The notes under the pieces were generated by a model that searched no databases, had not been told where the DNA came from, and saw only the letters and a list, made by a program, of their open reading frames with translations. Both the position numbers and the translations under genes were made by a program. A stretch of DNA of 59,443 bases from Bernardetiaceae bacterium (lineage in GTDB: Bacteria; Bacteroidota; Bacteroidia; Cytophagales; Bernardetiaceae), in the NCBI GenBank assembly GCA_020832465.1, contig JAFIER010000059.1:1-59443 (forward strand), in the 5' to 3' direction. Within the stretch, counting starts at the first letter, position 1. Each line of letters opens with the position of its first letter. Below, in pieces: positions 1 to 59,443 of the stretch.

Positions 1-287
1 TTAGCCAAACGGAGCGCAATAGTTTTGCCCCTATCTGTCCTGATTTTGTTATTGAGTTGCGCTCACATAGCGATGATGCGGAACAGCTTACACAAAAAAT
101 GTACGAATGGATTGCCAACGGTGCTTCAGTAGCTTGGCTCATAGACCCACAGGAGGAAAAAGTTTGGATATATACTGCCGAAAATGGTATAGCATTATTG
201 CAAAGTGTGCACGAAGGTTTTGATACAAGGCTTAGTGGTGAGCCATTGCTGAAAGGCTTTTCGCTGAATTTATCGCTATTGAGGTAG
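1..287 (+). CDS. Uma2 family endonuclease-like protein (DUF820), 3' part only
   Basis: The reading frame is open from the window edge (first full codon at base 3), so the N-terminus lies outside. The visible part carries the Uma2/DUF820 core: an FAPICPDFVIELRS strand with Asp and Glu of the PD-(D/E)xK-like nuclease fold, then a KMYEWIANGA helix and the WLIDPQEEKVWIY strand. The family is common in cyanobacteria and Bacteroidota, often in many copies. It is classed as restriction-endonuclease-like, but its biological role is mostly unknown. The gene converges on the AraC regulator and a good hairpin terminator follows within a few bases. Family assignment is confident; function is not. Confidence 0.85.
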   Translation, partial: SQTERNSFAPICPDFVIELRSHSDDAEQLTQKMYEWIANGASVAWLIDPQEEKVWIYTAENGIALLQSVHEGFDTRLSGEPLLKGFSLNLSLLR

Positions 288-288
288 G

Positions 289-328
289 CAACTTTGACAA
301 AATCTCGAACTTTGTCAAAGTTGTTTTT
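289..328. terminator. Intrinsic terminator between convergent genes
   Basis: Perfect 13-bp inverted repeat CAACTTTGACAAA (289-301) / TTTGTCAAAGTTG (311-323) with a 9-nt loop, followed by a T-run. It starts two bases after the Uma2 stop codon and precedes the 3' end of the minus-strand AraC gene. A-rich sequence on the other side could let it act in both directions. Confidence 0.75.
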
Positions 329-337
329 ATATAGCAA

Positions 338-1231
338 TTATTTTGATTGTTTTTGCGTTTGTCTGAATGCTTCTGGGGATTTTCCAGCATATTTTTTAAA
401 GAAACGACAGAAATACGAGTTATCATCAAAGTTGAGCGTATAAGCAATTTCTGATACATTATTATCAGTATGTATGAGTAATCTTTTGGCTTCAATCATG
501 ACCCTTTGGCGTATGAGTTCACCAGCAGATTTTCCTGTAACTTTACTACAAACAGAGTTTAGATAGTTAGGCGTAATGCAGAGTATATCTGCATAATCTT
601 TTACCTGCCTTTGCGTTTTGAAATGCTTACGAATTAAGCGTTCGAAATCTATAATAAGTTGTTGCTGGGCAGAAATACTGCTTTCTTTCGGTTTTTTATC
701 ATAAAAACGGGCAAGTTGAATCATCAATACATTGAGATAAGAACGAAGCGCAGGCTCTCTAAACATGCCGTCGCGATTTTCAAATTCTGATATAAGGCGT
801 TCGTAGAGGGGCGTGGTAAGTGCCATAGCTTCTGGGCTAAGGTTGAATACGTGGCTCTCTAAAGCAGAATGAAAAAATGAAAATTGATGTAAAATTTGGT
901 CGTGATAACGCAATGAAAAAAAGTCTTCTGAAAAAAAGACAATATATCCTTTAAGGTCTTCGGCACTTACCCAAGCGTGAATCTGCCCTGGATGCATGCC
1001 AAGCTGTGTGCCCGCACTTAGTTCGTACGAACTAAAATCTACCTCCTGACTGGTGCGCCCTTCTGTAACAAGCATAAGCATGTAAAAATCATGGCGATGC
1101 GCATCTTTAAATATTTGCATCTGCGATACAAAATCTTCTAACCTAAAAATTTCGAAACCTTTACTTACTATACCCTTACAGGCAATATGCTCTACCTTAT
1201 ACGTAGGAATTTCTTTGACAGATTGCTTCAT
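338..1231 (-). CDS. AraC family transcriptional regulator
   Basis: 297-residue protein. Roughly residues 30-140 form a cupin-like AraC sensor domain (HRHDFYMLMLVTEG, a segment typical of the family). Roughly residues 195-292 form the double helix-turn-helix DNA-binding domain, with CITPNYLNSVCSKVTGKSAGE in the first helix-turn-helix and VSEIAYTLNFDDNSYFCRFF followed by KKYAGKSPEAFR in the second. The effector and targets cannot be read from the sequence. No metabolic gene is divergently paired with it, so the target is probably elsewhere. The start is an ATG preceded by an A-rich leader typical of Bacteroidota. Confidence 0.92.
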   Translation of the reverse strand: MKQSVKEIPTYKVEHIACKGIVSKGFEIFRLEDFVSQMQIFKDAHRHDFYMLMLVTEGRTSQEVDFSSYELSAGTQLGMHPGQIHAWVSAEDLKGYIVFFSEDFFSLRYHDQILHQFSFFHSALESHVFNLSPEAMALTTPLYERLISEFENRDGMFREPALRSYLNVLMIQLARFYDKKPKESSISAQQQLIIDFERLIRKHFKTQRQVKDYADILCITPNYLNSVCSKVTGKSAGELIRQRVMIEAKRLLIHTDNNVSEIAYTLNFDDNSYFCRFFKKYAGKSPEAFRQTQKQSK

Positions 1232-1380
1232 TTGTTGTCTTGAATAAATAAAAAATGATAACTATATGTCGCTTGCTACAAAGTCAGACATATAAATGTA
1301 GTTATATATATTAAGACAACGAACTCCTACCTTTTGTTTGAAAATACTTAGGATTATTTACAGTTTCAGTGCTTTTGCTA

Positions 1381-1854
1381 TTAGTCTATGAGATGCAATA
1401 ATGCGTTTATTTCCTTGATTTTCTTTTTTTCTACTTTTGACATACCGTCTGAGGATTCGGCAAACATTTCCAATACGTCATAAATGATTTCTTTATAATC
1501 TTCATGCTTTTGTAGATAATCGCTTAGGGCTTGCAAAAATGGTTTTTCCCAAGTTTTGTTGTTATGCGCTAAAAAAAGCATATTATCATTAAAATGAGCT
1601 TCGAGCTCTTCTTGTGTAAGATTTTCGGGGAGCTCATCTTTATGTGAGCGTGCCATGAAATTAGCCATATAAGCAATATATTCTTGCTCGGCTTCATCGA
1701 CTACGTTATCGCAAGCCACTACTGCTAAGGCGGGGTAGAAGGTAAGCAAGGTTTCAAAGAAAACGGGGGGCAAGTCCGCAGGTTGGTGCTGGCTGTAGTT
1801 ATTATATAAATCTTGAACAGCTTGATGTACAATCATTTCACTTGTCGTATCCAT
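1381..1854 (-). CDS. TerB-like domain protein, function unknown
   Basis: 157-residue soluble, acidic, helical protein without signal peptide or membrane segment. Two stretches resemble TerB-fold helices: DNVVDEAEQEYIAYMA (about residues 48-63), and AESSDGMSKVEKKKIKEI near the C-terminus with the usual acidic D-x(n)-E pattern of metal-binding TerB domains. TerB-like domains occur in tellurite-resistance operons and also alone in many envelope-stress contexts. No ter genes are nearby. It may be monocistronic: the gene downstream on the same strand (AraC) is 149 bp away. The fold assignment is an inference from pattern only. Confidence 0.5.
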   Translation of the reverse strand: MDTTSEMIVHQAVQDLYNNYSQHQPADLPPVFFETLLTFYPALAVVACDNVVDEAEQEYIAYMANFMARSHKDELPENLTQEELEAHFNDNMLFLAHNNKTWEKPFLQALSDYLQKHEDYKEIIYDVLEMFAESSDGMSKVEKKKIKEINALLHLID

Positions 1855-2153
1855 AAGTCATAAAATTTAGAATGTTCTAATTTGTTTGTTTTTTTGCGCA
1901 AAGTAGTGCATGGGGGTTTAGGCAATTTTTTATTTGCATTTATTACATTTGACACTACAATATACGTGTCTTTTATGATAGAGTTTAGATTTTTTCGATA
2001 AGTAGGTATTTTTTTAAGACAAAGCATTGATTTTAAAGTCTTATTCATTTTAGCTTATGCAAAATTCAAGACAAGTTTATGAATTGCACACGGCCAGTTG
2101 AAGTGCGTTGCCTAAATTGCGTTTGAAATTTTTAGATTAAAAACATTCAAAAG

Positions 2154-2981
2154 ATGATACAAATTGTAAGACACATAGAGGTACTTGTAATTTCAGATGT
2201 ACATTTAGGGACTTATGGTAGCAAAGCGGAGGATTTATTGCGCTATTTGCATACTGTAGCGCCACAAAAGGTAATTTTAAATGGTGATATTTTTGATGGT
2301 TGGCGATTTAGTACGAGTTACTTTCCGCCTGCTCATTTGGCAGTAGTTCGTTTTTTGATGAACTGGATTTCACAGGGCATACCAGTCTATTATATCACTG
2401 GCAACCACGATGAGATGATGCGTAAATTTGTAGGTTTTGGCATTGCAAAAAGCAAGGTACTCAATAAAGTCAAGCTCGAGCTCGATGGTAAAGTCGCTTG
2501 GATATTTCACGGTGATGTATTTGATATAACGATGCGACATTCTAAATGGATAGCCAAACTCGGTGCGGCAGGCTATGGTTTTTTAATAATGCTCAACAGA
2601 GGGGTAAATGCGGTTTTGCGCCTGTTTGGGCGGCGTAAAATATCGCTCTCGAGTCGTATCAAAAGCGCAGTGAAATCAGCAAAACATTTCGAACAGACAG
2701 CTGCTGATATTGCCATTGAAAAGGGGTATGATTATGTCGTTTGTGGTCATATTCACTGCCCCGTTATTAAGCAAATAGAAAATGCAGAAGGATCTGTTTG
2801 CTACCTCAATGCTGGCGACTGGGTAGAGAGCAAATCTGCTTTAGAATACTACGATAAGGCGTGGCATCTTTATCGCTATGATGAAGACCCACTCGCACAG
2901 GCTGTTATGCTCAATAATAGTTCAAAAAACAATAAAGCACTTTTCGATGAAATGATTACAGAGTTTCAAAATTTTTTATAG
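2154..2981 (+). CDS. UDP-2,3-diacylglucosamine diphosphatase-like metallophosphoesterase (LpxH type)
   Basis: 275-residue calcineurin-like phosphoesterase with the full set of metal motifs: ISDVHLG (residues about 13-19), NGDIFDGW, ITGNHDEMMR, FHGDVFD and GHIHCP. The order and the GDWVES ending match the LpxH-like proteins of Bacteroidota, which hydrolyse UDP-2,3-diacylglucosamine to lipid X in lipid A synthesis at the inner face of the membrane. A more general phosphoesterase role cannot be excluded because LpxH-like paralogues are common. The next gene, 71 bp downstream on the same strand, encodes a GT28-like glycosyltransferase, which suggests a shared glycolipid function. Confidence 0.8.
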   Translation: MIQIVRHIEVLVISDVHLGTYGSKAEDLLRYLHTVAPQKVILNGDIFDGWRFSTSYFPPAHLAVVRFLMNWISQGIPVYYITGNHDEMMRKFVGFGIAKSKVLNKVKLELDGKVAWIFHGDVFDITMRHSKWIAKLGAAGYGFLIMLNRGVNAVLRLFGRRKISLSSRIKSAVKSAKHFEQTAADIAIEKGYDYVVCGHIHCPVIKQIENAEGSVCYLNAGDWVESKSALEYYDKAWHLYRYDEDPLAQAVMLNNSSKNNKALFDEMITEFQNFL

Positions 2982-3052
2982 TGCAGAGTTGCTTAGTTTT
3001 TGATTTTTCAGAATGCCTAATTCCATTTTTTAACAACTATTGATATAATTTT

Positions 3053-4111
3053 ATGCGCATTTTATACGCACTTCAAGGCACGGGCAATGGACATATAAGC
3101 CGTGCACAAACAATTATACCGTTGCTACGTCAAAGGGCGGAGACTGATATTTTAGTAAGTGGCGAGGCTTCAGACCTTAGCCTTCCCTACCCTATTCGCT
3201 TTACACTGAAAGGCTTAGGCTTTCAATTTGGTACTAAGGGTGGCGTAGATATGGGAAGAAGTTTGCGTAAAGCTAATTTTTTACGTTTTATGCAAGATAT
3301 TCGTCAGTTACCAGTGTCAGAATACGATTTAGTGATTCAGGATTTTGAGCCTATTAGTGCTTGGGCAGCCAAGTGGCGCGGTGTGCCTTGTGTAGCTTTA
3401 AGCCATCAAGCTTCACTGCTTCACCCAGATTGCCCTAAGCCAAATTATAAATCTCCTTTGAGCATGCAAGTTTTAAAGCATTATGCCCCTGCTATGGCTT
3501 ATTATGGTTTTCATTTTATGCCTTTGGATAAATGGGTTTTTACCCCTGTCATTAGACAAAAAGTTAGAGAGGCGCAGGTTTCGAATAAGGGACATTATAC
3601 TGTATATTTACCTGCTTATAGCGATGCTTGGCTTATAGATTTTTTATCGGATTTTAAGGATATTCGCTGGGAGGTTTTTTCCAAAAATACAAAAATTCAC
3701 ACACGCATTGGGCATATTTCGCTTTATCCGCCGCACGATGAGCATTTTATCAAAAGCATGGCTTCGGCTAAGGGCGTACTTTGTGGCGCAGGCTTCGAAA
3801 CGCCTGCCGAAGCTCTTTTTATGGGCAAAAAACTACTTGTAGTACCTATGGAAAATCAGTATGAACAGCATTATAACGCCGCTGCTTTGCAAGCTATGAA
3901 TATTCCCGTTATCAAAAACCTCAAGAAAAAACAACAGAAAAAAGTACAGCAATGGCTCTACAAAGCAGAAGCTATAAGTGTAGATTATCCCGATCAAACC
4001 CATCATATCATAGATCAAATCTTGCACGAACACATACCCAATGCAGCAGAACTTATCCGTAAAAAACAATTTTTAGATAGGCTAAATCCTTTACACTATG
4101 AGCAGTCATGA
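3053..4111 (+). CDS. GT28-like glycosyltransferase family protein
   Basis: 352-residue GT-B type protein. The N-terminus MRILYALQGTGNGHISRA is the glycine-rich loop of UDP-sugar transferases related to MurG and MGDG synthase. The C-terminal half has GVLCGAGFETPAEALFMGKK followed by PMENQYEQHYNA, the nucleotide-sugar binding region. No transmembrane helix is evident, so it probably works at the cytoplasmic face of the membrane. It follows the LpxH-like gene and may be cotranscribed with it. The acceptor is unknown. The C-terminus is Lys-rich (KNLKKKQQKKVQQW), as in membrane-surface enzymes. Confidence 0.75.
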   Translation: MRILYALQGTGNGHISRAQTIIPLLRQRAETDILVSGEASDLSLPYPIRFTLKGLGFQFGTKGGVDMGRSLRKANFLRFMQDIRQLPVSEYDLVIQDFEPISAWAAKWRGVPCVALSHQASLLHPDCPKPNYKSPLSMQVLKHYAPAMAYYGFHFMPLDKWVFTPVIRQKVREAQVSNKGHYTVYLPAYSDAWLIDFLSDFKDIRWEVFSKNTKIHTRIGHISLYPPHDEHFIKSMASAKGVLCGAGFETPAEALFMGKKLLVVPMENQYEQHYNAAALQAMNIPVIKNLKKKQQKKVQQWLYKAEAISVDYPDQTHHIIDQILHEHIPNAAELIRKKQFLDRLNPLHYEQS

Positions 4112-4185
4112 GGTTTTGAGCATGACGGCTCGGAGTTGCATATTTAGATATACGTTACGTATTGGCTGCTGATACTATCCCATAT

Positions 4186-4273
4186 CATACTACTGGAGAT
4201 TCTCCATATAGATATAACATTTCTCAAAGAAATCTTATTTCTAAGCGCATTTTTCCATATGTATAGTACTATG
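4186..4273 (+). repeat. CATAC-type palindromic element, internally shortened copy
   Basis: Starts CATACTACTGGAGATTCTCC and ends GTATAGTACTATG, matching the ends of the longer copies. It contains the core hairpin (4210-4242: AGATATAACATTTCT-CAA-AGAAATCTTATTTCT) but most of the second palindrome is missing; only GCGCATTTTTCCATAT is left. No clear flanking duplication. It lies between the 3' ends of the glycosyltransferase and the minus-strand rmlA. Confidence 0.7.
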
Positions 4274-4292
4274 AATAAGTATGCTATTGGCT

Positions 4293-5201
4293 TTATTCTT
4301 CGTTTTTTTGTTGGTTTTTAATTTTTTGCAATACTTGCTCCTGCTTGAGTAAGTTCATAAGGTAACTGCCATATCCACTTTTGATGAGGGGTTTGGCAAT
4401 ATCTGCTAATCCTTCGGCATCTATATAGCCTTTTTTATATGCAATTTCTTCAATACAACCGATTTTGAGGTCTTGGCGTTCTTCGATGACTTGGACAAAT
4501 TGCCCTGCTTGCATCAGGGAGGGGAATGTTCCTGTATCGAGCCAAGCGATTCCTCTATCCATAATTTCTACGGAGAGTTTTCCTTCTTTGAGGTAGGCTT
4601 TGTTTACGTCTGTAATTTCATATTCTCCGCGTGCAGAGGGTTTGAGCGATTGTGCAATTTCGATGACTTGATTATCATAAAAATACAGACCAGGTACGGC
4701 AAAGCTTGATTTTGGATTTTTAGGTTTTTCTTCGATAGATACGGCACGTTTTTCAGCATCGAACTCTACCACACCATAACGCTCGGGGTCGGCTACGTGA
4801 TAGGCAAAGACAATCCCCCCATCAGGGTCTTGGCTGCGAGTCAGAATTTCTGCTAATCCATTGCCATAAAAGATATTATCACCTAAGATTAAAGCAACTT
4901 TTTCTTTACCAATAAAATTTTTTCCTATAATAAACGCTTGTGCTAATCCGTTGGGTTCTTCTTGCACGGCATAAGTAAAGCGGCAGCCTAAGCGCGAACC
5001 GTCGCCGAGTAGCCTTATAAAATGTGGCATATCATGTGGCGTAGAAATAATCAATATTTCCCTAATCCCCGCTTGCATTAGCACCGAAAGCGGATAATAA
5101 ATCATAGGCTTGTCATAAATAGGCAATAATTGCTTGCTCATCACAAGGGTAAGAGGGTGCAAACGCGTACCTGAGCCACCTGCTAAAATAATTCCTTTCA
5201 T
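4293..5201 (-). CDS. rmlA: Glucose-1-phosphate thymidylyltransferase
   Basis: 302-residue RmlA/RfbA. It makes dTDP-glucose from glucose-1-phosphate and dTTP, the first step of dTDP-rhamnose and related sugars for surface polysaccharide. The N-terminal signature [17 protein letters not shown], then [18 protein letters not shown] and the sugar-binding EEKPKNPKS are all present, and the length is normal. No rmlB, rmlC or rmlD lies nearby, so the remaining steps must be encoded elsewhere. It is flanked on both sides by palindromic repeats. Confidence 0.96.
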
Positions 5202-5246
5202 AAGTACTTGTACTAAAATAGTTTATATTACTGAATGAAGCAGTCT

Positions 5247-5279
5247 AAAAATAACATTTCTGAAAGAAATATTATTTTT
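5247..5279. repeat. Core hairpin repeat, isolated copy
   Basis: AAAAATAACATTTCT-GAA-AGAAATATTATTTTT, a near-perfect stem-loop of the same type as the hairpin in the larger elements, located upstream of rmlA. The surrounding text starts AAGTACTTGTACTAAA (5202-5217), which may be a decayed version of the AAGTACTTGCATAAAT end seen at 9547; that link is weak. Confidence 0.55.
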
Positions 5280-5411
5280 CAACGCATTGATAGACGCTAA
5301 CGAACAGTATGCAAAAACGTGTTTTTATTTGTAAAAACAAAATACCAACCTACTCAAAGTTTATACTTTTGAGTTTATAAGATTTATTGAGTCTATTTTT
5401 TATCTCGTTTT

Positions 5412-7082
5412 TTAAAATGTACTACTCACCGAGAAGGTCAGACCGCTATTTGCGGGTACGAGTCGGCAAATACCTCCAACGCAAATTACACCCGGACGTT
5501 GCCTACCATAACTTATCGAGAAGCGGTTTGCATTTTTGATATAGCTGCCGCCAAAGTTGTAATAATGCAAAGGTGGTAGCGTACTGCTTGTATTGATGCC
5601 GACGTAGTTAAATTCATCAGAAACAAAAACAGACCATTTAGGGGCAACGCTATACTCAAAAAGCACGAAAAGCCAATTGCCAAAATCCTGCTCTGAGGCT
5701 AAATGCTGTAATTCATTACGTATGGATTTCTTAGGCGAAATTTTATAAATTGTTTCTAATACAACCGTATGCGATTTAACCAATCCAAAACCAGTAGTGC
5801 CTTCAATCAAGTCTTTATCATACTCGATATAGGCATACATAAAGTTTTGACGCAGTTTTTTAGACCATCTTCTACCTACTTCTATATTAAAATCTTGATA
5901 AAAAGTTCTATCTCCATAGCCAAAATCACGGCGTAGCTCATATCCACGGTTATCGAGCAGGCTAAGGGTATCGAGGTTGCGTGCAGTAGCGTAATTGAGC
6001 ATAATTGTAGTTCCGTATTTCCCGCCAAGCGCAGAGCCTTTTGGAATTGTATATACAATATCAGCCTGAATGCCCATTTCACCTAAGGGTTGTGAAGCAT
6101 AGGGATAAAGTGTCAGGAGACGATAAGTGTGTTGCTTGGTATTTGCGGGTATAAAATTGAGAAGCAGTACGTTATCAATGGCATTTCTATCCGTTCTGTA
6201 GTCCATATTGATAATGCGCTTAGCTGATACAGTAGCTGCAAAACCTTTTTGTGAGTATAAAGCATTGACGAGCATAGCCGAGCCCGTGCGATTGATAAAC
6301 TGATTTACTACGGAGGGGTCGCCCTCACGATATACGTATTCGCCGTCAAGGCTAAAACCGCCACTATTGATTTTAAAACGTCCGGCATAAGAGCCAACAT
6401 TTTCATTGACATAGTCGAGCGTACCGGTATAAGGCTGGTAGCGATTAACATAACTACCTCCTACTGTAACGGAAGTACTTGTCGGCATAGTCTGTCCATT
6501 TTCATCTTTTGATGCAAAGACATTGGAGAGGTTTACTTCCGTATCTACACCTCTGACAAAGCCCTGACTTAGCTCGAATCCGTCTCTTTGCTTTCCATAT
6601 ATACCTTTAAGACGTGCTATATTTCCTAAATCATAGCGCAACCTAACCCCATCTATAGAGTTGGCAATACCGATGCTACGCTCTTCTTGCGTACGCAAAA
6701 TAAGTCCGTTGCCAAATTGTTCATAAAAATTACCAGCAGTAACGTCTAAGTCTCCAAAGGTATAACCAACAAAACGAAAGGGAATGCCATTGCCGTCGAG
6801 GTTAGTAGGGTATCCGAGGAGTGCGGGTAGGTAGGCTTCGTATCGCATACCAGCTCTAAAGTTTCCGAGTTCGTAATTGAGGTTAAAATAACCATTGAAA
6901 CCTACCTTTTCGGGGGGCTGTACGGCATTGATAAGACTATCTTCACGATAATAAGCAAACTCTGTTTGTATGCCACCAGAGAGCTGTCCAAGATTTTGAG
7001 GCATATTTTGCGCTTGTAAGTCGTGAGCAACAAAATAGCTTGCACTTACACATAGGAAGAGCGCACTAAGAAAATTTCTCAT
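5412..7082 (-). CDS. DUF6029 family outer-membrane beta-barrel protein
   Basis: 556-residue exported protein. A signal peptide of about 24 residues (MRNFLSALFLCVSASYFVAH) precedes a region rich in alternating aromatic/polar strands and ends in a strand terminating in Phe (SVSSTF), typical of outer-membrane barrels. The N-terminal part has the DUF6029 hallmarks: LGNFRAGMRYEAYLPALLGY, then VTAGNFYEQFGNGLILRT and EERSIGIANSIDGVRLRY. The family is restricted to Bacteroidota and its function is unknown. The gene stands alone on the minus strand and is divergent from the BrkB gene. Confidence 0.85.
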   Translation of the reverse strand: MRNFLSALFLCVSASYFVAHDLQAQNMPQNLGQLSGGIQTEFAYYREDSLINAVQPPEKVGFNGYFNLNYELGNFRAGMRYEAYLPALLGYPTNLDGNGIPFRFVGYTFGDLDVTAGNFYEQFGNGLILRTQEERSIGIANSIDGVRLRYDLGNIARLKGIYGKQRDGFELSQGFVRGVDTEVNLSNVFASKDENGQTMPTSTSVTVGGSYVNRYQPYTGTLDYVNENVGSYAGRFKINSGGFSLDGEYVYREGDPSVVNQFINRTGSAMLVNALYSQKGFAATVSAKRIINMDYRTDRNAIDNVLLLNFIPANTKQHTYRLLTLYPYASQPLGEMGIQADIVYTIPKGSALGGKYGTTIMLNYATARNLDTLSLLDNRGYELRRDFGYGDRTFYQDFNIEVGRRWSKKLRQNFMYAYIEYDKDLIEGTTGFGLVKSHTVVLETIYKISPKKSIRNELQHLASEQDFGNWLFVLFEYSVAPKWSVFVSDEFNYVGINTSSTLPPLHYYNFGGSYIKNANRFSISYGRQRPGVICVGGICRLVPANSGLTFSVSSTF

Positions 7083-7400
7083 GTATATTGTTTATATGTT
7101 GCGTTATTTATACAGGATTTACTGTTTTGAAAAATAATAAATAGATAAAAGGCAAATATACGATTTTAAAGTTTTTTTAGGCGTTTTTTTTCATTCTATC
7201 TTAAAAAAAAACAAAAGACTAAAAACATGATTAAAACATGCTAAAAGCCCTGTTTTGCCAATGATTTTTTGTAAATTAGCTATGATTATGCACTTATATT
7301 GCTAAAAAAGATTGCAAAAGCATTAGCTATACATACAGCAAGGCTTTGTCAATCAAATCATTAGATAGCAAATACATTAAACAAACATACTATATATACC
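7083..7400. other. AT-rich divergent intergenic region
   Basis: 318 bp between the divergent DUF6029 and BrkB genes. It is very AT-rich with several A and T runs (for example around 7196-7212). It must hold both promoters, but no site matches the Bacteroidota -33/-7 consensus well enough to name. No repeat or small ORF is evident. Confidence 0.4.
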
Positions 7401-8339
7401 TTGTTCAACAAACAATTTCATATTGCCAAAAAAATAGGTTTGGGCATTAAGCAACGCTTAGAAAAAGTGCCTTTGAGCCGTCGCAATAGGCATTATAATC
7501 TGTGGCTTGTCTTAGCTATTTTTACCCAAAAAGTAGTCAAAGATAACATTCTGGATAGAGCCTATAGCGTAGCTTTTAACCTAACCTTAGCCATTTTTCC
7601 TTTTGTTATATTTTTGTTTACGCTTATTCCTTACATTCCAATAGAGAACCTCGATGACCGTATTTTTACTGAGCTACGCGCAATTATGCCTTATGGTATT
7701 TATCGTTTTATAGATACGACTTTGCAAGATATTGTAAGCAGACCTCGTGCTGGCTTGCTCTCTTTTGGTTTTTTTGTGGCTACTTTTGCAGCTACAAGCG
7801 GTGTGGTGGCTTTTATGAATGCTTTTAATTATTCTTATCGCATTCATGGCAAACGAGGAGTGATCAAACAGCGATTTATTGCCTTAGGGCTAACGATAGC
7901 TTTTTCGTTAGTGCTTTTGCTTACAACGGTGCTACTTGTAGTAGGAGAGCAAATCCTCGCACTTTTGCTTTATGAGCAAATACTTACGCAAGATTTACTT
8001 TACTATTCGATTCAAATTATGCGCTATTTAGTGTCTATTATAGCAATTTACTTTGTTATTTCGTTGTTATTTTATATCGGTCCTGATGAAAAAATTCGCT
8101 GGAACTTATTTTCAAAAGGCGTAATTTTGGCTACAATTCTGACTGTGTTAGGGGCTTTGCTTTTTTCTACTTATATTAGTTATTTTGGTACTTATAACAA
8201 ACTTTACGGCTCTATAGGCACTTTTATCGGTTTTATGTTGTGGCTTTTCCTGACTTCTTATATTATCTTGATAGGTTTTGAGCTTAATGTAAGTTTAGAT
8301 AAGGCGCATCGCATTGCCGCACGCAAACTTCGGAGCTAA
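7401..8339 (+). CDS. YihY/BrkB family inner-membrane protein
   Basis: 312 residues with about six hydrophobic helices and the family core: RAYSVAFNLTLAIFPFVIFLF (first helix), RPRAGLLSFGFFVATFAATSG, and near the end SIGTFIGFMLWLFLTSYIILIGFELN. Homologues were once misnamed ribonuclease BN; the family's transport or envelope role is not settled. The start is a TTG: an in-frame TAG lies at 7362-7364 and there is no ATG between it and the conserved region. Confidence 0.88.
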   Translation: MFNKQFHIAKKIGLGIKQRLEKVPLSRRNRHYNLWLVLAIFTQKVVKDNILDRAYSVAFNLTLAIFPFVIFLFTLIPYIPIENLDDRIFTELRAIMPYGIYRFIDTTLQDIVSRPRAGLLSFGFFVATFAATSGVVAFMNAFNYSYRIHGKRGVIKQRFIALGLTIAFSLVLLLTTVLLVVGEQILALLLYEQILTQDLLYYSIQIMRYLVSIIAIYFVISLLFYIGPDEKIRWNLFSKGVILATILTVLGALLFSTYISYFGTYNKLYGSIGTFIGFMLWLFLTSYIILIGFELNVSLDKAHRIAARKLRS

Positions 8340-8439
8340 TTTTTAAATTGCTTAAACGAACTATAAAAAATAATTGTTGTAAGCAAAAGCCTACACATTT
8401 TTAGCTTTTCATCTCATTAACCAATAACAAATAAAATTT

Positions 8440-9537
8440 ATGTTGCGCTACTATATTTTTACCTTTATTTTTTTTGTGCTTTGTATAGCACCTGCTTACG
8501 GTAATTCTTACACGCTCGAAGACCTTGTGCAAGAACCTATTAGCTTAGGAGCTATGTTAATGCCAAGTTCGACAATGGAACAGGGCGATACAAGTTTTAC
8601 GATTTATGAAGGCAAGTTTTCACAATTTTCTACTTATTTTGTGCACGGAGATGCTTATCATCATATTCTAAATCCCAACCCTACGGGTATGTATATCAAT
8701 GGAAAAACCTATTTTTTTCATTGTAATATCGAGAAGGGTACGCAAATCAATACAAGTAATTTTTTAGAAATATATGAATTTGAGTATCTGAGTAGGCGTT
8801 ATGTTTGCCTTTTTAATTTTAGAGAGGATTGTTTAAGTCAAGGCTGTTTGTATCGCTGTTATAATGTATTTGATGTTACCGACCCTAATCAGGTTTATCA
8901 ATACGCATTTTCAAGTGTATATGGAGGCTCAGCTTCTTTTGGAGATTTCAACAACGACGGTATCATAGATTTTGTGCGTGCCGTGCCAAGCTCGCCGGAG
9001 AATTTATCAGAAGATATTCAGCCAAGCGAAGACCACCGCTTACTTACGGCTTACTCCATGCAAGAGGGCAAAATCGTTCCGCTCAAAAGTGAAGGCAGTG
9101 CTTATTATCTGTATGTAAAAGCAGCAGATGAAGAGATGACAAGCTTCGAAGTTTTGCAAGCTGACTGGTTTATGCCTTTAAAGGATAAAGATGGCGCGCC
9201 TATAGAATCTATAGCTTTTTATCCACCTTATATTTCGTTTGACCCCGCCAATGACTTTTTGTATGATGTGCAAGGGTTTAGAACCGAAAAAAAAACGTGG
9301 GTATTGCACGTAGCAGATTATTATGAAATCGACGGGGCTTTAGCTTTTTGCGAGGAATTGCAAGAGGGGGGAGCTTATGATATTTTTATTATGATAAGTC
9401 AGTATAATCGCAACGAAATCAAGTATTTAGTACTTATTGGCAATTATAACGATAAAAATAAGACTATTACTTATCGAGATAAATTAGCAGAAGCGGGGTT
9501 GAAAACGAAGCTCGCCAGGGTGCAAGATTTGTTGTAA
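8440..9537 (+). CDS. Secreted protein of unknown function with SPOR-like C-terminus
   Basis: 365 residues with an N-terminal signal peptide (YYIFTFIFFVLCIAPAYG). The middle contains an FG-GAP-like calcium-loop segment, SFGDFNNDGIIDFVRA (about residues 166-181). The last 80 residues have the two-half layout of a SPOR peptidoglycan-binding domain: WVLHVADYYEIDGALAFCEEL, then a second strand YLVLIGNYNDKNKTITYRDKL and AGLKTKLARV. Six cysteines occur around residues 90-145, which is unusual for the region. I do not recognise the full-length family. A periplasmic or outer-membrane location near peptidoglycan is inferred from the SPOR-like tail. Confidence 0.6.
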   Translation: MLRYYIFTFIFFVLCIAPAYGNSYTLEDLVQEPISLGAMLMPSSTMEQGDTSFTIYEGKFSQFSTYFVHGDAYHHILNPNPTGMYINGKTYFFHCNIEKGTQINTSNFLEIYEFEYLSRRYVCLFNFREDCLSQGCLYRCYNVFDVTDPNQVYQYAFSSVYGGSASFGDFNNDGIIDFVRAVPSSPENLSEDIQPSEDHRLLTAYSMQEGKIVPLKSEGSAYYLYVKAADEEMTSFEVLQADWFMPLKDKDGAPIESIAFYPPYISFDPANDFLYDVQGFRTEKKTWVLHVADYYEIDGALAFCEELQEGGAYDIFIMISQYNRNEIKYLVLIGNYNDKNKTITYRDKLAEAGLKTKLARVQDLL

Positions 9538-9546
9538 AATTGCTTT

Positions 9547-9624
9547 TGTAAGTACTTGCATAAATTTATATGGCATCAAAAACAATATATCAAGAACAAA
9601 TAGTTTCCGAAGAGCTGTTCGTTC
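9547..9624 (+). repeat. Decayed palindromic element related to the one at 28657
   Basis: AAGTACTTGCATAAATTTAT, then GGCATCAAAAACAATATATC: nearly the same words in the same order as the left end of the element at 28657-28798 (GTGCTTGCATAAATTTAGTG, GGCATTAAAAGCAATAAATC). It is followed at 9590-9624 by a degenerate core-type hairpin (AGAACAAATAGTTTCC ... AGCTGTTCGTTCT). The right end is not recognisable. Confidence 0.5.
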
Positions 9625-9707
9625 TAAAACTACCTAAGCCTACTTAAACACTTGATGTGCACCCACGTGATAACCTCTATTATTTTTTTAGTTTAAATTT
9701 GTATTTT

Positions 9708-10103
9708 ATGATAGCTCAATACCCCTTAACAGACGAGAATACGCCTCTCAATATATTGCCTTTTCTACGCCTCGAGACTCCCAGAATGCTCAAGCAATAC
9801 GGGGGAAGCGAAGTGGTCAAGATGAGTTTTGAAGCCTTTACACAAGAGACTTCAGACCTGCTTATCGCTACTGCACAAGCCATCAAAGCAAATGATTATG
9901 AAACGACCAAGCGTCATTTTCATAGCATCAAAGGAAGTGCTGCCAGTTTAGGGCTCGAACAAATTGCAGAGCAAGCACGCAGAGCAGAATTGCAAACTAT
10001 GCAAGATGCAGACCCTCAAAAATTAGCAACGCATCAAGAAGCATTAATAGATTTGTATCAAAAGTATAGGCAAAATTATGCGCAATACATGGCGCAGATA
10101 TAG
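9708..10103 (+). CDS. HPt domain phosphotransfer protein
   Basis: 131 residues when started at the ATG at 9708; an upstream in-frame GTG at 9657 is possible but lacks conserved sequence. It is a single histidine-phosphotransfer domain: four-helix pattern with the phosphorylation motif FHSIKGSAASLGL, His72 being the predicted phosphoacceptor. It would carry a phosphoryl group between a hybrid histidine kinase and a receiver domain. The CheY-like regulator follows 161 bp downstream on the same strand, so the two may be partners. No kinase is adjacent. Confidence 0.88.
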   Translation: MIAQYPLTDENTPLNILPFLRLETPRMLKQYGGSEVVKMSFEAFTQETSDLLIATAQAIKANDYETTKRHFHSIKGSAASLGLEQIAEQARRAELQTMQDADPQKLATHQEALIDLYQKYRQNYAQYMAQI

Positions 10104-10264
10104 CCTTTTTTATGCAAATAGCGCATAATTATTAAATAAATCATTTTTATTGTGTTAAATACTTGCAATATTGATTTTTTTTTTGCTATTTCGCTTAATA
10201 CTATTTTCATTCAATACGATTTGATATAACCTTTTCTGAATAATAGCCTAAAATAATTTTCCTT

Positions 10265-10663
10265 ATGAGTCAAACAAAAAGTATTCTCGTTGCCGAAGAT
10301 AGCTCTGTTATACAAACTATCATGCGCAAAGTTTTGGAGTTTCAAGACTATGAAATAGAAATAGTCAAAAATGGTGAAGAAGTGCTCGAAATGATGAACG
10401 AGCGTAACTTTGATGCTATTTTAATGGACCTCAATATGCCACAAATGGATGGCATCACATGCACGAAAGCCATTAGAAAGTTAGATGACAAAGCTAAATC
10501 TAATGTGCCAATTATTGCTGTAACAGGTAATGCCAAAAACTATGACATCATGGAGTTTAGAGCCATGGGCATAGATGAGTTTATCGTTAAACCTATTGAT
10601 TTCGATTTCTTAGTCGCTAAATTAGCTGAAATCGTGAACAAAGAAGAAGAAGCGAAAAGCTAA
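10265..10663 (+). CDS. CheY-like single-domain response regulator
   Basis: 132-residue receiver domain with no output domain. Acidic pocket E11-D12, phosphoacceptor Asp55 in ILMDLNMPQMDG, conserved Thr in IIAVTGN and Lys in FIVKPID are all present. Single-domain regulators act by protein contact or as phosphate intermediates in a relay. The HPt gene just upstream is the obvious candidate partner. A strong terminator follows. Confidence 0.93.
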   Translation: MSQTKSILVAEDSSVIQTIMRKVLEFQDYEIEIVKNGEEVLEMMNERNFDAILMDLNMPQMDGITCTKAIRKLDDKAKSNVPIIAVTGNAKNYDIMEFRAMGIDEFIVKPIDFDFLVAKLAEIVNKEEEAKS

Positions 10664-10749
10664 AGGAAGGTATGAAACATTTGCACGTTTAGGTATTAGA
10701 AATAACATTGTACATAAAAATGTTAATCTTATCTACTCTAAACTTCAAT

Positions 10750-10800
10750 CAAAGCCTCTAAAACGGAATTGGATTCTCAGCTCCGTTTGCGAGGCTTTTC
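10750..10800 (+). terminator. Intrinsic terminator after the response regulator
   Basis: Two-part stem AAAGCCTC-TA-AAACGGA (10751-10767) / TCCGTTT-GC-GAGGCTTT (10782-10798), with a 2x2 internal loop, a 14-nt apical loop and a T-rich end. Confidence 0.75.
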
Positions 10801-10851
10801 AGAGTAAGCTAAAAATAACCGCAAATCAAGCTCAAACCATTTGTTATCTGT

Positions 10852-11121
10852 ATGAAATATAGCGCACAAAACCTTCTCACAGTTGAAAATCTATTTACCA
10901 AATTAGGCTACACCATACGCTACGAACAAGGTATGTTTGCCGCTGGTACTTGCCTAGTCAAAGGCAATCCCGTCGTCTTACTCAACAAAACACTCAAAAA
11001 AGAAAGCAAAATGCAAGTGCTTATAGAAATACTTGTGCCTATTCTGAATCAAAATCCTAATATCGCCTGGACAGAAGAAGAGCGTATAGAAATTAACAAA
11101 ATTTTAAAACAAACAAAATAG
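10852..11121 (+). CDS. Small conserved-type protein, function unknown
   Basis: 89 residues, MKYSAQNLLTVENLFTKLGY ... EERIEINKILKQTK. No signal peptide, membrane segment or recognised motif; the pattern suggests a small alpha/beta fold. Coding potential is supported by good codon structure, an A-rich leader, the preceding terminator, and tight coupling to the MBL hydrolase gene: 93 bp to its most likely start, and only 6 bp to the earliest in-frame GTG. The two probably share a transcript. Confidence 0.65.
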   Translation: MKYSAQNLLTVENLFTKLGYTIRYEQGMFAAGTCLVKGNPVVLLNKTLKKESKMQVLIEILVPILNQNPNIAWTEEERIEINKILKQTK

Positions 11122-11214
11122 CGTTTAGTGCCGTTTTATCATACTAATATGATGCTTGACATACAAGCAGAGATATTGGGCTATATCTATGTAAAATTTA
11201 AAATTTTGTTTTCT

Positions 11215-11976
11215 GTGAAAGTAACCTTCCTCGGCACTGGAACCTCGCAAGGTGTACCTGTTATTACTTGTGGCTGTAAAGTTTGTCGTTCTCTTGATTT
11301 TCGCGATAAGCGACTACGCACTTCTATTCACATAGAAGTAAACGAAAAAAGCTTTGTCATAGATTCTGGTCCTGACTTCAGACAGCAAATGCTACGTGAA
11401 CAAATTTTGAAGTTAGATGCTCTTATTTTTACGCATCAACACAAAGACCATACCGCAGGTTTAGACGACGTAAGAGCATTTAATTTTAGCCAAAGGCAAG
11501 ATATTCCCATTTATGGAAGGGCTGAAGTCATCGAGCAACTCAAGCAAGAGTTTGCCTATGTTTTTGCAGCTGTAAAGTATCCTGGCGTCCCGAGAGTCAA
11601 AATTCACAAAATTCAAAACCAACAGTTTCAGGTAGAAGGTATAGATATTATGCCCATAGAAGTACTCCACTACCGCCTCCCCGTCTTCGGTTATCGAATA
11701 AAAAACTTTACTTATATCACCGATGCCAATTATATCTCTGACAAAGAAATGAGAAAGCTCGAAGGCACGGAAGTCCTAGTCCTTAATGCTTTACGAGAAA
11801 AAGAACATATCTCGCACTTTTCACTCGCAGAAGCCCTTGAGCTCATTGCAAAAGTAAATCCAAGAAGAGCTTATCTGACGCATTTGAGCCACGATATGGG
11901 CTTGCATAGCGAAGTAAGTGCAAAGCTACCTAAAAATGTAGAATTTGCATACGACGGCTTGCATATTGAATGCTAA
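11215..11976 (+). CDS. MBL fold metallo-hydrolase (PhnP/RNase Z-like)
   Basis: 253 residues from the GTG at 11215, which gives the family N-terminus VKVTFLGTGTSQGVPVITCG; an upstream GTG at 11128 would add 29 unconserved residues. Metal ligands: FTHQHKDHTAGLDD, YITDANYIS and YLTHLSHDMG. The Cys pair CGCKVC near the N-terminus matches the zinc-binding insertion of PhnP-like phosphodiesterases. Such proteins hydrolyse cyclic phosphates or act on nucleic-acid ends; the substrate here is unknown. A CATAC element is inserted directly after the stop codon. Confidence 0.88.
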   Translation: MKVTFLGTGTSQGVPVITCGCKVCRSLDFRDKRLRTSIHIEVNEKSFVIDSGPDFRQQMLREQILKLDALIFTHQHKDHTAGLDDVRAFNFSQRQDIPIYGRAEVIEQLKQEFAYVFAAVKYPGVPRVKIHKIQNQQFQVEGIDIMPIEVLHYRLPVFGYRIKNFTYITDANYISDKEMRKLEGTEVLVLNALREKEHISHFSLAEALELIAKVNPRRAYLTHLSHDMGLHSEVSAKLPKNVEFAYDGLHIEC

Positions 11977-11985
11977 GTTATTTAT

Positions 11986-12111
11986 CAGACCACTATACAT
12001 TTTTCCATAATGCAAGGGGGCAAGCCGCCCCACAGGCTATGGAAAAAGGAGCTTAGAAATAACATTTCTCTGAGCCATGTTATTTCTGGCCGCCGAATGT
12101 CTATTAGTATG
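11986..12111 (-). repeat. CATAC-type MITE-like element, full length, 9-bp flanking repeats
   Basis: 126 bp, opposite orientation to most copies: CAGACCACTATACATTTTTC at the left, GTCTATTAGTATG at the right. It contains a partly decayed second palindrome (TTTTTCCAT ... CTATGGAAAAA) and the core hairpin at 12055-12087. It is flanked by GTTATTTAT (11977-11985) and GTTTTTTAT (12112-12120), a 9-bp duplication with one mismatch. The left repeat begins at the first base after the MBL gene stop codon. Confidence 0.8.
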
Positions 12112-12225
12112 GTTTTTTATAATCAAGAAAATAGCTCGCCCCTAAACCGCATTACTACAAAAACTAAATGCAAGCAAGAGGCGTAACTCGCCCTGCGTTA
12201 TGAGCTTATCTGTCCGTACACCAAC

Positions 12226-13395
12226 TTATTTAATCTCTGGTGCGCGCTCGAAAATGGCATTAGGATCAAAGAGTTTTCTATATGTAATATGCGTTTTGCA
12301 GACTTCTGAATCAAATAGCTTGATAAGTTTGAGCATCTTGGGGTGAAAGTCTCCAATCCAATTAAACTCGATATCGTCATAAGGAAATTTTTCATAACTT
12401 TGAATAAGGTCTGAAAAAGCCACCGTCATGCCGAGTTCTACGCCTTTACGCTGGTGCTCAGGGACAACGCCAAAGATTAAACTAAACACTTTCCTACAAG
12501 AACCTCTGTATTGATGCCATAAAAATTTGAGCTTACCTATTGCATCGAGCTTTCCGTCAAGGTGTTTGATAATTTGATTTACCTCTGGTAGCATTACATA
12601 AAATCCGACGGGCTCGTCCTTGTAATAAGCAAACCAAACAAGCTGCGGATCGAGTATGGGCTTGAGCTCGCGAGAGGCAGACGCTACATCTGCTTCGCTC
12701 ATCTCTGCTGCCCCTGAGTGTTCTGCCCAGCTTTTGTTATAAATAGTTCGGAAGTCGCTCATAAACTTATGAAGCTGCTTAGGATCGAGGCTTATAAATT
12801 TATAATCAGGGTTTTTGTAAATGCGTGAACCAAGCTTATACATTCTATCGCTCATACCACCGATTTTTCTACCAAAAGTAAATTGCTTAAAGTAAATTTG
12901 AAATCCGTAGTTTTCAAAAAATTGTTGATAATAAGGAGGGTTATATGGCATGCAATAAGAGGGTTCGATGTCGAAGCCTTCGACGAGCAAGCCCCACCAT
13001 TTTGAGCGGTCTCCGAAGTTAATAGGTCCGTCCATAGCTTCTATATTTCGTTCTTCGAGCCATTTTTTAGCTGTATCGAAGAGTTTGAAAGCTACATCTT
13101 GGTCATTTATACATTCAAAAAAACCCATACCTCCAGTGGGCTGTTTGTTGTCTTTATGCACTGTATCTTGATTGATAAAAGCAGCAACCCTTCCTACCGT
13201 AATGCCTTGTGCATTTTGTAAAATCCAGCGTGTGCATTCGCCATGGCTAAAAAAAGAGTTTTTCTTAGGATCAAATACAGCTTCAATATCATTATCCAAT
13301 GGACGTATCCAAAAGGGATTATCTTTGTAGAGGCGTACTGGAAGTTGCAAAAATGCTTTGGCGTGTGCTTTATTTTTTACTTCTATAAGGTGCAT
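12226..13395 (-). CDS. GNAT-like acyltransferase, function unknown
   Basis: 389-residue cytoplasmic protein. The opening (LIEVKNKAHAKAFLQLPVRL, then YKDNPFWIRPLDNDIEAVFD) and the middle (GRVAAFINQD, GFFECINDQDVAFKL) have the layout of a long GNAT-related family found in many bacteria, and the C-terminal half contains a second acetyltransferase-like region (VGFYVMLPEVNQ, GVVPEHQRKGVELGM, resembling the acetyl-CoA loop Q/R-x-x-G-x-G/A). Substrate unknown. It is monocistronic and convergent with the MBL gene. Confidence 0.75.
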   Translation of the reverse strand: MHLIEVKNKAHAKAFLQLPVRLYKDNPFWIRPLDNDIEAVFDPKKNSFFSHGECTRWILQNAQGITVGRVAAFINQDTVHKDNKQPTGGMGFFECINDQDVAFKLFDTAKKWLEERNIEAMDGPINFGDRSKWWGLLVEGFDIEPSYCMPYNPPYYQQFFENYGFQIYFKQFTFGRKIGGMSDRMYKLGSRIYKNPDYKFISLDPKQLHKFMSDFRTIYNKSWAEHSGAAEMSEADVASASRELKPILDPQLVWFAYYKDEPVGFYVMLPEVNQIIKHLDGKLDAIGKLKFLWHQYRGSCRKVFSLIFGVVPEHQRKGVELGMTVAFSDLIQSYEKFPYDDIEFNWIGDFHPKMLKLIKLFDSEVCKTHITYRKLFDPNAIFERAPEIK

Positions 13396-13582
13396 AGTGT
13401 TTAATCGTAATTTTTGATAATTTATTCATATTATGCAAGGCAAAACACTTTTATAGGCGGTAGAAAAGTCATTTCTGATGCCTATGAGAAGATGCCTAAT
13501 AGTATGAACCTGCTTTTATAAGCTCGAAAGCAAATCTACATAAAATTTAGCTTAAAAGCACATATAGCTTACAAAATTGCAT

Positions 13583-13616
13583 AAAAAAACCTCCGCCAAA
13601 GGCGGAGGTTTTTTAT
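13583..13616. terminator. Bidirectional intrinsic terminator
   Basis: Perfect GC-rich stem AACCTCCGCC (13588-13597) / GGCGGAGGTT (13601-13610) with a 3-nt AAA loop, flanked by an A-run on the left and a T-run on the right, so it has the right form on both strands. It lies just downstream of the minus-strand lipoprotein gene that ends at 13652. Confidence 0.85.
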
Positions 13617-13651
13617 TGTACTTAACTCACTTTCGCTCAAAAAAAGCGTCT

Positions 13652-14089
13652 TTAGTCTTCTTCTTGATTTTCAGAAGACGATTTCTTTATAAGATTAGCA
13701 AGTTTATTTCTTGCTGTATCGACTTTGGCATTGAATTTTGATTTAAATTCTTGCCAATTTTCTTCTCGCTCGGGCTTGCTGTCTTTCCATTCTTGACGCA
13801 AGTTTTCTATATCTGCTTTTAATGCTTTGCGTTCTTGTTCGAGTTTTTCTTTAGCATCGCCTGTTTTTTCTTTGATTTGCTCATTTAGGTTTTCTAAATC
13901 GCCTTCCATTTGTGCCATTTCAGACTCTACTTTTTGCTCAAACTCTTGTATTTCTGAGTTTTGAGTAGCTTCTTGAGTGTTTTCATCTTCTTGATTGCCA
14001 CTATTTGAAGTTTCTTGACATGCAAACATAGCAAATGTCATGAATATAAGCAAATATAAAGCAATTTTTTGAATAAAATAATGAATCAT
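13652..14089 (-). CDS. Small lipoprotein with a long charged coiled coil
   Basis: 145 residues. The signal peptide ends in a lipobox, FAMFAC, so lipidation at Cys23 is predicted. The rest (about residues 45-135) is highly charged with heptad repeats (EQKVESEMAQMEGDLENL, LEQERKALKADIENLRQE), indicating a helical rod in the periplasm or on the outer membrane. No recognised family. A terminator follows it. Confidence 0.75.
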   Translation of the reverse strand: MIHYFIQKIALYLLIFMTFAMFACQETSNSGNQEDENTQEATQNSEIQEFEQKVESEMAQMEGDLENLNEQIKEKTGDAKEKLEQERKALKADIENLRQEWKDSKPEREENWQEFKSKFNAKVDTARNKLANLIKKSSSENQEED

Positions 14090-15011
14090 TGTGTGTTTTT
14101 GTTAGAAATATAGGAAAAAACTATTTGAGACCTGATAAGATATACTGCTACAAAGGCAATATTGACTTACATAATAGTCGTTCTAAGTTCAATAACGCAT
14201 TTTATTAAATAAAGTTCTATAATAACAAGAAAAGTACTTTATTTTTTGTTTTTTATGAAAATACAAAGAATAACAAAGCAAATACGTGGTTTTATTTAGA
14301 CGCTTAGCGATACGTATTTTGATGTAACTTAGTGGTTATACTGCGCTTTTTACGTAGTTTATATGAAATATAGACTTTGTGTTTTATGGCAGAGGGTAGA
14401 TTTATTGTAGGATTTAATCAATATCTTTATACTTTGGCTATAAAAATATATAGACAGTTTTGTTTAAAAATAAAAATAAGTACAATTTTTACTTTTATTT
14501 TGTCTATGAATCAAAAGGATTGAAGATAGCATCATACAAGCCGTAATTTATTTGTAATCAAACGATTGCACATATTTTTTTAGTTTTTAGTTTGCTACTT
14601 TTCGTTATTGCCTTATGGTGCTCTTTTCGTCTTTGTACAATTATCTCTTTTTATTTGGGCAGAGCAGGGCGTTTAAAACTTAAGCCGCAGCGCTTGGTGG
14701 ATAGTAGTGTGCATCAGCTGTCATATTGCAGGGTTTTGAGCTCATAAAACTATGTCAGATTTGCATAGACTATGATTTTGAAGTGCTGCTTCGGATAGTT
14801 TTGTAGGTGGTACTGTAATTTTGTCATACAAACTGACAAGATACGCAGCTACGTAGCGCAATTATCTACAAAAATGCGACATTTTGTTATGAATGCTATA
14901 TTGGCACATTTAGTGTGAAATGCAAATGTGAAATTGTAGCAACACTTTTACAGTTTCGCTTTCTCAAATTTATGGTTTTCACAAATCAATAATCCAAAAC
15001 ATATTACGAAA
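14090..15011. other. Long non-coding region upstream of groES
   Basis: 922 bp without a plausible gene, longer than any other gap in the window. The left two thirds are plain AT-rich sequence. Around 14683-14794 the base composition is more balanced, and GCCGCAGCGCTT (14683) can pair with AAGTGCTGC and CGG (14781-14794), closing a region with a smaller CTATG/CATAG stem (14752-14770). This could be a leader or small RNA. No CIRCE operator (TTAGCACTC-N9-GAGTGCTAA) is present before groES. Confidence 0.4.
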
Positions 15012-15290
15012 ATGGCAGATATTAAAATTACACCCTTAGCAGATCGCGTGGTTATCGCACCTGCTGAAGCCGAAGAGAAAACAAAAGGCGGCATTATCAT
15101 TCCTGATACAGCAAAAGAAAAGCCGCAGCGCGGTACAGTAGTAGCCGTAGGCAATGGCAAAAAAGATGAGCCTATCACTGTAAAAGTAGGCGATGCTGTA
15201 CTTTACGGTAAGTATGCGGGTACAGAAATTACTGTCGAAGGCAGTGATTATCTGATTATGAGAGAGTCAGATATTTATGCAATTATCTAA
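15012..15290 (+). CDS. groES: Co-chaperonin GroES
   Basis: 92 residues, full length. Conserved features: [20 protein letters not shown], the mobile loop [16 protein letters not shown] that contacts GroEL, and [14 protein letters not shown] at the C-terminus. It caps the GroEL chamber during ATP-driven folding. groEL follows 100 bp downstream, the usual order, and the pair probably forms an operon transcribed from within the long upstream gap. Confidence 0.98.
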
Positions 15291-15375
15291 ATTTTGCATA
15301 CTGCATAACTCTTTCGTAATGCAGGTTTATTTCTTATTTTTCGTATATTTTTATTCTTACACACACACAATATAA

Positions 15376-17022
<1,647 letters not shown>

Positions 17023-17056
17023 GATTACATCGTAGCTATAAGTCATAAACTATATT

Positions 17057-17096
17057 CAAAAACCTACAAGTTCGATACAGAATTTGTAGGTTTTTG
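17057..17096 (+). terminator. groEL terminator
   Basis: Perfect 13-bp stem CAAAAACCTACAA (17057-17069) / TTGTAGGTTTTTG (17084-17096) with a 14-nt loop; the 3' arm supplies the T-run. It lies 35 bp after the groEL stop codon. Confidence 0.8.
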
Positions 17097-17142
17097 CTTG
17101 TTATAATTTTGATAAACAGACAGCACAGCATACGGGCAGAAA

Positions 17143-17175
17143 GAAATAACATTGCTGCCAGAAATGTTATTGCTA
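17143..17175. repeat. Core hairpin repeat, isolated imperfect copy
   Basis: GAAATAACATTGCT-GCC-AGAAATGTTATTGC: the core palindrome with mismatches, located between groEL and the 3' end of the minus-strand gene at 17241. No surrounding element ends could be recognised. Confidence 0.5.
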
Positions 17176-17240
17176 AAAATGAGCCACTCCTTCTGTATTT
17201 GGTTTCTCACGAAACACTTAAAAAAGTTATCCTCCTCTGA

Positions 17241-17882
17241 CTACCCAATTACCCAGATTATATCGCTAAACGTTTTATGACCTGCTTCAAAATCAAAACT
17301 GTGTAGTTTGTTTTTATCAAAATTCGATAAATAAGCAGTTACTGCCGTTTGAATCAGCGTCAGCTCTGCTTTAAGTTTCCAATGTGCGCCAGCATTGTGA
17401 TAAACCACTATAAAAAGCCTATTATGCAAATGTTTGCGTTGCTGTTGTGATTGGTTTTCATAAAGCCATTGTATCAATGCTTTAGGGTGCTCTTTTGCCC
17501 ATGTTATTGGTTTTTGTAATCCACGTGGAAAAACCGTAGTTTTATGGTCGAAGTTTAAACCTTCTATATGAAAATCTACGAGCCGATGGTAGCGGTCATG
17601 TTCAGGCTGTACTTTGGGAGAGCTTGCAAAAATATGCTCTACAGCTTTCGCCGAATGAAAATTATACCAACGATTCATCGCATAGTCCACTATATCCCTA
17701 TAATCCGCACGGGATTTTTGCTGCGCCAAAGCCTCAAAAAGAGCCTCAAAAGTATGAGTTTTATAGATAAAATTGGTAATGCTATCCCAATCATCTTGTT
17801 GCTTTCTTCCCCAGCGATAGGGATAAGCCCAACGTTTTTTGAGTTCGGCTTCAATGGTTTGTATGGGTAAATTAAGTGCCAT
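17241..17882 (-). CDS. Conserved-type protein, function unknown
   Basis: 213-residue soluble protein rich in Trp, His and Tyr. Visible features: RWAYPYRWGRKQQDDWDSIT near the N-terminus, YAMNRWYNFHSAKAVEHIFA in the middle, and a long central DFHIEGLNFDHKTTVFPRGL that resembles a substrate loop. No signal peptide or membrane segment, and no motif I can assign. A 110-bp mobile-type element sits only 18 bp upstream of its start codon, so its promoter may lie in or beyond that insertion. Confidence 0.7.
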   Translation of the reverse strand: MALNLPIQTIEAELKKRWAYPYRWGRKQQDDWDSITNFIYKTHTFEALFEALAQQKSRADYRDIVDYAMNRWYNFHSAKAVEHIFASSPKVQPEHDRYHRLVDFHIEGLNFDHKTTVFPRGLQKPITWAKEHPKALIQWLYENQSQQQRKHLHNRLFIVVYHNAGAHWKLKAELTLIQTAVTAYLSNFDKNKLHSFDFEAGHKTFSDIIWVIG

Positions 17883-17900
17883 GCTTATTAAATGTTTGAG

Positions 17901-18010
17901 GGGTGTATTTCAATACTACACGGTTTGTGTTTGGTGGAGACAGCAAACACGGCGAGAGTAGTTGTTTTAAGACAGTAGCTTACGCTACTGCGTAAATATG
18001 AATTGCACCC
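17901..18010 (+). mobile_element. GGGTGCAATTC-type MITE-like element with exact 8-bp duplication
   Basis: 110 bp with ends GGGTGTATTTC / GAATTGCACCC (inverted repeats, one or two mismatches) and an internal small hairpin CAGTAGC-TTAC-GCTACTG. It is flanked by exact direct repeats TGTTTGAG (17893-17900 and 18011-18018). The copy at 46613-46724 is clearly homologous in inverse orientation, sharing words such as CGGCGAGAGTAGTT and TTTTAAGACAGTAGCTTA. It has no coding capacity. It lies directly upstream of the 17241-17882 gene. Confidence 0.85.
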
Positions 18011-18054
18011 TGTTTGAGTGTATAGAAAAATTATTATATCTCTACTTGCCCCCG

Positions 18055-18087
18055 GGGCGTACGTCAAGTTGGCTAATCGGCTTAGGT
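18055..18087 (+). repeat. Fragment of GTACGTCAAGTTGG-type inverted-repeat element
   Basis: GGGGCGTACGTCAAGTTGG followed by CTAATCGGCTTAG matches the ends of the element at 22216-22328 and the sequences at 43272 and 49288. TTTTAGCACTCACAA follows, resembling the decayed start of a TTTAGCACTAACA-type hairpin. The other end is missing. Confidence 0.5.
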
Positions 18088-18181
18088 GGTTTTAGCACTC
18101 ACAATTTTCAAAAACTGTAGCCTACTACAACGAAGCTGTGGTTGCGTTACTATAAGCGCATAAATATTAAATATCTGCAAT

Positions 18182-18303
18182 CATACTACTATACATTTTT
18201 CCATAGCGTAGGGTTTGCAAACCCCACGCTATGGAAAAATGGGCTTAGAAATAACATTTCTTTGAGCAATGTTATTTCTATATGAAGAATGTCCAGTAGT
18301 ATG
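18182..18303 (-). repeat. CATAC-type MITE-like element, full length, 9-bp flanking repeats
   Basis: 122 bp from CATACTACTATACATTTTTC to GTCCAGTAGTATG. It contains the long palindrome CCATAGCGTAGGGTTTGCAA / ACCCCACGCTATGG and the core hairpin at 18247-18279. Flanks ATCTGCAAT (18173-18181) and ATATGCAAT (18304-18312) form a 9-bp duplication with one mismatch. It lies between two minus-strand genes, just after the end of the PlsC gene. Confidence 0.85.
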
Positions 18304-18349
18304 ATATGCAATAAAAGCAATGTTATCGTACGCCCCACTTCGCCCAAGT

Positions 18350-19117
18350 TTATTTTGTTTCTTTCGGAATTTCTTGCCCAATGGGCTGTCCGAGTGCGGC
18401 GGCGATTTGGCGTTCGGCTTCTTCGAGAATTTCTATATTATTACGGTTCTCACGTTCAATAGGTTTCATAGCGTGGCAAGAGACATTAATACCGAAAGGA
18501 ACGGGTTTAAATTTATTTTTTGTAATTTGCCAAGAGTTATCAATAGCAATAGGCACTACTACTGCGTCGGGCATTTTACGCAGTAGCTCCAGCATACCTG
18601 TGGTGCGGAATTTGCGTAGTTTGCCGTTATATGCACGCGTACCTTCGGGGAAAATACAGCCGGCATAGTTGTTTTTATTGAGATAGGCTGCAAAGTTGAG
18701 CAATGATTTTACGGCTTCACGCGGATTTTTTCTATCAATCAATACCGAACCGCCTCGTCTTACATTGAGGGAAATAGCGGGAATGCCTTTGGCTAATTCT
18801 TTTTTAGTGATATACTTGGGGTGATGCAATTCAAAAAGGCGATGAATCATCGGAATATCAAACATACTTTGATGGTTGCTAACCAAAAGCAGGGGGCGGT
18901 CAGTGGGTAGATTTTCAAAATCTTTGCGCAAGCGAATGCGTGTACCGCCTAAGCGCAAAGAAAATAAAATAAAGTAAATCATAAGATCTACTGTTTTTTT
19001 GTGAGCTGCATAACTTATTTGCAAGGCTATAAGTTGTAATACGTGAAATATCAATAAAGTCAGAAAAAAAGAAACGATAAAAAGAAGCGTTCCTATCCAA
19101 GATGCAATGAGTTTCAT
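18350..19117 (-). CDS. 1-acyl-sn-glycerol-3-phosphate acyltransferase (PlsC-like)
   Basis: 255 residues. A hydrophobic N-terminal helix (IASWIGTLLFIVSFFLTLLI) anchors it in the inner membrane. The catalytic NHX4D motif is NHQSMFD, followed by the RRGGSVLIDR region and the glycerol-phosphate-binding FPEGTRAYNGKLRKFRTT. It acylates lysophosphatidic acid to phosphatidic acid or a related lysolipid; bacteria often have several paralogues, so the exact substrate is open. It is divergent from the large membrane-anchored protein at 19324. Confidence 0.93.
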   Translation of the reverse strand: MKLIASWIGTLLFIVSFFLTLLIFHVLQLIALQISYAAHKKTVDLMIYFILFSLRLGGTRIRLRKDFENLPTDRPLLLVSNHQSMFDIPMIHRLFELHHPKYITKKELAKGIPAISLNVRRGGSVLIDRKNPREAVKSLLNFAAYLNKNNYAGCIFPEGTRAYNGKLRKFRTTGMLELLRKMPDAVVVPIAIDNSWQITKNKFKPVPFGINVSCHAMKPIERENRNNIEILEEAERQIAAALGQPIGQEIPKETK

Positions 19118-19240
19118 GAGTATGTAACAATGAGTATAAAAAATAAAGTTTACACAAATGCAAAACTACAAAAGCTTTGCTTTAGATTAAAACTTCAAAA
19201 CTCGTTTTTTTCGTTCCTTTCACAAAAAAACTTTAATGAC

Positions 19241-19271
19241 TTGGCGAGTTGCAGAGTAAATCGTATATTTG
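19241..19271 (+). promoter_or_regulatory. Candidate Bacteroidota-type promoter for the gene at 19324
   Basis: TTG at 19241-19243 and a perfect -7 box TATATTTG (consensus TAnnTTTG) at 19264-19271, with 20 bp between them, as in promoters read by the Bacteroidota primary sigma factor. Transcription would start near 19278, leaving a 5' leader of about 46 nt. Confidence 0.5.
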
Positions 19272-19323
19272 CTTAATTGTGTTTATTTTGGCTCAAAATT
19301 ACTAAATCTCAAGAACGGATACT

Positions 19324-22164
19324 ATGAATAGATGGCGCATTCGCTCATTAAGATACTACATCAAAGGTAAAAAATTTTGGGAACAGAAAACTAAAAACCA
19401 GAGACGCTTACTTATAGGCTTTGCTGTTTTGCTTGTATATGCCGTAGTGCATTTATCTTGGGTTTGGTATCAAAGTCGTAGCCTTCAAATATGGCAGGTT
19501 ATCCCTGATGATGCTGTTTTTATTGTTGAAAGTAATGATATTTGGAACAGAAGCTACCGTTTAAGTAAACTTCCAATTTGGCAAAACCTTACGCAAACAA
19601 GCCATTTCTCGTCCATTCACAACCGTTTGGATTATTTAGATAGTCTGTTAGTAAGTCATCAGGCTTCTATTCATGAGCAGTTGCGCAATCGTAACCTATA
19701 CGCCTCGGTGCATATCAGCGAACGCAGGGCTTTTGATTATCTATTTTTTATCCCCTTAGAAAAGCAAGAAATACTTTTCCTGCCTGATAAAATCAATGCT
19801 ATTGCTAAAGCAGAAGCACTTACTACACTCGAAAGGCAATACAAGGATATTACAATTTATGAGTTGAGCGATCATAAAAGCGACGAAAAATCGGCTTTTA
19901 CTTATTTAATATACAAAAATTTCTTGATTTGTAGCTATACCCCTATGCTCGTTGATGAAGCTATTCGCAAAATTATGGGCAAAGAGGCGCAACCCTTTTT
20001 CAAAAGAAATAAAGACTTACTCGAACTTAGCAAAATCGATAATGACGAGGCTAATATTTACGTAAATCCACGCCAAATCGGTAGTTTTATGAAGCTATTC
20101 GCACACGAGAGCTACGAACACTTTTTTGAAGAGTGGGACGAAGGCGTAGGTGCATCAGTGTTGGATTTACTCATCGAGCCAAATCAAATTCTTTTGAGTG
20201 GTTATACACTTTATAAAGACGACTACCTCGCCCTTTTTGAAGGGCAAGAACCCACGCCTTATATAGACCTTTTACAATTTGTACCTAAACAAACCGCACT
20301 TTTTTATCGTGTGGGGCTTAGCAATAAGGAAAAGTATTTTAATGCACTCAATACCTATTGGAAAGATAAATATCCAGAACAAACCGCCAGAAGAGAGCAA
20401 CTTATCGAAAATTATAACTTCTCGCCTACAAGGTTTATCAATACATTAGGCGGAGAAATTGCACTATCCGTCTTGGAGCAAGCGCCAGGAAGAGCGACAA
20501 GCGATAAAATCTTGTTTTTGAGTATCAAAGACCCCGATGAAGCCCTTGATATGCTCAAGGTGCTATCTGATAACGCCGCTGCAATTTTACAAACTTCTCA
20601 AAATACCTCAGAAGTATATCAAGACTGGGTGCTAAGGCGAATTGATGTACGAAATTTCCCGCAAATTATGTTTGGTAAAATGTATATGGGATTCGAACAA
20701 ACTTATTTTACGCTGATTAACGACCGCTATTTGGTATTTGCTAATAGTGCTGATGCGCTCCGTACATTGATAAATGATATTCGAGAAGAGCAGGTATGGG
20801 CTAAATTGATTCGCAGTAGCCGTTTCTTAGAACAAACAGGCACGCAAGCAAACCTGAGCTTAGTCATAGATTTTCCAAGATATTGGAATGCTATTTTAGA
20901 ACAAAGCCATACAGAGCTAGGCAAAAAATTATTAAAAGAGAAAAGCCAGCTCATAAAACTCGATTTTTTGGCATTGCAAATGAAGCATGATAAAGACAAA
21001 ATGCAGAACAACTTACTTATTGCTCAAAAAGTGAGTGAAAACCCCACGCAAACAAATAGTAAGCAAAGTCTTAATTTATTGCATAGCAGTACGTTCCAAA
21101 ACGAACTGACCTCGGCCCCCTACTCCGTGCGCAATCACAATGATGGCAGTTACGAAATTTTTATACAAGACAAGGACAATAAAGTGCATCTTGTCAGTAA
21201 AGATGGAAAAATCCTGTGGCATAAGCCAGTATATGGCAAAATGAGACCTTATTTAGAACAAGTTGATTTTTATAAAAATGGTAAAATTCAATACCTCATG
21301 ACTACGCCAAATCATATATACCTTATAGATAGGCTCGGAAGACCCGTCAAAGGATTTCCCATTGCATTACCTACGGGAGTGCTGGCACAGACGCTTGCCC
21401 TCATAGATTATGATGGAAGTAAAGATTACCGATTTGCTATCAGCGATTTACAAGGTAGGGCATACCTTTATAATAAAAATGGGCAAAATTTGCAGGGCTG
21501 GAATCCACTTAGCCTCGCCTCGCCACTATCCGAACCGCTCAAGCATCTACGCATCGGACAAAAAGATGTACTGCTTGCTATTTCGCAAGATGGGCAAATA
21601 TATAACCTCCAGCGCAATGGAAACAACTACCCAAATTTCCCTTTTGATTTTGATAGCAATATCAGTAGCCCTACATTTTTACAAGAAGGCAAAGACCTCG
21701 ATGATTCTTATCTCGTTGTCATGACTGATAAAGGAGAGCATATTCATTTGAGCTTTCAAGGCAAAATATTAGCTAAAAAAGAATTTTTTCGTAAGACTGC
21801 AAAGTCAAGATTTAGTCTTGTAACAGATGTTTTAGCTCAAAAAAATTACCTTATTGCACGCCAAGACGAGCGAGAACTCACTATAATGACGCCCGAGGAA
21901 CAGAATCTCTTTGCCCTTAGTTTTGATAATGACGCAGCAAAGTTGGTGCAGTATTACAACTTTGGTGCAAATATAGATGTAGTAGAAATACACGATACGC
22001 AAAATCAAAAATCTTACCTCTATTATACAGATGGTAGGCTCATCGGAGGACAACCTATAGAGGCTTCGCAACCACTCAATTTGAGATATATAGAATCTGA
22101 ACAATATTTTATCGTGCATAGAGCCTTAGGCAAACAGTTAGATTGCCTCAGGCTGCAAAGGTAA
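19324..22164 (+). CDS. Large membrane-anchored protein, DUF3352-like N-terminal part and beta-propeller-like C-terminal part
   Basis: 946 residues. One transmembrane helix near the N-terminus (LLIGFAVLLVYAVVHLSWVW, about residues 35-54), preceded by a basic stretch, puts the bulk in the periplasm. Residues about 55-560 resemble DUF3352-like proteins that open with PDDAVFIVESND and contain repeated IDF/LSL-type strands. Residues about 590-940 form repeated short blades such as YLIDRLGRPVKGFPIALPTG, AYLYNKNGQNLQGWNPLSLA and IYNLQRNGNNYPNFPFDFDS, each pairing a DG or NG turn with a strand, suggesting a propeller. No catalytic motif was found; a scaffold or envelope-maintenance role is possible. 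It appears to be monocistronic. Confidence 0.6.
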   Translation: MNRWRIRSLRYYIKGKKFWEQKTKNQRRLLIGFAVLLVYAVVHLSWVWYQSRSLQIWQVIPDDAVFIVESNDIWNRSYRLSKLPIWQNLTQTSHFSSIHNRLDYLDSLLVSHQASIHEQLRNRNLYASVHISERRAFDYLFFIPLEKQEILFLPDKINAIAKAEALTTLERQYKDITIYELSDHKSDEKSAFTYLIYKNFLICSYTPMLVDEAIRKIMGKEAQPFFKRNKDLLELSKIDNDEANIYVNPRQIGSFMKLFAHESYEHFFEEWDEGVGASVLDLLIEPNQILLSGYTLYKDDYLALFEGQEPTPYIDLLQFVPKQTALFYRVGLSNKEKYFNALNTYWKDKYPEQTARREQLIENYNFSPTRFINTLGGEIALSVLEQAPGRATSDKILFLSIKDPDEALDMLKVLSDNAAAILQTSQNTSEVYQDWVLRRIDVRNFPQIMFGKMYMGFEQTYFTLINDRYLVFANSADALRTLINDIREEQVWAKLIRSSRFLEQTGTQANLSLVIDFPRYWNAILEQSHTELGKKLLKEKSQLIKLDFLALQMKHDKDKMQNNLLIAQKVSENPTQTNSKQSLNLLHSSTFQNELTSAPYSVRNHNDGSYEIFIQDKDNKVHLVSKDGKILWHKPVYGKMRPYLEQVDFYKNGKIQYLMTTPNHIYLIDRLGRPVKGFPIALPTGVLAQTLALIDYDGSKDYRFAISDLQGRAYLYNKNGQNLQGWNPLSLASPLSEPLKHLRIGQKDVLLAISQDGQIYNLQRNGNNYPNFPFDFDSNISSPTFLQEGKDLDDSYLVVMTDKGEHIHLSFQGKILAKKEFFRKTAKSRFSLVTDVLAQKNYLIARQDERELTIMTPEEQNLFALSFDNDAAKLVQYYNFGANIDVVEIHDTQNQKSYLYYTDGRLIGGQPIEASQPLNLRYIESEQYFIVHRALGKQLDCLRLQR

Positions 22165-22173
22165 GCGCAAAGC

Positions 22174-22211
22174 TAACAATAACAACATGGCTAAGAGAAA
22201 TCTTATTGTTA
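22174..22211. repeat. Short inverted repeat after the 946-residue protein gene
   Basis: TAACAATAA (22174-22182) / TTATTGTTA (22203-22211) with an AAGAGAAAT-containing loop. It looks like a widened version of the core hairpin. It begins ten bases after the stop codon and lacks a T-run, so it is not a standard terminator. Confidence 0.4.
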
Positions 22212-22215
22212 CAAT

Positions 22216-22328
22216 GGGTGTACGACAACTTTGCTAAATTAGCTCCGAAATAACATTTCTGCCAGAAATGTTATTTCTATAAGCTCTGACGCTATTTAAG
22301 GCGATTTACCAACGTGGCGTAGAACCCC
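22216..22328 (+). repeat. GGGTGTACGACAAC-type inverted-repeat element around the core hairpin
   Basis: Left end GGGTGTACGACAACTTTGC, then TAAATTAGCTCC; right end GGCGATTTACCAACGTGGCG, then TAGAACCCC, whose reverse complement matches the left end in most positions. The perfect core hairpin GAAATAACATTTCT-GCC-AGAAATGTTATTTC (22247-22277) lies between. No clear target duplication. Related ends occur at 18055, 31823, 43272, 49288 and 53258. Confidence 0.65.
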
Positions 22329-22400
22329 TTTTAATTCGGGGGTAATCGTAATAATTGAGGAATAGATGGTCTGCAACAAATACAAAAATATAATAAGCCT

Positions 22401-23150
22401 GTGAACTACTCTTGGATTGATAAAATCAAAAAACAAAAAATCAAGCACAAAAAGTCGCTTATTGTCTTATTAGACCCCGATAAGTTAGACGAGGCAAGCA
22501 CTATTGCTATGGCAAAAGCAGCTGATTATCACGCCATAGAAGCATTCTTTGTCGGGGGTAGCCTTATGAGTAGTAACCGATTTGAGCAGACAGTTAGCCT
22601 ACTCAAGGCGCACAGCAAACTGCCGATTATTATCTTCCCAGGAAATTATTTGCAAATTTCAGCGCAAGCAGATGCGCTACTATTGCTTTCGCTACTCTCC
22701 GGGCGTAATCCAGAGTTTTTGATAGGGCAACACGTAGTAGCAGCCCCCTACCTAAAACGCTCAGGCTTAGAAATTATCCCTACTGCTTATTTGCTTATTG
22801 ATTGTGGCACGCCAACCAGTGTATCTTACATGAGCCAAACACAACCTATTCCCTACGAAAAAAATGATATTGCTGTAGCTACAGCCGTGGCTGGTGAAAT
22901 GATGGGAATGCAACTTGCTTATTTAGAAGGAGGTAGTGGTGCTATACGCGCAGTGCCTGATGATATGATCCGGGCAGTGAGCCAAGCTATAGATATACCT
23001 CTTATCGTAGGCGGCGGCATACGAGACATAAAGCAACTCGAGCAAGTGTTTAAGGCTGGTGCAGATATTGCCGTCGTCGGTACTTCATTAGAAAAAAAAC
23101 CTGACCTACTTAGCGATCTGAGTAAAATTACGAATACTTTTAATCGATAA
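22401..23150 (+). CDS. Geranylgeranylglyceryl/heptaprenylglyceryl phosphate synthase homologue
   Basis: 249-residue TIM-barrel prenyltransferase of the PcrB/GGGPS family. Key segments: SLIVLLDPDKLDEAST at the N-terminus, AFFVGGSLMSS, PIIIFPGNYLQIS, the YLEGGSGAIRAVP phosphate-binding region and PLIVGGGIRDIKQLEQ at the C-terminus. It joins a polyprenyl diphosphate to sn-glycerol-1-phosphate; homologues are widespread in Bacteroidota but their cellular product is poorly known. The start is GTG: an in-frame TGA lies at 22356-22358 with no ATG after it. It fits with the mevalonate-route genes at 30.6-34.3 kb. A CATAC element duplicated its stop codon region. Confidence 0.9.
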   Translation: MNYSWIDKIKKQKIKHKKSLIVLLDPDKLDEASTIAMAKAADYHAIEAFFVGGSLMSSNRFEQTVSLLKAHSKLPIIIFPGNYLQISAQADALLLLSLLSGRNPEFLIGQHVVAAPYLKRSGLEIIPTAYLLIDCGTPTSVSYMSQTQPIPYEKNDIAVATAVAGEMMGMQLAYLEGGSGAIRAVPDDMIRAVSQAIDIPLIVGGGIRDIKQLEQVFKAGADIAVVGTSLEKKPDLLSDLSKITNTFNR

Positions 23151-23151
23151 A

Positions 23152-23271
23152 CATACTAATATACACTCGATAGCCAGAAATAATATTTCTTTGAGATTTG
23201 TTATTTCTAAGCCTTTTTTCCATAGCTTGGGGTTTGCAAACTCAAGCTATGGAAAAATGTATAGTAGTATA
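23152..23271 (+). mobile_element. CATAC-type MITE-like element with exact 9-bp duplication
   Basis: 120 bp from CATACTAATATACACTCG to GTATAGTAGTATA. Core hairpin at 23176-23208, then the long palindrome TTTTTTCCATAGCTTGGGG ... CTCAAGCTATGGAAAAAT. It is flanked by exact ATCGATAAA at 23143-23151 and 23272-23280. The left repeat contains the TAA stop codon of the GGGP synthase gene (23148-23150), so the insertion landed at the very end of that gene without changing the protein. Confidence 0.9.
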
Positions 23272-23280
23272 ATCGATAAA

Positions 23281-23813
23281 TACAAAATAGGGTAATAACA
23301 ACTTACATACTTGCATTAAAATGCAATTTTTTAAGCATTTTATGAACTTTTCAACTTCTAAATTTGAGTTTCTAACTAATTACAAATAAGACTGCCAGAA
23401 TAGCTCGTACTAATTGTTGAAAAAAGATTTATTTTTTTGCGGTTTTTATGTTAAAACTTCATACATTTGAGCAATAGAATCTAATACCAAATAAAAATGA
23501 AGCAAAAACAAGATTAGCATTATTTTTGCGAATTAAAATGCTTATAATAAAATGTTGTAAGTTTTGGTATAATTCTACTATAATAATCAAAAAAGTTCTG
23601 CATAATAACTCAAAAAATTATCTTGAAAATATAGTAAATTTTTTTTTTTACTATGATTTTACAAAGTGTTTTTGTGGCTTGCTTTGCTGATATGATTATA
23701 CCATTTGTTTTGCGAGTTTCCCAAAAAAGTCTTTTTATACAAGCAAAGTAATATATATATATACTTTTGTTTGTTTGCTATACAAAATATACTCTATCCT
23801 AAAAAAACTATAT
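23281..23813. other. AT-rich leader region of the TPR protein gene
   Basis: 533 bp, extremely AT-rich, without a believable gene. A perfect -7-like box TACTTTTG at 23762-23769 lies 44 bp before the ATG at 23814, but no TTG stands at the right distance upstream. Nothing else recognisable. Confidence 0.35.
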
Positions 23814-26800
23814 ATGAACGTGATAAGCCTCAGAACGATTTGGCACTTCTGCCTTTTGTCTATTTTGTGCATCACCTTTCCACTGCCAGGGTATGGGCAA
23901 GACGTTGCCCCTCTAAAAAGTGGATACGAAGATGCTGTTACGCTTTTCGAGAAGAAGCGCTACGGTTTAGCAAAATCTTTATTTGAAGATTTTATTAGCC
24001 AAAACCCAGAGCATCTCAAAACACAGGAAGCGCATATTTATATGGCACGTTGCGATATTAAACTCAAAAACCCAAACTTTGAGTATAACGCAAGTAACTT
24101 ACTTGACCAAAATCAAGATAATGTGCAAAGCCGTGCGCTACGGTACGAACTCACTAATTGGTATTTTTCTAACAAACAATACAGAGAGGCTATTGCTTTA
24201 ATGGAAAACCATACACGTTCTACCTATAAAAATGAGCAAGAAATTTTAGCACATTTTCAATTGGCTTATGCCTTAATGCATACCCTACGATACCGTGAGG
24301 CAAGTCAATTATTTAAAAAACTGGCAGAATCCGACTTCAAAAAAGAAGACTCAAATTACTATTTGGGATTTTTGCTTGCCAATGAACAAGATTATGCCGG
24401 TGCGTTGAAAGCTTTGCAGATTGCAACCCAGAACAAAACATATAAGCAAAAAGCTTATGCAAGGATCGCTGAAATACATCACTATCAGGGCAATTATCAA
24501 GCTGTTATTGACTTAGAAGCAGTCATTCCCGAAAGCAAAATGACCGATAATACAAGATTGGTTTTTGCCTGGGCTGCTTATAAAATTCAAAACTATGACT
24601 TAGCTTATGGATACCTTGCACGCTATTTTGATAAAGTAGAAGTTACAGCCCAAGAGGAGGCTTTACTCTTTGCTTATGCTTATGCCGCACAAGAAATAAG
24701 AGAAATGGCAGTAGCGCAACAGGCTTATAGAAAACTATCCACACGAACAAGCAATGATTCTATAAAGCAGATAGCACTCTTTAACGCCGTTAATGTAGCC
24801 CTCGAAAATAATGAACCTAAGCAGGCTTTGCAGTTTGCCACAGAAGCACAAGCCGTAAACATAGACCCCCTTATTCATAAAAATACAGAGTGGATCATAC
24901 TCTGCCTGCTCTACAAAAACCGTACTTACAAAGCTTTTGTGCCACAAGCCGTGCAATTTCACGAAGCACAAGCCAAAAATATGCAAGCCGAAGAGTTGTT
25001 AATATTTAGGCGCATGATAGCTACTGCCTTACATGAAATGAAAGATTATAGACGGTTACAGGCATTCTTACAACAGTATGCGCAGGCTGATCCCGAGTTA
25101 TCTAAATTAGCCTACAACATTGAACTCAACAATGCCATTGAACTACTTAATAGCGAATATTTTCATGAGGCCTTAGCTGCTTTTCAAGCATTGTATCAGA
25201 AAAAAAATAAGTATGCTAATACAGCTTTTTTGCATTACTATATCGCTGAAACCTATCAGCATTTAGAAAACTCCGAGCGTGCTTTATATTTTTATGAGCA
25301 AGCATTAGCAGCTGGAAGTGATGAGAAAATCAAAAACTTAAGCCACTTTAGCCTCGCTTATCATTATTACAATACAGATAGTTATGACATGGCATTAAAG
25401 CATTTCCACGCTTATATTGAAGCTGAAAGCGAAGATCAAAGTCGCATTTATGAAGCGCATGCACGTATTGGCGATGCTTATTATGCCAAATTTGCAGAGA
25501 AACCCCAAGATAAAAATCTTTTCTCTTTTGCGATAAAGCACTATGACTATGCGCTCACTGATAAGTCTAACACACTAAGCCAGCACGCACCGCGCCTGAA
25601 TTTGGCTCGTTTGTATGCTTATAACAGAAACTACAACAAAGCAATTTTTCAGATAGAAACGCTCCTAGAAAGAAGTACGCAAACTCCGGACATGCTTTTT
25701 CCCATATACGAAGAAAAAGCAGAAATATACATCGCAGCAAATCTGCCAGAGGCGGCTATAAGATTGTTTGAAAATCTTATCGAGGAAAATAAGTTTAGCA
25801 CCCAACTTCCCAATGCCTACCTCAAACTCGGTAATATTTTAGAGCGCACTCAAAATAGAGAAGAAGCTATTGATGTGTATAAGCATGTCGTGCAAAAATT
25901 TGTTAAGTACCCCGCCGCAGAGCTAAGTATTAACTTTCTGATTAACATGGAGTCTGCTGGTGCATCAATCCCAGACTTAGAAATCTATGTTGCGAACTAC
26001 GAAAAGTACAACCCACAAAGCGATATACCACTGATACGAAGATTAAATAAAGCACGTGATTTGCTTTTTAATGATGAGAAACCCGAAGCACAAAAGTTAC
26101 TTGAATCTATCATATCATCAACAGAAAGTCTTAAAACAAAGTCTAGTGCGCACTACTTATTAGGCAAAGCTTTATTAGAAGACAACCCTAAACTAGCAGC
26201 CTATCATTTATTAGAAGTAGCACTCGTTGGCGATAATCAAAGCGAGTACTTGGACTCAAAAATGCTTGCAGCGGATATTAAATTTAAGATGAGCGAGTAT
26301 GCTACGGCAGAAGAGCTCTTTGCATTTGTCGAAAATAATAGCCGAGAAGAGGCACAAAGATTGCGTGCATCGCTCGGTCTTGCCGAAATTTACTTCAAAA
26401 GACATCAATTCTCCGAAGCAATCATTAAAGCAGAACGCCTTAAAAGCCAAAGCTCCGAAGGATCGTATTTTGCAAATGCAGCAAGCCTTATTATTGTAAA
26501 GGCAGCTAATCAAGCTAAAAGACCTATCAACGAAGAGACGCTCAGTGCGATGGCTAATCAAAATATTGGCGCAAGATATGCGGCTGAGTTCTTGTTTAAC
26601 ATAGGAGTTCTTTTTGAGCAAAATCAAAATGCACAAAGCGCATTGCAAGCCTACGAAAGAGTCATTAATCAGACAACTGCTGATAATTACTTAGAGTTCA
26701 AAGAAAAGGCACAGTTTCAAAAAGCACTAATTTTACATAAGCAAGGCGATGCGCAATCTGCTATTATGATGCTTGAAGAGTTGAGCAAACAATCACAAAG

Positions 26801-26849
26801 CCAATCTTTAAGAGAGCAGGCATTGCTATGGATTGAAAAAATCAAATAA
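23814..26849 (+). CDS. Large exported TPR repeat protein
   Basis: 1011 residues from the ATG at 23814; an in-frame TTG at 23775 would only lengthen the leader. The signal peptide (WHFCLLSILCITFPLPGYGQ) is followed by at least fifteen tetratricopeptide-like repeats over the whole length, for example AHFQLAYALMHTLRYREASQ, AFLHYYIAETYQHLENSERA and AHYLLGKALLEDNPKLAAYH. It should form a long superhelix in the periplasm that binds protein partners. The next gene, 90 bp downstream, encodes an outer-membrane barrel, and the two probably form one operon and one complex. The architecture recalls Bacteroidota TPR/barrel pairs, but the role is unknown. Confidence 0.85.
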   Translation: MNVISLRTIWHFCLLSILCITFPLPGYGQDVAPLKSGYEDAVTLFEKKRYGLAKSLFEDFISQNPEHLKTQEAHIYMARCDIKLKNPNFEYNASNLLDQNQDNVQSRALRYELTNWYFSNKQYREAIALMENHTRSTYKNEQEILAHFQLAYALMHTLRYREASQLFKKLAESDFKKEDSNYYLGFLLANEQDYAGALKALQIATQNKTYKQKAYARIAEIHHYQGNYQAVIDLEAVIPESKMTDNTRLVFAWAAYKIQNYDLAYGYLARYFDKVEVTAQEEALLFAYAYAAQEIREMAVAQQAYRKLSTRTSNDSIKQIALFNAVNVALENNEPKQALQFATEAQAVNIDPLIHKNTEWIILCLLYKNRTYKAFVPQAVQFHEAQAKNMQAEELLIFRRMIATALHEMKDYRRLQAFLQQYAQADPELSKLAYNIELNNAIELLNSEYFHEALAAFQALYQKKNKYANTAFLHYYIAETYQHLENSERALYFYEQALAAGSDEKIKNLSHFSLAYHYYNTDSYDMALKHFHAYIEAESEDQSRIYEAHARIGDAYYAKFAEKPQDKNLFSFAIKHYDYALTDKSNTLSQHAPRLNLARLYAYNRNYNKAIFQIETLLERSTQTPDMLFPIYEEKAEIYIAANLPEAAIRLFENLIEENKFSTQLPNAYLKLGNILERTQNREEAIDVYKHVVQKFVKYPAAELSINFLINMESAGASIPDLEIYVANYEKYNPQSDIPLIRRLNKARDLLFNDEKPEAQKLLESIISSTESLKTKSSAHYLLGKALLEDNPKLAAYHLLEVALVGDNQSEYLDSKMLAADIKFKMSEYATAEELFAFVENNSREEAQRLRASLGLAEIYFKRHQFSEAIIKAERLKSQSSEGSYFANAASLIIVKAANQAKRPINEETLSAMANQNIGARYAAEFLFNIGVLFEQNQNAQSALQAYERVINQTTADNYLEFKEKAQFQKALILHKQGDAQSAIMMLEELSKQSQSQSLREQALLWIEKIK

Positions 26850-26860
26850 ATCTAAATCAA

Positions 26861-26905
26861 TGATTCAACTTTGACAAATCCTTATACTTTGGCAAAGTTG
26901 AATCA
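26861..26905 (+). terminator. Hairpin between the TPR and barrel genes
   Basis: Perfect 13-bp stem TGATTCAACTTTG (26861-26873) / CAAAGTTGAATCA (26893-26905) with a 19-nt loop and no T-run. It lies in the 90-bp gap inside the likely operon, so it may be a processing or attenuation site rather than a full terminator. Confidence 0.4.
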
Positions 26906-26939
26906 CAACAAATATCGCCAATCCTAAAAATCAAAAATT

Positions 26940-28637
26940 ATGTCTATAATGTCTATATATATGCTAGTCCGTTGCTATATGTTTAGCAACTTTAAGGTGC
27001 TGCGTTTTTGCAGTTTTTTGGCTTTAATACTGTGTTTTGCGGTCCCTTCTTTTGCGCAGATAAAAGATAGTTCAGGCGTTTATATAAAAGATACTAAGCT
27101 TAGGAGTTTTGAAAAAAGCAAGCAGCAGCATCGCCCAGCACATAAAAAGGCAATTAAATTTTCACAAGAGGGCGTAGATCCATCATTTTCGCCTGTTTTT
27201 ATATCAATGGATATAGAAATAGACGATACGCAGCCAGATCCTTATCAAGATGCAAAGGAAGAGCTTACCGCACCCCCTTCTAAGTATGAGGGTTTAGCAA
27301 GAGTAGGCTTTGGCAACTACCTTTCAGGCTTTGGAGAGGCACTCGTTACGGCACAGCTCAGCGATGCCTTAAGATTAGGTGCGGATTTATATCACCTCTC
27401 GGCACAGCGCGGCGCAGTAGATGGACGCAACTCAGGCTCTATCCTAAATCGCTTTAAAGTCAATGCTGATTATGTACACGATCTTTTTGCATTGAGAAGT
27501 CATATTTTCTACCGTAGAGAAGGTGTGCATTTTTATGGTTACGACAGGCAGTTAGACCCTGAAACAATTAACAGGGACGAAATACGCCAGCATTGGAATA
27601 CCATAGGTATGCAAAGTCAAATCAATGACCTCGCACTCGGTAGTGGTGTAGATTATAAGCTCACGCTCAAAGCCTCACACACCGCTGATCGTTATGAAGC
27701 CAGAGAAACAGCGATGCAGCTCGAAGGAAATACTTGGTATAACAGCCAACTTCCCATAGTGATAGGTATATATACGGACAACACCCTCTCGAGTCATCAA
27801 AGTCAAATGCGTTCACTCCTTAGCCTTGCGCCCGTAGCCAAATGGAAGCAAACATTCTTTGAAATTGAAGGGGGACTCCGATTTACATATACAAATGATT
27901 CGCTGTTTGAAAAAAATATTTTTTTGCACCCTCATGCCCAAGCCTCTGCTCATTTTTTGGATAAAGCACTCCAACTACGTGCGGCTTTTACGGGCGCAAT
28001 TGAGCAAAATTTATTGCAAGACGTTGCTGCTCAGAATCCTTTTATCGCTGATAATATCTTGCTCAACCACCGAAATAGACGCTGGGCAACTTCGCTTGCT
28101 ACGACTTATCAAGCAATGGAAAATTTAAAAATTGGAATAACAGCAGAGTACGCCCAATATGAGCAGTTTGCTGTTTTTAATAATAACCAAAACGACTCCT
28201 CGCGTTTTGATATGATATATGACAACGGAAAAGTAAATGCTTTGAGTTTGGATATGAGCCTACTCTGGCGTTCTACAGATTTTGCTGTATATGCAAGCTT
28301 AGGTTACAGACATTATCAAACAGAAGCTTTACTGCGCGCTTGGCACTTGCCCAACTGGGATAACGAGTTTGGAGTAAGCTATACAGGCATTACAAACCTC
28401 GAACTATCTACCTCGCTTTTGCATCAGGCGGGGCTTTATGCACAAGTCAGCACGAGCGAAACAGAGTATTCACTCCCTGATATTTTTAACCTACAATTTA
28501 AAGCCAACTATCATCTTACTGATAAATTTAACGCATTTGCTATTTGTCAGAATTTGCTATCACAATCTTATCAGCATTTTCTGTTTTACGAACAGCGTCG
28601 CATACAGGCTTGGGCAGGCATAGGATATACTTTTTAG
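26940..28637 (+). CDS. Outer-membrane beta-barrel protein paired with the TPR protein
   Basis: 565 residues from the first ATG, which has an A-rich leader; an ATG at 26979 would begin exactly at a textbook signal peptide (KVLRFCSFLALILCFAVPSFAQ), so either start is possible. After about residue 110 the protein is a run of amphipathic strands such as GLARVGFGNYLSGFGEALVT, DALRLGADLYHLSAQRG and ADFAVYASLGYRHYQTEA, ending in an aromatic residue (YTF), as in TonB-dependent-receptor-like barrels. No plug domain or TonB box is seen, so it is not a standard receptor. It is probably co-expressed with the upstream TPR protein. Confidence 0.8.
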   Translation: MSIMSIYMLVRCYMFSNFKVLRFCSFLALILCFAVPSFAQIKDSSGVYIKDTKLRSFEKSKQQHRPAHKKAIKFSQEGVDPSFSPVFISMDIEIDDTQPDPYQDAKEELTAPPSKYEGLARVGFGNYLSGFGEALVTAQLSDALRLGADLYHLSAQRGAVDGRNSGSILNRFKVNADYVHDLFALRSHIFYRREGVHFYGYDRQLDPETINRDEIRQHWNTIGMQSQINDLALGSGVDYKLTLKASHTADRYEARETAMQLEGNTWYNSQLPIVIGIYTDNTLSSHQSQMRSLLSLAPVAKWKQTFFEIEGGLRFTYTNDSLFEKNIFLHPHAQASAHFLDKALQLRAAFTGAIEQNLLQDVAAQNPFIADNILLNHRNRRWATSLATTYQAMENLKIGITAEYAQYEQFAVFNNNQNDSSRFDMIYDNGKVNALSLDMSLLWRSTDFAVYASLGYRHYQTEALLRAWHLPNWDNEFGVSYTGITNLELSTSLLHQAGLYAQVSTSETEYSLPDIFNLQFKANYHLTDKFNAFAICQNLLSQSYQHFLFYEQRRIQAWAGIGYTF

Positions 28638-28656
28638 GTATAAATCGGAAGCATTT

Positions 28657-28798
28657 ACGTGCTTGCATAAATTTAGTGGGCATTAAAAGCAATAAATCAA
28701 TTTTAGATTTTAGAAATAACATTTCTCAAAGAAATGTTATTTCTAAAATTCCCCACCAAACACATATAATCATGTAAACTAAATTTATGCAAGTGCTT
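28657..28798. repeat. GTGCTTGCATAAATTTAGT-type inverted-repeat element with perfect core hairpin
   Basis: 142 bp with ends ACGTGCTTGCATAAATTTAG (28657-28676) and CTAAATTTATGCAAGTGCT (28779-28798), inverted repeats of about 20 bp. The centre holds a perfect 20-bp stem, ATTTTAGAAATAACATTTCT (28707-28726) against AGAAATGTTATTTCTAAAAT (28730-28749), with a CAA loop. It lies between the convergent barrel and PolX genes. A decayed relative is at 9547. Confidence 0.75.
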
Positions 28799-28815
28799 AG
28801 CGCTTTGGGCTACCA

Positions 28816-30498
28816 CTATTTTTTGCGTTGGATATAAGTAGCAAAATCTTCTGCTTTCATTGTGTTGAGGATATGCTCGGGTTTTGCGCCACCCTTTCTA
28901 GCGATACCTACACCGTATTGTACATCATTTATTCCTTCTATACTGTGGGCATCGGGGCATATAGCAATTTTAACACCCTTTTCAATAGCAAAATGCACCC
29001 ATCTCCAGTCCAAATCTAAGCGATAGGGATTTGCATTGATTTCAATTGCGACCTCGTATTCTGCACAAGCCTCAATAATCTGTTCAAAATCTAAGGGATA
29101 GCCCTCACGTCTTAAAAGAAGTCGTCCTGTAGGGTGTCCGAGTATGGTAGTCAAAGGATTTTGAATGGCTTTGAGCATGCGCTGTGTGGCTTTTTGAATA
29201 TCCATCGAGAGGCTCGAGTGGATAGAAGCGATAACAAAATCAAAACTTGCTAAGGTATCGGGGTCGTAATCTAAATCTCCGTTGGCTAAAATATCGGCTT
29301 CTATGCCTTTGAAGATTTTAAAATCAGGATTTTTTTGATTTAAATCTTCAATTTCTTTGTGTTGCTTGCGCACTGCTGCTACATTAAGCCCGTTGGCATA
29401 AAAAGCCGCTACGGAGTGGTCGGTGAGTCCGAGATAGGTATAACCTTTTTCTTGACAAGCTTTTGCCATATCCACAATGCTGGCCTGCCCGTCACTATAT
29501 GTAGAGTGTGCGTGCAACAGTCCTTTGATGTCTTTTTTTTGAATAAGTGCTTGTTCATCAATGGATTTATCAAACTCAAAAAGTCCTTCACGGCATTCTG
29601 GGGCTAAATAAGGGAGTTTTATTTTTTGATAAAAATCAGCCTCGCTTTCAGGTTTAGTATTTTTTATTGCGGTGCGCACGCTTGGGAATCCCTCTATGGG
29701 GCGCGTGAGATGCGCTTCGGAAGCGGTATATAAAAGTAGTGCTTGGGCGTATTGTTTGCTATTCATAAGGTGCAACTCAAGCGGAATTTGCTCTTCGCCA
29801 TAAGTACCACGCCAAACAAAAACACCAGAATTTTTTTTATCATAAATAAAAAGTTCATTTTCAGACAAGCATTCACGCAGTTTTTGGCGGCTTTGAGTAA
29901 TGGCGATGATCGTAATATTTTCGATGACTGGTAGCGCACGTCTAAGCTCTCCTGTGAGACTTATTTGCTCTGCACTTGCTTCTTTCTCGAGGTATTGTAT
30001 AATTTCTTCTGCCCATTGTAATGCTTTTGGGAATAGCCATTTCCCACTTTGCTCTTCTTTAAAATCAAGTGCTTGCAAGATTTTTTCTTGTGTTTTTTGT
30101 CCGAATCCTTTAAGTTTGGCTACACTTCCCTGCTCGCAGGCTTTGCGCAAACTCTCAATGCTATCTATATGCAGATTTTGCCAAAGGTCTCTGACTTTCT
30201 TTGTACCTAAGCCTTTGATATCGAGCATATCTACGACACCTATAGGAGTTTGGGCACGCATCTCTTCGAGCTCTTCGAACGTACCTTTTTGAATAAGGTC
30301 TTCCGCAATTTCTATCATACGTGCGGAGAGGGTTAGCTTTTTGCGCGCCGTACTTTCAGCCTGAGCGAGTTCGAAATCAGCACTATTGATGCGCATAGCG
30401 GCATTTTCATAAGCACGTGCTTTGTGTGGGTTGCCGCCGTGCAACTCTATAAGGGCTGCCATAAGGCGTAGGGCACGGGTTATAGCTTTATTGGTCAT
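28816..30498 (-). CDS. PolX-family protein: degenerate polymerase domain with intact PHP nuclease
   Basis: 560 residues from the ATG at 30498; a TTG at 30552 would add 18 unconserved residues. Order: helical 8-kDa-like domain with two helix-hairpin-helix segments (DIKGLGTKKV, KLKGFGQKTQEKIL), a Pol beta-type nucleotidyltransferase domain, then a PHP domain. In the polymerase motif G-S-x-R-R-x6-D-x-D, this protein reads GELRRALPVIENIT: Ser becomes Glu and the two metal Asp become Asn194 and Thr196. The third Asp (normally in V-D-L-R) is Glu241 (PLELHL). The PHP motifs HAHSTYSDG, LTDHS, GIEADIL, ASIHSS, GHPTG, EINANPYRLDLD and PDAH are complete. The protein is probably a metal-dependent 3'-5' exonuclease or phosphatase acting in DNA repair, not a polymerase. 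Confidence 0.9.
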   Translation of the reverse strand: MTNKAITRALRLMAALIELHGGNPHKARAYENAAMRINSADFELAQAESTARKKLTLSARMIEIAEDLIQKGTFEELEEMRAQTPIGVVDMLDIKGLGTKKVRDLWQNLHIDSIESLRKACEQGSVAKLKGFGQKTQEKILQALDFKEEQSGKWLFPKALQWAEEIIQYLEKEASAEQISLTGELRRALPVIENITIIAITQSRQKLRECLSENELFIYDKKNSGVFVWRGTYGEEQIPLELHLMNSKQYAQALLLYTASEAHLTRPIEGFPSVRTAIKNTKPESEADFYQKIKLPYLAPECREGLFEFDKSIDEQALIQKKDIKGLLHAHSTYSDGQASIVDMAKACQEKGYTYLGLTDHSVAAFYANGLNVAAVRKQHKEIEDLNQKNPDFKIFKGIEADILANGDLDYDPDTLASFDFVIASIHSSLSMDIQKATQRMLKAIQNPLTTILGHPTGRLLLRREGYPLDFEQIIEACAEYEVAIEINANPYRLDLDWRWVHFAIEKGVKIAICPDAHSIEGINDVQYGVGIARKGGAKPEHILNTMKAEDFATYIQRKK

Positions 30499-30586
30499 GG
30501 GTCTGTTTGTTTTTTGATTGAAGCAAAGTTCGCATTTATTTATATTGCTCAAAGCAATAGCGTGCTATGCGAAAATTAAGAATTTT

Positions 30587-31546
30587 CTATTTTGATTTAT
30601 CTATCAATGTATCATCTTTGACAAGCTCGTCATAGGTAAGAAAAGTATCAAAACCTTTATCAGCAAAATATTTCTGGGTCTCGGCTTGGCTTTTATCGCT
30701 TGTCGCTAAAATAAAATCGCCGCCCCACGCCCCTAATGATTTGACTTCGCCCCAATAGTCTTGAAAAAACTTATTTTTAATGCGCTCGAGGTTTAGATTT
30801 TTAGCAATAATTTGCTCGTGCTCAGCGATAAGTTGTTCAAACTCTTTTAACGTTTTGACGGCTAACATAGACTGCGTAATTTTAGTCAGCCGATTCACAA
30901 GGTCTTTGTTTTTAGTATTTTCTTTTTTGAATTTTTTGTAATACTCAATGCCATCAGCAGAGGATTGCTTTTTGCCCGAGTAGATAAAATAAAGTTGGGA
31001 TTTAAACGGGGGGTTAAAATCTATAGGAATAAACTCTGGGGCGCCCTCTTTGATGCACTTATACAAAATCGGACCCTTAGACTCGGCACAGGCTATATCA
31101 TATCCAGACCCGCCCATAGTACCAAAAAGCAAGGCAAAAGCATCTATACCCGCCCATTTGGCTACATTATAAATTAATGTTGAGCTAGTGCCTAAGCCCC
31201 AAAGGCGTGGAAATTCTAAATAAGTCTCGACAAGTACGTACTCCTTGCCTACCAAAAAATTAGAAGCCAATTTGCGTGCTGCTTGCAAAATTTTCTGTAA
31301 TACCAATGATTTTTGAGAGACGTAACCCTCTAAGGCTTCAAAAGTTTCGATATCAAAGCGAGCTTCAAACCAAATCTCACCATTGCTATCATAACTTTTC
31401 CAATGAAGCACTTTGTGCTCCGAAGGCGCATAACTTACGTGTAAAAGCTGCCCACGGTTCGTAGGCAATGCTAATGCAAGCGCACCGTCTAGAACATAGT
31501 ACTCGCTGCTCAATAGCAGTTTTCCGTTACTGTGATAATGTGTCAT
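30587..31546 (-). CDS. GYDIA family GHMP kinase
   Basis: 319-residue GHMP-superfamily small-molecule kinase. It has the N-terminal GKLLLSSEYYVLDGALALAL, the ATP loop PRLWGLGTSSTLIYN and the name-giving GGSGYDIACAES motif; the C-terminal motif LGAWGGDFILAT completes the fold. The GYDIA group is typical of Bacteroidota and is thought to phosphorylate a mevalonate-pathway intermediate. Its position beside HMG-CoA reductase and Fni supports that, but the exact substrate cannot be read here. It follows PolX on the same strand, with 88 bp between them. Confidence 0.88.
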   Translation of the reverse strand: MTHYHSNGKLLLSSEYYVLDGALALALPTNRGQLLHVSYAPSEHKVLHWKSYDSNGEIWFEARFDIETFEALEGYVSQKSLVLQKILQAARKLASNFLVGKEYVLVETYLEFPRLWGLGTSSTLIYNVAKWAGIDAFALLFGTMGGSGYDIACAESKGPILYKCIKEGAPEFIPIDFNPPFKSQLYFIYSGKKQSSADGIEYYKKFKKENTKNKDLVNRLTKITQSMLAVKTLKEFEQLIAEHEQIIAKNLNLERIKNKFFQDYWGEVKSLGAWGGDFILATSDKSQAETQKYFADKGFDTFLTYDELVKDDTLIDKSK

Positions 31547-31822
31547 GTGATTTTAAATATTCCAAAAACAAAAAACACTTGCAAAAAACTAAAAATGACA
31601 CTTGCTTAAAGTATTGTTATTGCCACACCCAAATTTCTTTGGTAGGTGATTGAGGTATAGCTCAAACACACCTATTTTGATATAGCACATCAGCATTTTT
31701 TGCAAGTTGCAAATTTAAGCATTGTTACTGACTTATAAACAATTATAAGGCCTTTGTTTCCTGAATAAAGTTGTTCAAAGTTTAAAAAATAGCATAACAA
31801 GATGATTACCTTTGAGGTGAAG
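31547..31822. other. AT-rich spacer between HMG-CoA reductase and GHMP kinase genes
   Basis: Together with the repeat at 31823 this is a 361-bp gap between two minus-strand genes. It holds AT-rich sequence with no ORF; nothing recognisable apart from the repeat. It must contain the promoter of the GHMP kinase gene unless that gene is read through from hmgA. Confidence 0.35.
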
Positions 31823-31886
31823 GGGCGCAATATAACTTTGTTAAATTAGCTCAGAAATAACATTTCTCAAAGAAATGTTATTTCTG
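31823..31886. repeat. Core hairpin with a GGGGCGCAATATAACTTTG left flank
   Basis: Perfect 16-bp stem CAGAAATAACATTTCT (31852-31867) / AGAAATGTTATTTCTG (31871-31886) with a CAA loop, just downstream of the HMG-CoA reductase stop codon on its own strand. The left flank GGGGCGCAATATAACTTTG, then TTAAATTAGCTC, matches the end of the 22216 element. TATAACTTT occurs on both sides (31831-31839 and 31901-31909), which may be a 9-bp duplication or chance. Confidence 0.65.
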
Positions 31887-31907
31887 GCTTGGGTTTGCCC
31901 TATAACT

Positions 31908-33242
31908 TTACTTTTTATACTGTATTTGGTCAGCACGCAATTTCTCAAGAAGTTCGCGTACGGCTGTAAATGAGACTACTTCGGTCTTGAAATGCTCAAC
32001 AGCTTGGGCTACTTCTTTTTCAGTGGCTTCGAAGTTGCGTAAAATATTGAGCAGGTGCATTTTCATGTGCCCTTTTTGAATGCCCGTAGTTACTAAGGAC
32101 TTTACAGCACCAAAATTTTGCGCCAAGCCCGTAACGGCAATAATTTGCATAAGCTCCTCGGCATTAGGATTTCCTAAAATTTCTAAGGAACGTTTGGCTA
32201 AGGGGTGAAGGGCTGTAAGTCCACCTACAGTGCCTACGGCAATTGGAATATCGAGCCAAAACTTAAACTTACCCCCTTCAAGGCTACAATCGCTGAGGCT
32301 ACGGTATTGCCCACTGCGAGAGGCGTAGGTATGTCCGCAGGCCTCAACGGCTCTAAAATCATTACCCGTAGCGAGCACAACGGCATCGATACCATTAAAA
32401 ATGCCTTTGTTATGCGTTGTGGCGCGATAGACATCGTTTTTAGCAATTTCTATAGCACGGCTAAATTTAAAAGCAAAGGTCGGTGCATCTAAATCTTCTA
32501 CCATACCTAAATCTTCTATGGGGCACTCTACCCACGCACGCACAAGGCATTCAGGTGTATAGTTGGAAAGAATGCACATAATAATCGTGGCATCTTTTTC
32601 TTCACCGACGAACATATCTTTTTCCATGAGCCAATTTTGTAGGCTTTTGGCGAAAGTCTCTAAGCAAGAGTTGATAAAGTTTGCACCCATAGAGTCGCAG
32701 GTATCAAAAGTAGCTTTGAGTTGGTAGTAATCAGGTTCTAAATCACGCTTATCAACAAGTTCGATATCGAGAATGCCACCGCCTCTTTCTCTCATATTTT
32801 TGGTAATGCTTGCCGTATCATCGAGCATACGCTCTTTAAGCTCATCAAAAACGCAATAAAGTTTATTAAAATCGCCTTTCCACAAGAAGTGTACCTGTCC
32901 GATTTTTTTAGTAGCAATGATTTTAGCTTTAAAACCGCCCTTATCTTGCCAAAATTTGGCTGCTTTAGAGGCTGCTGCTACAACTGAGCTCTCTTCAATA
33001 ACCATGGGAACGGCATATCTTTTGTCATTGATCATGACGTTGGGGGCAAGACCATAAGGCATATAATAGTTGCTAATGGTATTTTCACTAAACTCATCAA
33101 AGAGTTTTTGAGTGCTTTCGTCTTGATGCCAAAATTTTTTAAAATCGGCAATAAAATTTTCTGGAGTTTCGGATACGGCTTGCGCTATCCATTCTAATTT
33201 TTTTGCCTTTGGCATTTTCGAAAATCCTGATATGCTTTGCAT
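31908..33242 (-). CDS. Hydroxymethylglutaryl-CoA reductase, class II
   Basis: 444 residues from the ATG at 33242 (MQSISGFSKMPKAKKLEWIA, the usual family start); a TTG at 33305 overlapping the fni stop is an alternative. Catalytic residues: Glu in VIEESSVVAAASKAAKFW, the DSMGANFINSC segment, Lys in THNKGIFNG, Asp in ATGNDFRAVEA, and His in GIQKGHMKMHLLN. Class II enzymes are the form found in most bacteria with a mevalonate route and may run in either direction; the neighbouring fni and GHMP kinase point to mevalonate synthesis. The gene follows fni with a short gap, so the two are probably cotranscribed. Confidence 0.95.
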   Translation of the reverse strand: MQSISGFSKMPKAKKLEWIAQAVSETPENFIADFKKFWHQDESTQKLFDEFSENTISNYYMPYGLAPNVMINDKRYAVPMVIEESSVVAAASKAAKFWQDKGGFKAKIIATKKIGQVHFLWKGDFNKLYCVFDELKERMLDDTASITKNMRERGGGILDIELVDKRDLEPDYYQLKATFDTCDSMGANFINSCLETFAKSLQNWLMEKDMFVGEEKDATIIMCILSNYTPECLVRAWVECPIEDLGMVEDLDAPTFAFKFSRAIEIAKNDVYRATTHNKGIFNGIDAVVLATGNDFRAVEACGHTYASRSGQYRSLSDCSLEGGKFKFWLDIPIAVGTVGGLTALHPLAKRSLEILGNPNAEELMQIIAVTGLAQNFGAVKSLVTTGIQKGHMKMHLLNILRNFEATEKEVAQAVEHFKTEVVSFTAVRELLEKLRADQIQYKK

Positions 33243-33301
33243 AATATATTGAAGTTGATTATGAATAAACTTTTGTATAATTTTGATAGTTAGCCTAAGG
33301 C

Positions 33302-34336
33302 TCAACGTACTTTTAGAAAAGCCTTAGCTACGGAGAAGCCCTCAATTTGCGCTTCTATATAGGCTTGCAAATTTTCATAGGAGGCTTGTGCGTGGCGTAA
33401 AAAAGCAGAGGCTTGTCCATAAATAGCGGGTAGCTTACTTTTTTGTGTCAGATAATAGCCGTCTAAAAAGTCTTTCACTCCACCGGATATAATAAGCTGC
33501 CGGCATGCAGTGCGCTCGCCTAAATCTTCTATAATTTGATTGCTCATGTGCATCATTTCATCGGCATTATGCCCTATGCAAGCCAATCCTTTAAAATTTT
33601 CTTGCACTTCGGGGCGGCTGCGTAGTAGCTCGAGTAAGGCAAAATTAGTCCCCCCAGAGGCTGCAAAATCTAAGGCTTCAAGTGGCATTTCTAAGAGTGC
33701 TTTAAGGCTTTCATAGCCCATTCCTTGCCCTACTTCTTTGACAATAATAGGCAAATCTGGCAGTAGTTCGAGGGCTTTGCTTATCGTAATGATAGGTGCT
33801 TCTGCGAAGCGGTCGCCTTCGGGCTGTAACCATTCTTGCATCGGATTGACGTGAATGATAAGCCCAGTGGCTTGCAATTTATCTATAAGACGTTGAATCT
33901 TAGCAATTTGATTTTGAGCAATTAACTCTGCAACTTGTGCTATACCTAAGTTGGCATAAAGTGGCTCAAGTGGCATGAGATGTCTGACATTAAAATCTTC
34001 AAAATAAGTATCGTCATCGAGTAGCATGCGGCAGGAGCCTAAGCCCATTCCCATGCCATACTCACCGCAGGCTTTTGCCAAATTGTGATTAATCGTGCGC
34101 GCCATAGCCGTACCGCCTGTCATGCTAGAGACCCAAATCGGTACTTTCATTTTAGCATTGAGAAAATCAAATGCTTGAGTTATTGTATGCTTTGGGTGCC
34201 CTGAGAGCAAAGGTTCGTACATAAAACGCTTATCGAGCTGCTCGGAAGGGAGTTGCGAACGAAAAGCAAGTTCTATATGGTCTTTTTTGCGCATACTGCT
34301 ATTTTCGTCCTCTTTGGGCATTGATGTTTTAGACAT
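33302..34336 (-). CDS. fni: Type 2 isopentenyl-diphosphate delta-isomerase
   Basis: 344 residues from the ATG at 34336; the frame extends to a TTG at 34372. FMN- and NAD(P)H-dependent enzyme interconverting IPP and DMAPP. Motifs: MRKKDHIELAF at the N-terminus, VPIWVSSMTGGTAMA, GMGMGLGSCRMLLDD, VNPMQEWLQPEGD, VKEVGQGMG, DFAASGGTNFA, and IISGGVKDFLDG near the end. Length and order are normal. It is the first gene of the fni-HMG-CoA reductase pair on the minus strand. Confidence 0.96.
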   Translation of the reverse strand: MSKTSMPKEDENSSMRKKDHIELAFRSQLPSEQLDKRFMYEPLLSGHPKHTITQAFDFLNAKMKVPIWVSSMTGGTAMARTINHNLAKACGEYGMGMGLGSCRMLLDDDTYFEDFNVRHLMPLEPLYANLGIAQVAELIAQNQIAKIQRLIDKLQATGLIIHVNPMQEWLQPEGDRFAEAPIITISKALELLPDLPIIVKEVGQGMGYESLKALLEMPLEALDFAASGGTNFALLELLRSRPEVQENFKGLACIGHNADEMMHMSNQIIEDLGERTACRQLIISGGVKDFLDGYYLTQKSKLPAIYGQASAFLRHAQASYENLQAYIEAQIEGFSVAKAFLKVR

Positions 34337-34558
34337 AGCAGTAGGATTAGGAGCTTTTAAAGGGGTACTCAAATGATTAGAATTTGAATAAAAAAATAAT
34401 AAACTATCGGTTTTTGTGGCTAAATTTGCCTATTACCTTGCTTAAAAGTGAGCAAACTGCAATTAAACTAAAGCAAAATAATCTAAACCTTACTTAAAAA
34501 ACGAGTGTAATTTTTTTTTGTTCACAAAAAGGCTATTAAAAACTCGAGCTTTTTGATT

Positions 34559-35467
34559 TTAGGCGTTAAAAGTTTTACCCTCTTCGGCTAAAAAAGTATT
34601 GGGAAAGACTCGTTTTGCTTCTTCTAATAAGGGGTTGAGGTTGGCATAGCGGGCAGAAAAATGCCCTATGAGTAGTTTTTCTACCGCTGCTTGCTTTGCA
34701 ATACTGGCTGCTTGCCTTGCTGTGCTATGAAATGTTTGCGAAGCGCGCAGTCGCTGTGCCTCTGTAAAGGTTGCTTCGTGGTATAGCGTATGGGCTTCGG
34801 AGACGAAAGGCACGATACGCTCGTCGTAAATTGTATCGGAGCAGTAAGCATATATACGCGGTTTATCGGGTGCTTTTGTCCATTCTGTATTCAATATAAG
34901 TTTATCTTGGTAATAAATATTTTCACCATTTTTGAGTGCAATGCGTTTTTCTACGCTCAAGTCTGTGGGAATTTTATGTTTGATAAGTTTACGGTTTTTA
35001 GGATTCTGCGCAAACCTAAAAGCGGCACAAGGAACTCGATGACTTAGCGGTGAAGTATGTACGCTAATAGTTTCATCGCGGTGCAAAAGTGCTGTTTTTT
35101 GTGTATTTGTAGGGATAAAATGCAGTGGATAGCCGAGTTTGGTACTGGCTTGCTTGAGTTGTAAAGTCAGGATTTCAGCCAATCCGATAGGTGCGTAGAG
35201 GTATAGTGGTTCTACTCTTCGCTGGAAATTCATGGTAAAAAGCAAGGGGGCAAGCCCAAAGTAGTGGTCGCCATGTAAATGGCTAATAAAAATAGCTTTG
35301 AGCTTTGTATAGCGCAATTTAGCATGTATAAGCCGCGAGAGTGTGCCTTCGCCACAATCTATGAGATAAAAATGATTATCTATATTGAGCCATTGTGCAC
35401 TAGGGCTCCGCCCATAAGCAGGTCTGGCAGAATTTGAGCCTATGATCGTAATGGAAAACTTTGACAC
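34559..35467 (-). CDS. rnz: Ribonuclease Z
   Basis: 302 residues. Metallo-beta-lactamase nuclease that cuts tRNA precursors 3' of the discriminator base. Motifs: ITIIGSNSARPAYGRSPSAQ at the N-terminus, FISHLHGDHYFGLAPLLFTM (main zinc ligands), YCSDTIYDE, LYHEATF, HSTARQAASIAKQA and LIGHFSARYANLN. All are in the expected order for the short-form bacterial RNase Z. The start is GTG (codon at 35465-35467). Confidence 0.95.
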   Translation of the reverse strand: MSKFSITIIGSNSARPAYGRSPSAQWLNIDNHFYLIDCGEGTLSRLIHAKLRYTKLKAIFISHLHGDHYFGLAPLLFTMNFQRRVEPLYLYAPIGLAEILTLQLKQASTKLGYPLHFIPTNTQKTALLHRDETISVHTSPLSHRVPCAAFRFAQNPKNRKLIKHKIPTDLSVEKRIALKNGENIYYQDKLILNTEWTKAPDKPRIYAYCSDTIYDERIVPFVSEAHTLYHEATFTEAQRLRASQTFHSTARQAASIAKQAAVEKLLIGHFSARYANLNPLLEEAKRVFPNTFLAEEGKTFNA

Positions 35468-35523
35468 ATCAAAATGAGTATAAGTAATTAGGGAGCAAAA
35501 AGTAATGTTTAACCGTTTTATTT

Positions 35524-35663
35524 AGGGTGTGTGTAAAAGATACATTCGTTTGTATGGCTACCGTACATTTTCAAAAAATTACAGTAAAAATATTACCTTT
35601 AAGAGATATTATTTGGGGGCTAGCCTAACAAAACTTAGGTTTTTATTTTTTTACACACGCCCT
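35524..35663. repeat. AGGGTGTGTGTAAAA-ended inverted-repeat element
   Basis: 140 bp bounded by AGGGTGTGTGTAAAA (35524-35538) and the near-exact reverse complement TTTTTTTACACACGCCCT (35646-35663), 14 of 15 positions matching. The inside is AT-rich and has no ORF or core hairpin. Clean target duplications are not visible. It is probably a MITE or the remains of an insertion sequence. It lies between the STAS gene's 3' end and the start of rnz, and so may carry the rnz promoter. Confidence 0.65.
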
Positions 35664-35676
35664 AATTGTTATTTTT

Positions 35677-36051
35677 TTACTTTTCACCTTTGATTTCACG
35701 TTCTAAATCAGCCATAAATACGGCATCTACAGATTCCTCAAGGGTGGGCAGCAGGTTGAGCACACTATCGAGTTTGGATATTTGTAGCAACTTAAGTACG
35801 TGTTCTGACGTATTACAAAGCACAAATGTGCCACCGCTTTTGTCTGCTAATCCTTTAGCAATTAAAATAGATCTTAGGCCTGAAGAATCTACGTAGCGTA
35901 CTTCACTCAAATCTAAAATAAGATTGACCGTACCTGCCTGATAGATAGTAAAAAATTCGGCTTTCAAATCAGGCGCAATAGCCGAATCTAACTTTTCCTC
36001 TTTTAGTAGAAAATGCGTGTATTTTTCTTTTTTTTCTATGCTATATTTCAT
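35677..36051 (-). CDS. STAS-domain anti-anti-sigma factor-like protein
   Basis: 124-residue single STAS domain like SpoIIAA/RsbV. The strand LILDLSEVRYVDSSGLRSIL contains the phosphorylatable Ser57 in DSSGL. Such proteins bind serine-kinase anti-sigma factors or sit in partner-switching circuits controlled by PP2C phosphatases. No kinase, phosphatase or sigma factor is nearby. The gene is preceded by a long AT-rich gap shared with divergent topA. Confidence 0.88.
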   Translation of the reverse strand: MKYSIEKKEKYTHFLLKEEKLDSAIAPDLKAEFFTIYQAGTVNLILDLSEVRYVDSSGLRSILIAKGLADKSGGTFVLCNTSEHVLKLLQISKLDSVLNLLPTLEESVDAVFMADLEREIKGEK

Positions 36052-36379
36052 AAAAATATTGTTTTTGTTTGATTACAATGAGCAATATAGGAAAAAAATC
36101 AATCAAAATAAAAAATGTAAAAAAATAGCTTTATCTTACCAAATAGATAAAACGCAAATTTGTTTGTCATAAATGCGTATTTTAAAGCCTTTATATCTTG
36201 TTTAAGATAGACTTTGCAGAAATTTAAGCACAAAAAACGAAATAATTTCAAACAAAAAAAAAGTTTTTTTCTTTGAAAAATAAGAGAAATCATCATATTG
36301 CATCAAAATTTGCATACAAGGGATAGAAAATGCTATTTTTTTGTTTTCTTTGTAGTTCTTATAAAAATCAAAAGTAATT
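36052..36379. other. AT-rich divergent region between STAS gene and topA
   Basis: 328 bp, strongly AT-rich. On the plus strand TTTG (36309-36312) and TATTTTTT (36334-36341; consensus TAnnTTTG, last base off) are 21 bp apart and could be the topA promoter, with a leader of about 35 nt. No ORF or repeat seen. Confidence 0.35.
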
Positions 36380-38881
36380 ATGCCCAAAAACCTGCTCATT
36401 GTAGAATCACCGGCGAAAGCCAAAACGATTAATAAATACTTAGGCAATGATTTTATCGTAACCTCGAGTTATGGTCATATCCGCGACCTGCCGAAAAAAA
36501 ATGCGATTGATATCGAAAATGGATTTGCGCCTACTTATGAAATTTCGCCTGACAAAAAACAGGTCATTAGCGAGCTTAAAAAGCATCTAAAAACTGCAGA
36601 TACAGTATGGCTCGCAACGGACGATGACCGCGAAGGTGAAGCCATTTCTTGGCATCTATATGAAGTGCTCAAACTTACAAAGCAAAATACAAAAAGAATT
36701 GTTTTTAGAGAAATTACTAAAAATGCTATTCTTAATGCGATTAAAAAACCTCGTCATATTGACGACGACCTTGTCAATGCGCAGCAAGCAAGGCGTATTT
36801 TAGATAGGTTAGTAGGTTTTGAACTCTCGCCCGTGCTTTGGAAAAAAATCAAGCCCGGACTCTCCGCAGGGCGTGTACAGTCCGTAGCTGTACGTATTGT
36901 TGTAGAAAGAGAGCGTGAAATTGAATACTTCAAGCCCGATGCTTTTTTCAAAATTAATGCTGATTTTGAAGTGCAAAAAAAGTACACATTGAAGTCCGAA
37001 CTTTCAAAACGACTCAGCGATGCCGATGCTGCTATGGCATTTTTGACGTATTGCCAAAAGGCGAGTTTTTCTATTGAAAATTTAGAAAAAAAACCAACGA
37101 AAAAAACGCCTACACCACCTTTTACAACCTCTACTTTGCAACAAGAGGCAAGTCGTAAATTAGGATTTTCTGTAGGGCAAACCATGAGCACGGCACAAAG
37201 GCTTTATGAAAGTGGATATATTACTTATATGCGTACGGATTCTATATCCCTATCCCAAGAAGCGCAACAAAAAGCAGCTGCCGAAATCAAAAGTCAATAT
37301 GGCCAAGAGTATGTCAAACTGCGCAATTTCAAAACTAAATCTGAATCAGCACAAGAAGCGCACGAGGCTATCCGACCTACGGAGTTCTCGGTGAAAAATG
37401 CGGGTGCAGACCGAAATCAACAACGCCTTTACGAACTGATTTGGAAAAGAGCCATTGCTTCGCAAATGGCTGATGCACAAATCGAACGAACGATAGCTAC
37501 AATTCTGCCCACACCAGCTGCCGAAAGTATAAAAAACCTCGATCCCAAAGAAGTCGCTACACTCGAACCCCTACGACTTAAAGCTACGGGCGAAGTTATC
37601 GTTTTTGACGGATTTTTGAAAGTATATCTCGAATCGCGTGATGACGAAGACGAGGAAGAAGACGAAGTACAGAAAGGCATGCTACCGCCCCTTAAAATAG
37701 GAGAGACACTGCCCCTAAAGCAAATGCTTGCTACCGAAAGGTTTACAAGAGCAAAACCACGCTATACAGAGGCATCGCTGGTCAAAGCCTTAGAAGAAAT
37801 GAGCATAGGCAGACCCTCGACTTATGCGCCTACGATTTCTACGATTATGAAAAGAAACTATGTCGTAAAAGAATCGAGAGAGGGCAAAGAGAGAAAATAC
37901 AAACTTTTGGTGTTACAAAATGAGCAAATCAAAGCCTCAGAAGAAACTGAAAACTACGGCTCCGAGAAAATGAAGCTATTCCCGACTAACGTCGGTATGG
38001 TTGTCAATGATTTTTTGATGGAATATTTTCCAGAAATTATGGACTATACCTTTACAGCACAAGTAGAGGAACAGTTTGATAAAATTGCACAGGGAAAGCA
38101 AGAATGGAGTGGCATGATTGCTAATTTTTACAAAGATTTTCACCCCAAAATTGAAGAAACAGAGGGCATAGACCGCTCCGAGCTTACGAGTAGCCGCGAG
38201 ATAGGCATAGACCCCAAAACAGGACGAAAAATTATCGCACGGCTCGGGCGTTACGGCCCGCTTGTAGAGCTTGTAAGCGAAAACGAAGAACAAAAATCAG
38301 AGTACGCTTCTTTGCGTAAAGGGCAATTTATAGAAAGCCTTACCCTCGATGATGCTCTTGAGCTTTTTAAACTCCCACGTGAAGTCGGAGAATTTGAAGG
38401 AGAAAAAATGGTCGCTGCCATTGGTAGGTTCGGTCCCTATATTCGTCATAAAAGTAAATTTTATTCTTTGGGAAAAGAGCATGATCCACATAGCGTCTTA
38501 GAAGATACTGCCATTGAAATTATCAAAGCTAAGCGAGAAGCTGATGCCAAAAAACTGATCAAAGAGTTTGAGCAAAACGATAACGTAAAGGTGCTCAACG
38601 GGCGATACGGTCCTTATATCTCTTTCGAAAAACGCAATATCAAAATCCCCAAAGATATGACTCCCGAAGACCTGACCTATGAGCAGTGCGTAGAACTGGC
38701 AGAAAATACGCCCGAAAAGCCCACAAGAGGTGGAAAACGAAAAACTGCTGCTACAACCGCAGCAGATACAACCACGCAAGCCAAGAAAAAAACAACAACA
38801 ACAAAAAAAGTAGCTGCCAAAAAAACAGCTGCCAAAAAAACTACAGCTAAAAAGAAAACAACAACGACAACAAAAAAATAA
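36380..38881 (+). CDS. topA: DNA topoisomerase I (type IA)
   Basis: 833 residues. TOPRIM domain at the start (KNLLIVESPAKAKTINKYLG; acidic triad WLATDDDREGEAISWHLYE), then the type IA core with the nucleophile Tyr283 in YITYMRTDSISLS and PSTYAPTIST. The zinc fingers of E. coli TopA are missing. Instead there are three short topo_C-like repeats (ARLGRYGPLVELV, AAIGRFGPYIRHK, LNGRYGPYISFEK), the usual arrangement in Bacteroidota. The last 45 residues are a Lys/Ala/Thr tail (TKKVAAKKTAAKKTTAKKK) like histone H1 or HU tails, likely to bind DNA. The enzyme relaxes negative supercoils. Confidence 0.97.
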   Translation: MPKNLLIVESPAKAKTINKYLGNDFIVTSSYGHIRDLPKKNAIDIENGFAPTYEISPDKKQVISELKKHLKTADTVWLATDDDREGEAISWHLYEVLKLTKQNTKRIVFREITKNAILNAIKKPRHIDDDLVNAQQARRILDRLVGFELSPVLWKKIKPGLSAGRVQSVAVRIVVEREREIEYFKPDAFFKINADFEVQKKYTLKSELSKRLSDADAAMAFLTYCQKASFSIENLEKKPTKKTPTPPFTTSTLQQEASRKLGFSVGQTMSTAQRLYESGYITYMRTDSISLSQEAQQKAAAEIKSQYGQEYVKLRNFKTKSESAQEAHEAIRPTEFSVKNAGADRNQQRLYELIWKRAIASQMADAQIERTIATILPTPAAESIKNLDPKEVATLEPLRLKATGEVIVFDGFLKVYLESRDDEDEEEDEVQKGMLPPLKIGETLPLKQMLATERFTRAKPRYTEASLVKALEEMSIGRPSTYAPTISTIMKRNYVVKESREGKERKYKLLVLQNEQIKASEETENYGSEKMKLFPTNVGMVVNDFLMEYFPEIMDYTFTAQVEEQFDKIAQGKQEWSGMIANFYKDFHPKIEETEGIDRSELTSSREIGIDPKTGRKIIARLGRYGPLVELVSENEEQKSEYASLRKGQFIESLTLDDALELFKLPREVGEFEGEKMVAAIGRFGPYIRHKSKFYSLGKEHDPHSVLEDTAIEIIKAKREADAKKLIKEFEQNDNVKVLNGRYGPYISFEKRNIKIPKDMTPEDLTYEQCVELAENTPEKPTRGGKRKTAATTAADTTTQAKKKTTTTKKVAAKKTAAKKTTAKKKTTTTTKK

Positions 38882-38911
38882 GCAAGTAGTAAGTAATCAT
38901 TTATAAATAAG

Positions 38912-38952
38912 CATCATAACTAACAGTTCTGACAGAACTGTTAGTTATGATG
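38912..38952. repeat. Perfect palindrome of the AACTAACAGTTCT type
   Basis: 19-bp perfect stem CATCATAACTAACAGTTCT (38912-38930) / AGAACTGTTAGTTATGATG (38934-38952) with a GAC loop, 30 bp after topA. It is the C/G variant of the core hairpin also seen at 46475 and 51832. It could also help end topA transcripts, though there is no T-run. Confidence 0.65.
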
Positions 38953-38982
38953 TTGAAACGATGTTGAAACGATGTTGAAACG
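38950..38982 (+). repeat. Three tandem copies of an 11-bp unit
   Basis: ATGTTGAAACG repeated three times exactly (38950-38960, 38961-38971, 38972-38982), overlapping the right arm of the preceding palindrome and lying 57 bp before the MoxR start. It may be a regulatory or slippage-prone site. Confidence 0.7.
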
Positions 38983-39039
38983 CAATAATATTTATTATTG
39001 CCTACACTAAAATATTATACAAAACCTTATTCTGAAAAT

Positions 39040-40014
39040 ATGAGCGAAAAAAAAATGTTTGCCTCTGATGTAGAGGCTGCCGATGCACTTCATGCATCAT
39101 ACCAAAAACTTACTGCCGAGATAGGAAAAGCTGTTGTAGGACAAAAAGAAACTGTCGAGCTATTGCTTACAGCTATTTTTTCCCGAGGGCATTGTTTGCT
39201 TGTCGGTGTACCTGGATTAGCCAAAACTTTGCTTATACGTACGCTTTCAGAAGCTATGGATTTGCAATTTAGTAGGATTCAGTTTACGCCCGATTTGATG
39301 CCTTCGGATATTATAGGTTCTGAAACTTTAGACAAAGAGCGCAATTTAAAGTTTATCAAAGGGCCTATTTTTGCTAATATTGTCTTAGCAGATGAGATAA
39401 ACAGAACCCCTCCTAAGACCCAAGCTGCACTTTTGCAATCTATGCAAGAATATTCTGTAACCGTAGGTAGCAATCATTTTGACTTGGACAAGCCATTTTT
39501 TGTGTTAGCCACACAAAACCCTATTGAGCAGGAGGGTACTTATCCGCTACCAGAGGCGCAATTAGACCGTTTTATGCTCAATGTACTTTTAGACTACCCC
39601 TCTTTTGAGGAGGAATTGCAAGTAGTAAAAAGTACGACTACGGAGCAGCACGTCGATATTCAAAAAATTATTAGCGCAGAAGAAATTCTTGCTTTTCAAG
39701 ATTTAGTCAGGCGTGCCGTCGCTACGGATAATGTGCTCGAGTATGCCGTGCAACTCGTACATAAAACCCGCCCAGGCAAGCCTACGGCAGCGGCGATTAC
39801 GAATGATTATATTGATTGGGGGGCAGGGCCGCGCGCTTCTCAATATTTAGTTATTGGTGCAAAATGTCATGCCTTGCTCAATGGAAAATATGCCCCAGAC
39901 ATTGAAGATGTACAAGCCGTAGCTATTCCAATTTTACGACACAGATTAGTACGAAACTTTAAAGCAGAAGCAGAAGGTTTGAGTATTGAGGATATTATTC
40001 GTAAGCTGTTATAA
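39040..40014 (+). CDS. MoxR family AAA+ ATPase
   Basis: 324 residues from the ATG at 39040; a TTG at 38998 is also in frame. Walker A GVPGLAKTLLIRTL, Walker B VLADEINRTPPKTQAALLQS, sensor I ATQNPIEQEGTYPLPEAQLD and the arginine-finger region QLDRFMLNVLLDYPS are typical of the MRP subfamily. MoxR proteins help mature complexes, usually with DUF58 and von Willebrand A partners encoded next door, but here the gene is followed by a terminator and pyrB on the other strand, so any partners are elsewhere. Confidence 0.94.
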   Translation: MSEKKMFASDVEAADALHASYQKLTAEIGKAVVGQKETVELLLTAIFSRGHCLLVGVPGLAKTLLIRTLSEAMDLQFSRIQFTPDLMPSDIIGSETLDKERNLKFIKGPIFANIVLADEINRTPPKTQAALLQSMQEYSVTVGSNHFDLDKPFFVLATQNPIEQEGTYPLPEAQLDRFMLNVLLDYPSFEEELQVVKSTTTEQHVDIQKIISAEEILAFQDLVRRAVATDNVLEYAVQLVHKTRPGKPTAAAITNDYIDWGAGPRASQYLVIGAKCHALLNGKYAPDIEDVQAVAIPILRHRLVRNFKAEAEGLSIEDIIRKLL

Positions 40015-40032
40015 TGCAAAATTGAGTACACA

Positions 40033-40075
40033 AAAAACCGTCAAAGAGTTTTACAAAAAACTCCTTGACGGTTTA
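40033..40075. terminator. Terminator between MoxR and pyrB
   Basis: AAACCGTCAAAGAGTTTT / AACTCCTTGACGGTTT hairpin with one bulged or mismatched position, between the convergent genes. A-run and T-run on the two sides suit termination on both strands. Confidence 0.75.
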
Positions 40076-40104
40076 AAATGCTTTGAAGCAACTTAGCTTA
40101 TTTT

Positions 40105-41028
40105 TTAAGCATTTTGAGCTGCCAGTAAGTACAATACTGCCATGCGAATAGCTACGCCATTTTCTACTTGGTCTAAAATAATAGCTTGTGGCGAATCTGC
40201 TACGGCACTCTCTATTTCTACGCCACGATTGATAGGACCAGGGTGCATCACTATGATTTCTTTGCCAATGCGCTCAAGGAGGCGACTATTAAGACCGAAA
40301 TACAGGGCATACTCTCGTAATGAAGGAATATTAGCTGTTTTTTGTCGTTCAAGCTGAATGCGCAACATATTTGCGACATCGCACCATCGCAAAGTTTCTT
40401 CTATGCTATGCGAAATTTTTACATTCAATTGCTCAATAAAAGGTGGTAGTAGCGTCGGCGGTGCGCAAAGCATAACCTCTGCACCAAGTTTTTGAAGCGC
40501 AAATATATTAGATAATGCTACCCTTGAATGAGAAATATCTCCGATAATAGCTACTTTTTTACCTTCAACACTGCCGAGCTTTTCGCGAATGGAGTAGCAA
40601 TCTAAAAGGGCTTGTGTAGGGTGTTCGTGTGTGCCATCACCTGCATTGACAATAATCGCTGGGGTGTGTAAAGATAAAAAATGCGAAGCACCTGGACTTG
40701 AGTGTCGCATCACAATCATATCTACCTTCATCGCCAGAATATTATGAACTGTATCGAGCAGGGTCTCTCCTTTTTTTACGGAGCTATTAGAAGCTGCAAA
40801 ATTGATAACATCGGCAGAAAGTCGCTTTTCTGCTAATTCAAAAGAGAGTTTTGTGCGTGTAGAGTTTTCAAAGAATACATTCGCAATCGTAATATCACGC
40901 AACGAAGGCACTTTTTTGATAGGACGATTGATAACCTTTTTAAACTCATCGGCAGTTTTGAAAATAAGCTCAATATCGCTACGCAAAAGCGACTTAATTC
41001 CCAACAAATGGCGTACACTTAAAGGCAT
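40105..41028 (-). CDS. pyrB: Aspartate carbamoyltransferase catalytic subunit
   Basis: 307 residues from the ATG at 41028; a TTG at 41043 would add five residues. Carbamoyl-phosphate site FFENSTRTKLSFELAEKRLS, catalytic loop SSVKKGETLLDTVHN, aspartate-binding MRHSSPGASHFL and DGTHEHPTQALLDCYSI, plus HPGPINRGVE near the end. It makes N-carbamoylaspartate in de novo pyrimidine synthesis. No pyrI regulatory subunit or other pyr gene is adjacent, suggesting an unregulated trimer. A CATAC element lies just upstream of the start. Confidence 0.97.
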   Translation of the reverse strand: MPLSVRHLLGIKSLLRSDIELIFKTADEFKKVINRPIKKVPSLRDITIANVFFENSTRTKLSFELAEKRLSADVINFAASNSSVKKGETLLDTVHNILAMKVDMIVMRHSSPGASHFLSLHTPAIIVNAGDGTHEHPTQALLDCYSIREKLGSVEGKKVAIIGDISHSRVALSNIFALQKLGAEVMLCAPPTLLPPFIEQLNVKISHSIEETLRWCDVANMLRIQLERQKTANIPSLREYALYFGLNSRLLERIGKEIIVMHPGPINRGVEIESAVADSPQAIILDQVENGVAIRMAVLYLLAAQNA

Positions 41029-41081
41029 AATTTTGAAGTTCAATATCGTGGGTAGGCTAAGAAATATTTTTTATTGGTTTT

Positions 41082-41206
41082 CATCATACTACTGGACATT
41101 CTCCATATAGAAATAACATTTCTCAAAAAAATATTATTTCTAAGCCCATTTTTGCATAGCGTGGGGTTTGCAAACCCCACGCTATGCAAAAATGTATAGT
41201 AGTGTG
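41082..41206 (+). mobile_element. CATAC-type MITE-like element with exact 9-bp duplication
   Basis: 125 bp, CATCATACTACTGGACATTC to GTATAGTAGTGTG. Core hairpin (41109-41141), then a perfect long palindrome: TTTTTGCATAGCGTGGGGTT pairs with AACCCCACGCTATGCAAAAA. Flanked by exact ATTGGTTTT (41073-41081 and 41207-41215). The left end carries an extra CAT before the usual CATACTACT. It lies 54 bp upstream of pyrB, so it may sit in the pyrB promoter region, and 80 bp after the end of the HD gene. Confidence 0.9.
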
Positions 41207-41286
41207 ATTGGTTTTAAAAAACATAGCAAATTTAGCAAACACAATCTGATTCTGCAACTATTATGTGCAATATGCGCTTACAACTT

Positions 41287-42645
41287 CTATTTTTTTAGTG
41301 TTGCTTGCTGAAGGGCTTTCCATAACTCCATCAATCGCTTATGCCTTACTACTGCTATTTTTGAGATAGCATAAATCAGATGGCGCAGTAAAAGAGGTGG
41401 AAAATGAGATAAAAATACAAAACTTGTTATATTTTTGCTTGAAAATAATTCAATATTTTTTCGCTGTGCCCTGACCCCCTCCTGTCCTAAAAATTTATAG
41501 ACAAAAGCCGCCAAAGGAGAATTTTTAAGGTCAAAATGAGTATCTTTTATTCTGCCTTTATCCAAAAAATGCAATACTTTATGATCTGTTTGCATCGGCT
41601 TCGTGATAGGCGGAAGGTAGTCTTCCGCACGGGGAATAACCCCCAAATTGTAATAGCGCACATCTCCTAAAAAAAATGAAATAGGAGCATCACCACCGCT
41701 TTCTTCTGCAATAGCACGCAATAAAAGCATTGTTATGCGCTTGGCTTCTAAGTAATCTTTAGCAATTGCCAAATTAGCTGCTGCTTGATTGCGCAAAGCC
41801 TGTAGCTCGTCAGTAGGAGGGTTGTTTTTATAGTTATGAAAAATCATTTCAGGTTGTACGAAATTCAAAAAATTATACATTTGCGAGACAGCACCTTCGT
41901 ATTCACTTACTAAATAAGAGCCCGATTTAATAATAAAATCGTGCATCTCAGGTAGTAACTTCCATGTATTATCTAAAAAAAGTCCTACATCAGGCGATGC
42001 AAAATTAGCTACATCGCGATTAGCAAGCTCTACGGCTCGATGCACACAAACCTCTACTTGAGCCAAGCTCAAACCCAAATTTAATAACCGACTTTCGAGT
42101 AGCTCATAACTGCTCACGGGGGCTGGAAGGCGAAACGGAATAGTCGCTTCTATACTGGACATAATGCTGTATAAATCAACCTTTTCTAAATAAGGTGCTA
42201 AATAATGCACTGCTATAGCCGCACTCAAAAACTCATTCGTACCCTTGCCGAAAGGCGTAACTTCTAGCATATCAAAAATAGCAAATATAGCATCGTAATG
42301 CTCAAAAAAAGGACTTTGACTGTGCGCAGCTTTATAAAAATGAAATCTCTTATCAGTATCAATACTTACCCAAGTCTCAAAAAAATCTAATGCTGGAAGC
42401 GCACCATCTACCTGCCAATACACAAAATCGTGATAGAGGGCTGCTAATGTAGAAATAGGTGATAAGCCCTTACTGATGTCTAAGACATGAAGTGTGTTGT
42501 GAAAATCTCGCTTTGGATTCTCAAGTGCAGCGTAGAGCGATAAACTTAACTGCTCGATAGCGATATCGCTTATATCAATATCCAGCCCTTCAAAAGCATA
42601 TACAAATCGTTCAATGAGCAAGTGAATAGGTGAGTTTTTTAACAT
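41287..42645 (-). CDS. Predicted HD-superfamily metal-dependent phosphohydrolase-like protein
   Basis: 452 residues, cytoplasmic. The first quarter has an HD-type pattern: FHNTLHVLDISKGLSPI, then ISTLAALYHDFVYWQVDG, comparable to the YHNxxH / FHDxVY motifs of predicted HD phosphohydrolases. The rest is helical with no known domain, including a long PEMIFHNYKNNPPTDELQAL helix. The C-terminal region is basic (RHKRLMELWKALQQATLKK). Substrate unknown. It is followed downstream by a CATAC element and pyrB, and preceded by a small unknown gene on the same strand. Confidence 0.65.
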   Translation of the reverse strand: MLKNSPIHLLIERFVYAFEGLDIDISDIAIEQLSLSLYAALENPKRDFHNTLHVLDISKGLSPISTLAALYHDFVYWQVDGALPALDFFETWVSIDTDKRFHFYKAAHSQSPFFEHYDAIFAIFDMLEVTPFGKGTNEFLSAAIAVHYLAPYLEKVDLYSIMSSIEATIPFRLPAPVSSYELLESRLLNLGLSLAQVEVCVHRAVELANRDVANFASPDVGLFLDNTWKLLPEMHDFIIKSGSYLVSEYEGAVSQMYNFLNFVQPEMIFHNYKNNPPTDELQALRNQAAANLAIAKDYLEAKRITMLLLRAIAEESGGDAPISFFLGDVRYYNLGVIPRAEDYLPPITKPMQTDHKVLHFLDKGRIKDTHFDLKNSPLAAFVYKFLGQEGVRAQRKNIELFSSKNITSFVFLSHFPPLLLRHLIYAISKIAVVRHKRLMELWKALQQATLKK

Positions 42646-42735
42646 AGTAATGGGGGCTACTGATTATCCGGTTTTCTGACAGTTTTTATGATATTGGTCG
42701 TAGTTGTAAGTTATAGGTTCGAGAAAAAATATTAC

Positions 42736-43152
42736 TTACCGTTTTGAAATCCAGTGTATAGCACTTTCAACAGTATCAAAATATTGCTCTTGATAGGGCT
42801 TATCCTTTAGCTCGTCGTACCACTGCTTATTAGATAGCTTAACAAGTGGATTATTAGAACTTACTATGGCAATTTTTTGAATGAGATTTCTGACGGGATA
42901 CAGCACTTCCATAGCACAGCGCTCCTGCAGCTCTACCGTAATTACAAACTGGCTATGCAACGCATTTTCTATAAAATAACAGCAATCATGTGTTTTGGAT
43001 ATTTCTATTAACATTTTGCAATAATCGAGAAACTCTTTATCGTCAAATTCTGCGTCTCGAGCAGTCCATTCCCAATAAAACCAGCGTGCTTGGGCATTGA
43101 TTTTAACAGTAACATAAGCATCAGTATATATGGTAGTGAGTGTAGGAGTCAT
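42736..43152 (-). CDS. Small soluble protein of unknown function (possible STAS-like fold)
   Basis: 138 residues. Alternating strands and helices, YVTVKINAQARWFYWEWTAR at the start and WISKR at the end, without signal peptide. The strand/helix order loosely resembles SpoIIAA-like single-domain proteins common in Cytophagia, but no diagnostic motif is present. It sits 90 bp upstream of the HD gene on the same strand and may be co-expressed with it. Confidence 0.55.
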   Translation of the reverse strand: MTPTLTTIYTDAYVTVKINAQARWFYWEWTARDAEFDDKEFLDYCKMLIEISKTHDCCYFIENALHSQFVITVELQERCAMEVLYPVRNLIQKIAIVSSNNPLVKLSNKQWYDELKDKPYQEQYFDTVESAIHWISKR

Positions 43153-43227
43153 AATGCAGTAAGTCTTGAGTATTTTGCTATAAAGATGCTAAAAAAGTCA
43201 TGAATTTGCAAATTACAAAGCTGTAAA

Positions 43228-43300
43228 TTTTAGCACTAACAACTCGGTTAGAACTATTAGTGCTGAAATTATCTAAGCGGATTTATCAACTTGGCGTATT
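43228..43300. repeat. TAGCACTAAC-type hairpin with a GTACGTCAAGTTGG-type end
   Basis: TAGCACTAACAACTCGGTTA pairs with AACTATTAGTGCTG (43230-43267). It is followed by CTAAGCGGATTTATCAACTT and GGCGTA, the reverse complement of the GTACGTCAAGTTGGTAAATC-type end found at 18055 and 49288. The element looks one-ended. It overlaps the region just downstream of the PafA-like gene and upstream of the 42736 gene. Confidence 0.55.
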
Positions 43301-43306
43301 TTTCAT

Positions 43307-44965
43307 TTATTCTAAAATTTCACTAATCGGATTGCCTGTGCAGGCAGATGGTAGTTGCAAATTGAGCATAGTGCTTATGGTAGGCGCAATATCTGTAATT
43401 GAGATTCTCCGCACACTGCTACCTTTAGGAATATGCTTACCGTAAAAAATAATCGGTACGTGCGTGTCGTAGGCATAGCCCGAGCCGTGGGTTGTGCCCT
43501 GCGATCCGTAACCACCACTTATCCAGCCGGGCTCTAAGATAAAAACGACATCACCACCGAGCTTTTGATTAAGTCCGCGTTGTAGCATAATATTTTGTCC
43601 GTCGATAGCACTTAAAAAAGGTACATCAGATGCGGAATATACCTGATAAAAACCTTCGCATGCGAGCACAAAATCGGCTGTTTTTTTTCTTATTTCGTCT
43701 AAGTTGATTTTATTTTTATGTATAAGCGAGTGGTTTAGATAAATTTGAGAAGAGGCTACGTAATCAATCCATTTGCCTTCGCCATAGATTTGAGTGAGGT
43801 AGTTTTCCAAATCCTGTTTGCAAGAAAGCGTAGGTGCGTAGGCTGTATTAAATCCTTCTTCGCGCAAATAAAGCGGTATGAGCGATGCGGCATGGTCAGC
43901 AGTCAAGAATATGGTATATTCCCCTTTGCCAACTTCTTCGTCTAAGGTAGCGAGCAGATTAGCAATTTCTAAGTCCATACGCAGGTATATATCTTGCAAT
44001 TCTTTTGACCAGGGTCCGAAAGCGTGCCCAGCTATATCGGTAGCTGAGTAGCTCACTGCCAATACATCTGTTATATTGTCTTTGCCTAAGCCCTCTGATT
44101 TAATAGCTGCTTGTGCAAACTCTGTAATCATTGTATTTCCAGCAGGCATATATCGGATAACTGCATTGCGCTGCAAAGCACTTGCTGCATCGCTAAAATC
44201 ATAAGGAAAAGTAGGGTCGCTGTTGCCGAGTTTGCGCTCATAGTCATTCATATCCTTACGACTTTCTATGTAGGTCTCGATAGGTAAAAGTGTATGCCAA
44301 GGCTCTGAAAGTAAGCGTTCAACGGGCTTTGCTGCATTGAATGTGGCTACCCAATCAGGCAGTTTTTTCATATAAAAATCTGATGTAATCATCGTACCGC
44401 TATCTTCGTCGTACCAGTAGGCGGCTGTAGGCAGATGCCCCGCGGGGAGTACAGCCCCCCTATCTTTGATAGAAATACCAATAACCTTTGCTTGCTTCAT
44501 CGTAGCGAGGCGCAACTCATCTGTAAAGGTCGAAGCTTTTAGATTTTTAGGCGACATCTGCCCTGCCTTTGAGTCGCTACCTACTCCCCTGACGGAGGTA
44601 TCCTCTACGCAGTAAAATTTACGCCCTATTTCGCGGTTATAAAAATTATTATCTACAATGCCGTGATAAGCAGGCGTGCTTCCCGTATAAATAGCAGCAT
44701 GTCCTGGGGCGGTGTTTGTAGGAATGTAATTGAAATGTCCGTTTTTGAATACAAAACCCTCAGACATAAGTCTTTTAAATCCTTTATCAGAATATTTGTC
44801 GTAAAAACGGTGCAAATAATCATAACGCATCTGGTCTATGACAATTCCAACTACTAACTTGGGCGGCTTAGTATCACCTGTTTTTTGCAACGGATTTTGT
44901 GCACTAAGTGTGATAGGCAAAATAAAAAAAAGTATTAAATAAGAACAAAAACGAAACTCAGACAT
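43307..44965 (-). CDS. Secreted alkaline phosphatase family protein (PafA-like)
   Basis: 552 residues from the ATG at 44965, which begins directly at a signal peptide (FRFCSYLILFFILPITLSAQ) and has an A-rich leader; the open frame continues upstream to 45124 without conserved sequence. Type I phosphodiesterase fold: metal-binding VVGIVIDQMRYDY, predicted nucleophile Thr85 in PTNTAPGHAAIYTGS, IGISIKDRGAVLPAGH, SYSATDIAGHAFGP, FLTADHAASL and HGSGYAYDTHVPIIFYG. Related to the periplasmic PafA phosphatases of Bacteroidota that release phosphate from monoesters. It stands alone; no pho-type regulator is nearby. Confidence 0.9.
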   Translation of the reverse strand: MSEFRFCSYLILFFILPITLSAQNPLQKTGDTKPPKLVVGIVIDQMRYDYLHRFYDKYSDKGFKRLMSEGFVFKNGHFNYIPTNTAPGHAAIYTGSTPAYHGIVDNNFYNREIGRKFYCVEDTSVRGVGSDSKAGQMSPKNLKASTFTDELRLATMKQAKVIGISIKDRGAVLPAGHLPTAAYWYDEDSGTMITSDFYMKKLPDWVATFNAAKPVERLLSEPWHTLLPIETYIESRKDMNDYERKLGNSDPTFPYDFSDAASALQRNAVIRYMPAGNTMITEFAQAAIKSEGLGKDNITDVLAVSYSATDIAGHAFGPWSKELQDIYLRMDLEIANLLATLDEEVGKGEYTIFLTADHAASLIPLYLREEGFNTAYAPTLSCKQDLENYLTQIYGEGKWIDYVASSQIYLNHSLIHKNKINLDEIRKKTADFVLACEGFYQVYSASDVPFLSAIDGQNIMLQRGLNQKLGGDVVFILEPGWISGGYGSQGTTHGSGYAYDTHVPIIFYGKHIPKGSSVRRISITDIAPTISTMLNLQLPSACTGNPISEILE

Positions 44966-45161
44966 GTTTTTTATGTTATATTTGGTTATAAAAAAGAAGT
45001 ACGGACAAGCATGAGCAATAAGAAATACGTTAGCGTAGCAGGCACTCTTTTTTTTGAAGAGCTGTAAATACTGCACCTGTTTTCCCTTATGCTGAGCATG
45101 CTTAATGTGAAGTACAAATATCAAAAAAAAGTAACGAAATCTTGATTAAATTCACCTGTTT

Positions 45162-45177
45162 TTGTGATGTATCACAA
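45162..45177. promoter_or_regulatory. Palindrome upstream of maf, possible operator
   Basis: TTGTGAT-GT-ATCACAA, a perfect 7-bp inverted repeat 37 bp before the maf ATG. The half-site TGTGA resembles the CRP/FNR family half-site, but the spacing (4 bp between TGTGA and TCACA) is shorter than the usual 6. The regulator is unknown. Confidence 0.3.
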
Positions 45178-45213
45178 TAAATACACACAAACTTATTGTA
45201 AAGTTAAAGGCTT

Positions 45214-45822
45214 ATGCAACTACTGCTTTCAGAAATTCTACCTATTTTATCTACTTATCAAATTGTTTTGGGTTCGGCATCGCCACGTCGCCAAACCCTA
45301 TGTCGGGAGTTGGGTCTCGATTTTATATTGAGAAAAGCTGATATTGATGAGCAATTTCCCGCACATATCCCCGCTAAAGATTTAGCGGTGTATTTGGCGG
45401 AAGCCAAAGCCGTGCACCTCGAAGATACGCTATCAGCACAAGAACTACTCATTACTGCTGATACGGTTGTTGTCAGCGAAGGAATAGCCTTGGCAAAGCC
45501 CGCTGATTATGAGGAGGCGCAAGCTATGCTCGAGTCGCTCTCGGACGCTGCACACGAGGTCGTTACAGGTGTCTGTATCCTGACTAAGCAGCATAAAGTT
45601 GTTTTTTCGGATACAACAAAAGTTTATTTTAAGACTTTAAGCCCGAACGAAATTGATTTTTATATTCGCCACTTTGAACCCTATGATAAAGCGGGCAGCT
45701 ATGGCATTCAAGAATGGATAGGTATGATTGGAATTGAAAAAATTGAAGGTGATTACTTTAATGTCATGGGGCTACCTATGTTTAAACTCTACGGTGCGCT
45801 CAGAAAAATACTATTAGCATAG
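45214..45822 (+). CDS. maf: Maf-like nucleotide pyrophosphatase
   Basis: 202 residues. Signature VLGSASPRRQTLCRELGLDF at the N-terminus, ITADTVVVSEG metal-binding strand and GSYGIQEWIGMIGIEKIEGD near the end. Maf proteins hydrolyse non-canonical or excess nucleoside triphosphates such as dTTP/UTP and have been linked to septum control. A palindromic possible operator lies upstream. A conserved-type gene of unknown function follows 103 bp downstream. Confidence 0.95.
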   Translation: MQLLLSEILPILSTYQIVLGSASPRRQTLCRELGLDFILRKADIDEQFPAHIPAKDLAVYLAEAKAVHLEDTLSAQELLITADTVVVSEGIALAKPADYEEAQAMLESLSDAAHEVVTGVCILTKQHKVVFSDTTKVYFKTLSPNEIDFYIRHFEPYDKAGSYGIQEWIGMIGIEKIEGDYFNVMGLPMFKLYGALRKILLA

Positions 45823-45925
45823 CAAAACTAAAAAACTTTATCAAACGGTTTTGTTTTTGAACGAAAAAAGCACTATTTAGTTAGGTATAGCAGCGAGACA
45901 AGCATTCACACCTTAAAAAAACAAT

Positions 45926-46402
45926 ATGGAAAATCTACCCGAACTTCGCCGTTTTTATTTCGAAGCCTCCGAAAGTGAGCAAGCAACCGAGCATTTAGGT
46001 AAAATATTATCTGAAACAACCGATACAAAGGGATTGGCAAAAGCCTACCGCGCCGCTTATGAAGCACTTTTGGCAAAACATTCATTAGACCCCTTCTTTC
46101 AATTTAGCCAGTTGCAAAAAGCAAATAATTTGTTTTTTGAAGCTGTAAGAGAAGATTCTAACTGTGTAGAATTACGATTTTTAAGGTTCTCCGTGCAACA
46201 CCGTACACCAGAATTTTTGGGTATGAGCCTGCAACTTACAGCAGACCGCAAACACATACTCGCACAGCTACCCATACAAATAGACACAGTAGGCAAAAAA
46301 ACAACTATAGCTATTGCAGAGTTTGTCAGAGATTCAAAGCGATGCTTCCCACAGGAGCAGCGCAGATTGCAAAGTTTTATAGATACGCTCAAAGCAGAAT
46401 AG
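45926..46402 (+). CDS. Conserved-type protein of unknown function
   Basis: 158 residues, mainly helical, no signal peptide. It resembles a small TPR-like helical bundle around KANNLFFEAVREDSNCVELR and FLRFSVQHRTPEFLG, and continues in a charged C-terminal helix (RDSKRCFPQEQRRLQSFIDT). I do not recognise a family name. Its codon structure and A-rich leader support it as a real gene. Two different mobile-type elements lie between it and purN. Confidence 0.7.
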   Translation: MENLPELRRFYFEASESEQATEHLGKILSETTDTKGLAKAYRAAYEALLAKHSLDPFFQFSQLQKANNLFFEAVREDSNCVELRFLRFSVQHRTPEFLGMSLQLTADRKHILAQLPIQIDTVGKKTTIAIAEFVRDSKRCFPQEQRRLQSFIDTLKAE

Positions 46403-46423
46403 AGTATAGAAATTATTTTTTAT

Positions 46424-46572
46424 CATACTATTAAGCATTATCACGTTTGATTTTGTAGTCTGAACTTATGCAAAAGAACTAATAGTTCTGGCAGAACTGT
46501 TAGTTCTAAGCCCATTTTTCCATAGCGTGGGGTTTGCAAATCCTACGCTATGGAAAAATGTATAGTGATATG
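46424..46572 (+). mobile_element. CATAC-type MITE-like element with exact 9-bp duplication
   Basis: 149 bp, CATACTATTAAGCATTATC to GTATAGTGATATG. The core hairpin here is the C/G variant, AGAACTAATAGTTCT-GGC-AGAACTGTTAGTTCT (46475-46507), followed by the long palindrome (CCATAGCGTGGGGTTTGCAA / ATCCTACGCTATGG). Flanked by exact ATTTTTTAT (46415-46423 and 46573-46581). Confidence 0.9.
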
Positions 46573-46612
46573 ATTTTTTATCAAAAATATTTGCTTATTT
46601 TGCCCTTCGAAA

Positions 46613-46724
46613 GGGTGCAATTCATATTTTTACGCAGTAGCATAAGCTACTGTCTTAAAATAACTACTCTCGCCGTATTTGGTGTCCCTATCAAAGACAA
46701 ACCGCGTAGTTTTGAATTGCACCC
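46613..46724 (-). mobile_element. GGGTGCAATTC-type MITE-like element with exact 8-bp duplication
   Basis: 112 bp with perfect 11-bp inverted ends GGGTGCAATTC / GAATTGCACCC and exact flanks CTTCGAAA (46605-46612 and 46725-46732). Inverse-orientation relative of 17901-18010, with the same internal small hairpin CAGTAGC-ATAA-GCTACTG. It lies 34 bp before the purN start and adds an in-frame upstream extension to the purN frame that should not be taken as coding. Confidence 0.9.
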
Positions 46725-46758
46725 CTTCGAAACAAATTTTATTTATCAAACAATTGAT

Positions 46759-47322
46759 ATGACTTCTATTGCAATTTTTGCATCGGGCGGAGGTAGCAAC
46801 GCCATTTCTATTATCAAACATTTGGCAGGGCAGGCATCTTTTGTCGTTTTATCTAACAAAAAAGATGCTGCTGTACTCCAAAAAATTAAAGATTATGATG
46901 TAGAAGGGCTGCATTTTACGCGTAAAGATTTTTATGAATCAGATAAGATACTTGCGCTATTGCATGAGCGAAAAGTAGAATGGATTGTGCTCGCAGGTTT
47001 TTTGTGGCTTGTGCCTGAGAACTTACTTGAGGCCTATCCCCAACGCATTTTGAATATTCACCCCTCGCTTTTGCCAAAATACGGGGGCAGGGGTATGTTT
47101 GGTAAAAATGTGCATAGTGCTGTTATTGAGGCTGGGGAGTCCGAATCGGGCTTGAGCATACATTATGTAAACTCAGAATACGACAAAGGGCAGATACTTT
47201 TGCAAGCACGCTGCCCTGTCATAGAAGGTGATACCGCTGATAGTTTGGCAGCAAGAGTATTGCAACTCGAGCATTTTTACTATCCACGTGTATTGGAGTT
47301 TGTACTCTCTAAGCCGTCTTAA
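46759..47322 (+). CDS. purN: Phosphoribosylglycinamide formyltransferase
   Basis: 187 residues from the ATG at 46759, the normal start (MTSIAIFASGGGSNAISIIK). The formyl-THF and GAR sites are present: LAGFLWLVPENLLEAYPQRI, NIHPSLLPKYGGRGM (with catalytic Asn and His), and SEYDKGQILLQARCPV with the catalytic Asp. It transfers a formyl group to GAR in purine synthesis. An open frame extends upstream through the mobile element and is an artefact. It overlaps the convergent lipoprotein gene at the stop codons. Confidence 0.95.
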   Translation: MTSIAIFASGGGSNAISIIKHLAGQASFVVLSNKKDAAVLQKIKDYDVEGLHFTRKDFYESDKILALLHERKVEWIVLAGFLWLVPENLLEAYPQRILNIHPSLLPKYGGRGMFGKNVHSAVIEAGESESGLSIHYVNSEYDKGQILLQARCPVIEGDTADSLAARVLQLEHFYYPRVLEFVLSKPS

Positions 47323-47792
47323 CGGTAGTTTAGGTTATTTACCTGTCCTTGCGTAACGCGTCTTGTACCGCCTACGGTATTGCAAAGTTTGGCATCAAAG
47401 TTTAGACTTACACGTTTATTGTCTGTATCGAGCGATGTTACCGTGATGCTTCCTTCGGGATTGGATAAGCACAAATTTGAGATAGCTTGCGTGCCTACTA
47501 ATGGGCGATAAAGCACTGATGCAGTAGTAATCGTATCTAAGCGATGCGTGCGCTCTTGAGGTGGTACGTTGATAAGCAATACATTACCTCTTACATCAGT
47601 ACCAGCGATAATCAAAACGCTTGCACCTAAGGTATCTTGCAAAGTACCAGTAACTTGTGCTGCACTCCACTGTGCGCCATCTACTTGTGCTGTCATTTGT
47701 GAAGATGTACCTACTTCATCTTCATTGTTACAGCTTGTCATTCCTAAGAAGAGAAGCACAAGTGCAGCGGCATAGATTGATAATTGTTTCAT
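47319..47792 (-). CDS. Small DUF6252-like lipoprotein
   Basis: 157 residues. Signal peptide with lipobox LGMTSC, so lipidation at Cys21 is predicted. The start of the mature part, MTAQVDGAQWSA, is typical of the DUF6252 family of Bacteroidota lipoproteins, followed by short beta strands (VLLINVPPQ, ISNLCLSNPEGSITVTSLD, RVSLNFDAKLC). Function unknown, probably on the outer membrane. Its stop codon shares bases with the purN stop. Confidence 0.75.
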   Translation of the reverse strand: MKQLSIYAAALVLLFLGMTSCNNEDEVGTSSQMTAQVDGAQWSAAQVTGTLQDTLGASVLIIAGTDVRGNVLLINVPPQERTHRLDTITTASVLYRPLVGTQAISNLCLSNPEGSITVTSLDTDNKRVSLNFDAKLCNTVGGTRRVTQGQVNNLNYR

Positions 47793-47965
47793 ACATTGAT
47801 AATTTTTAAAATGAACACTTAGCTAGTTGGAAAACCTACTAAGCAAAAATGGTTTGTTAAAAGAATAAAAGAAATATAGACAAATATATTGAATTTTGCA
47901 TAAAAAAAATAGCAAAAAATCGTAACTCCTGATTTAAAATCATAACCTTTATATCCAAGCAACCT

Positions 47966-49255
47966 ATGTTGTCCGTTCAAGACTTATACGCATATTACCA
48001 AAAAGCAAAGGCTTCTGTATCTACAGATACAAGAAAAATTCAAAAAGGCGATATTTTTTTCGCTTTAAAGGGCGCAAACTTTGATGGCAATCGCTTTGCT
48101 AATCAAGCCCTTGAAGCAGGAGCTGCTTATGCCGTTATAGATGACCCCACTTATGCGCAATCAGAACGCCATCTTTTGGTAGATGATGTGCTTAAAGCTT
48201 TACAAGATTTGGCGCGCTATAGGCGTGAGCTACTCAAAATACCTGTTTTTGCACTTACTGGGAGTAACGGAAAAACCACTACCAAGGAGCTACTTCGTGC
48301 CGTGCTCTCCACAAAATTTGACTGTTATGCCACGCAGGGCAATCTAAATAATCATATTGGCGTCCCACTTAGCCTTTTGGCAATGCCAGCGCATACGGAG
48401 TTGGCTATTATAGAAATGGGTGCAAATAAAATCGGTGATATTGCCGAGCTTTGCGATATTGCACGTCCCGACTACGGACTTATTACCAATATCGGTGATG
48501 CGCACCTCGAGGGGTTTGGTAGCCGTGAGGGCGTACTTCGTGGAAAAACAGAGCTTTACATGCACCTTATTAAGCACAAAGGCAAAGTGCTTATATCTTC
48601 TGCCGAGCCGATGCTTTCGCAAATGATACATCGCTTTGAAAATCCGTTTGTTTATGGTAGCGAGGGCGAGCCTGCGTATCTTGCATTCGAACGTTGCGAC
48701 CCTTTTTTAGTGTATAGCGATGCCCAAGGACATAGCCACCAGACTCAAATGCTTGGTGCTTATAACCTACAAAACATTTCAGCAGCTTTAGCAGTAGCAG
48801 CTTTTTTTGATATTGCAGAAGAAAAGGCACATCAAGCAGTCTGTGCCTATAAGCCACAAAATAGCCGTTCACAATGGCTCGAAACAGCGCACAATCGCAT
48901 TTTTTTAGATGCTTATAATGCCAATGCAAGTAGTATGAAAGCCGCTATTGATAGCTTCGATAAGCTCGATGCCACAAAAAAAGTGTTAATACTTGGTGAT
49001 ATGTTGGAAATGGGTACGCAAACAAGACAGGTACACCGCGAAATTATTGAACAAATTGCGCAAATGAAGTGCGAAAAAGCCTTACTTTGTGGAAAAAACT
49101 TTAGTGCAGCACGCAAAAACAATGATTTAATGCTCTTTTTCGAAAATATAACCGAAGCGGAGGCTTATCTTGAGTCCAACCCCATCAAAAATGCTCACGT
49201 TTTGCTCAAAGGTTCGCGTGGCATAGGATTAGAAAAATTGCAGCCTTATCTTTAA
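47966..49255 (+). CDS. murF: UDP-N-acetylmuramoyl-tripeptide--D-alanyl-D-alanine ligase
   Basis: 429 residues. Mur ligase: N-terminal substrate domain (SVSTDTRKIQKGDIFFALKG), ATP loop GSNGKTTTKELLRAVLSTKF (residues 99-118), EMGANKIGDIAELCDIARPD central domain motif, and C-terminal domain with FLDAYNANASSMKAAIDSF and ILGDMLEMG. It adds D-Ala-D-Ala to the UDP-MurNAc-tripeptide in peptidoglycan synthesis. It stands apart from any dcw cluster, with a 173-bp gap upstream. Confidence 0.97.
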   Translation: MLSVQDLYAYYQKAKASVSTDTRKIQKGDIFFALKGANFDGNRFANQALEAGAAYAVIDDPTYAQSERHLLVDDVLKALQDLARYRRELLKIPVFALTGSNGKTTTKELLRAVLSTKFDCYATQGNLNNHIGVPLSLLAMPAHTELAIIEMGANKIGDIAELCDIARPDYGLITNIGDAHLEGFGSREGVLRGKTELYMHLIKHKGKVLISSAEPMLSQMIHRFENPFVYGSEGEPAYLAFERCDPFLVYSDAQGHSHQTQMLGAYNLQNISAALAVAAFFDIAEEKAHQAVCAYKPQNSRSQWLETAHNRIFLDAYNANASSMKAAIDSFDKLDATKKVLILGDMLEMGTQTRQVHREIIEQIAQMKCEKALLCGKNFSAARKNNDLMLFFENITEAEAYLESNPIKNAHVLLKGSRGIGLEKLQPYL

Positions 49256-49287
49256 ATAAATTAGCCCAAAGCTGTTAGTTATTATCA

Positions 49288-49358
49288 GGTGTGCGTCAAG
49301 TTGGTAAATCGATTTAGAGCATTTCAGCACTAACAGCTTTCGAGAACTGTTAGTGCTG
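49288..49358. repeat. GTGTGCGTCAAGTTGG-type end plus CAGCACTAACAG hairpin
   Basis: GGTGTGCGTCAAGTTGGTAA then ATCGATTTAG at the left, followed by CAGCACTAACAGCTTT (49325-49340) pairing with AGAACTGTTAGTGCTG (to 49358) around a CG centre. It lies between convergent murF and a TPR gene and may also help terminate both. Confidence 0.6.
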
Positions 49359-49417
49359 GTGGGCATAGGCTGTATGATATACTTACCTTGTCAGTAAAAT
49401 AAGCTATGCAATCCAAA

Positions 49418-50737
49418 TCAATTCAAATCTTCTTGACGGGTTTTTTCGCCTTTTAGGTAGCTCATTTCTCTTCTTGCAGCATCGGCAAAAAAACCTACTT
49501 CGGCTTTTCGGAATGCTTCCAAGGCTTTTGCTTTTTGGTTAGATTTTGTATATAGCCTTCCAAGCTGAAAGTAGTATTTTGTTCTGGATTCAAACTCACT
49601 ACTTTTTGCATTGGCTATCAATTCTTTAAGCAATGCTATAGCTTCGGGTTTTTCGTCCATTTTAGCATACGTAATGGCTTTGAGGTATTTTACTTCGGAG
49701 TTTTTGGGTTCTAAGCGTAAGCAAGAATCGGCATAAGCTAAGGCTTTATCGTATTGTGATTGATGCAAAAACATCATGGTAAGATTTTCATAATCTAAGG
49801 CATCATTTGCTTTTTTTTCATCGTGTCTTTTTTGAATTTTTTGCTGCGTATCTTTAATCGCATCGGATTTATCTGTCCCTTTGTTTTCTACATGATTGAG
49901 ATAAACGCGTGCGGCATTATACTCTGGCTTTATGGCTAAGGCGCGTTTGAGATAAATTCGACTTAGGTCAAATTCATAACTATAAAAATATGCGTAGCCT
50001 AAGCGATAGTAATACTCGTGCCCAAACTCGAGCAGATGCCCTTTTAGGGTTTCGTGTGTAATGGCATCATAATACTTTTGCATACCTTCATAGTCTTGCT
50101 GTGCATGCCTTGAACGTACGTAAGCTAAGCAGGCTACTTGATACCATATATTTTCAGGTTTGGCTTTGTTAATGGCTTTCATAGCCTCATCTTCGGCAAG
50201 GTCGTATTTGCCTACACCAAAATAAGTCTTGGCTGCTATAGCGTGCAACTTAGGCGGCGCATTGGGCATGAGTTCGTGCATTTCATCGACGTGCTTGAGC
50301 AAAACCTCATCTAACTGACGAAACTTATAAAGCATAGAAATTAAAGCCCCTTTAGATTGTACTTTTTGGTCCGGATTTCTCGCCTCTTGATAGGCAGCTT
50401 CATAAGTATCAATAGCTAATTCTACCTGCTGCATACTCTCATAAAGTGTACCTAAGCGCATATAAGCACCAAAAGTTTCTTGCTTATCTTGTATGATTTT
50501 TTGATACAGAAAAATAGCTCGGTTGTTATCACCAAGAAGTTCTAAGCAACGTGCATACGCAAAAGCTATCTGCGCATCTTGATTATTTTCTTTGTAGGCT
50601 TGTTCTAAAAAAACCTTAGCAGCCTCTGGATTGCCTTTTTTTAACCATACTACGCCTTGTTGATAATAGTCTTGCTGTGCCGAGAGCAGGAGCGGTGTGC
50701 AAAAGCTAATTAGGCATATCATAATGAGTTTTTTCAT
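49418..50737 (-). CDS. Exported TPR repeat protein
   Basis: 439 residues from the ATG at 50737, which opens a signal peptide (KKLIMICLISFCTPLLLSAQ) and has an A-rich leader; an upstream in-frame start at 50776 is less likely. Nine or more TPR units follow, for example YYQQGVVWLKKGNPEAAKVF, YMRLGTLYESMQQVELAIDT and YYFQLGRLYTKSNQKAKALE. It should be a periplasmic scaffold. Similar proteins accompany gliding, secretion or cell-division systems in Bacteroidota, but nothing here identifies which. Convergent with murF. Confidence 0.85.
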   Translation of the reverse strand: MKKLIMICLISFCTPLLLSAQQDYYQQGVVWLKKGNPEAAKVFLEQAYKENNQDAQIAFAYARCLELLGDNNRAIFLYQKIIQDKQETFGAYMRLGTLYESMQQVELAIDTYEAAYQEARNPDQKVQSKGALISMLYKFRQLDEVLLKHVDEMHELMPNAPPKLHAIAAKTYFGVGKYDLAEDEAMKAINKAKPENIWYQVACLAYVRSRHAQQDYEGMQKYYDAITHETLKGHLLEFGHEYYYRLGYAYFYSYEFDLSRIYLKRALAIKPEYNAARVYLNHVENKGTDKSDAIKDTQQKIQKRHDEKKANDALDYENLTMMFLHQSQYDKALAYADSCLRLEPKNSEVKYLKAITYAKMDEKPEAIALLKELIANAKSSEFESRTKYYFQLGRLYTKSNQKAKALEAFRKAEVGFFADAARREMSYLKGEKTRQEDLN

Positions 50738-51230
50738 AATGTTTTTTAGTGTTTTTTGATAAAAATATCTACCCAAGTCAAACGATAATCATACTACCTA
50801 CTATATATTATTTCCATTTCCATAGCAGCGGTATGGAAAAATGGGCTTAGAAGTAACATCTCTTAGAGAAAAAATAAAATTTTGCCCTTTACATGAGTGC
50901 TTGTAAGTTAAGTGCATAGCAATACTGCTTTTTATAGCTATAAATAACGTAAAAAATAGCGATTTTGAAAAGTAATTTCTTAATTTTTTGTAAATATACA
51001 GATTTTAAGTCTAAATTTGAAATCTAAATGCCATGCAGAGTTCGTTCATAACAAAATATTTTATTTGCAAACCATAGCTTACAATAAGCGATAAAATATT
51101 ACTTTTGTGGTAAATCTTTGACAAAGCCACCGAGCTTTCCGAAGGTGATAGCCCCGTGGCATTATTTTTTAAAAGCCTTCATACAAGCATTCAAACAAAT
51201 ACATATATTTTTGCCTTTATTTTTGGTATC
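50738..51230. other. Intergenic region with a truncated repeat
   Basis: 493 bp between divergent genes. The left part holds a broken CATAC element (50790-50878). The rest is AT-rich. TACTTTTG at 51100-51107 is a perfect -7-type box for the plus-strand gene at 51231, but no TTG stands 17-23 bp upstream, so it is only suggestive. Confidence 0.35.
50790..50878 (-). repeat. CATAC-type element, truncated
   Basis: Left end CATACTACCTACTATATATT, then a shortened second palindrome (TTTCCATAGCAGCGGTATGGAA) and the start of the core hairpin (TTAGAAGTAACATCTCTTAG). The right end is lost and no flanking duplication can be seen. Confidence 0.6.
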
Positions 51231-51785
51231 ATGAATACACAACGCTATTTTTATTTTTTATCCTTTATAGGAAGCTTGCTGATTGTCCTTGTGGGTTGCA
51301 AACCCCAACAAACACTAACTCCTTATAAAACAGACCTCGCTGCCTACCGTCCTATCTTTGAAGTGAGCCAAGGGCAGCCACAAGAAGATAGTCAAGAAGA
51401 GAAACAAGTAAGTTCGGAAGCCAAACCGCTGCGCTATCCCAACAACTCACAAGAAGAAATGCTCAAACTGCAACTCGAGCAACTTGCCAATGAAAATAAA
51501 AAATTAAGCAAAACGCAAGGCTTTAGAGTCCAAGTATATTCTGGGGTAAGCAGAGAAAAAGCCGTAGAAAATCAAAGAAAAGCACAACAAATACTGCGTA
51601 ACATAAGCAATACAAATGCTGATATTGTAGCCGAAATGCCTAATTATAGGGTAAGATTAGGTTACTTCTTTACACGTATAGAAGCCGAATCCATACTTAA
51701 TAAGCTCAGGGACGAGTTTCCCGACGCAATTATTGTAAAAGACGAAATAGAGATTCGCAATATACTTGCACGCTATAAAAACTAA
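51231..51785 (+). CDS. SPOR-domain lipoprotein
   Basis: 184 residues from the ATG at 51231; a GTG at 51156 would put a second hydrophobic stretch in front. Signal peptide with lipobox LIVLVGC (lipidated Cys19 predicted). Low-complexity acidic/polar linker, then a short coiled helix (LQLEQLANENKKLSKTQ) and a C-terminal SPOR domain (GFRVQVYSGVSREKAVENQR ... PNYRVRLGYFFTRIEAESIL). SPOR domains bind denuded septal glycans, so a cell-division or envelope-integrity role at the outer membrane is likely. Followed by the core-type hairpin at 51832 and the TlpA-like gene. Confidence 0.88.
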   Translation: MNTQRYFYFLSFIGSLLIVLVGCKPQQTLTPYKTDLAAYRPIFEVSQGQPQEDSQEEKQVSSEAKPLRYPNNSQEEMLKLQLEQLANENKKLSKTQGFRVQVYSGVSREKAVENQRKAQQILRNISNTNADIVAEMPNYRVRLGYFFTRIEAESILNKLRDEFPDAIIVKDEIEIRNILARYKN

Positions 51786-51796
51786 ATCAAAATAAG

Positions 51797-51887
51797 GTAG
51801 TCTTAAAGATGTAATGCTCAAAGTCTTTCAAAACTAACAGTTCTCAAAGAACTGTTAGTTCTAAGCATTACTTGTTATACACTACCC
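51797..51887. repeat. Core hairpin in a third type of inverted-repeat setting
   Basis: Perfect hairpin AACTAACAGTTCT-CAA-AGAACTGTTAGTT (51832-51860). Around it are the inverted words GTAATGCT (51811-51818) and AGCATTAC (51864-51871), and further out GGTAGT (51797) and ACTACC (to 51887). No clear target duplication. Lies between two plus-strand lipoprotein genes. Confidence 0.6.
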
Positions 51888-51921
51888 AAAATAATAGCAT
51901 TTCAAAATACAACATTATTTT

Positions 51922-53175
51922 ATGAGCAATAAATATATCTCCTTAGTGATAGGCTGCTGGTCAATTTTATTTTTGTGCAACGCATGCGTCAGTACAGAAA
52001 CACAAACAGACTCCGACACACTGCCTATGGGCTTATGGAAAGCCTACTTTACACACGACGACGGAGTAAAAATTCCATTCACACTTGAATCTTTTTATAG
52101 CATGGGCGATACCCAAATCCACTTTGCCCTTATCAATGCTAAGGAGAGAATTGTACTTGATAGCGTCATACAAAGCGATAATCAATTCACGATTCCGATG
52201 TATATTTTTGATACTGAAATTCAGGCTACTTATGCCAACGGAAAATTAGTAGGAGAGTGGATAAGACGAAGCTTTGGAAAAGAGAGTAGCCTGCCATTTG
52301 AGGCTATTTATAACCAAACAAGATTTGAAGAAGCGCAACCACAAACTAATTTTGAAGGTAAGTGGCAGGTAGAGTTCTATCAAAATAATGGTGATACAAC
52401 CTTCGCCATAGGTGCATTTGAGCAAACGCCCGAAGGCAAACTTTCAGGAACTTTTCTCACCACTACGGGGGATTATCGCTATTTAGAAGGCGTAGCGCAT
52501 CGCGATACAATGAAACTCTCTACTTTTAATGGTATGAGTGCCTACTTCTTTCAAGCCGTAGCCCAAGACGAGCAAACGATTGAAGGCGGGTTTTGGTCGG
52601 GAAAAGCGGCTTACAAACCTTGGAAAGCTCGCAAAAACCCTGACTATAAACTCCCGAATCCCGATTCGCTTACATTCTTAAAAAAGGGATACGATAAAAT
52701 TAAATTTGAATTTCCCGACCTCGAGGGGAAGCTCGTCTCACTCGATGACGCTCAATTTCAAGACAAAGTGGTTATTATACAGATTTTAGGCTCCTGGTGC
52801 CCTAATTGCATGGACGAAAGCCTCTTCTTAGCCCCAATTTATGAAAACTATAAATCCAAAGGGCTTGAAATCATAGCACTGGCATACGAACAGCAAGAAG
52901 ACTTTGAAAGAGCTGCAAAATTGCTCTCTCGTATGAAAAAACGCTTGGGTATGAACTATACCGTACTTTTTGCGGGTAGAGCCGAGACAAGTTTTGCTTC
53001 ACAAACATTGCCCATGCTCAATCGTGTTATGGCATTTCCTACGACGATTTTTATCGATAAAAAAGGAGAAGTTAGACGTATTCATACAGGATTCGCAGGC
53101 AAAGGCACGGGGGAAAAGTACGAAGAGTTTGCAGAAGAGACTACAAGGTTTATAGAAAAACTGCTTGAAGAATAG
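51922..53175 (+). CDS. TlpA/AhpC-type thioredoxin-fold lipoprotein
   Basis: 417 residues. Signal peptide with lipobox FLCNAC (lipidation at Cys22). The N-terminal half, about residues 35-235, is a beta-rich domain of the sort that precedes the redox domain in Bacteroidota TlpA-like proteins. The C-terminal half has the thioredoxin fold, active site SWCPNC with Cys293 and Cys296, the cis-Pro segment VMAFPTTIFIDKKGEVRR and a final helix. It is probably a periplasmic thiol reductase tethered to a membrane, helping cytochrome or disulfide maturation. Confidence 0.9.
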   Translation: MSNKYISLVIGCWSILFLCNACVSTETQTDSDTLPMGLWKAYFTHDDGVKIPFTLESFYSMGDTQIHFALINAKERIVLDSVIQSDNQFTIPMYIFDTEIQATYANGKLVGEWIRRSFGKESSLPFEAIYNQTRFEEAQPQTNFEGKWQVEFYQNNGDTTFAIGAFEQTPEGKLSGTFLTTTGDYRYLEGVAHRDTMKLSTFNGMSAYFFQAVAQDEQTIEGGFWSGKAAYKPWKARKNPDYKLPNPDSLTFLKKGYDKIKFEFPDLEGKLVSLDDAQFQDKVVIIQILGSWCPNCMDESLFLAPIYENYKSKGLEIIALAYEQQEDFERAAKLLSRMKKRLGMNYTVLFAGRAETSFASQTLPMLNRVMAFPTTIFIDKKGEVRRIHTGFAGKGTGEKYEEFAEETTRFIEKLLEE

Positions 53176-53560
53176 TATATTGCAAAGACTTCAGAGCTGA
53201 TGCTGGAACTTTGGAGTCCTGTAGTGGGGCATTTCATCGTGTAACATAAAATCTTATGCGGGTGTACGAGAACTTTCCTAAAGTAGCCCAGAAATAATGG
53301 GCTTAGAAATAACATTTCTCAAAGAAATGTTATTTCTGGCTAGCGAATGTATAGTAGTATGATGTATAGTGAATGATATGATTTTTAGTATCTAATTATT
53401 TGAAATTTTTAGGCAAAACTTCGTAGCATTTTGCAACTTTGCAAAAAACTACTACTTTAGCGAGTAAGGTAATTAAATAGACTAAAACAATTAGCCTACT
53501 GTATAAAATACCTTGAAGTTACAAAAAAATACAAGGTTTGAATATATAGCCATAACGCTT
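53176..53560. other. Intergenic region upstream of dapF with nested repeats
   Basis: 385 bp. The middle is the nested repeat pair described at 53258-53361. After it, TTTTG (53429-53433) and TACTTTAG (53453-53460; consensus TAnnTTTG, one mismatch) are 19 bp apart and could be the dapF promoter with a leader of about 95 nt. No ORF. Confidence 0.4.
53258..53361. repeat. GGGTGTACG-type element interrupted by a CATAC-type fragment
   Basis: Starts GCGGGTGTACGAGAACTTTC, then CTAAAGTAGCCCAGAAATAA, the same order as the 22216 element, but the hairpin is broken after CAGAAATAA. ATGGGCTTAGAAATAACATT, the internal junction of a CATAC element in inverse orientation, follows with a perfect core hairpin (53305-53337) and the right end GTATAGTAGTATG (to 53361). 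A second short copy of that end (ATGTATAGTGAATGATATG) follows. Confidence 0.6.
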
Positions 53561-54340
53561 ATGCAAATTCATTTTTATAAATATCAAGGTACGGGCAACG
53601 ACTTTGTCATGATAGATGACAGAAGTGCAACCTTTCCAAAAAATAACGAATCTTTGATAGCAAGGCTTTGCCACCGCAAATTGGGCATAGGTGCTGACGG
53701 AATGATTCTGATTCGTAAGCACGTAGATGCTGATTTTGAAATGCTGTATTTTAATGCCGACGGACGGCTCGGCTCCATGTGTGGAAATGGAGGGCGATGT
53801 GCAGCACATTTTGCCCATTATTTGAAAATTTGGGATTCAAAATGTCAATTTATGGCTTATGACGGTTTGCATAACGCTTATTTTGAAGGACAAGATATCG
53901 CACTCTCTATGCAAGATGTAGCAACAGTAGAGCGTGGTGAAGATTTTTATTTTATGAATACAGGCTCACCACATTTTATTCGTTTTGTCAAAAAACTTGA
54001 ACATTTTGATGTGTTCAACGAAGGTAAACAAATTCGTGAAAGTGAGCGTTTTGCTTTAGAAGGTACTAACGTCAATTTTATAGAAAAGTGCAACAATAAA
54101 GAAATTTTTGTACGTACTTACGAAAGAGGAGTTGAAGATGAAACCCTCTCTTGTGGAACGGGCGTTACAGCCGCTGCTATTGCTTATGCTTTGCAAACAC
54201 CTACAGAACACGTAAGTGTGCGCACATTAGGTGGTAAATTGGCTTTAAGATTTAAACAAACGGATAAAGGCTTCGAAAATATTTTTTTAATCGGTGCGGC
54301 AACCCCAGTTTTTGAAGGAAAAATAAGTCCTAATTTGTAA
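53561..54340 (+). CDS. dapF: Diaminopimelate epimerase
   Basis: 259 residues from the ATG at 53561; a TTG at 53513 is in frame but adds unconserved residues. Both catalytic cysteines are present: Cys74 in GSMCGNGGRC and Cys198 in DETLSCGTGVTAAA. QGTGNDFVMIDDR at the start and NTGSPHFI in the middle are also conserved. It interconverts LL- and meso-diaminopimelate for lysine and peptidoglycan. The 113-bp gap to the PorE-like gene leaves it uncertain whether they are cotranscribed. Confidence 0.97.
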   Translation: MQIHFYKYQGTGNDFVMIDDRSATFPKNNESLIARLCHRKLGIGADGMILIRKHVDADFEMLYFNADGRLGSMCGNGGRCAAHFAHYLKIWDSKCQFMAYDGLHNAYFEGQDIALSMQDVATVERGEDFYFMNTGSPHFIRFVKKLEHFDVFNEGKQIRESERFALEGTNVNFIEKCNNKEIFVRTYERGVEDETLSCGTGVTAAAIAYALQTPTEHVSVRTLGGKLALRFKQTDKGFENIFLIGAATPVFEGKISPNL

Positions 54341-54453
54341 AATTGAAGAACTTAAAAGCCTGTTAAAAAAAACTTAAAACCCTGTTCCTAAAATTAAAAG
54401 CAGAGCAAAATCCACCTTTGATACAAAAACTACAATCTATAAACTAAAATAAT

Positions 54454-56439
54454 ATGAACTATCGGATTTTTTTATTTTTAGCTATAGCACTGCTCTTTGC
54501 AGGCTGTACATCGGTATATCAAAAAGGTATGAACGAGTTTGAACGCGCAGCATACAATAATGCTATACCGCTTTTCAAACAGTATTTAGAAAAAAAACCA
54601 CAGCAGCGTAGCGAACTTAATTATTGGATTGGCGAATCCTATCGCCGCTCTAATCGCTTAGCAGAGGCACTGCCTTACTATGAAATTGCTGTAAAAGGCA
54701 TAGATTCATTAGAAAAAGCACACGCCGATACACTGCTGTTTTATTACGCCTATGCCCTCAAAAGCGATGGAAGATACGACGAAGCTTTTGCTCAATTTGA
54801 AAGCTATGCACAAATCGGAGGCGCACCAAAGCTCAGAAGACTTGCCGAAAAAGAAGCCCAAAGCGTAGATAAAATCAAAGAAATTATGCAACATCAAACT
54901 TATGTAAGCGTCGAGTTATGCCCTGCAATCAACACCGCTACTTCTGATTTTGCACCCGTATATTGGAACGACAAACTCGTTTTTAGCTCCGCAAGACGCG
55001 CCGAAAAAGTCTTCGAAACTACTGGTGATGGATACCACGATTTGTATGTTATGACTTTTAGCGACGAGAAAACCTGCCAAGGATCAATAGCAAGCCTATC
55101 GAGCGTCATAAACCTCGAAGGAAGGCACGAAGCTACAGCTACCTTCTCGCCCGATGGAAAAACTATGATATTCGCACGAAGCGCACCCGAAAAAACAGAT
55201 AGAGAGGAAAATGAAGTAAACCTCTTTATCTCTGAATGGCAGGAAGGCGCATGGTCAGAACCCCGATTTTTAGAGTATGTCAATAGTAGCTCTTGGGACG
55301 GAACCCCTATGCTTTCGCAAGATGGAAATACCCTTTATTTTGCTTCTAACCGCTCCGGAGGCATGGGAGGCCTTGACCTGTATAAAGCTACAAGAGACGA
55401 AACAGGTGTTTTTGGTGGTGTAACACCATTAGGAACTGACATCAATACCGAAGGTAATGAAATGTTTCCTTATGAAGCCCCAGACGGAAAGTTTATATTC
55501 GCCTCCGACGGACACCCTGGATTAGGCGGATTGGATATCTTTATAAGGGAAGAGAGAGAAGGAAAAATGACAATTTATAATGCTGGAATGCCGATCAATT
55601 CTACACAAGATGACTTTGCCTTAGTTTTTAAAGACCAAGATATGAGAGAAGGATTCTTCACCTCTAATCGCAAAAAAGATACAATGGGTGATGACGATAT
55701 TTTTCGCTTTTTTAGCGACTCCACCGATATGCGTGTTGTCAAATACTACCTACGCGGAAATGTATTGGGAGACGATGCCATATCAAGACAGCGCACAGCA
55801 CTACAGGGCGTTAACCTGACTTTGAAAGATGCAAAAAATAACCTCTGGGCAAAAGTACAAACAAACGAAAAAGGCGAGTTTTTGTTCGATACAATGCTCA
55901 CTATGGGACCCCAATACGTCATTCACCTCGAGAAAGAAAATTATTTCACCAGAAGTGAAGACAATACTTTTATTACAAAAGGAAGAGAAATACCCAAAGA
56001 GGAGCTTACGCAAATGCAAACTATCGTATATTTTGATACGACTTTCATTATGCAAAAAGACATTTTTACTGCATCAGGACCAGAAGCACCCGAAATTGAA
56101 ATTTTATACGACTTTGATAAAGCCACGCTCCGCCCAGAATCTAAAGAAAGACTTGATGAGTTTTATGCCTTCTTGGTAGAATATATGGAGACCCACCCAC
56201 AAGTGAAAATTGAGCTCGGATCGCACACAGACGAAAGAGGTAATGCAAACTATAACCAAAGACTCTCACAGAGAAGGGCGCAATCTGCTGTGGACTACCT
56301 TATCGAAAAAGGAGTCGAAAAAAATAAAATTATTGCCAAGGGATATGGAAAAAGTACACCCAAAATTCGCAATGCTAAAACCGACGAAGAGCATCAAGCC
56401 AACAGGAGAACGACAATAAGAACGCTATTAAGCAAGTAA
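54454..56439 (+). CDS. PorE-like OmpA-family lipoprotein (TPR, PD40 propeller, carboxypeptidase-regulatory, OmpA)
   Basis: 661 residues. Lipobox LLFAGC (lipidation at Cys18). Order of domains: TPR units to about residue 140 (ALPYYEIAVKGIDSLEKAHA), WD40-like PD40 blades from about 160 to 420 (YHDLYVMTFSDEKT, ATFSPDGKTMIFA, GGMGGLDLYKATRD, GHPGLGGLDIFIRE), a carboxypeptidase-regulatory-like beta domain from about 440 to 520, and an OmpA C-terminal domain (YDFDKATLRPESKERLDEFY ... YNQRLSQRRAQSAVDYLIEK) that binds peptidoglycan. This is the architecture of PorE, a type IX secretion component in Porphyromonas, but Cytophagia have several paralogues, so the T9SS link is only a candidate. Confidence 0.85.
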   Translation: MNYRIFLFLAIALLFAGCTSVYQKGMNEFERAAYNNAIPLFKQYLEKKPQQRSELNYWIGESYRRSNRLAEALPYYEIAVKGIDSLEKAHADTLLFYYAYALKSDGRYDEAFAQFESYAQIGGAPKLRRLAEKEAQSVDKIKEIMQHQTYVSVELCPAINTATSDFAPVYWNDKLVFSSARRAEKVFETTGDGYHDLYVMTFSDEKTCQGSIASLSSVINLEGRHEATATFSPDGKTMIFARSAPEKTDREENEVNLFISEWQEGAWSEPRFLEYVNSSSWDGTPMLSQDGNTLYFASNRSGGMGGLDLYKATRDETGVFGGVTPLGTDINTEGNEMFPYEAPDGKFIFASDGHPGLGGLDIFIREEREGKMTIYNAGMPINSTQDDFALVFKDQDMREGFFTSNRKKDTMGDDDIFRFFSDSTDMRVVKYYLRGNVLGDDAISRQRTALQGVNLTLKDAKNNLWAKVQTNEKGEFLFDTMLTMGPQYVIHLEKENYFTRSEDNTFITKGREIPKEELTQMQTIVYFDTTFIMQKDIFTASGPEAPEIEILYDFDKATLRPESKERLDEFYAFLVEYMETHPQVKIELGSHTDERGNANYNQRLSQRRAQSAVDYLIEKGVEKNKIIAKGYGKSTPKIRNAKTDEEHQANRRTTIRTLLSK

Positions 56440-56469
56440 AACTATCCAAAAGTAAGATAAAACTTACAA

Positions 56470-56520
56470 GCCTTAGCCTTTTATTGCTTACCTATATAAA
56501 TCGCTAAGGCATTTTTATTT
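56470..56520 (+). terminator. Likely terminator after the PorE-like gene
   Basis: Stem GCCTTAGC (56470-56477) / GCTAAGGC (56503-56510) followed by ATTTTTATTT, 30 bp after the stop codon. The 25-nt loop is long, so efficiency is uncertain. Confidence 0.55.
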
Positions 56521-56619
56521 GCCAAATAATTTGCTTTTTTGATTTTTTTCGAATAGATTTCCATTTGGAATCAAACTTAGTAGCTACACATTGCTTTTTA
56601 TCATTGATAAGTCGTACGT

Positions 56620-57096
56620 ATGGACAAATTCCGTAGTTTTTTAGATTATCTTTCGCAGAATCAAGAATTAGGCGTTTTTGTAGGCATTTTAGCAATATTT
56701 TTGCTTATATTGTTTTTGCTTTTCATTCGTTTGCTTTTTGTAGCTGATAAAGACACTTTAACGAATATTGCTGGAGGTGATACCGACGAAAACTGGGATT
56801 TGCAACGCTATTTGCAACAACTTAAAGAAGTTGCACAGCAAACGCGCCTCGCTATGGTCGAAATAGAACGTGAGGTAGCTACTGCCGATGCCATACTCTT
56901 GGAAAAATACCAAGAAATAGAAAAGTGCAAAGCACAAATAGATCTATTGAAAAGTGAGGTCCAAGACCTTGAAAATATAAATCCTAAACTAATTAGAATC
57001 AAACAGTGGAGATTATTCTTCATTGGTTTGCTTCTCGGTACGCTCATCACCGGATTAGGACTTTTGGCTTATTATTGGTTCGCTATAAAAAGCTAA
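56620..57096 (+). CDS. Membrane protein with two TM helices flanking a coiled coil
   Basis: 158 residues. TM helix at about residues 19-42 (VFVGILAIFLLILFLLFIRL), a charged heptad-repeat coiled coil at about 60-128 (LQQLKEVAQQTRLAMVEIER, KCKAQIDLLKSEVQDLEN), then a second TM helix at about 134-155 (LFFIGLLLGTLITGLGLLAY). No known domain. It is 74 bp upstream of the GAF/PAS sensor gene and the two may share a transcript, so it may be part of that signalling unit. Confidence 0.7.
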   Translation: MDKFRSFLDYLSQNQELGVFVGILAIFLLILFLLFIRLLFVADKDTLTNIAGGDTDENWDLQRYLQQLKEVAQQTRLAMVEIEREVATADAILLEKYQEIEKCKAQIDLLKSEVQDLENINPKLIRIKQWRLFFIGLLLGTLITGLGLLAYYWFAIKS

Positions 57097-57170
57097 AAAA
57101 ATGCGCTGATGCTTCGTTATCCTTTTGAAAATAAAGCATGGAATAGTAAATTCTTAAAAAAAGTAATACC

Positions 57171-59443
57171 TTGAAACTTCCGTTTAAAATACTTACACGT
57201 ACAAACTACATTGCTTTAAATCGTCAGGTGCAACGTCTATCTGTCGAAATGAAAGATGCGCTAGCCTTTGTAGAAAAAATAGAAAAGGGCGATTTAGATG
57301 CTACTTATACAGGGCAATACCTTAGCAGCGAGCTAGCCCAAGCACTGCAAGCCATGAAGCAGGAGTTTCAACGACTTGCAGAAAAAGAAAAAGAAAGAAA
57401 CTGGGCAAACAAAGGTTTTGCAAAATTTGTCGATATCTTCCGAACAGATAGCGACAGTATCAACGAACTTGCTCAAAATATCATTGCCGCTGTTGTCTCT
57501 TATATGGATGCCAATCAAGGTGGTATTTTTGTGATGAACGACGATAACCCCAATGATACTTATCTCGAACTAATCGCATCTTATGCTTATAATCGTAAAA
57601 AATTCTTAGAACGAAAAATATTACCCGGTGAAGGACTAATAGGGCAGGTTTACCTCGAAGGACAAACTACTTATTTTACTGATATACCCGCACACTACCT
57701 AAAAATAACCTCCGGGCTTGGCGAAACTACGCCAAAAAATATCATTATACTGCCTCTCAAGTACAACAAAGAAGTATATGGCGTTATAGAGTTAGCTACT
57801 TTCCACGAATGGAAATCTTATCAAATAGATTTTATCGAAAGGCTTAGTGAAAATATCGCTACTGCTATAGCTTCTGTAAAAATTAGCCAAAACACAAGAC
57901 TATTGCTCATGGAGTCCCAAGAGCATAGTGAAATGTTGCTCTCCCAAGAAGAAGAAATGCGACAAAACTTAGAAGAGTTGCAAGCTACACAAGAAGAACT
58001 CTCGCGTAAGCAGTTTGATTTGCAAGATGCGCTCCGTGAAAGTGAAAATAAGGCTAATGATTTAAAAAATAAAGAAAACGAACTCAAAGAAGCTCAAAAA
58101 TTACTGCAAAATATCATAGATAGCATTCCCGTTGCAGTCTATTGGAAAGATAGAGACTTAAAGTATTTGGGCTGTAACCTCGCTTTTGCTAAAATGGCAG
58201 GCGTAGAGGCAAAAGATATCATCGGAAAATCTGATGAAAATATGCCATGGCAAGCACGTGCCGAAGATATACACCAAAGCGAAATCAATATCCTTATATC
58301 CCGAAAACCAAAATTGGGCGTTGAAGAACAAGTAGAACTTGGAAAAGACAAAAAGCAACGATGGCTGCGTGTAAATCGAGCCCCATTGCTCGATATCGAA
58401 GGACAAGCCTACGGATTGCTCGGAGTTTTTGAGGATATTTCAGAAGAAAAAGCACGACAAGCAGAGCTCAAAGAAAAAATGAACGAGCTCAAAGCTACAC
58501 AAGCCGAAATGCTCAAAAATCAAAAAGAGGTTGAGCTTATCAACAAAAAACTCAAAACAAATGAAAACGTGCTTCAAAAAGCACTGCTAAAAGCCAAAGA
58601 ACGTGAAAAAGAAATTAAAGCCAAAAATGAGGAACTACGAAGCGTAGAAGAGGAACAAAGGCAAAATATGGAATTCCTTAGCCAAATCAACGACGAGTTT
58701 GAGGCTAAGCAAAAAGAACTACAAGATGCCAAGAAAAAACTCGAAAGAAATGCCTCTGTATTGCAAAAAGCACTCGATGACGCTAAACGAAAAACGCAAG
58801 AGGCTGAAATCAAAAATGCCGAGCTGAGAGCAGCAGAAGAAGAACTAAGGCAACAAGCAGAAGAACTTAAAAGCACGAACGAACAATTCGAAGCGAAGCA
58901 AAGAGAACTCTTAAAAACACAACAAAAACTCGAGAGAAACTCCTCCGTGCTCGAAAAAGCCTTTACTGTCTCTCACGAAAGGGAAAGGGAGTTGCAAGAA
59001 AAAAATGCACAACTCGCTGCCATTGAAGAAGAGGTAAGGCAAAATATGGAAGAGTTGCAAGCTGTAAACGAGCAACTTGAAAGTACACAGCAAGAGTTGC
59101 AAATGCAAAAAACAGCACTCGACGAAGCCGCTATCGTTGCTATTACTGACAAAAAAGGTACGATTACTTATATCAATGATAAGTTTTGCGAAATCTCTAA
59201 ATATAGCCGTGAGGAACTTATAGGCCAAAATCACCGCATTCTAAACTCTGGACACCACCCCAAAAGTTTCTTTGTCGATATGTGGAAAAACATCGCAAAA
59301 GGAAATGTATGGAGAGGTGAGGTGAAAAATAAAGCCAAAGATGGTTCATTCTATTGGGTAGCCACTACGATTGCACCCGAGCTCGATGAAAGGGGACAAG
59401 CTAAAACTTACCTCGCTATTCGTTTTGATATTACGGATAGAAA
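57171..59443 (+). CDS. GAF/PAS sensor protein with coiled coils, 3' end beyond the window
   Basis: Open frame of 757 codons to the edge of the window. Start taken as TTG 57171 ([20 protein letters not shown]), because a stop lies at 57147 and the first in-frame ATG (57249) is inside conserved-looking sequence. Order: a short HAMP-like or helical start, a GAF domain at about residues 80-245 (GGIFVMNDD ... [20 protein letters not shown] ... [18 protein letters not shown]), a coiled coil, a PAS domain at about 310-425 ([20 protein letters not shown] ... GKSDENMPW), a long charged coiled coil of repeats such as [20 protein letters not shown] to about 650, and a second PAS from about 650 ([35 protein letters not shown]). 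No transmembrane helix and no catalytic domain is visible yet; a histidine kinase, phosphatase or cyclase domain may follow. Confidence 0.85.

Follow-up and report, generated by a model that had tools for sequence, protein, structure and literature searches.

Why should one short hairpin lie between inverted-repeat ends that differ from one element to the next? MITEs normally agree at their ends, and the question is raised by a contig of 59,443 nt from a Bernardetiaceae bacterium, which is called the window here. The earlier note described a hairpin core framed by an inverted-repeat end at positions 22216-22328, and the locus indeed reads this way. It is a type B MITE on the forward strand, 113 nt long (complete relatives span 59-227 nt), with a left end (GGGTGTACGACAACTTTGCTAAATTAGCTC; 22216-22245, forward strand) that reads GGGTGTACGACAACTTTGC, a 33-nt core palindrome with the loop GCC (22246-22278), and a right end (22297-22328, reverse strand) that is an approximate inverted copy of the left. 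Folded as single-stranded DNA, the element reaches -22 kcal/mol, compared with -8.8 +/- 2.3 kcal/mol for 200 shuffles. No 8-bp target duplication surrounds it, and it is an old B copy whose right end has diverged. The right-end pattern of type B recurs at 188 places genome-wide (89 + 99), compared with 0 for the control. The core is the unit that this element has in common with type A and type C MITEs and with solo copies.

Partial copies of the B ends had also been claimed at 18055, 31823, 43272, 49288, and 53258. All five are real. At 18055 lies the right end of a reverse-strand B element (18055-18335) interrupted by a nested type A MITE of 122 nt (18182-18303, core 18247-18279). At 31820-31885 (forward strand), a B left end is followed by a perfect core (31853-31885), with no right end seen. 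Variant cores adjoin B right ends at 43232-43300 (core 43232-43264) and at 49288-49357 (core 49326-49357), and at 53257-53362 (forward strand) a B left end leads into a core (53305-53337) that has type A sequence on its sides. Type A MITEs with cores are also present at 4186-4273 (core 4210-4242), 11986-12111 (core 12055-12087), and 41083-41210 (core 41109-41141), and a variant core beginning with AGAACTAATAGTTCT has a type A context (46475-46507). Type C is represented on the forward strand by a 91-nt MITE (51796-51886) with an 8-bp duplication and a variant core (51830-51862). One perfect core (28712-28744) lies outside A, B, and C in another inverted repeat, an end of which recurs at 9549-9593, and a solo core variant (38916-38948) has CATC/GATG inverted flanks. 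The window also holds a further repeat with GGTGCAATTCA/TGAATTGCACC ends, present as 101-nt inverted copies at 17899-17999 and 46626-46726 that are 87% complementary. This repeat is probably another MITE type.

The core is built as AGAAATAACATTTCT-NNN-AGAAATGTTATTTCT, a 3-nt loop between two 15-nt arms that are each nearly palindromic, with an A+T-rich stem. In the window element, 14 of the 15 arm pairs are formed and the predicted single-stranded DNA fold is -11.4 kcal/mol, compared with -1.13 +/- 1.09 kcal/mol for shuffles. The genome from which the window derives (4.60 Mb in 289 contigs) contains 626 core places at up to three mismatches, whereas the reversed control gives 0. Watson-Crick pairs occupy 90% of the arm pair cells in 102 distinct cores, compared with a mean of 77% and a maximum of 79% when the arms were dealt anew 500 times; this excess is an upper estimate because the cores had been preselected to form 11 or more of the 15 pairs, and they are related to one another to an uncontrolled degree. 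In comparisons between closely related B elements, which are not independent, 42 pair sites had changed, and 7 of them are altered on both sides and still paired. No match to the core was found in viral contigs (exact search) or in plasmids and phages (blastn), and Rfam at gathering scores gave 0 matches in the window. The core sequence was in none of the papers searched, and no account of such an element appeared among the papers listed.

The MITE families were surveyed in the window and 60 further stretches, 491,236 bases in all, and the frequencies differ from those of a random sample because the stretches were chosen around matches to the core and to B. Allowing one mismatch, an 8-bp target duplication flanks 30 of 39 complete type B elements (GGGTGTACG ends) and 17 of 22 complete type C elements (GGTAGT ends), and a 9-bp duplication flanks 12 of 34 type A candidates (CATACTACT ends), a set obtained by a permissive search for ends, in which some pairs are spurious. 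Terminal inverted repeats and target duplications of fixed length, with no evident coding capacity, make all three families resemble ordinary bacterial MITEs. They depart from such MITEs in that families with different ends have one interior palindrome in common.

For type A, a 384-residue transposase gene is located between CATACTACTAGAC ends, apparently at the end of a contig (L050). Its product belongs to DDE_Tnp_1 and comes closest to an IS4-family model, at 149.7 bits, just under the 152-bit cut-off; the sole named match is from a Phaeodactylibacter MAG, with 51% identity over part of the protein. Judged by its sequence and its matching ends, this IS4-type transposase is likely to be the autonomous partner of type A. 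A genome-wide search of the DDE families PF01609, PF12762, and PF01610 found no autonomous partner of B or C, the latter two families being absent from this genome, and a 374,542-base sample held no A, B, or C end pairs 0.6-4 kb apart with matching flanks. Because both make 8-bp duplications and start with GG, B and C may use related transposases. The same genome carries an IS5-type transposase (L049 9-983) and an IS701-type transposase between ACTGAAGTTACGCA inverted ends (L051 1339-2472).

The earlier note called these ends unrelated to the CATAC ends, and a comparison of the three types supports this. With the core left out, end regions of A, B, and C were compared in 12 pairings, and no score rose clearly above its shuffles. 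For the best pairing, B left versus C right, 30 of 300 shuffles scored as high or higher; for the positive control, B left versus B right, 0 of 300 did. Directly beside the core, AAGC is common to A and C and GAAA is common to B and C. These likenesses may reflect shared ancestry or exchange, and chance is also possible.

A proposed check was to look for copies of an end type that lack the core, and such copies do exist for two of the three types. The numbers of elements with no, one, and two cores are 8, 23, and 8 among the 39 complete B elements; the loose type A set, with its spurious pairs, has 12 candidates without a core and 22 with one; and all 22 type C elements have one. Core-less B and A copies are no proof of core insertion because they look like internal deletions (e.g., at L030 5641, L078 152, and L041 7516).

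A first flank clustering left 43 of 191 cores with both flanks unlike any other. Flank typing, in which random 28-mers were typed in 30 of 5000 cases, assigned both flanks in 110 of 228 cores, and 4 of these 110 are inter-family chimeras, three joining A to B and one joining B to C, in which both flanks abut the core. The core also acts as a junction for end exchange. In the window and stretches L029-L048 (n = 151), the flank types are A for 43 cores, B for 39, C for 19, E (another repeat beside A, B, and C) for 7, B + C for 1, and none for 42. Within type B, there is a core of three arm units (L043 17243), there are half cores (L041 7516), and core types have been exchanged between otherwise similar elements (L067 2037, L032 4431). 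Some B elements of 154-213 nt (L065 1899, L085 1504, L047 18948) carry a second hairpin, TGTAGTACGAAGCTCCAGCTTCG..CGAAGCTGGAGCTTCGGGCTACA, which is found inside many B elements and replaces part of the second core.

Inverted flank matches of at least four bases surround 14 of the 43 solo cores; 200 re-paired controls gave 1.65 such cores on average and never more than 5. The extension AAAATT is common to several of them and others differ, such as GCAGCCCTC/GAGGGCTGC at L037 8602. Many "solo" cores in this genome may be decayed MITEs. Only 7 of 153 sampled cores are inside crude ORFs of at least 80 residues, and 8 of the 153 are at stretch edges. Core density per kb is 3.3 between convergent genes, 2.2 between tandem genes, and 1.8 between divergent genes, in spacers whose lengths include the repeats themselves. 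A single core in the stretches from this genome is in frame with 40 open codons on each side, and its ORF is doubtful.

Copies in other organisms bear more directly on whether the core moves without a MITE. At up to three mismatches, the core is present in 7 of 390 genomes of the order, the source genome included. Genomes of another family hold 65, 21, 21, 19, and 1 copies, and another member of the source genome's own family holds 2. From these 129 copies, 28 were examined (nine from G085, six from G124, five each from G147 and G156, two from G003, and one from G098). C-like MITE ends (GGTAGTGCCAC/GTGGCACTACC) were recognized on at least one side of three of the 28, all in G085, and by eye a few more are possible; among the 25 copies from four multicopy genomes of the other family, about three have MITE-like ends. 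Because some G085 copies sit in a C-like MITE, the interior of an old MITE is a possible source of the core. Half flanks are similar (at least 15 of 24 positions) in seven pairs, two of them between two G085 MITE copies.

The suggestion that the core might be bounded by its own duplications was not borne out. None of the 28 copies outside the source genome has a direct duplication of 7-12 bp with up to one mismatch, and so the 33-nt core alone lacks the target duplication of a MITE. Short direct repeats of at least 3 bp were found around 1 of 28 copies, which is not above chance (control mean 1.4). No guide sequence was found around the copies elsewhere in a check that took 29 copies (58 flanks), and no conserved flank or T-run beside the core was evident by eye.

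In G147, three of five examined cores lie within long unrelated ORFs, all in the same reading frame, so that each encodes RNNIS-S/L-RNVIS. A fourth G147 copy (L099), in a short crude ORF, was left out of this count. The first ORF codes for a SpoIIE-domain protein that reads IEKTE-RNNISSRNVIS-KVSFAG at the core site, and its G156 ortholog, at 81% identity, has no insert and reads IDKEKHKVEFAG. The net gain is 10 residues rather than 11. At the same loop, a second G156 phosphatase fragment carries a palindrome in which 13 of 15 pairs were counted by eye. One idea, prompted by the net gain of 30 nt in the SpoIIE gene, would make the 3-nt loop the original target; that loop differs in length among homologs. 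The second ORF is CHAT-like, by a match under the curated cut-off, and holds the core together with another in-frame palindrome of the same build, AACCTCACAAGGTTT-TCA-AAACCTTGTGAGGTT; both lie in stretches of variable length among homologs, where the gene has indels in any case. Of the three in-gene copies, the one in the SpoIIE-domain ORF has a clean empty site. A CHAT-like homolog in G156 (L190) has an in-frame TAA where G147 has the second palindrome. The remaining in-gene core is carried by an ORF without a Pfam match.

Several known systems share some of these traits. REP repeats are described as palindromes of 20-40 bp with a GTAG or CGTC tag that are often near RAYT genes, some of them in ORFs and some in larger palindromes (PMC3733652, PMC6006769), and CGTC-tagged REPs are reported from Bacteroidetes as well (PMC3733652). 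The core resembles REP/REPIN sequences with their RAYT (TnpA-REP) in being a short multicopy hairpin that is often intergenic, sometimes in ORFs or other palindromic repeats, and one of several families per genome. It differs in its near-palindromic arms, in the large share of copies inside MITEs, and in lacking both a tag and RAYT linkage. Indeed, GTAG or CGTC, complements included, occurs within 8 nt of the core in only 2 of 58 flanks. A RAYT was rejected as the mover: 16 Y1-transposase loci of 2-3.3 kb, taken from six genomes that carry the core, contain no AGAAATAACATTTCT core. The source genome has three Y1-transposase genes, and a Y1-transposase match was found in 11 of 15 further genomes, core carriers and non-carriers alike, with none in G098, which has one core. 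At L026 1140-1450 in the source genome, another repeat (..ACGGCGTAAAAATTGCGTATATTTGTGCCGTTAG) stands in several copies ahead of a Y1-transposase gene and may be the REP set of that gene, and at one Y1-transposase locus of G085 there is another palindrome built like the core.

The Rickettsia palindromic elements (RPEs) described by Ogata and colleagues are about 150 bp long and enter genes in frame (as described in PMC10969869), and a CGTC end is reported for them (PMC3733652). The core is similar in that palindromic, selfish DNA lies in frame within unrelated protein genes, as in the three G147 ORFs, and different in its length of 33 nt (11 codons) and its lack of a CGTC end. Because the tests of tag, linkage, and length fail, we place the core in neither the REP nor the RPE group. 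The mobile GC clusters and hairpin elements known from mitochondria are likewise very short, gene-less palindromes that seem to spread, but in organelle genomes and with no known MITE capture. Their sequences are not known to be related to the core.

Taken together, these observations make it fairly probable that the core is a 33-nt palindrome that moves independently of MITEs, was captured by families A, B, and C, was multiplied by them, and swaps their ends. The earlier note proposed that the core may be a mobile or recombination unit in its own right, and this proposal gains support because copies without recognized MITE ends exist elsewhere and copies lie in frame within genes, one of them with an empty ortholog; the four chimeras point the same way. 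Such a core would insert between genes, within genes in frame, and within MITEs, and in the source genome no fewer than three MITE families, differing in their ends, would have captured it. MITE transposases acting on the MITE ends would then have multiplied the core to more than 600 copies, while recombination or template switching between near-identical palindromes would swap the ends and keep the arms complementary. Capture by insertion, the enzymatic or other means by which the core moves, and template switching as the source of arm matching are inferred. We read the core as a very short palindrome of REP/RPE-like kind, without a tag, that several MITE families have captured. More tentatively, with the chances a little short of even, it may represent an undescribed class of ultra-short, untagged, self-similar 33-nt palindromic mobile elements that comprises several families of the same build in two families of one order, enters genes in frame, and serves as a MITE passenger and end-exchange joint, so that parts could be assembled into new MITE types. 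If this is true, MITEs can acquire a modular core that is a second mobile element, the shuffling of ends would offer a route to new transposon types, and in-frame palindromes would add a source of 11-residue inserts for protein evolution outside Rickettsia. To our knowledge, few mobile DNA units would be as small as a gene-entering palindrome of 33 nt.

Other explanations were weighed against this reading. If all end types were diverged forms of one ancestral MITE end, the 8-bp duplications and GG starts of B and C and the four-base matches beside the core (A with C, B with C) would follow. However, type A makes 9-bp duplications and has the ends of an IS4-type element, the comparisons that paired B left with B right clearly joined no A, B, or C ends across types above shuffles, and the core also occurs without recognized A, B, or C ends; a single origin of the ends is therefore extremely improbable. 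It is also rather unlikely that the core is a functional hairpin or protein site (a terminator, mRNA stabilizer, or nucleoid-protein site) gained by several MITE families for a benefit to themselves or the host. Its mostly intergenic placement in the source genome sample, its somewhat higher density between convergent genes, and arms that stay complementary (in a pairing test inflated by preselection) are consistent with such a role, but it sits poorly with in-frame copies in three G147 genes, with the 383 of 390 genomes of the order that have no match at up to three mismatches, and with flanks that by eye show neither conservation nor a T-run. The A+T-rich stem would make a poor terminator, and the terminator reading was set aside, as core sites show no strong bias.

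The main rival is template switching, in which the core never transposes and instead spreads only through recombination, gene conversion, or replication template switching between palindromes, passing from MITE family to MITE family and entering genes as a templated insertion. This process would also explain the arm matching, with its compensated changes at 7 of 42 sites in nonindependent comparisons, the palindromic extension of the flanks of 14 of 43 solo cores by at least four matching bases, and the 4 of 110 chimeras joined exactly at the core, and it agrees with the lack of a target duplication and of a linked transposase. Nevertheless, the in-gene copies of G147 end at the 33-nt limit with no recognizable donor flank, and a patchy yet multicopy spread across families suits a mobile element better. 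We therefore consider spread without any transposition unlikely, though it deserves more weight than the other two alternatives, and both processes may operate.

Other palindromes with the build of the core were seen in G085 and G147, with the arms AACCTTATAAGGTTT, AAAGATGACATCTTT, and AACTTTTGGAAAGTTT (L122-L127 and L136 in G085; L137, L111, and L172 in G147). At L124 16363 in G085, one such palindrome is part of a tandem array with a 19-nt step.
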